Virus record (IMG/VR): IMGVR_UViG_3300043464_002022 | Coordinates: 1-20,507 of that record | Direction: 5' to 3' (one strand) | DNA: 20,507 bases | DNA from: a virus | Shown: one piece after another, positions 1-20,507 of the stretch | Position numbering within the stretch: the stretch's first letter is position 1 | Layout: the number at the start of each line of letters is the position of its first letter | The notes under the pieces: generated by a model | Seen by the model: only the letters and a program-made list of their open reading frames with translations | Databases searched by the model: none | Told to the model about the DNA's origin: nothing | Program-made: the position numbers and the translations under genes

Positions 1-722
1 GGAAATACGCCATAGTGTGGGGCTGAGTGTTTGACCATTTCAAAGTATTGGAACAATGAATTATTCCACGGCACAATAATTGCCTTAGGATACAATGTTT
101 TGCCCAACCAATCAGCTAAACCAACCATTCCTAATTCAACCTTATCGTTTTTTTGCAACTCAACCCAAAAGTTTTTCACCGTTGCAAGGTCTTCGAGGTG
201 TGTTTGGCTTCCGCGCCACATAACCCGTTTCTTTGCGTCCATCAACTTATCCCTTTTTACAGGCTGCATCGGTGTAACTTTAAAATCAATGGCGTTTGGA
301 ACAACGGTAATTTTGTCTATATCGTAAAACTGGGAGTAAAATTCTTTAAGGTATGGGGTTGAGGTCATAACCCAATCAGCATATTTAAACGCCTTTTCGA
401 CTGATTCTTTTACCTGAGGCTTGTTAAAATGTTGGCTTGCTGGATTCGCTGGACTTACCTCGTGTAATAGGTCGTCGTGGTCTAAGATAATCTTCTTACC
501 CATTCGTTTTACCTCGTTAATCATGCCAAGTAAATCGTTACCATTAGCACGCTGGAAGATAACAACATCAACGTCGTAAAAATCATACCACTTAACGGTA
601 TCAGGGTTAATCATTTTAATGGCAAACTGTGGATAAATATCTCGAAGCCTAATAAATGGATTAACCGTGCGATAGTAGTCCGTAGTTGGGCTGCTTAAAT
701 TACAAACAATGCCAATCCTCAT
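1..722 (-). CDS. GT-B (GT4-like) glycosyltransferase, C-terminus beyond left edge
   Basis: Open from the ATG at 722 to the window edge, giving 240 residues without a stop, so the C-terminal part is missing. The start reads MRIGIVCNLSSPTTDYYR, a Rossmann-type first strand of a GT-B fold. Further on are a DHDDLLHEVSPANPAS segment and VVPNAIDF followed by a basic stretch and MWRGSQTH, the pattern of phage and bacterial group-1 glycosyltransferases (VxPNxID hinge, then the start of the donor domain). It should move a sugar from a nucleotide donor to an unknown acceptor in the cytoplasm. Its start overlaps the stop of the 719-889 gene by four bases (ATGA), so it is the last visible gene of the minus-strand glycan operon. 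Family call good; sugar and acceptor unknown. Confidence 0.8.
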   Translation of the reverse strand, partial: MRIGIVCNLSSPTTDYYRTVNPFIRLRDIYPQFAIKMINPDTVKWYDFYDVDVVIFQRANGNDLLGMINEVKRMGKKIILDHDDLLHEVSPANPASQHFNKPQVKESVEKAFKYADWVMTSTPYLKEFYSQFYDIDKITVVPNAIDFKVTPMQPVKRDKLMDAKKRVMWRGSQTHLEDLATVKNFWVELQKNDKVELGMVGLADWLGKTLYPKAIIVPWNNSLFQYFEMVKHSAPHYGVF

Positions 723-889
723 TTATTTTTACTTTTATAAGTATTCAATAAAACTTCAAGCACCGCTTCCATTGAATGCTTTTTCCCTGTTGCCTTCCAT
801 AAATCAAATTGAATATCCAGCAACCTTTCTCTTATAACCTTATTGCGAAAGGTTACCCCGTACATTTCTTGAGGTTTTGTTGTGTTCAT
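719..889 (-). CDS. Small ribbon-helix-helix-like protein (56 aa), function unknown
   Basis: A 56-residue protein starting at the ATG at 889. An upstream TTG at 910 is in frame but would lie inside the candidate -7 box, so the ATG is preferred. The chain has a short beta-like stretch (YGVTF), a long charged helix and a second helix around SMEAVLEVLLNTY. This order, strand then two helices, resembles ribbon-helix-helix DNA-binding proteins, but no diagnostic residue proves it. It overlaps the following glycosyltransferase by ATGA and lies 29 bases behind the preceding GT-A-like gene. If it is a repressor, the operon it sits in or the GTAAAY inverted repeats near 4821 and 5023 would be obvious targets; this is inference only. 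Confidence 0.6.
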   Translation of the reverse strand: MNTTKPQEMYGVTFRNKVIRERLLDIQFDLWKATGKKHSMEAVLEVLLNTYKSKNK

Positions 890-907
890 TTTTTTTAAAT
901 TATTATA

Positions 908-915
908 CAAATATA
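908..915 (-). promoter_or_regulatory. Candidate internal -7 box (TATATTTG)
   Basis: On the minus strand the sequence reads TATATTTG, a match to the Bacteroidota -7 consensus TAnnTTTG, 18 bases before the ATG at 889. No good -33 TTG was found at the usual distance, so this may be chance in AT-rich DNA. Confidence 0.3.
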
Positions 916-918
916 ATA

Positions 919-1623
919 TTATTTTTTTAAAATTGGGGAAATAAATCCGCGTTCCCCCTCGGACACAAACATTGAATGTCTATATGTATTTGACAGATGT
1001 CCAACTACTATCTTATTATCCGATATAAATTTCATCAACGGGTGTACCGTATTGTTCCAATCAAAAATATCAACCCATTTATCTGGTGAATAAACTTCTT
1101 CTTCCCTGTTCAAGGTCACCAATGATAAATCAAACTTACCGCCAATCTTTTGTAACAAAGAAGGTTTAAAGAACTCACAACTTCCCCGAAGCCAACCAAC
1201 AGGGTCACCGCACGAATTAGAAAGTATTTCCCAATCGCCGTCCATAAAGTGAATGATATTCCCAAACCATTTGTAGTTATGAATAAAATTGTCATCATGC
1301 GTAAACAAAAGCAAATCGTATTCCGTGAAATTATGTTCCTCCAGCCATTGATTTGAACAACCCCAATCGCCAACGGTGTTCGGGTATTCTTTGTAATTCC
1401 AACCTAAGTCTTTAATCTGCTCAATCGTTGCAATTTCTTTGTAAAGCACGGTGTCAAATTCCTTTAATGCCAATCCCTTTTTTTCCTCCTTTGAATACTT
1501 TGGGTCACGGTGTGAAATGCAAAATAAATTATACTCCCAATCTTTGACAACGATTTGCCGTGCTACTGAATCATAGAAATCTAAGGGGAAGTGCCAACCT
1601 GAGGCAACAACGGCTAATCTCAT
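919..1623 (-). CDS. Putative GT-A-fold glycosyltransferase (234 aa)
   Basis: 234 residues from the ATG at 1623. The N-terminus (MRLAVVASGWHFP) starts with a beta strand. Around residues 103-112 is DLLLFTHDDN, a hydrophobic strand ending in an acidic cluster, as in the DxD metal/nucleotide-sugar site of GT-A glycosyltransferases. A GDWGCSNQWLEE segment lies just before it (85-96). No signal peptide or membrane helix is seen, so it should be cytoplasmic. The start overlaps the methyltransferase stop by four bases (ATGA), placing it firmly in the glycan operon. I do not recognise a named family; it could also be a fold relative without transferase activity. Confidence 0.65.
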   Translation of the reverse strand: MRLAVVASGWHFPLDFYDSVARQIVVKDWEYNLFCISHRDPKYSKEEKKGLALKEFDTVLYKEIATIEQIKDLGWNYKEYPNTVGDWGCSNQWLEEHNFTEYDLLLFTHDDNFIHNYKWFGNIIHFMDGDWEILSNSCGDPVGWLRGSCEFFKPSLLQKIGGKFDLSLVTLNREEEVYSPDKWVDIFDWNNTVHPLMKFISDNKIVVGHLSNTYRHSMFVSEGERGFISPILKK

Positions 1624-2159
1624 AACATTAAGGATAAAGAGGGAAAGTCCTCGTTAATTGTAATAAAGTTTAAACCAGATGAATTGATAGGTTGAAAATC
1701 TTTCATCCATTCGACTTTGTCCCTTTCCTTGCTCCCGCCTTCAAATAAAATTGAGCCGTTTAAAAAATGATATTCCTTTAAACTTTTTAAATACTTTAAA
1801 TGCCCCGCGTGGTTGCTTATATCAAAGTGCATCAAGTCAAAAGGTTCGGGTTTCCAATTATAAAAATCCCATTCAATCAATTCAATATATTTTGTTAAGC
1901 CAAGTTGGTCGATGGTGTTCTGTGTTTTATCCATCGATGTATTTTTGTAAGGGTACTTTTGCCATAGGTCATGGCACATGATGACGGTATCGCTATCTAA
2001 GTCCCTTAACGCCTGAGCCATTGCGACGGCTGAATAACCGTGCAACGTGCCAAACTCAATGATTATATCGGGATTCATTGTAAGCACCGTATTGTAAAGG
2101 GTCTTACCGATGTTATTCTTATAATAACTTGATGGTATATCGTAGTTAAAATATGCCAT
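1620..2159 (-). CDS. Class I SAM-dependent methyltransferase (methyltransf_24-like)
   Basis: 179 residues from the ATG at 2159. The frame stays open further upstream (to 2207), but that extension would run through the coding sequence of the lysine-rich neighbour in another frame, so the shorter start is chosen; it overlaps that gene by 14 bases. Motif I is clear: IIIEFGTLHGYSAVAMAQAL, an ExGxxxGxS SAM-binding loop, followed by an acidic/His strand end (VIMCHDLW) and DLMHFDISNHAGH, typical of small class I methyltransferases that modify sugars or other small acceptors. Placed between glycosyltransferases, it most likely O- or N-methylates a sugar of the same glycan, though a nucleic-acid or protein target is not excluded. 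Confidence 0.78.
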   Translation of the reverse strand: MAYFNYDIPSSYYKNNIGKTLYNTVLTMNPDIIIEFGTLHGYSAVAMAQALRDLDSDTVIMCHDLWQKYPYKNTSMDKTQNTIDQLGLTKYIELIEWDFYNWKPEPFDLMHFDISNHAGHLKYLKSLKEYHFLNGSILFEGGSKERDKVEWMKDFQPINSSGLNFITINEDFPSLSLML

Positions 2160-2328
2160 TAATCTTTTTTTGTTTGTTTGCCTGATAATTTGCTTTTCTT
2201 TTAGCAAGTAATTCAGCCTTTTTTTCAGGCGTTAAGGCATTGTATTTATTCCTCAAATATTCCAAATACTTTTTTTTCTGGTATTCGCTTATTGTTTTCC
2301 TGTATTCTTTTTTTCTTTCAGCATTCAT
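2146..2328 (-). CDS. Lysine/arginine-rich small protein (60 aa)
   Basis: 60 residues, almost entirely helical and very basic (for example RKKEYRKTISEYQKKKYLEY and PEKKAELLAKRKANYQANKQ), with regularly spaced Tyr and Lys. The composition and the TPEKKAELLAKRKA pattern resemble the plus-strand protein at 10121-10393 (TPEEKAKRKEANREQY), so the two are probably related. Such proteins are common in Bacteroidota phages and are thought to bind nucleic acid, but no function is established. It starts two bases after the SSB stop and overlaps the methyltransferase start by 14 bases. Confidence 0.6.
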   Translation of the reverse strand: MNAERKKEYRKTISEYQKKKYLEYLRNKYNALTPEKKAELLAKRKANYQANKQKKINGIF

Positions 2329-2330
2329 AA

Positions 2331-2714
2331 TTAGAAAGGAAATTCTGATTCTGATTTAAATGTCGTTGCTTCTGTTACCTTTGGATTTTCCCCTGTTGTT
2401 GGCTTGCCTCCAAATTCAAGAGAATTTACCATGCAGCGAATGACAGCTTCGGCTGCACCAGTATTCTTGTTTAGGTATCCATTCACCCCGCCTGTTCCTT
2501 CCACGACCACAAATGTACCTTTTACAATATGAGGCGCAAGTTTGACACCACGTTCACCCCAAATTGAACAAGTAACCCAAATCGTCTTTTCTCCTTGCAC
2601 TTGACCGTAAACCCTTTCAGTGTGTGCTACGGAAAAAGAACAAACGGTATTATCGCCAACATTTTTTACCTCAGCGTCCTGACCGACGCGACCACTTACG
2701 ACTAATTTAATCAT
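2331..2714 (-). CDS. ssb: Single-stranded DNA-binding protein
   Basis: 127 residues. The N-terminal ~105 residues form an OB fold of the bacterial SSB family: MIKLVVSGRVGQDAEVK, then SFSVAHTE, TIWVTCSIWGERG and a VVVEGTGGVNGY strand. The end, ESEFPF, is an acidic tip with a terminal Phe, equivalent to the DDIPF tail by which SSBs recruit replication and repair proteins. Length is shorter than cellular SSB, as usual for phages. It coats single-stranded DNA during replication or recombination. It overlaps the upstream 73-residue gene by ATGA. Its place in the middle of a glycan-modifying operon, 3 kb and one strand away from the replication genes, is unexpected. Confidence 0.92.
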   Translation of the reverse strand: MIKLVVSGRVGQDAEVKNVGDNTVCSFSVAHTERVYGQVQGEKTIWVTCSIWGERGVKLAPHIVKGTFVVVEGTGGVNGYLNKNTGAAEAVIRCMVNSLEFGGKPTTGENPKVTEATTFKSESEFPF

Positions 2715-2932
2715 GCTTTTGTTTTTAAAAAGTTATTATAAATATCTTGAAGCTTTACTATTTTTTTATTTGCACTTCTTTTATATGATTTTTGAATATT
2801 TGATAATTCAATTATTTTGAACATCATTTCAAAACCACCAACTTCATTAATTCCTATTAATTCAATAAAATATTTATTAGGTCTTTTTGTGTATTTGTGT
2901 AAATATTCAACTAATTCTTTAGTAATATCCAT
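2711..2932 (-). CDS. Hypothetical protein (73 aa)
   Basis: 73 residues, start ATG at 2932 immediately after the aminotransferase stop (TAGATG arrangement) and stop overlapping the SSB start by ATGA. Predicted helical, with a basic C-terminal half (IQKSYKRSANKKIVKLQDIY). It is noticeably more AT-rich than its neighbours on both sides. No domain recognised. The tight coupling to SSB suggests co-translation; a role with SSB is possible but unsupported. Confidence 0.6.
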   Translation of the reverse strand: MDITKELVEYLHKYTKRPNKYFIELIGINEVGGFEMMFKIIELSNIQKSYKRSANKKIVKLQDIYNNFLKTKA

Positions 2933-4042
2933 CTACCAACCTTTTTTTATCTGTTCAACAATATATTCCCTGTCCTCGTCCGTCACCCACCAACCAACTG
3001 GAAGGCTTGACAACTTGCCAATTACCTTTTCAATGTTTGGAAGTTCCGTTTTAAATTGCTTTACGCACGGGTGTAAATCGTTTCGCTCATGAACTTGCGA
3101 AGTCATTACACCACGTTCTTTCATTGCCCTTTGAAAATTGTCCCTGTCCTCAACCAAAATTGAATAAATCCAATATGATGAGCCTTCGTCGTAATACAAA
3201 GGGGTTATAAACCTACTATTTTCATTTAACCACCAGTCGTAAAAACCAGCATTATTTTGGTGTCTTCTAACATTATCCCCAAATATTTTAAGGTTCTCAA
3301 TCCCAATGGCGGCGTTGATGTCGTTCATGTGGAATTTATAACCCCAATCGTTTATCGGTGCTTCGCATCTAAAATCCTTTCGGTCACCTTCCCTGTCAAT
3401 GCCATACCAACGAAGTAACTTTGCCTTTTTATATTCTTCCTCATTTGGTAAAACCAACATTCCACCGTCACCCGTGGTAAGGTGTTTTATTGCCTGAAAG
3501 GAAAAGCAACAGTAATTTCCTGAGTTCCCAACCAATGTACTTTCGTCTTTAGTGGCTGGTAATTCGTAATATGAGCCAAAGGCGTGTGCGCAATCTTCGA
3601 TAATATCAAGCCCCGTTAATGACTTTATTTTCTTTACGTCTGCTGCTGCACCTCCCCAATGGACAACCATAACCGCGGCAACCAAAGGAGTAATAGATTT
3701 AGCCACCGATAAGGGACAAATATTTAAAGTGTTAGGGTCAATGTCTGCCCACATTATTTCGAACCCAGCCGCAAGTATCGCCCAGTTGGTTGCCGTGCAA
3801 GTCAAAGGAGTTGATATAATGTATTTCTTTTCGGGGTGTTTGTCCTTAATTATTCTTAAAGCAAGTTGCAAAGCGCTTGTCCCTGAGTTGACCGTAACAA
3901 GGTAAGGATTATTGAAGCTTTGCTTTAATTGGCGTTCAAACTCCTCCACCACTTCACCCTGACCAATAAAGCCTGAGGATAAAACTTTGTCCACGGCTTT
4001 TGATGCCTCTGGATTCATGGCAACTTTAAATAATGGTATCAT
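2933..4042 (-). CDS. DegT/DnrJ/EryC1/StrS-family PLP aminotransferase
   Basis: 369 residues, the usual length for the family. Fold type I PLP enzyme signatures are all present: NSGTSALQLAL (52-62), the EDCAHAFGS segment (149-157) whose Asp contacts the pyridine nitrogen, and SFQAIKHLTTGDGGML, in which K186 is the Schiff-base lysine. These enzymes transaminate keto-sugars on nucleotide carriers, for example making 3- or 4-amino-deoxy sugars from glutamate. The start overlaps the preceding glycosyltransferase by ATGA. No dehydratase or nucleotidyltransferase that would make the keto-sugar is visible here, so the substrate may come from the host or from genes left of the window. Confidence 0.92.
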   Translation of the reverse strand: MIPLFKVAMNPEASKAVDKVLSSGFIGQGEVVEEFERQLKQSFNNPYLVTVNSGTSALQLALRIIKDKHPEKKYIISTPLTCTATNWAILAAGFEIMWADIDPNTLNICPLSVAKSITPLVAAVMVVHWGGAAADVKKIKSLTGLDIIEDCAHAFGSYYELPATKDESTLVGNSGNYCCFSFQAIKHLTTGDGGMLVLPNEEEYKKAKLLRWYGIDREGDRKDFRCEAPINDWGYKFHMNDINAAIGIENLKIFGDNVRRHQNNAGFYDWWLNENSRFITPLYYDEGSSYWIYSILVEDRDNFQRAMKERGVMTSQVHERNDLHPCVKQFKTELPNIEKVIGKLSSLPVGWWVTDEDREYIVEQIKKGW

Positions 4043-4740
4043 TTAATGTGGTTTGCATGATTTATAAAATATTTATTTCCCTCGTTTTCAAACGGCGTCC
4101 CGATATATTTTGAACAGTTACCTTTTAAGATTGCAACCTTTATTCTTTCCTCGTAGTTCCAAAGGACAAAAGGAAAAGAAATCTGGTCACGGCTGGAAAA
4201 CTTGCAGACTTGTTCAAACCAAGCTAAACCAAAATCAATCGTAATTTGATTCACCTTCCTGATATAACACCCCATTTCATATAGCCCAAAATAAGGCGGC
4301 ATTCCAACCGATTGATAAAAATTCATTTGACTTTTTACAAGGTCTTCATTGTCTAACTTTGCCTCAAGCACGGCGGCTATTTCTTGGTATAAACAACGTC
4401 TTTGGGCATGGCGGAAAAGATACAAATCGGCGTCGCCGTATTCCTTGATTATTTCTTCGGGATGGATTGCCAGTTGGTGTGTTCCATCATGCCATATAAT
4501 GTAATCAAAGTCAATCTTTAAAGCCTGAGGAATGCAAAGTATTTTTTCAGCCTTTGCGTTTCGTCTGTGCTTCAACGGGTCAATCATGCTAAACTGATGA
4601 TTCTGGACTTGATTCCAAACATTTAGGTCATGGTTAACTTCATCGACAAAAGCAAGGTAAGTACAATTATCAAAGGTCGTCTCAGGGTCAACCAGTATGT
4701 CTTTGTTTCCAGTAATTGAGGTAATAATCAAATAGTTCAT
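4039..4740 (-). CDS. TOD1/MUCI70 (DUF616)-type glycosyltransferase
   Basis: 233 residues, first gene of the minus-strand operon. The core matches the DUF616/TOD1-MUCI70 glycosyltransferase pattern: DPLKHRRNAKAEKILC, FDYIIWHDGTHQL (Asp in place of a DxD strand end), LYLFRHAQRRCLYQEI with the His-x-x-Arg-x-Cys signature, and SRDQISFPFVLW near the C-terminus. Members transfer hexoses in plants and occur in bacterial capsule and LPS loci. It has no signal peptide. The start codon lies only a few bases behind a TATATTTG -7 box, so its mRNA may be almost leaderless. The acceptor is unknown; a phage or cell-surface glycan is the likely target. Confidence 0.78.
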   Translation of the reverse strand: MNYLIITSITGNKDILVDPETTFDNCTYLAFVDEVNHDLNVWNQVQNHQFSMIDPLKHRRNAKAEKILCIPQALKIDFDYIIWHDGTHQLAIHPEEIIKEYGDADLYLFRHAQRRCLYQEIAAVLEAKLDNEDLVKSQMNFYQSVGMPPYFGLYEMGCYIRKVNQITIDFGLAWFEQVCKFSSRDQISFPFVLWNYEERIKVAILKGNCSKYIGTPFENEGNKYFINHANHIK

Positions 4741-4744
4741 AGGG

Positions 4745-4752
4745 CAAATATA
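4745..4752 (-). promoter_or_regulatory. -7 box for the glycan operon (TATATTTG)
   Basis: Minus-strand TATATTTG, a full match to the Bacteroidota -7 consensus TAnnTTTG, ending four bases before the ATG at 4740. The expected start of transcription then falls at or next to the start codon. A -33 element at the normal spacing is not evident; the upstream DNA is nearly pure A/T. Confidence 0.5.
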
Positions 4753-4800
4753 AACTTTATTATTTTATAAATTAAATATTATTTTTAACAAAATTATTTT

Positions 4801-4819
4801 TATCTTTGTTGCTTAGCAA
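4801..4819 (+). promoter_or_regulatory. -7 box TATCTTTG with an adjoining TTGCT-T-AGCAA inverted repeat
   Basis: TATCTTTG at 4801-4808 matches TAnnTTTG on the plus strand. It is directly followed by a perfect 5-bp inverted repeat around one base (4809-4819), placed over the expected transcription start, a natural operator position. No clear -33 TTG is seen, so the promoter is weak or activator-dependent if real. Confidence 0.4.
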
Positions 4820-4820
4820 G

Positions 4821-4857
4821 ATGTAAACATTAAGGAAAATTCGTCACAGGTTTACAT
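4821..4857. repeat. Inverted repeat ATGTAAAC ... GTTTACAT
   Basis: Perfect 8-bp arms at 4821-4828 and 4850-4857 with a 21-base spacer. The same GTAAAY/RTTTAC word recurs as a pair at 5023-5050, 6421-6436, around 10689-10715 and around 12121-12145, which suggests a family of binding sites for one regulator rather than a simple RNA hairpin. Confidence 0.55.
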
Positions 4858-5014
4858 ATTATTGCAGACGAACCGAAACGCTTACGGTTAACAGGGCTTA
4901 ACTCATAAAGTCGAAAGAGCGCAAAATAAACGAGTGACAGCACGGAAAGACGGCAAATTTTTAAATCCAGCCCTTGCACAATTTTTAACCATGTTCCTGA
5001 TGCCAGGAAAAAGG
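4858..5014 (+). other. Unassigned stretch between the divergent promoters
   Basis: About 160 bases of normal, fairly G/C-containing sequence in contrast to the A/T runs on each side. It holds a small stem AACCG...CGGTT (4871-4889) and a stem TTCCTG-ATGC-CAGGAA (4994-5009) that has no T-run and so is not a terminator on either strand. A plus-strand frame is open from 4892 to 5020 with only a GTG at 4934 as a possible start (28 residues, basic, KDGKFLNPALAQFL), and with a TAA at 4889 in the same frame upstream. It could be a decayed small gene or a structured RNA; neither is established. Confidence 0.3.
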
Positions 5015-5050
5015 TTGTAAAAATGTAAATAATTTTTTGTATATTTACAT
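5015..5050 (+). promoter_or_regulatory. Promoter with 9-bp inverted repeat, start of the early operon
   Basis: TTG at 5015-5017, 22 bases, then TATATTTA at 5040-5047: close to the Flavobacterium-type TTG/TAnnTTTG promoter with acceptable spacing, last base differing. Perfect inverted repeat ATGTAAATA (5023-5031) and TATTTACAT (5042-5050) covers the -7 region, so a bound repressor would block the promoter. The expected start, about 5053, coincides with the first base of the hairpin described next. Confidence 0.55.
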
Positions 5051-5052
5051 AT

Positions 5053-5150
5053 CCTTTGAACGGAGTGCAGCCCTTCAAAGGAAATGGAACAAATCCTACA
5101 TTGTTTCAACCTTGCCCCAGCGACTGCACTTGTTGGGGCATTTTTTATTT
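5053..5150 (+). ncRNA. Two-hairpin leader RNA with loop-loop complementarity (attenuator or small RNA)
   Basis: Hairpin 1: CCTTTGAA (5053-5060) pairs with TTCAAAGG (5074-5081), 13-base loop. Hairpin 2: TGCCCCA (5113-5119) pairs with TGGGGCA (5134-5140), 14-base loop, followed by a T-rich tract. The loops contain AGTGCAG (5064-5070) and CTGCACT (5124-5130), which are exact reverse complements over seven bases, so a kissing-loop or pseudoknot can form. Hairpin 1 begins at the predicted transcription start, and the coding sequence at 5155 starts five bases after the T tract with no promoter in between. The arrangement fits either a conditional terminator controlling the early operon, or an independent ~100-base RNA. 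Structure is seen; function is inferred. Confidence 0.6.
5113..5150 (+). terminator. Intrinsic terminator directly before the first early gene
   Basis: Seven-base-pair GC-rich stem TGCCCCA/TGGGGCA with a 14-base loop, then TTTTTTATTT. It is hairpin 2 of the leader RNA. Reading genes downstream requires read-through. Confidence 0.75.
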
Positions 5151-5154
5151 TATC

Positions 5155-5445
5155 ATGATGCCCAAAAATTACATCACTTACAAAGGGAAAGAAAGAACTA
5201 AATTATTTAGAGAAAATTTTCCTTTTTATCCTATTCCAAAACAATCTGATACTTGCGTTTGCATTCATTGTATGGAATTTTATGAATACAAAGAAATACA
5301 AGTCAATGAATCCATTAAGGGCGATATTTGGCTTATGTGCCGAGATTACCCAGAATGCAATGGCAGTATTATAGATGCAATGAAAACAACTAAAGAAGAA
5401 CTTGAGCAATGGAAAATTAGCGCTCCAAACTTATTTGGATTATGA
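5155..5445 (+). CDS. Cys-rich, zinc-ribbon-like small protein (96 aa)
   Basis: 96 residues from ATG 5155 (a second ATG follows at 5158). A TTG-initiated extension to 5056 was refused because it would translate the terminator hairpin. The centre carries two cysteine pairs, CIHC and CRDYPEC, about 35 residues apart, with the spacing of a zinc ribbon; the second knuckle (YPECNGSI) recalls topoisomerase-type C4 fingers, which also read YPxCxG. It may bind DNA or RNA. Stop and start of the next gene overlap by ATGA. First gene behind the attenuator-like leader, hence probably an immediate-early gene. Confidence 0.65.
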   Translation: MMPKNYITYKGKERTKLFRENFPFYPIPKQSDTCVCIHCMEFYEYKEIQVNESIKGDIWLMCRDYPECNGSIIDAMKTTKEELEQWKISAPNLFGL

Positions 5446-5924
5446 AAGAAATACAATTAACTCAAGGCAAGGTCGCGCTGGTAGACGATGCCGATTACGA
5501 TTATTTAAACCAATGGAAGTGGTGTGCAAATAATAAGAATGGAAAATTTTATGTAGTAAGAAATATTACAGTATCTAAAAATAAACAAAATAGTATTTTT
5601 ATGCATAGATTTATTATGAAACCTGATAAAGGTATGGTTATTGACCATTTAGATGGAAATCCTTTAAATAATCAAAAAAATAATCTTAGAATATGTACTC
5701 ATGCAGAAAATATGAGAAATTCTAAAATATCTATAAATAATAAAAGTGGGTACAAAGGTGTTTCTTATCAAGAAGATAGGAATAATTATAGGGCTTCAAT
5801 TAAATTTAATAATAAAAAAATAAATATTGGAGATTTTATCGACCCAATCGACGCCGCCCGTGCCTACAACGACGCCGCCATAAAATATCATGGAGAATTT
5901 GCTAACTTAAATAAAATTGATTAA
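5442..5924 (+). CDS. HNH endonuclease with C-terminal AP2 domain
   Basis: 160 residues. Central HNH_3 nuclease: MHRFIMKPDKGMVIDHLDGN (54-73) with H55 and D68-H69, then NNQKNNLRICTHAENMRN (76-93). C-terminal AP2 DNA-binding domain from about 101 to 157: SGYKGVSYQEDRNNYRASI and the helix DAARAYNDAAIKYHGEFANL. This is the classic phage free-standing homing endonuclease architecture: cut a recognition site and spread by repair. Base composition is patchy: most of the gene is very AT-rich but 5838-5880, coding for the AP2 helix, is strongly GC-rich. Overlaps the previous gene by ATGA and ends two bases before the next start. Confidence 0.9.
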   Translation: MKEIQLTQGKVALVDDADYDYLNQWKWCANNKNGKFYVVRNITVSKNKQNSIFMHRFIMKPDKGMVIDHLDGNPLNNQKNNLRICTHAENMRNSKISINNKSGYKGVSYQEDRNNYRASIKFNNKKINIGDFIDPIDAARAYNDAAIKYHGEFANLNKID

Positions 5925-5926
5925 TT

Positions 5927-6904
5927 ATGAAGAACTTATTAATACAATTAAACCAACGCCCAATCGCGGTTTACCCTATTTATATAAAGATAACTGGAAG
6001 CGTGAACGCTGGATTATTGCTTAGTCAATTAATGTATTGGTATGGAGCAATGAATGGCAGAATATTTTATAAAACTGATGCTGAAATAATGGAAGAAACT
6101 TGTCTTTCTGAAAGTGAACTAAGAACAGCAAAGAATAAATTAAAGTCAATGTCATTTATAGAAATTAAAGCTAAAGGAGTTCCAGCAAAAACTTACTATT
6201 CTATAAATGCTGAAAAGTTGATTAGTGAAATTCACAATTTCAGTTCCGCGAAATCAACGAAACTGAAAACGCGAAATCAACGAAACAGTAATAGCGAATT
6301 TAACGAAACTATTACAGAGAATACAACAGAGAATACTACAAAGAATACAACAGATATTTATTTTGAAAACGAGTTTTCGACATTTGAAAAAATTACAATT
6401 GATGAAAAGCAAAGTTCCAAAGTAAACCCGTTTACTATTGTTTCTAATTTGCAAGGAGAGAAAGAAGAAAAGAAAAATTCCGCGAAAAGAAAAGAAGAAA
6501 GCGAGCCAAAAGCCGAGCGCAAACCAAACCCGACCTACGAAGCTTTCACCGTGTTTTGCCAAACCTTTGAACAGTTATCAGGCGCGGCGTACCCGACTGA
6601 CCAAAAGGGACATTATATCATGAGTCCGAAAGATGCTGGAGGCATGGTATATTTGTTGCGTTGGCTTGAGAAGGTTGACAGGAATAACGATACAAATGAG
6701 GCATTAAAAGTATTTTTACAAGCCGCTTGGTCATTGCCTGACAAATGGTTAAAAGCAAATTTTACTCCAGCTATTTTATACGGACAGGCGGGAAAAATAT
6801 ACACGGCTTACCAGACGTCTTCACCAGCGGCAAAGAAAAAAGCGTATGACGATGAAGTTGACAGGCTTTTGGCTGAGGCTATGAAGAAATATCAAACACA
6901 ATAA
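5927..6904 (+). CDS. Phage replication initiator-like protein with internal iterons
   Basis: 325 residues. The N-terminal part (about 20-95) looks like a winged helix: GLLLSQLMYWYGAM, FYKTDAEIMEETCLSESELR and a wing ending in TYYSIN, the pattern of phage replication initiators and replisome organisers. A polar linker (105-200) includes the tandem NTTE/NTTK repeat. The C-terminal part (about 205-325) is helical, with WLKANFTPAILYGQAGKIY, close to the ends of lambda O/DnaD-like proteins. Three 23-bp-spaced iterons and an AT-rich 12-bp tandem repeat lie inside the linker-coding DNA, as in lambda O, which strengthens the call. It should bind the origin and recruit the helicase loader or helicase. 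No polymerase or helicase is visible in the window. Confidence 0.75.
   Translation: MKNLLIQLNQRPIAVYPIYIKITGSVNAGLLLSQLMYWYGAMNGRIFYKTDAEIMEETCLSESELRTAKNKLKSMSFIEIKAKGVPAKTYYSINAEKLISEIHNFSSAKSTKLKTRNQRNSNSEFNETITENTTENTTKNTTDIYFENEFSTFEKITIDEKQSSKVNPFTIVSNLQGEKEEKKNSAKRKEESEPKAERKPNPTYEAFTVFCQTFEQLSGAAYPTDQKGHYIMSPKDAGGMVYLLRWLEKVDRNNDTNEALKVFLQAAWSLPDKWLKANFTPAILYGQAGKIYTAYQTSSPAAKKKAYDDEVDRLLAEAMKKYQTQ
6248..6309. repeat. Three iterons, candidate replication origin
   Basis: GCGAAATCAACGAAAC at 6248-6263 and 6271-6286, and GCGAATTTAACGAAAC (two changes) at 6294-6309. The period is exactly 23 bases, not a multiple of three, so the copies encode different peptides (AKSTK, RNQRN, SEFNET). 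The DNA rather than the protein is therefore conserved, as expected for initiator-binding iterons. Confidence 0.7.
6314..6355. repeat. AT-rich 12-bp tandem repeats (possible unwinding element)
   Basis: ACAGAGAATACA, ACAGAGAATACT, ACAAAGAATACA and a partial ACAGAT follow each other without gaps, five bases after the third iteron. In frame they encode TENTTENTTKNTTD. Placement next to iterons matches the duplex-unwinding region of iteron origins; a simple protein linker repeat is the alternative. Confidence 0.55.
6421..6436. repeat. Palindrome AGTAAAC-CC-GTTTACT
   Basis: Perfect 7-bp arms with a two-base centre, just downstream of the iterons and AT-rich repeats. Contains the same GTAAAC/GTTTAC half-sites as the inverted repeat at 4821-4857, here closely spaced. 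Confidence 0.5.
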
Positions 6905-6916
6905 AAACCAACCAAT

Positions 6917-7651
6917 ATGAATTTACCAGCTATTGCAATGAACATCGAGGAAAAGATACAGGATATTCAACTTGTTATCGACAATCGAGATAAAAGACTT
7001 TTTAAAACGGGTATTGTGGAATCTTTACCCAAAATTAACCAAGTCGTAAAACAAATCCTTCCCCTGTACGGCATTGATGCAAGTCCAGAACATTTGGTTG
7101 AGGTGACTCAGTTTATTACCACTTACAAATTAATCGCGGTTGATGAAATAAAACTTGCCTTTGAAAAGTTTGCACGGCAAGAATTGAATATTGATGACCA
7201 TAAGTTATACGGCAAAGTTGATTTGGCTGCCATTGGGCGAATCCTTACCGCGTATATCAACTGGCGGCAAAAGGTTTATTTTACCGTGGATATGGAAGAT
7301 GAAAAGAAACGAGCAAAGATGGAAGAAGAACAAAGGCAAGTCGAGGCAAAGCGCAAGTTTTACGAAGAATTTCCCGAAATGTTAAGCGGCTTTAAGGGTG
7401 AATCATACGAAGACGTTCCCGTCTATTGGTACGACGCCGCAATGGAGGCTGGGTTAATCGGTTACGCCGAAGGGGAAAAACGAGCCATCTGGGAAGAGGC
7501 TCAGGAAATAGCAAAGAAACAAAAGATACAAGCAGACAGTTACATTGACTTTAAAACCCAGTTGCATCGGGTTGAAGAAGAAGGAAAAAAGCGGGCAATC
7601 ATCATAGCGCAAAAGTTGGCGGTCTGGAGGATCGTTTTAAATAAGAAATAA
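6917..7651 (+). CDS. Conserved-looking phage protein after the initiator (244 aa), possible helicase-loading partner
   Basis: 244 residues, start ATG 6917 behind an ACCAACCAAT leader. N-terminal ~125 residues are helical with a FITTYKLIAVDEIKLAFEKF segment and a K(V)DLAAIGRILTAYINWRQK segment, a pattern I associate with replication-region proteins of Bacteroidota phages. From about 128 there is a strongly charged coiled-coil (DEKKRAKMEEEQRQVEAKRK), then mixed alpha regions. No Walker A motif, so it is not a DnaC-type ATPase. Position 12 bases after the initiator corresponds to lambda P, so a helicase-loading or adaptor role is plausible but rests on context only. A terminator follows 24 bases downstream, ending this operon. 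Confidence 0.65.
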   Translation: MNLPAIAMNIEEKIQDIQLVIDNRDKRLFKTGIVESLPKINQVVKQILPLYGIDASPEHLVEVTQFITTYKLIAVDEIKLAFEKFARQELNIDDHKLYGKVDLAAIGRILTAYINWRQKVYFTVDMEDEKKRAKMEEEQRQVEAKRKFYEEFPEMLSGFKGESYEDVPVYWYDAAMEAGLIGYAEGEKRAIWEEAQEIAKKQKIQADSYIDFKTQLHRVEEEGKKRAIIIAQKLAVWRIVLNKK

Positions 7652-7675
7652 TTTTCATGCAATCTGGTTTTCATG

Positions 7676-7707
7676 GTGGGAAGTATTTTATTTCCCACTT
7701 TTTTTTT
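7676..7707 (+). terminator. Intrinsic terminator after the replication genes
   Basis: Stem GTGGGAA (7676-7682) / TTCCCAC (7692-7698), 9-base loop, then nine T. Textbook shape; the T-run merges into the repeated promoter-like element that follows. Confidence 0.88.
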
Positions 7708-7716
7708 AAAATAATG

Positions 7717-7765
7717 TTGTAAATATTTTTTTATTACAATATTTATTTATAAATTTACATATTGA
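7717..7765 (+). promoter_or_regulatory. Repeated 49-bp promoter-like element, copy 1
   Basis: Starts TTGTAAATATTTTTTTAT and ends TAAATTTACATATTGA. Both blocks are identical to the copy at 10672-10720, with a diverged middle of equal length; a third copy is at 12104-12152. Including the T-run and the AAAATAATG before it, 36 consecutive bases (7699-7734) equal 10654-10689. TTG to TAAATTTA spacing is 30, longer than a normal Bacteroidota promoter, so a phage-specific promoter or operator is likelier. The gene at 7788 begins 22 bases later. Confidence 0.6.
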
Positions 7766-7787
7766 TTAAAACAAAAAACAACCAATC

Positions 7788-8072
7788 ATGACAAATTTTA
7801 CAGATTTTTTAAACACATTAGGTTCTTCAGATTTGGAAAGCCTACAAATTATTTTAAATACATATAATGAAGATTACGAAATTAGGTCTAACGACATTGA
7901 AGACGTTGGATTTAATAAGTTTTCTGGATATGTTTGGTTATTACTTGAAAACGGAATAACCATTGTTAGTTGCTTTGGTCAAAGCGCAGAATTTCTGACA
8001 ACAGATAATCGTGGCAATGAAATATTTCACGACACTTATTACGAAGCTACTAATCATTTATTAGGAGTTTAA
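7788..8072 (+). CDS. Hypothetical acidic protein (94 aa)
   Basis: 94 residues, first gene behind the promoter-like element, start ATG 7788 with an ACAACCAATC leader. Acidic, mixed alpha/beta, with ESLQIILNTYNEDYEIR and a hydrophobic GYVWLLLENGITIVSCFG core. No signal peptide and no domain recognised. Small acidic early phage proteins are often host-takeover or anti-defence factors, but nothing in this chain shows it. Confidence 0.6.
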   Translation: MTNFTDFLNTLGSSDLESLQIILNTYNEDYEIRSNDIEDVGFNKFSGYVWLLLENGITIVSCFGQSAEFLTTDNRGNEIFHDTYYEATNHLLGV

Positions 8073-8077
8073 TATTA

Positions 8078-8106
8078 AACGGGGTGCAGCATCCGAGTTA
8101 ACTGCA
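8078..8106 (+). promoter_or_regulatory. Leader motif AACGGGGTGCAGC with small hairpin
   Basis: AACGGGGTGCAGC (8078-8090) equals, with one base change, the loop-1 region of the 5053 leader (AACGGAGTGCAGC, 5059-5071). Here TGCAG (8085-8089) can pair with CTGCA (8102-8106) around a 12-base loop, just before the next start codon. A shared RNA-binding or pairing site is possible. Confidence 0.4.
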
Positions 8107-8123
8107 TTATAAAACTAAAAAAA

Positions 8124-8378
8124 ATGAGTATCACAAAATATACGGTCAAGTGTTGCCTTGATAAAAAGTTGGGTCACTTTGTCCACGTTATTTTTTCCCA
8201 CGGTCACGGCTTGCACGGAGATAATTTACCACGCCACACGGACGAAGGGATGGAGATACACGGCTGGACATTTGAGCCTGAGGACATTGACCTTAAATTG
8301 TACCCAGTTATTAATGACCGTAATCTTATGCCCCTTGTGGATGAGAACGAAATGGACTGGGTAATCATAAAGAATTAA
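8124..8378 (+). CDS. Hypothetical protein (84 aa)
   Basis: 84 residues, start ATG 8124 after an A-rich leader. Notable for clustered histidines in HFVHVIFSHGHGLHGDNLPRH and acidic C-terminal half ending EMDWVIIKN. The His cluster could bind metal, but no known metal-site pattern is complete. No membrane helix. Unknown family. Confidence 0.55.
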   Translation: MSITKYTVKCCLDKKLGHFVHVIFSHGHGLHGDNLPRHTDEGMEIHGWTFEPEDIDLKLYPVINDRNLMPLVDENEMDWVIIKN

Positions 8379-8402
8379 TTAACAACTTTAAAAACAACCA
8401 AG

Positions 8403-8753
8403 ATGGAAGCTTTAGCAAACACACTTACGGACAACGCCTTAATAAGGTATTATGAACTTCGCGTTAAGTACCTTGAAGGGGAACAAGAAAGATTAAGAAA
8501 TGAGGCACGCGCCGATTACCTGATTACTTTGGACTTTTGGATTTACGCACAAAGAATTATTGAGGTTTATGTAATGTTTCATAAAGATGCTAACCATGAG
8601 CATTATTTGGACATGATTAAAACAATCTTAAAGAATTTAGAAGCCCACGATGAAAAGGCGTTGGATACCGCGATAAACCGATTAAGACTTGAGGTTATTA
8701 CAAGGTGCAATGAAGCGATTATTAAATGCCAAACAATAAGAGAAAACAAATGA
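8403..8753 (+). CDS. Hypothetical helical protein (116 aa)
   Basis: 116 residues, ATG 8403 behind AAAACAACCAAG. Nearly all helix, with LIRYYELRVKYLEGEQERLR suggesting a coiled coil and KALDTAINRLRLEVITRCNE near the end. No domain recognised. Its stop overlaps the next start by ATGA, so both are probably co-translated. Confidence 0.6.
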   Translation: MEALANTLTDNALIRYYELRVKYLEGEQERLRNEARADYLITLDFWIYAQRIIEVYVMFHKDANHEHYLDMIKTILKNLEAHDEKALDTAINRLRLEVITRCNEAIIKCQTIRENK

Positions 8754-9007
8754 ATATCCACGACTTTGTAATTAACGTAACTACGACCGTTTGCCCTTCC
8801 CATATTGTTGAGCCCCTTCACCTAAAAAAATGGTGGAGGCAGCGCGGGGTCGGTGAACTTGAAAAATACTTTGTATCTGGAAATGCTATACATTATAACG
8901 AGGAAATCGACTGGAAAAAAATAAGCGACCATAAAAAAAGTTTATGGTACGATTCACAAAACTTTCAAATAAACATGGGTCATGAATATTCTAAAAGGAC
9001 GAGTTAA
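8750..9007 (+). CDS. Hypothetical protein (85 aa)
   Basis: 85 residues from ATG 8750, chosen over an in-frame upstream start at 8726 because of the ATGA overlap with the previous stop. Contains HIVEPLHLKKWWRQRGVGEL, an amphipathic basic-aromatic helix that might contact DNA or another protein, then an Asp/Glu- and Lys-rich tail. Overlaps the following gene by 26 bases. Unknown family. Confidence 0.55.
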   Translation: MNIHDFVINVTTTVCPSHIVEPLHLKKWWRQRGVGELEKYFVSGNAIHYNEEIDWKKISDHKKSLWYDSQNFQINMGHEYSKRTS

Positions 9008-9440
9008 ATACACAGCGGGCAAAGTTTTTGAAGGACAATACGGACTTTCTATTAACGCCGCAATCACATTGGAAAACGGAACGGACATTCGCGTGTACGG
9101 GAAACCAGATGACGAAAAATTAAAGGCATTACAAAAAGATGAAGTCGTAACCATTATCCACGACGGTAAAAGTTACAAGATTGCTTTTGATATGGTTACG
9201 GCGAACGAATTACCCGAAAAGGTACAAACACCCACGGAAGGAAATAACGTGCAACAGGCGGCAAATGTACCCCCTAAAACGAACGGTAAATTGACCGCTG
9301 AAGAAATAAGCGAAAAGGCAACCTTTATGACAGGCATATACGCCGACATATTTCACCAGTTGCAAGCCTCAGGCTTAGAACCAGCGCAAGCGCAACCAGC
9401 AGCCGCCACGATATTTATTCAAATCGGAAAATTCTTTTAA
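8982..9440 (+). CDS. OB-fold-like putative nucleic-acid-binding protein (152 aa)
   Basis: 152 residues. The first ~68 residues are all beta: MNILKGRVKYTAGKVF, LSINAAITLENGTDIRVYGK, then VVTIIHDGKSYKIAFD, the strand pattern of a small OB fold. A Gln/Pro/Ala-rich linker (VQTPTEGNNVQQAANVPP) separates it from a helical C-terminal part (EISEKATFMTGIYADIFHQL). The layout resembles phage accessory single-strand-binding or replication proteins. It sits 68 bases before the Cas4/RecB-like nuclease, with a strong hairpin in between, so a joint role in recombination is reasonable. Fold call by eye only. Confidence 0.55.
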   Translation: MNILKGRVKYTAGKVFEGQYGLSINAAITLENGTDIRVYGKPDDEKLKALQKDEVVTIIHDGKSYKIAFDMVTANELPEKVQTPTEGNNVQQAANVPPKTNGKLTAEEISEKATFMTGIYADIFHQLQASGLEPAQAQPAAATIFIQIGKFF

Positions 9441-9446
9441 TCTCAT

Positions 9447-9493
9447 ATTGGTTAGTTTGCCCCAGCCTGTAAAATGGCTGGGGATTTACCAAT
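9447..9493 (+). other. Long hairpin without T-run
   Basis: Outer arms ATTGGT (9447-9452) / ACCAAT (9488-9493) and inner arms CCCCAGCC (9460-9467) / GGCTGGGG (9476-9483) around an 8-base loop. There is no T tract after it, so it is a poor terminator; it may stabilise mRNA, partly terminate, or control translation of the nuclease 16 bases downstream. Confidence 0.6.
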
Positions 9494-9508
9494 ACAAAAA
9501 CAACTTAG

Positions 9509-10114
9509 ATGCTTTTACCAAAACCATATATATCAGTTAGTCAAATAAACCTTTGGTATTCCGACCGACAAAAGTACATCAACCGATATTTCCTTAACCT
9601 TCCAGAAGAGCCTTCCATTTACATGAACTTTGGCAAACAATTTGCCGAAGATACCGAAGCGTATATTAAAGATGGAATTATCATGGAAACCTTTCCCGAT
9701 TTTTACATTGACAAAATTCAAAGCTTCAAAGGTTGCGAGGCTGAAAAGGAAATAAGCCTGAGTATTAACGACATTCAAGTTAAAGGTTTCATTGACGTTT
9801 GGGACGTTGAAAATAACAGGGTTATTGACTTTAAAACCTCAGGAAAACCGTGGACAATGGACACGTTAAAAGATAGCCTTCAAATGAAAGTTTATTCCCT
9901 TGCCATGTTTGTCAATGGTGAATCAATACCAGAAAGTCAAATCAACTGGTTGGGGACAAAGAGAACAAAAGACGGCTTATCTTTCACGGGCGAAAGCCAT
10001 GAATTAAACCACACTTTTGAAATGGAAGAACTTTTAAAAGCCATTGTCCTGATTGAGCAGACTTGCAAAGAGATAAGCGAAACGTATACAAGTTTTTTAC
10101 ACTCATTTAAATAA
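9509..10114 (+). CDS. PD-(D/E)XK nuclease, Cas4/RecB-like
   Basis: 201 residues. Opens with YISVSQINLWYSDRQKYINR, the SxSQLxxWxxxxxxYxxRY start of RecB-nuclease-like proteins. Active-site residues are visible: D96 in VKGFIDVWD, D107-x-K109 in RVIDFKTSGK, and the QxxxY motif Q125-Y129 (LQMKVYSLAM). Cysteines for the Cas4 iron-sulphur cluster are absent, so it is a cluster-free family member. Phage proteins of this type are 5'-3' or end-processing exonucleases in recombination and replication. No annealing protein of the Bet/Erf/RecT type is recognisable nearby; the OB-like protein before it or SSB may substitute. Good family confidence, polarity unknown. Confidence 0.85.
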   Translation: MLLPKPYISVSQINLWYSDRQKYINRYFLNLPEEPSIYMNFGKQFAEDTEAYIKDGIIMETFPDFYIDKIQSFKGCEAEKEISLSINDIQVKGFIDVWDVENNRVIDFKTSGKPWTMDTLKDSLQMKVYSLAMFVNGESIPESQINWLGTKRTKDGLSFTGESHELNHTFEMEELLKAIVLIEQTCKEISETYTSFLHSFK

Positions 10115-10120
10115 ATAGCC

Positions 10121-10393
10121 ATGACCGACGAACAAAGAGCAAAGCGAAACGAATACATGAGAAATTATTACAAGAACCTTTCCCGCTACCAAAAGGAAAA
10201 ACGAAGAATTAAAAACCTGGAACAAAAGAAACAAAAATACCACGATAAGACGCCTGAGGAAAAGGCAAAACGAAAAGAGGCAAACCGCGAACAGTATTTA
10301 AAAAACATTGATAAAATTAGGGCATACGCGAAGGCGTACCGTCAAAAACAAAAAGAAAAAAAATGCTTACAGAACGAGAAAGAGAAAAATTAA
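10121..10393 (+). CDS. Lysine/arginine-rich helical protein (90 aa)
   Basis: 90 residues, extremely basic, built from a loosely repeated pattern of Tyr-Lys/Arg-rich helices (RNEYMRNYYKNLSRYQKEKR, TPEEKAKRKEANREQYLK, RAYAKAYRQKQKEKK). Similar in style to the minus-strand gene at 2146-2328. Likely nucleic-acid binding. It starts six bases after the nuclease stop, and its 3' end overlaps the next small gene by 31 bases in another frame. Confidence 0.65.
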   Translation: MTDEQRAKRNEYMRNYYKNLSRYQKEKRRIKNLEQKKQKYHDKTPEEKAKRKEANREQYLKNIDKIRAYAKAYRQKQKEKKCLQNEKEKN

Positions 10394-10491
10394 TCAGGGA
10401 CGCCGCCAGTATCTTTGTTGCGGCTGGAGGTATCCTAACTTTGGCTTTTGCCATTTACTTCATTGTTGACCTTGTAAAAAAATGGTACTGA
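10363..10491 (+). CDS. Small single-pass membrane protein (42 aa)
   Basis: 42 residues from ATG 10363. A charged N-terminus (MLTEREREKLIRD) is followed by a hydrophobic span of about 20 residues (SIFVAAGGILTLAFAIYFIV) and a short basic end (KKWY), so one membrane helix. Overlaps the preceding gene by 31 bases and the next start by one base (TGATG), which is characteristic of real phage gene junctions. Could be a membrane-acting lysis or host-takeover peptide; no evidence separates these. Confidence 0.6.
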   Translation: MLTEREREKLIRDAASIFVAAGGILTLAFAIYFIVDLVKKWY

Positions 10492-10625
10492 TGAAATACG
10501 AAATCAAATGGAAAAGCGGGAGAATTATCACCGACGCAGAAACGGTTGAAGATGCGATAAAAAAGTTTAAAGAACTGGGTATTGAGGTTGAAGATAAAGA
10601 AATAAGTATTGCATCATTTGGTTGA
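10491..10625 (+). CDS. Hypothetical small protein (44 aa)
   Basis: 44 residues from ATG 10491, whose A is the last base of the preceding TGA. The sequence MKYEIKWKSGRIITDAETVE followed by DAIKKFKELGIEVEDKEI has a plausible beta-beta-alpha-beta order and is soluble. The terminator stem begins five bases after its stop, so it closes the operon. Unknown function. Confidence 0.6.
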   Translation: MKYEIKWKSGRIITDAETVEDAIKKFKELGIEVEDKEISIASFG

Positions 10626-10630
10626 ATTTG

Positions 10631-10662
10631 TCCCGTATCTCATTGGTACGGGATTTTTTTTT
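10631..10662 (+). terminator. Intrinsic terminator
   Basis: TCCCGTA (10631-10637) / TACGGGA (10647-10653), 9-base loop, then nine T. The T-run is the start of the repeated element that follows, exactly as at 7699. Confidence 0.88.
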
Positions 10663-10671
10663 AAAATAATG

Positions 10672-10720
10672 TTGTAAATATTTTTTTATGTAAATAATTT
10701 AAATTAAATTTACATATTGA
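10672..10720 (+). promoter_or_regulatory. Repeated 49-bp promoter-like element, copy 2
   Basis: Same outer blocks and length as 7717-7765; the middle contains ATGTAAAT, which forms an inverted repeat with the terminal ATTTACAT (10689-10715). The gene at 10741 starts 20 bases later. Confidence 0.6.
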
Positions 10721-10740
10721 AAATAACAAAAACAACCAAA

Positions 10741-10962
10741 ATGATTACATTAACCACTTCACTAAGAGAAACACTAAAGGCTCAAGATATTATCAGAGAC
10801 CTTAACATTGCTTGTATTTTTGATATTCAAGAAGAACAAGTTGCATCAAATTGCTGGACTTTTACCACGTTTGAGGAAGACATGGAAGACATTTGCCATG
10901 ATATTGAAAATATGTTATCTAAATCAGGGTTAGTAGAATTTGAAATTTCTTTTAACAACTAA
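10741..10962 (+). CDS. Hypothetical acidic protein (73 aa)
   Basis: 73 residues from ATG 10741; an in-frame TTG at 10717 was refused because it lies in the promoter-like repeat and the ACAACCAAA leader precedes the ATG. Acidic, with TFEEDMEDICHDIENMLSKS and a beta-rich start, compatible with a small alpha/beta fold. Like the gene at 7788, it is the first gene behind the repeated element. Unknown family. Confidence 0.6.
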   Translation: MITLTTSLRETLKAQDIIRDLNIACIFDIQEEQVASNCWTFTTFEEDMEDICHDIENMLSKSGLVEFEISFNN

Positions 10963-10973
10963 AAACAACCAAA

Positions 10974-11237
10974 ATGGTAAAGACAATTTATTCAGTTATG
11001 TACTTTGGCAACGCCAAAAGGTATCAAGATTTAAACGAGGAAGTTGTAGCTTACTCAAAGCGTCATGCAGTTGAAATCGTTTATTCAAAGATGCGCAATG
11101 AAGATTATTTCCCTGAGGATGAGTTTACATGGGGTGGACTTATCCGAGACTGCGACGGCAATGTTATTGCAGACGCCAATGACGAAACGATTGAATACGA
11201 TGGCGGACACTTTTACGCTGAACCAGTAATGCAATAA
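10974..11237 (+). CDS. Hypothetical acidic protein (87 aa)
   Basis: 87 residues, 11 bases after the previous gene with ACAACCAAA directly before the ATG. Begins with VKTIYSVMYFGNAKRYQDLN and ends in an acidic stretch (CDGNVIADANDETIEYDGGH). A helix AYSKRHAVEIVYSKM separates two beta regions. No domain recognised; ends two bases before the glucosaminidase gene. Confidence 0.58.
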   Translation: MVKTIYSVMYFGNAKRYQDLNEEVVAYSKRHAVEIVYSKMRNEDYFPEDEFTWGGLIRDCDGNVIADANDETIEYDGGHFYAEPVMQ

Positions 11238-11239
11238 TT

Positions 11240-12085
11240 ATGAAAGAGCCAATAATAGAAACTTACGTTCCACAAAACAAACGCCTTCCCTTCCAGATTG
11301 CTGGAGGGGTTGGCATTGCTTTTGTTATTGGGTTGATTTATTCCCCAATAAATACAAGCTACCAGTACACGTCTTTTGTTCCCGTCATTGAGCGTGACAC
11401 GGTGTACGTCCATAAAATAACGACGTTGACCTTTCCCGCAAAGGCTGAGGATAAAGAGATTGATGAAAGCGCCTACGGGTCACGGTCGTACGGTTACGAG
11501 GTGCGCAAGTTATCAGGGTTACAACTTAGGCAAACGCTGGAAGGACGAGGTTTTCGAAACCTTGCAAAAGTTGACAGGGCGAAGCTTCGTCGCATATACC
11601 TTGCTTATTGTTATGAGTCAATGTTAATGAACGTCCACGTCTTAACCGACTTTCCTGTGTCAATGATTTATTCCTTTTTCATCATCGAGGCAACCAGTCA
11701 AGGCGTTGAAACCGAACTTTGGCGCAAACACGCAAACGCTGGAGGGGTTAAGGCTTTAAAAGGTCATGGTTATGTAACTTACAAAACACGGGAGGTAATT
11801 AAGGGACGAAATAAATACATTAAGGCAAAGTTTATGAGCGCAGAAACCACGGAAGAAGGTATGAACCTTTGGGCTGGTGTTTTGAACTCAGGAAGATACG
11901 CCGCCTGTAAAAAGGCAAATTACAAGATGAAAGGAATTAAGTTATACGAAAGTATTTGTAAATGCGTGTACAAATCAGGATACCACACGGACACCGATTA
12001 CAAATTTCGTGCCTCATTGATGGCGGAGTACTGGCAAATCAAACGGGATAACTTTCCTTTGAAGAAAGAATACAATGTTTTTTAA
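11240..12085 (+). CDS. Membrane-anchored glucosaminidase-like cell-wall hydrolase
   Basis: 281 residues. A membrane helix at about 17-37 (LPFQIAGGVGIAFVIGLIYS) follows a short cytoplasmic N-terminus, giving an N-in signal anchor. From about residue 128 the chain resembles FlgJ/LytG-type glucosaminidases (GH73): DFPVSMIYSFFIIEATSQG with E150 in the catalytic-Glu position, an HANAGGVKAL segment in place of NNLFGIK, SAETTEEGMNLWAGVLNSGR, and YHTDTDYKFRASLMAEYW near the end, like YATDPxYAxKL. It would cut the glycan strand of peptidoglycan from the periplasmic side. It lies in the plus-strand, presumably early, block rather than with holin and amidase. The terminal part is rich in Lys, unusual for the family. 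Confidence 0.72.
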   Translation: MKEPIIETYVPQNKRLPFQIAGGVGIAFVIGLIYSPINTSYQYTSFVPVIERDTVYVHKITTLTFPAKAEDKEIDESAYGSRSYGYEVRKLSGLQLRQTLEGRGFRNLAKVDRAKLRRIYLAYCYESMLMNVHVLTDFPVSMIYSFFIIEATSQGVETELWRKHANAGGVKALKGHGYVTYKTREVIKGRNKYIKAKFMSAETTEEGMNLWAGVLNSGRYAACKKANYKMKGIKLYESICKCVYKSGYHTDTDYKFRASLMAEYWQIKRDNFPLKKEYNVF

Positions 12086-12103
12086 CTTTTTTTTTATTTA
12101 TTT

Positions 12104-12152
12104 GTGTAAATATTTTTTTATGTAAATATTTATTTATAAATTTACGAACCGA
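12104..12152 (+). promoter_or_regulatory. Repeated 49-bp promoter-like element, copy 3 (diverged)
   Basis: GTGTAAATATTTTTTTAT, then ATGTAAATA and TAAATTTACG, with the same 30-base spacing between the first block and TAAATTTA as copies 1 and 2. It follows a T-rich stretch after the glucosaminidase stop, but no hairpin is visible there. The rest of the gap to 12194 is an A-rich leader. Confidence 0.5.
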
Positions 12153-12194
12153 AAGGAACAAAGAATTTTTCACCACTTAAAAAACAAAAAACAA

Positions 12195-12731
12195 ATGGAA
12201 AAGAATTTCACCAACACCCAGTTTAAATGGACGTTTGAAAGCATCAGCGACAACATTCCAACGATTATGCTTTTGACAATAGTATTAACCTACGGGGTTA
12301 ATGCTTATTTAACTGCCATTTTTTTACCGATTAATTTTTGGGTTGCAATTACCGCTTCCACCATTTTACAACTTGGACGATTTGCAGTCGTTTTCATGGA
12401 CTTTTTAAACCCTACTAAGGGAAGAAGCCCTTTCCCGCCTAAAATAGCCTTAGGCGCAACGGTAATAGCGTTAATCGAAGTTTTCTTCGGGTTAATGGAA
12501 AAGTATTCTGGAAGCGAATTTATAACCATGTTCTTTTTTGTTGGAACAATCGTATGTTTTGGCTACCTTTTGGAAATAAACTTTGTTAACAAAGGGGTTG
12601 AAGCATACGGTTTAGTTGAGCCAAAAGTTATCAAAAGACGCAAAAGAAGGGTTGTTGTAAAAAAAGTCACGGAAGATGCACCAAAAGAAAGTAAGGGTTA
12701 TGTAACTTCGTTCCAAACGATAACACTTTGA
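12195..12731 (+). CDS. Four-helix membrane protein (178 aa), unknown
   Basis: 178 residues with four hydrophobic spans at about 22-43, 46-68, 83-101 and 108-128 and a strongly basic tail after residue 143 (VIKRRKRRVVVKKV), which points to a cytoplasmic C-terminus. The tail could bind nucleic acid or acidic lipids. No enzyme motif. It may be a holin-like or superinfection-exclusion protein; a second holin is already encoded at 14615-15019. Stop overlaps the resolvase start (TTGA). Confidence 0.6.
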   Translation: MEKNFTNTQFKWTFESISDNIPTIMLLTIVLTYGVNAYLTAIFLPINFWVAITASTILQLGRFAVVFMDFLNPTKGRSPFPPKIALGATVIALIEVFFGLMEKYSGSEFITMFFFVGTIVCFGYLLEINFVNKGVEAYGLVEPKVIKRRKRRVVVKKVTEDAPKESKGYVTSFQTITL

Positions 12732-13213
12732 GGACATACATCGGGGTTGACCCAGCGATTAGAATAAACGGAATGGCGGCTTGCATCATTCAAGGCAAAG
12801 AGGTAAAATTCACGAAATATAAAAGGTTCGTGGATTTTATCCTCGACGTTCCAAAGTGGGTACAATACGAACACCCTGTCGTACTGGTTGAAGATTCCAG
12901 CCTTCAAAATGTAACCTTTAATTCATCTATTAACCGCGCAATCCTTTCCCGTATGTCCCGAAATGTAGGCATGAATCAAGGAGCATCAAGAATAGCCTAT
13001 GAATGGATTAAGGAAAACGGTTACGAAGGTTACAACATAAGCCCTGAGCAAAAGGGGAAGAAATGGGGAAAAGAAATATTTTTAAAAATCTTCCAAAGCG
13101 AAGGTTACAAATTTGAACCAAATTTTAAAACCGCCAAAATAAGTCAGGACGAAATCGATTGTTTTACTCTTGCTTTACAGGCTAAAAATTACCAAAAACA
13201 TGAAAAGAAATAG
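12728..13213 (+). CDS. RuvC-like Holliday-junction resolvase
   Basis: 161 residues, RNase H-like fold. First strand RTYIGVDPAIRINGMAACII contains D8 in the RuvC GxDP position; E55 in VVLVEDSS is the second acid; QDEIDCFTLAL (140-150) gives the C-terminal Asp/Glu pair. These are the metal-binding acids of RuvC-type resolvases, and the length is typical. The start must be TTG at 12728, because D8 lies ahead of the first in-frame ATG (codon 16); it overlaps the previous stop as TTGA. It should cleave branched DNA before packaging. Confidence 0.82.
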   Translation: MRTYIGVDPAIRINGMAACIIQGKEVKFTKYKRFVDFILDVPKWVQYEHPVVLVEDSSLQNVTFNSSINRAILSRMSRNVGMNQGASRIAYEWIKENGYEGYNISPEQKGKKWGKEIFLKIFQSEGYKFEPNFKTAKISQDEIDCFTLALQAKNYQKHEKK

Positions 13214-13487
13214 TGAATTAATCGACGGAATTGAGATAAGCACTTGGAAGGAAATTGAAAGGATTGCTAAAACCTACCCTAAACCGATTAGATTTTCAGA
13301 CGGTTTGAATAGTAAAATAGCCTTATTAAAATTTTATCTTGAGCCATTACTTCCAAACGGGAAGCCGCCTATTGAGTCAATGGACAAAGGGCGAATGCTT
13401 ACAATCGCTTATCGGTTGTATAAAAGCACAGACGGGGACACCGTCACAAATTTATCTTTGAAAATTATAAATCAAATTATAAATTAA
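13200..13487 (+). CDS. Hypothetical protein (95 aa), last gene of the plus-strand block
   Basis: 95 residues from ATG 13200, overlapping the resolvase by 14 bases; a longer frame from 13170 was refused as it lies inside the resolvase. Basic N-terminus, then STWKEIERIAKTYPKPIRF and LLKFYLEPLLPNGKPPIESM. Helical and soluble. Its position beside the resolvase suggests a late-replication role; unknown family. Confidence 0.55.
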   Translation: MKRNSELIDGIEISTWKEIERIAKTYPKPIRFSDGLNSKIALLKFYLEPLLPNGKPPIESMDKGRMLTIAYRLYKSTDGDTVTNLSLKIINQIIN

Positions 13488-13537
13488 GAAATTGATTACG
13501 TTTGTTTATGTTAATTAGTTTAGGAGTGGTGAATTAG

Positions 13538-13561
13538 AGGGTTGGCAGTTGCGTCAACCCT
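13538..13561. terminator. Hairpin between convergent blocks
   Basis: AGGGTTG (13538-13544) / CAACCCT (13555-13561), 10-base loop, with short T-rich tracts on the plus side (TTTCCATTTT). It is the only structure in the 81-base gap between the converging operons and probably stops both, though the T tract is weak. Confidence 0.6.
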
Positions 13562-13568
13562 TTCCATT

Positions 13569-14228
13569 TTAAAAGGTAACCCCTTGCGTCTTTGCGTAAT
13601 CAACCACCGCACGGGCATGACAAAGTGCCAATGTATTTTGAAAGACTGGGTCGAACATCATCAACGCGTCTTTGTAATTGGTAAAGAAACCGTTTTCCGA
13701 TAACACGGCTGGCATACTTGTTTGGCTCAGTACAAAGAAATTAGCCTCCTTGTCTGGGTCATTGTCAATAGTATCCATTCTATAAACCCATTTTGGGAAA
13801 GCCTCCTTGACCTCATTAAAAAGAAAGGTGGCGTAAATATCAGCCTTTGTTTGCCCGATTGATGTGAACACTTCAAAGCCCCTTGCCGTTGGTGTTGCCG
13901 CGTTGCCGTGGATACTTAGGAACAACGAAGCCTCATAGTTCTGGGCGTTCATGTTTGCCTTTGCTACGCGCTTAGTTAGGCTAATATCAATAACAGGGTC
14001 GTAAACATTGATAACCGACATTCCCCAGTCCTTTAAATACTGCTCAATCTTTGCCGCAACTTCCCTGTTAAACACGCCTTCAAAGAACCAGCCGTAGCCG
14101 TGGAACATTGAGTTGTTATGCTGGTAACATTTAGACGGGTAAGTTGTGTAATTATAGGGTAATTTTTTTTTATCGTCAATGCCTCCGTGCCCAGCATCAA
14201 GGAAAACACAAAATTTATTTGCTTTCAT
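13569..14228 (-). CDS. N-acetylmuramoyl-L-alanine amidase (Amidase_3), endolysin
   Basis: 219 residues. Zinc ligands and catalytic residues of Amidase_3 are visible: H14 in VFLDAGHGGIDD, E50 in GWFFEGVFNRE, H107 in LFLSIHGNAA, and E178 in AVLSENGFFTN. The enzyme cuts the amide bond between N-acetylmuramic acid and L-alanine. There is no signal peptide or SAR helix, so release should depend on the holin encoded two genes upstream. It has no separate wall-binding domain. It is the last gene of the late operon; a terminator-like hairpin lies between it and the preceding gene, so it may be made at a lower level or from its own promoter. Confidence 0.92.
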   Translation of the reverse strand: MKANKFCVFLDAGHGGIDDKKKLPYNYTTYPSKCYQHNNSMFHGYGWFFEGVFNREVAAKIEQYLKDWGMSVINVYDPVIDISLTKRVAKANMNAQNYEASLFLSIHGNAATPTARGFEVFTSIGQTKADIYATFLFNEVKEAFPKWVYRMDTIDNDPDKEANFFVLSQTSMPAVLSENGFFTNYKDALMMFDPVFQNTLALCHARAVVDYAKTQGVTF

Positions 14229-14239
14229 ATTTATATATT

Positions 14240-14269
14240 TTTAAAGGGAGTCTAAATCAATAGACCCCC
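14240..14269 (-). terminator. Hairpin before the amidase gene
   Basis: Minus-strand GGGGGTCTA / TAGACTCCC (nine pairs, one G-U) with a six-base loop, followed by TTTAAAAAT. A weak intrinsic terminator or attenuator inside the late operon. Confidence 0.5.
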
Positions 14270-14303
14270 TTCTCAGGTGCATAAGGTAGCGATTCGTCTG
14301 CGC

Positions 14304-14603
14304 CTATAATTTAAACCCGATGAGCGAAAAAGCTGCGGAAATCAAAGAAAATTTAGGCGGTAAACTAACCGAAATCTCTTTTCCAGCACATTCGCGGCTT
14401 GTCTCCTTGATTTTATCCCAAATGATTTGAGCAAGTTTAACATATTCTCGCCATGTAAATTTGACCTTCTTTCCATCATCAGTAAGAAGTACATTTACCT
14501 CTTGTGCAAGTTCCGCAAAATTAAAAGCGTAACAACTCACTGAACCTAAAGGACTGGAAATTGTATCTGCATTTTTTAAAACTTCTTTAAAATTAGTTTC
14601 CAT
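14304..14603 (-). CDS. Hypothetical protein (99 aa) in the lysis module
   Basis: 99 residues, start ATG 14603, 11 bases after the holin stop with an AAAACAAATAAC leader. Contains FNFAELAQEVNVLLTDDGKK, then FTWREYVKLAQIIWDKIKET and a more hydrophobic C-terminus (LISAAFSLIGFKL). The last could be a weak membrane-associated segment. Located between holin and amidase, where a spanin or lysis regulator might be, but it has no lipobox and no proven membrane helix. Confidence 0.6.
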   Translation of the reverse strand: METNFKEVLKNADTISSPLGSVSCYAFNFAELAQEVNVLLTDDGKKVKFTWREYVKLAQIIWDKIKETSRECAGKEISVSLPPKFSLISAAFSLIGFKL

Positions 14604-14614
14604 GTTATTTGTTT

Positions 14615-15019
14615 TTAACGTCTAAAAAATCTAAGAATAATTGTACCGATATTTGTGCCAGTAATGGACTTTATATTTTCCGAAATACTAAACAATTCAG
14701 TGGCTGCAATAATGAAGCTGACAGAATAGGTGATTTGCGATGGCAGTCCAAAAGTAATACTTGCCCCGTGAAAAATCATTATACCGCAGAAATAAGTTAC
14801 CACCTTTTGCGATGTGCGATAAAGCCCTTTGCTCGTTATCGGCTCTCCCCTTTTCTTTGCCGCCATGATTCCCGTGACTGTGTCTGCAAAAACAACAAAG
14901 ATTGTAAATATCAAAAAATGTTTGATGGGTAGGAAAAACGAGAATATAACTCCGCAACAAATGGAATAGGCGATGCCATCGTAACCAAGTTTAAAAATGT
15001 TGTAAATAACTGCTTTCAT
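14615..15019 (-). CDS. Phage holin (holin_4 / toxin-secretion holin family)
   Basis: 134 residues. Hydrophobic spans at about 16-30, 34-51, 73-91 and 92-110. The conserved core FVVFADTVTGIMAAKKRGEP then ITSKGLYRTSQKVVTYFCGI matches the holin_4 family signature (DxxTGxxAAxKxGxxxSSxxxxxGxxxK). It would form membrane lesions that let the amidase reach the wall. Its start codon shares one base with the stop of the preceding gene. Ending FFRR is basic and cytoplasmic. Confidence 0.88.
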   Translation of the reverse strand: MKAVIYNIFKLGYDGIAYSICCGVIFSFFLPIKHFLIFTIFVVFADTVTGIMAAKKRGEPITSKGLYRTSQKVVTYFCGIMIFHGASITFGLPSQITYSVSFIIAATELFSISENIKSITGTNIGTIILRFFRR

Positions 15020-15618
15020 TATTCAAGTTTTATTAATCTCACATCACCATCTACCGTTGCAAACTTGCCATCAGCGTATTTGTACAAGTCGTATTTAACA
15101 CCGTTAAAGTTAAAAGATATTTGATTGGTAAATGTGGATAAAAGAAGGTTGGTTGAAATCGTGTACACCTTGCCATTGTCTGGATTAAAGATTAAACGCT
15201 TATTGCTGTTTAATTGAATTACTCCATCAATAATTTCACCGTTAAAATTTAACTTCCAGTCACCGAGAAACTTTGCCGTGTCTCTTTGAGCCGTTGTAAA
15301 ATAAACAGGCTTACCGCTTATTTGTTGGTGCAAATCATTGTAGAACCTTAAATCTTTATTTGCTTTTCCAATAGTAATAAAAGGATAAGCAACTTCAGCG
15401 TATTTGTTACTTATTTTTTCAGAGTTGTAAATAAGTCTTTCAATACTTTGTAAGCTATCTCCATAAAGATTTTTAGTAATACTTCGCGTTGAATCTACGT
15501 ACAAAATTTCGGTTACAATAAAATAATTTTTTCCATCTTTTTGCAAATACATTGTATCGCTTTTAATTTCTTGCGCGAAGGAAAAAATAGGAATAAAAAT
15601 AAAAAATAGGTATTTCAT
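15019..15618 (-). CDS. Secreted protein with signal peptide (199 aa), unknown
   Basis: 199 residues from ATG 15618, one base after the fibre stop; an in-frame TTG at 15633 would only lengthen the signal peptide. MKYLFFIFIPIFSFAQ is a type I signal sequence with a Bacteroidota-style cut before Gln. No lipobox Cys. The mature part is beta-rich with alternating charges (GDWKLNFNGEIIDGVIQLNS, FNFNGVKYDLYKYADGKFAT). Repeats or enzyme motifs not seen. Could act in the periplasm during lysis, block re-adsorption, or be a virion part sharing the unusual signal sequence of the fibres. Confidence 0.65.
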   Translation of the reverse strand: MKYLFFIFIPIFSFAQEIKSDTMYLQKDGKNYFIVTEILYVDSTRSITKNLYGDSLQSIERLIYNSEKISNKYAEVAYPFITIGKANKDLRFYNDLHQQISGKPVYFTTAQRDTAKFLGDWKLNFNGEIIDGVIQLNSNKRLIFNPDNGKVYTISTNLLLSTFTNQISFNFNGVKYDLYKYADGKFATVDGDVRLIKLE

Positions 15619-15619
15619 T

Positions 15620-16969
15620 TTATTTGTTTTCAAGGTTTAATATTCTTTGTTTTAAAAGTTCTATTTGGCTTTGTTGCTGCTGAATTGCTTTTACCAAAAT
15701 AGGTATTAAATTATCTCTTTGCATCCAATATTTGTCATCATTATTAGTATTTACTAATTTTATGTTATCTGCTTCACCAACAATATTTTGCACACTATCA
15801 ACTTCTTGCGCAATAAAACCAATGTCTTTATTTCCCACATTACCATAATCCCTCATATTCCAAGTAAATTTAACAGGTCTTAAAGCTAAAATTAATTCTA
15901 AGCCAGTGTTTAAATTTTCAATATTAGTTTTATCTCTTGCATCTGAAGGGGATGCAATGCCTGTGTCATAACAATATAAGCCATTTGTAGCATCAATAGA
16001 GGAGTTGCCAAGCATTATACTATTTGAACCTTGACCTTTTGCTCCATAACCTATTACTATTTCATTAGTCGATGATGCTGTTGGGTTGGTTAATCTGCCT
16101 ATTAAAACACTTTGGTTTATTGTATTTAACTGATTATCATTTTTATCAAATGTTCCAGAATTACCTCCAATTGCTACATTATCAGAACCGCTTGTTAAAA
16201 ATCTTAATGCGCCATCACCTATTCCTAAAGTTGAACTTGTAGTTGTTGCATTTTCAAGAGTTGATGTTCCAAGTGCAGCATTTGACCCACCTGTTGTTAA
16301 TTTATTTAATGCTAAATGTCCAAATGCCGTGTTAAAATTACCTGTTGTTACAGATTCTAAAGCACCATAGCCAACGCCAGAGTTATAAACTCCATTATTT
16401 GTACTTGCTGATTGAGACAAATTTTTCATTACATTATACCCAATAGCAACACCTCCAACCCTTGATGATGTAGGATTTGATACAGTAGTTGCATTTGACA
16501 TTGTACCATCTCCGATTATAATAAAATGATTGCCAGATTGATTTTTATAATTTTTTACAAAATAATAATTGCCTGTTCCAGCTGAATAAACATAAGCATT
16601 ATTTGCACCTACCTTTATTGCATCTTCTATTCTCATAGTGTCTGTAAATGTCTTTGCCCCATTTACCGTTTGCGTTCCATAGGTATTTACATAAGCAATA
16701 GCTGCCGTGTCCGCTCCTAACTGTCGCCACTTTCGCCCCGTTGCCGAAGCCTTGTAAGTGTAAAGATTTATGTTTACCGTATCAAGCACAAAATAAGCTG
16801 CCGTGTCGCTCTTTGCCGTCAATGTAGTATCAGCCGCCACGCCCCGCCAAATAAGCCCATCGGCAGTCGTCTGTTCTCCGAGCGTTATCTTTTGGTTACC
16901 GTTACTTGGATACTGTGCCCATGCAAGGCAAGGCAAAAGGAAGAGGAAGAGGGAAAGGAGTTGTTTCAT
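15620..16969 (-). CDS. Tail fibre with C-terminal Peptidase_S74 chaperone
   Basis: 449 residues. Residues 1-18 are a signal-peptide-like sequence (MKQLLSLFLFLLPCLAWA, cut before Q19). Residues 19-95 match the N-terminal domain of the next fibre (TTADGLIWRG, VLDTVNINLY). The middle (about 195-325) has YadA-head-like repeats (GNFNTAFGHLALNKLTTG, SDNVAIGGNSG) that build a trimeric beta roll. From 342 is the intramolecular chaperone: SDARDK with S342 and K347 in the self-cleaving dyad, FIAQEVDSV, and a terminal coiled coil (IQQQQSQIELLKQRILNLEN). After trimer assembly the chaperone is normally released at S342. Receptor unknown. A signal peptide on a virion fibre is unusual. Confidence 0.88.
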   Translation of the reverse strand: MKQLLSLFLFLLPCLAWAQYPSNGNQKITLGEQTTADGLIWRGVAADTTLTAKSDTAAYFVLDTVNINLYTYKASATGRKWRQLGADTAAIAYVNTYGTQTVNGAKTFTDTMRIEDAIKVGANNAYVYSAGTGNYYFVKNYKNQSGNHFIIIGDGTMSNATTVSNPTSSRVGGVAIGYNVMKNLSQSASTNNGVYNSGVGYGALESVTTGNFNTAFGHLALNKLTTGGSNAALGTSTLENATTTSSTLGIGDGALRFLTSGSDNVAIGGNSGTFDKNDNQLNTINQSVLIGRLTNPTASSTNEIVIGYGAKGQGSNSIMLGNSSIDATNGLYCYDTGIASPSDARDKTNIENLNTGLELILALRPVKFTWNMRDYGNVGNKDIGFIAQEVDSVQNIVGEADNIKLVNTNNDDKYWMQRDNLIPILVKAIQQQQSQIELLKQRILNLENK

Positions 16970-16981
16970 GTTTATGTTTTT

Positions 16982-19552
16982 TTAGTTTCTTTGCATTATA
17001 TGCCAATTAGTGCCATCAGCAACTAATGTAACCCATTGAGGCGTAACATTTCCAGCTGATAAAATTGCAGTTCCAGCTGAACCGCCACTAAAAGGTATAA
17101 CATTTGATGCGGTGCTAATTACTGTTCCTGTTGCAAGGTTTTTTATCATGTATTGCCTTCCATTTGTTGCGGTTGTTAAATCTATGGATGTTGTTGAAGC
17201 GCCGCCAGTATTTACAATAGAAACTCGATTACTTGATAAATTAATTGAACTTCCAGCGGTTGATTCTACAAAAACATAACCAACATCAAGCGTACTTCTT
17301 GCTACGGATGCATTTTCAGCGCCTGTTCCACCGTTGGCTATTGGTAAAGTTCCCGAAAACTTGCCAGACCTCCAATAAGGATTAAGCATTGTAGCCGTGT
17401 CAGTTTTATTTAATTTTAAGTCAATTCGTGTTGAAAGAGAAGCCGTATCTGTTTTATTTAATTTTGCATCAATACGATTACTTAGGCTCACCGTGTCAAG
17501 GTTAGTCATGACATTGTTGCCGCCTTCGGTAATGTTGCCTGTGACGGTTAAGCTTGAGGATATAGTTGTAGGTTTTAATAAACCAATATTTCCTGTAATC
17601 CTATCCATTGTTAAGCCTGTATTCGTAACATTTGAACCACCTAAATTATCTCTTGTTACTAATTCCATTCTATCAAGAATACCATTATATCTCAATATGC
17701 CACCAAATTCAACATCGGTAGAAGAGGGTGTTCCTGTTTCCGAAAACAAAATAGATGCAATTCCCGTACTGCCAGATTTTAATAAAATATTTTTAGCTAC
17801 GTCAAAAGTAAGATTTGCTATTGGCGCTACACCTATGCCAATATTTCCGCTGCTTTCTTGAATGACAGAATTGGTTACCTCGGTCGTTGTACTAAATTTT
17901 GGAATAAAACCTATTGTTCCCGAACCCGTCACCCCTTGTAAATCGTTAAAGGTTGGTGTAAATGTTCCACCGTCTAACTGAGTTAGGGTTAATGTTTTTG
18001 TATCTGTTCCCGTGAAAACTGCATTGTTTATTTTATCATTGTAGGCAATGTTCCAATTAGTCGAATTATTAGGAATAGATGTTGTCCATGTTGTACCCGT
18101 ACTAACCGCAATTCCAGCCTCAGGGTAAACAGGATTTGGAAAAACACCCGACCCAACCGAACCAATCCCGCTGACTGTTGCGACGGTGTAATTAGAACCT
18201 ACTTTAAACGAGGTTGAAACAATGGTAATTTGATTTGTATCAGTTAGGTTATATTGGTCATTATTTAATAGTTGACCATTTCTAAAAACTAAAATATAAG
18301 CCTTTAATTGAATCGGAAATTTAGGCGTTATTGTCCAAGTTAATACGCTTGTCGTGGCTGGTGCATATTCTTGTTTTAAAATCTTTATGGTATCATTGCC
18401 AATAGCAACGTCAACAATCGAATCCCGTATTCGTGTAAATACAATCGCCGAATCAAGTAGCAAAGTTCCCGTCGTTGTGACTGTTCCACCAAGCAAGCCG
18501 AAGCCCGTTGCAACGCTTGATACCGTTCCTTTCGTGTTTATTCTTGAGGACAATGAAGCCGTGTCTGCTGCATTTAATTTCAATGCAAATCTGGAAGTAA
18601 GATTTAATAAAGAGGTATCAGCGTCACGGAAATAAGGAAGAAGCATTGAAGCCGTATCAGAAATATTAACCTTATTATTTATTCTATTGGATAACGTAAC
18701 TGTATCGGATAACTCCATTAATACGGTGAGGTCAGCCGATACCGTGCCCGTGGTTGTTATTGGGTCAGGACTTACCGTTATTCCTGTTCCTCCAGAAATA
18801 GAGGTTAGTGAACCCGAACCACCACTACCCGAACCGCCGCCACCTTTAGGAAATATAACTGTATAATTTTCCCCTAACTTAAAAGCAGTTGCACCAATGA
18901 CAACTGATGCGTTTGTTGGTATGGTATATTGGGTTGGCAAAAGTATTTGACCGTTTCTATAAACTTGCACCACGTTTACACCAGCTGGGACTAATGTGTC
19001 CGTTTGCGTCCAAGTCAAGGTTGAGGAAGAAACATTCGTAAAGTCTTGACGCGCGTAAAATCTGCCAGCCGTATCGACATAACTTTTTTTAGCATAAGGC
19101 AAAAGCATTGCCGCCGTATCGCTTATATTTAATTTTAAATTAATCCTATTACTTAGCGAAGTTGTATCAATATTTGTTCCCTGAGGCAAAGCATTCCAAA
19201 CATTAGAAGTAAAATCAAAGGAATATATTTTTAGATTAACGGTGTCAAGAATAACCCATGCGTTTTGATTTGAAACTGGTTGAATGCTTGCCGTATCGGA
19301 AATTGAACCCCGCCAAACCAATCCGTCTGCCGTGGTCTGGAAACCTAATCTTTGTTTATTTATATTAATAGGGAATTGACCGTAAAGGCTAATAGAAAGG
19401 AATAAAAAAAGAATTGAAGGTATTTGTTTTTTACCTCCAATCCTCTTGATTAAACTACTCCCGACTTTGATTAAAACCTCTTGTAATAATATTTCACCGA
19501 CGCGCCCCAATGCCTTGAGGAATCGCCTTTCTTTTTTTGGTTTCTCTATCAT
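16982..19552 (-). CDS. Large tail fibre-like protein (856 aa) with duplicated domains
   Basis: Residues 1-43 are a basic amphipathic segment (FLKALGRVGEILLQEVLIKV), followed by a hydrophobic LFLFLSISLYGQ stretch like a signal peptide. Residues 60-112 are homologous to the S74 fibre start (TTADGLVWRG, VILDTVNLKIY). Two copies of a beta domain follow, about 180-232 and 405-457, each with (V/L)(Y/F)RNGQ(I/L)L and F K(L/V)G(E/S)NYTV. Five DTxSLSxRIxxK(L/V)N repeats occur at 129, 283, 330, 686 and 702, three with a following DTAxMLxPY. LPIANGGTGA at 737-746 is a typical tail-fibre motif. A Gly/Ser hinge lies at 237-248. Start overlaps the preceding stop (ATGA). No chaperone is attached. Confidence 0.82.
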   Translation of the reverse strand: MIEKPKKERRFLKALGRVGEILLQEVLIKVGSSLIKRIGGKKQIPSILFLFLSISLYGQFPININKQRLGFQTTADGLVWRGSISDTASIQPVSNQNAWVILDTVNLKIYSFDFTSNVWNALPQGTNIDTTSLSNRINLKLNISDTAAMLLPYAKKSYVDTAGRFYARQDFTNVSSSTLTWTQTDTLVPAGVNVVQVYRNGQILLPTQYTIPTNASVVIGATAFKLGENYTVIFPKGGGGSGSGGSGSLTSISGGTGITVSPDPITTTGTVSADLTVLMELSDTVTLSNRINNKVNISDTASMLLPYFRDADTSLLNLTSRFALKLNAADTASLSSRINTKGTVSSVATGFGLLGGTVTTTGTLLLDSAIVFTRIRDSIVDVAIGNDTIKILKQEYAPATTSVLTWTITPKFPIQLKAYILVFRNGQLLNNDQYNLTDTNQITIVSTSFKVGSNYTVATVSGIGSVGSGVFPNPVYPEAGIAVSTGTTWTTSIPNNSTNWNIAYNDKINNAVFTGTDTKTLTLTQLDGGTFTPTFNDLQGVTGSGTIGFIPKFSTTTEVTNSVIQESSGNIGIGVAPIANLTFDVAKNILLKSGSTGIASILFSETGTPSSTDVEFGGILRYNGILDRMELVTRDNLGGSNVTNTGLTMDRITGNIGLLKPTTISSSLTVTGNITEGGNNVMTNLDTVSLSNRIDAKLNKTDTASLSTRIDLKLNKTDTATMLNPYWRSGKFSGTLPIANGGTGAENASVARSTLDVGYVFVESTAGSSINLSSNRVSIVNTGGASTTSIDLTTATNGRQYMIKNLATGTVISTASNVIPFSGGSAGTAILSAGNVTPQWVTLVADGTNWHIMQRN
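17393..17488 (-). repeat. Tandem 48-bp direct repeat in the large fibre gene
   Basis: Two adjacent units (17393-17440 and 17441-17488), each coding for a 16-residue DTASLSxRIDxKLNKT-type unit, share blocks such as GTTTTATTTAATTTT. Slippage here could lengthen or shorten the fibre. Confidence 0.6.
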
Positions 19553-20091
19553 AGCACAATGCCTAAAGTGTTGTAAATGTCTGTAATTTCTTCCTCATGT
19601 TCGTCGCAAGTCGAATCAGGACAACCAATGGCGCTGGGAATAAAGGCGGTCAAAGGTGTTGAGTAATTGCAAAGCAAATCTTTAATCCTTTTCTTTTTTA
19701 CATCTAACCTTTGTAACAAGGTATCTTGATAAAACTTTAAACCATCAACCCCGACGTTTTGTCCATACTCGTTATCCAAAGTGTACAAGCCATTTGAACC
19801 AAGTTGCATTACCATGTATGGCGAAGCTTCATATAATACGGCATTAGCGCAAAAGGATTTTAATTGTTTGTCCCAGATGTCTTGATAAGAAGTTGATGTA
19901 AATGCGGTTGAACTTCCCTTGTCTGTAACCATTGAATCATATAAGGTTAAGCCAATGGCGGGAACAATCCAACGGAACTCCGCATCTTGAATATGTGGGC
20001 TAATAAGGCTTTTATCAAGTCTTATATCGGCTGGTGTTGGACGTGCAACCCCTCCAGCTATTACTTCACTCGGTTGTATTAATTGGCTCAT
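19549..20091 (-). CDS. Neck/head-tail connector-like phage protein (180 aa)
   Basis: 180 residues, start 26 bases inside the end of the portal-like gene and stop overlapping the fibre start by ATGA. The segment ADIRLDKSLISPHIQDAEFR followed by WIVPAIGLTLYDSM and the acidic region QDTLLQRLDVKKKRIKDLLC suggest a helical bundle like phage connector or adaptor proteins that sit below the portal; the position supports this. I recall similar Bacteroidota phage proteins labelled only as DUF6712-type, which I cannot verify here. Two Cys pairs near the C-terminus (GCPDSTC) are unexplained. Confidence 0.55.
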   Translation of the reverse strand: MSQLIQPSEVIAGGVARPTPADIRLDKSLISPHIQDAEFRWIVPAIGLTLYDSMVTDKGSSTAFTSTSYQDIWDKQLKSFCANAVLYEASPYMVMQLGSNGLYTLDNEYGQNVGVDGLKFYQDTLLQRLDVKKKRIKDLLCNYSTPLTAFIPSAIGCPDSTCDEHEEEITDIYNTLGIVL

Positions 20092-20507
20092 TGGTTGGGG
20101 TTGTTTGTTCTATTTCTACGGGTGCGTAACCCAATATTTCTCTTTTTTCATTCATCGAAAGGTTTTCTTCAACCTTGATTTCGCCCATAAAAGACACGGG
20201 CAAAGTGTTAGAAATACCAAACGATACGTCGGTGAATGCTGGATTATAAAGCCCAATTTCTTTTAAGAAAGGGTTAATAATCTTTGATAACAAAAGGTTT
20301 TGACGTGGCTTAATTACGGTGTTTTGCAAGTATTCCATCTCTTGGCGTATCTGTTGGTTTGTTCCCAGTTGCCCCGATGTTGCAAAACCAGCAAGGGACT
20401 TTGACCAACGGTTAGCCACGACAATGGCTGAGGCTGCAAGGTTTTGAAGGTTTAGAAATTCGCCTTCATTTTCTTTTGAGGTTGGAATCCAATTTGCTTT
20501 TAATTTT
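20066..20507 (-). CDS. Portal protein, C-terminal part (gene runs off the right edge)
   Basis: Open without a stop from 20507 to the TAA at 20066, so only the last 146 residues are present; a GTG at 20419 is not needed as a start. The text NEGEFLNLQNLAASAIVVAN, then SLAGFATSGQLGTNQQIRQE and NTVIKPRQNLLLSKIINPFL is the pattern of the clip and C-terminal wing of SPP1/HK97-type portals in Bacteroidota phages (residues binding, xSGQLGxxxQI, IxPxQxxLL). The portal forms the dodecameric DNA channel of the head. Terminase and capsid genes should lie further right. Confidence 0.72.
   Translation of the reverse strand, partial: KLKANWIPTSKENEGEFLNLQNLAASAIVVANRWSKSLAGFATSGQLGTNQQIRQEMEYLQNTVIKPRQNLLLSKIINPFLKEIGLYNPAFTDVSFGISNTLPVSFMGEIKVEENLSMNEKREILGYAPVEIEQTTPTNEPINTTE

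Follow-up and report, generated by a model that had tools for sequence, protein, structure and literature searches.

Why should three copies of a 16-bp sequence recur at a fixed spacing inside the coding region of a phage replication gene? The question is raised by bases 6248–6354 of the linear virus record IMGVR_UViG_3300043464_002022, whose whole 20,507-base stretch is referred to here as the window. The segment lies in the linker-coding part of a gene for an O-like replication initiator (Table 1), and an initial annotation had read it as a lambda-like origin. Our analysis leads to much the same answer: 6248–6354 is very probably the replication origin of this phage, placed within the gene of its own initiator, with the N-domain of the protein reading the site, the AT-rich DNA opening, a helicase being recruited, and N-domain and site passing between phages as a cassette. 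Comparison with 116 related genes lends good support to the lambda-like origin as a reading of sequence.

Table 1. Features of the initiator locus and repeats of the N-domain types
Feature	Position	Strand	Repeat	Basis
O-like replication initiator gene, 325 aa, containing the putative origin	5927–6904	+		PHROG 9773 'replication initiation O-like', E 2e-27; 35 homologous loci
N-terminal winged-helix domain, residues 1–107, predicted iteron reader, type A of six	5927–6247	+		AlphaFold2, Foldseek
Iteron 1	6248–6263	+	GCGAAATCAACGAAAC	Repeat, shuffle and mismatch scans
Linker codons, predicted disordered, residues 111–189; hold most of the iterons and AT tract	6257–6493	+		pLDDT <50
Iteron 2, identical to iteron 1	6271–6286	+	GCGAAATCAACGAAAC	Repeat, shuffle and mismatch scans
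Iteron 3, 2 changes	6294–6309	+	GCGAATTTAACGAAAC	Repeat, shuffle and mismatch scans
AT-rich 12-bp tandem array, putative DNA unwinding element	6314–6354	+	encodes TENTTENTTKNT	TRF score 68
Right-hand junction range of the exchangeable cassette	6338–6397	.		DNA alignment with the window resumes in genes of another N-type
C-terminal helical domain, about residues 200–325, common to all six N-domain types	6524–6904	+		AlphaFold2, homologue searches
Probable partner gene, 244 aa, with a putative lambda P-like role	6917–7651	+		Follows the C-domain in nearly all loci
Type A repeat			23 bp, GTGAAATCCACGAAAC	
Type B repeat, weak			24/23 bp, TTCA-ATGAAG	Few genes pass
Type C repeat			16 bp, CCGNCACGG-centred	
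Type D repeat			22 bp, ACCAAAAGGG-centred	
Type E repeat			23 bp, CGAAAACGGGAA	
Type F repeat			22 bp, CGGAAATAAATCCG	

Repeats within the initiator gene

The three iterons follow one another at start-to-start distances of 23 and 23 bp, exactly the period first described, and together they form the top-scoring tandem repeat of the window (TRF 86). With up to 3 mismatches allowed, the 16-mer is found at only these three sites in the window, where 0.22 would be expected by chance. Each copy is also read in a different frame, as had been proposed (AKSTK, RNQRN and SEFNET; offsets of 0, 2 and 1 mod 3 from the ATG). These observations bear on the possibility that the repeats merely reflect a low-complexity, repetitive linker in the protein and do nothing as DNA. 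Such a reading would fit the disordered and repetitive character of the linker (TENTTENT), as well as the 12-bp array, which is in frame with the initiator codons. The iterons, by contrast, are mutually out of frame, and synonymous-codon shuffles preserving the protein and its codon counts fail to reproduce them: the observed triple score is 44/48, against a null mean of 29.1 and maximum of 39, with 0/3000 shuffles reaching 44. This null is conservative, since part of the repeat is dictated by the amino acid sequence itself. Periods of 16, 22 and 23 bp moreover recur among relatives, each tied to its own N-domain type (see below), and a by-product of the linker is extremely improbable.

The AT-rich array likewise appeared where it had been placed, with 3.4 copies beginning 4 bases past iteron 3. 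As the array is in frame, its period alone is, unlike that of the iterons, uninformative on selection at the DNA level, and selection on the peptide could maintain the AT repeats. In type A genes, AT content averages 72% over the 70 bp past the iterons, and only 8% of gene windows are higher. No DnaA box (TTWTNCACA) was found near the iteron region. Elsewhere in the window, an AT-rich 16-bp tandem repeat (TATTTATTTATGTAAA, 2.7 copies) occupies 12089–12144, in the gap before the ORF at 12195–12731, and extra overlapping BLAST matches from relatives at 7697–7795, just past the partner gene, suggest short repeats there.

Two other features were dropped as origin evidence. The palindrome reported at 6421–6436 is present (AGTAAAC-CC-GTTTACT, with perfect arms and a 2-base centre), but it was rejected as an origin element for want of conservation. 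Relatives retain the peptide KVNPF with codons that break the inverted repeat, for example AAGGTTAATCCTTTT in loci L005–L007 and AAAGTAAATCCTTTT in L016, and the palindrome is therefore best regarded as a by-product of this conserved peptide. Single-strand folding of 6300–6440 was no better than that of shuffles (z -0.23). The GC-skew minima lie ~2–4 kb from the iterons and coincide with switches of gene strand; skew was accordingly set aside as uninformative, neither for nor against an origin.

Domain architecture, partner gene and known systems

With respect to the protein, AlphaFold2 predicts the N-domain with a pLDDT of about 78–98 and the C-domain as a confident helical unit. The iterons and AT repeats fall in the codons for the end of the N-domain and the linker, and this layout bears out the earlier placement of the site between winged-helix and C-terminal domains. 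Foldseek searches with the N-domain gave weak winged-helix matches (E 0.1–0.25, probability 0.93–0.99), including the Rep–DNA complex 5kbj and the initiator 4pt7. The initiator had no convincing match in Pfam, where just two weak ones below the cut-off appeared at E ≤ 1, and it also matches further PHROG families, of replication or unknown function.

We infer that binding, melting, helicase loading and initiation would all take place at 6248–6354. Specifically, the winged-helix N-domain would bind the three iterons, ~2.2 helical turns apart, and the resulting nucleoprotein complex would open the adjoining AT-rich repeats. The C-domain, probably together with the 6917–7651 product, would then recruit the DnaB helicase, presumably that of the host, as a search of 15 related records of 16.6–41.2 kb (whose completeness is not certified) gave no DnaB helicase domain.

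With few exceptions, C-domain loci of every N-type (139 loci, some of them duplicates) have the partner gene downstream of the C-domain. Its product gave no known fold, no PDB match by sequence or fold and no functional family, the only family match being to PHROG 26016, of unknown function; its identification as lambda P was rejected, finding support in neither family nor fold searches. In a variant of the main explanation, which retains the origin itself, the C-domain would instead recruit the host primase, much as the C-domain of pSK41 Rep recruits the primase DnaG (PMC5703833), and the downstream gene would be unrelated to helicase loading. Besides this RepA_N precedent, the variant is in keeping with a C-domain not detectably related to that of lambda O and with a downstream protein of no recognisable fold. 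The constancy with which the downstream gene accompanies the C-domain nevertheless suggests a functional pair, though the two belong to one operon, and we hold primase recruitment to be a serious but doubtful substitute for the helicase step. As a separate observation, in one relative the initiator and the partner gene are separated by a gene of 250 aa (L003:3369–4121) with SFSGGRSSAMMAKIM near its start, whose product looks, judged by eye, PAPS-reductase-like; a gap of equal size, ~800 bp, is present at this point in several relatives.

In terms of known systems, winged helix, iterons, AT-rich tract, C-terminal domain and conserved partner gene together reproduce the lambda O–P order, and the claim of a lambda-like layout inside the initiator gene is to that extent supported. 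In lambda O, the N-terminus reads the iterons and the C-terminus contacts P. The features shared with lambda, and with P22 gene 18 and the Stx phages, are mid-gene iterons beside an AT-rich tract, an N-terminal DNA-binding domain and a partner gene immediately downstream. A triple scan of lambda gives a lag of 23, the annotated iteron spacings being 20, 24 and 23, and lambda O homologues in the phage collection often match over one half of the protein alone, either N (to ~residue 157) or C (from ~176). There are also clear differences. The window has three iterons of unrelated sequence, in contrast to the four 18-bp iterons that accompany a 38-bp AT-rich part in ori-lambda (39034–39160, within gene O; PMC3349717) and the six of Stx phages (PMC7466680). 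Furthermore, neither the C-domain nor the downstream gene of the window is detectably homologous to the lambda O C-domain or to P (hhalign probability of 1.4% for the C-domains), so that 'lambda-like' holds for architecture and not for orthology.

A second point of comparison is provided by the RepA_N replicons of staphylococcal plasmids such as pSK41 and pPR9, in which a winged-helix N-domain binds boxes located centrally in the rep gene, the ori encodes the linker and the C-domain is conserved within genera (PMC5703833). The window shares this arrangement of N-domain, ori-encoded linker and C-domain, and 5kbj is among the Foldseek matches of its N-domain. The RepA_N domain itself (Pfam PF06970) had no match in the window initiator, and RepA_N proteins belong to plasmids of Gram-positive hosts; in the group of the window phage, six N-types share one C-domain family. 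The type A N-domain is also carried by O-like initiators of Acinetobacter, Vibrio, Salmonella and Staphylococcus phages (38–47% identical over ~90–100 aa), with 22–23 bp repeats in five of six tested. These phages differ in having C-domains unmatched by the window protein, and some neighbour a gene for a DnaB-like helicase or DnaC-like loader.

N-domain types and their repeats

The relatives comprise 116 distinct genes collected by whole-protein, C-domain and N-domain searches, the C-domain loci being the best 80 of 156. Among them, one C-domain family is joined to six unrelated N-domain types, five of which have their own significant iteron motif and period, type B being weak (Table 1). The repeat of each type is located at the junction of N-domain and linker. 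Three of the N-domain clusters match Pfam HTH_36, and replication initiation families of PHROG are matched by five N-types, that of the window included; the matches of type F are confined to families of unknown function.

Motif and N-domain are inherited together. Motif A is confined to type A genes, 23/24 of which have it, and the own-type motif is present in every gene of types C (27/27), D (11/11), E (5/5) and F (2/2), no motif turning up in more than 2 genes of other types. The exact own-type spacing is seen in 23/24 genes of type A, 27/27 of C, 7/11 of D (top-three hits), 5/5 of E and 2/2 of F. In reading these figures, it should be borne in mind that the genes scored for their own type also served to build the motif matrices (cross-type exclusivity and exact spacing were not built in), and that the genes are related to each other, so that counts are not independent events. 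Within the wider type A N-domain cluster, a lag of 23 is best in 49/56 genes and extreme (≤2/200 shuffles) in 42/56, and it holds with N-domain identity down to ~50% and with unrelated C-domains; repeats are weaker in one sub-group (L004, L069, L071, L075, L100 and L107). The same lag emerges from lambda O, Staphylococcus phage 37, Salmonella 118970_sal3 and two Vibrio phages, and Acinetobacter TRS1 has a lag of 22. Overall, the expectation that iterons would persist while the linker protein drifts was confirmed in the relatives, where period and motif stay with the N-domain while linker and C-domain differ. A clear triple repeat was not seen in several genes combining a lambda-O-type C-domain with other N-domains, and a tandem repeat universal to lambda-O-type C-domain genes was rejected given its absence from Erwinia 59 and Bacillus 022DV001. 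Earlier accounts of the 23-bp spacing or of these phages may have escaped our literature search, which covered open-access papers.

Co-inheritance of this kind indicates that the N-domain reads the site and leaves its purpose aside, and is as such compatible with an operator through which the initiator represses or tunes its own transcription from inside the gene, the origin lying elsewhere. The site is, however, >300 bp inside the gene, and an AT-rich stretch adjoins the iterons in four of five tested types, the 70 bp past the iterons of type D not being AT-enriched. The layout also matches those of the proven ori-lambda (PMC3349717) and of pSK41 rep (PMC5703833). Taken together, these points make an operator very unlikely. 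In two type B genes (L084 and L113), 16/17-bp AAGTATTAACCA repeats lie out of frame past the iterons, at ~bases 370–420 of the initiator gene, and are possibly the AT-rich unwinding tract of that type.

Exchange of the N-domain and its site

The distribution of N-types over C-domains indicates which part of the protein the iterons accompany. In 158 gene pairs the C-domains are at least 95% identical yet the N-types differ, in 188 the N-type is the same yet the C-domains are <60% identical, and the nearest C-domain neighbour has the same N-type in only 24/76 genes; the iteron therefore goes with the N-domain and not the C-domain. Genes of other types align with the window only from their right-hand junctions onward, roughly at the end of the AT repeats, and the left junction lies at ~5924–5952 where upstream DNA is alignable (L010, L017, L023, L026, L029 and L031). 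The junctions thus bracket an exchangeable cassette of start codon, N-domain, iterons and AT tract.

As site and reader are adjacent within one gene, they would be swapped as a single cassette, from the start codon to the end of the AT tract, between phages that retain the C-domain and partner gene. Such exchange has a precedent in pPR9, a natural chimera in which ~500 bp (N-domain and ori) were replaced by a phage-like HTH domain (pfam13730), the C-domain remaining >97% identical (PMC5703833). The design of an origin within its initiator is already known from lambda and RepA_N plasmids, and the present phage group is unusually rich in natural exchanges. This metagenomic group, with six natural N-types on one C-domain and a clear cognate repeat for five, offers a ready source of probably orthogonal initiator–origin pairs and a natural experiment on which domain of the initiator reads the origin. 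Out-of-frame repeats of 23 bp (or 16/22 bp) in the linkers of O-like genes could likewise serve as a simple origin finder for uncultured phages.

An HNH endonuclease gene with a weak AP2 match (5442–5924) lies directly upstream of the initiator, a position occupied by an HNH gene in 13/71 relative loci, with each of the six N-types represented; the enzyme could promote exchange of the cassette. A broader proposal is that these phages, probably of Bacteroidota hosts, carry a ~430–455 bp mobile origin cassette, swapped again and again because selection favours escape from competition or interference when phages with a common origin infect the same cell, perhaps with the help of HNH, and that the 23-bp spacing is a general geometric rule of this initiator class; we consider this unlikely as stated. 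A genome scan for the host gave a lone match, to a contig of a Chitinophagaceae MAG, which was judged too little for host assignment. Finally, a minus-strand cluster around an SSB gene (919–4740) encodes a DegT/DnrJ/EryC1 aminotransferase, a TOD1/MUCI70 glycosyltransferase-like protein and a methyltransferase, an apparent sugar or surface-modification cargo of the phage.
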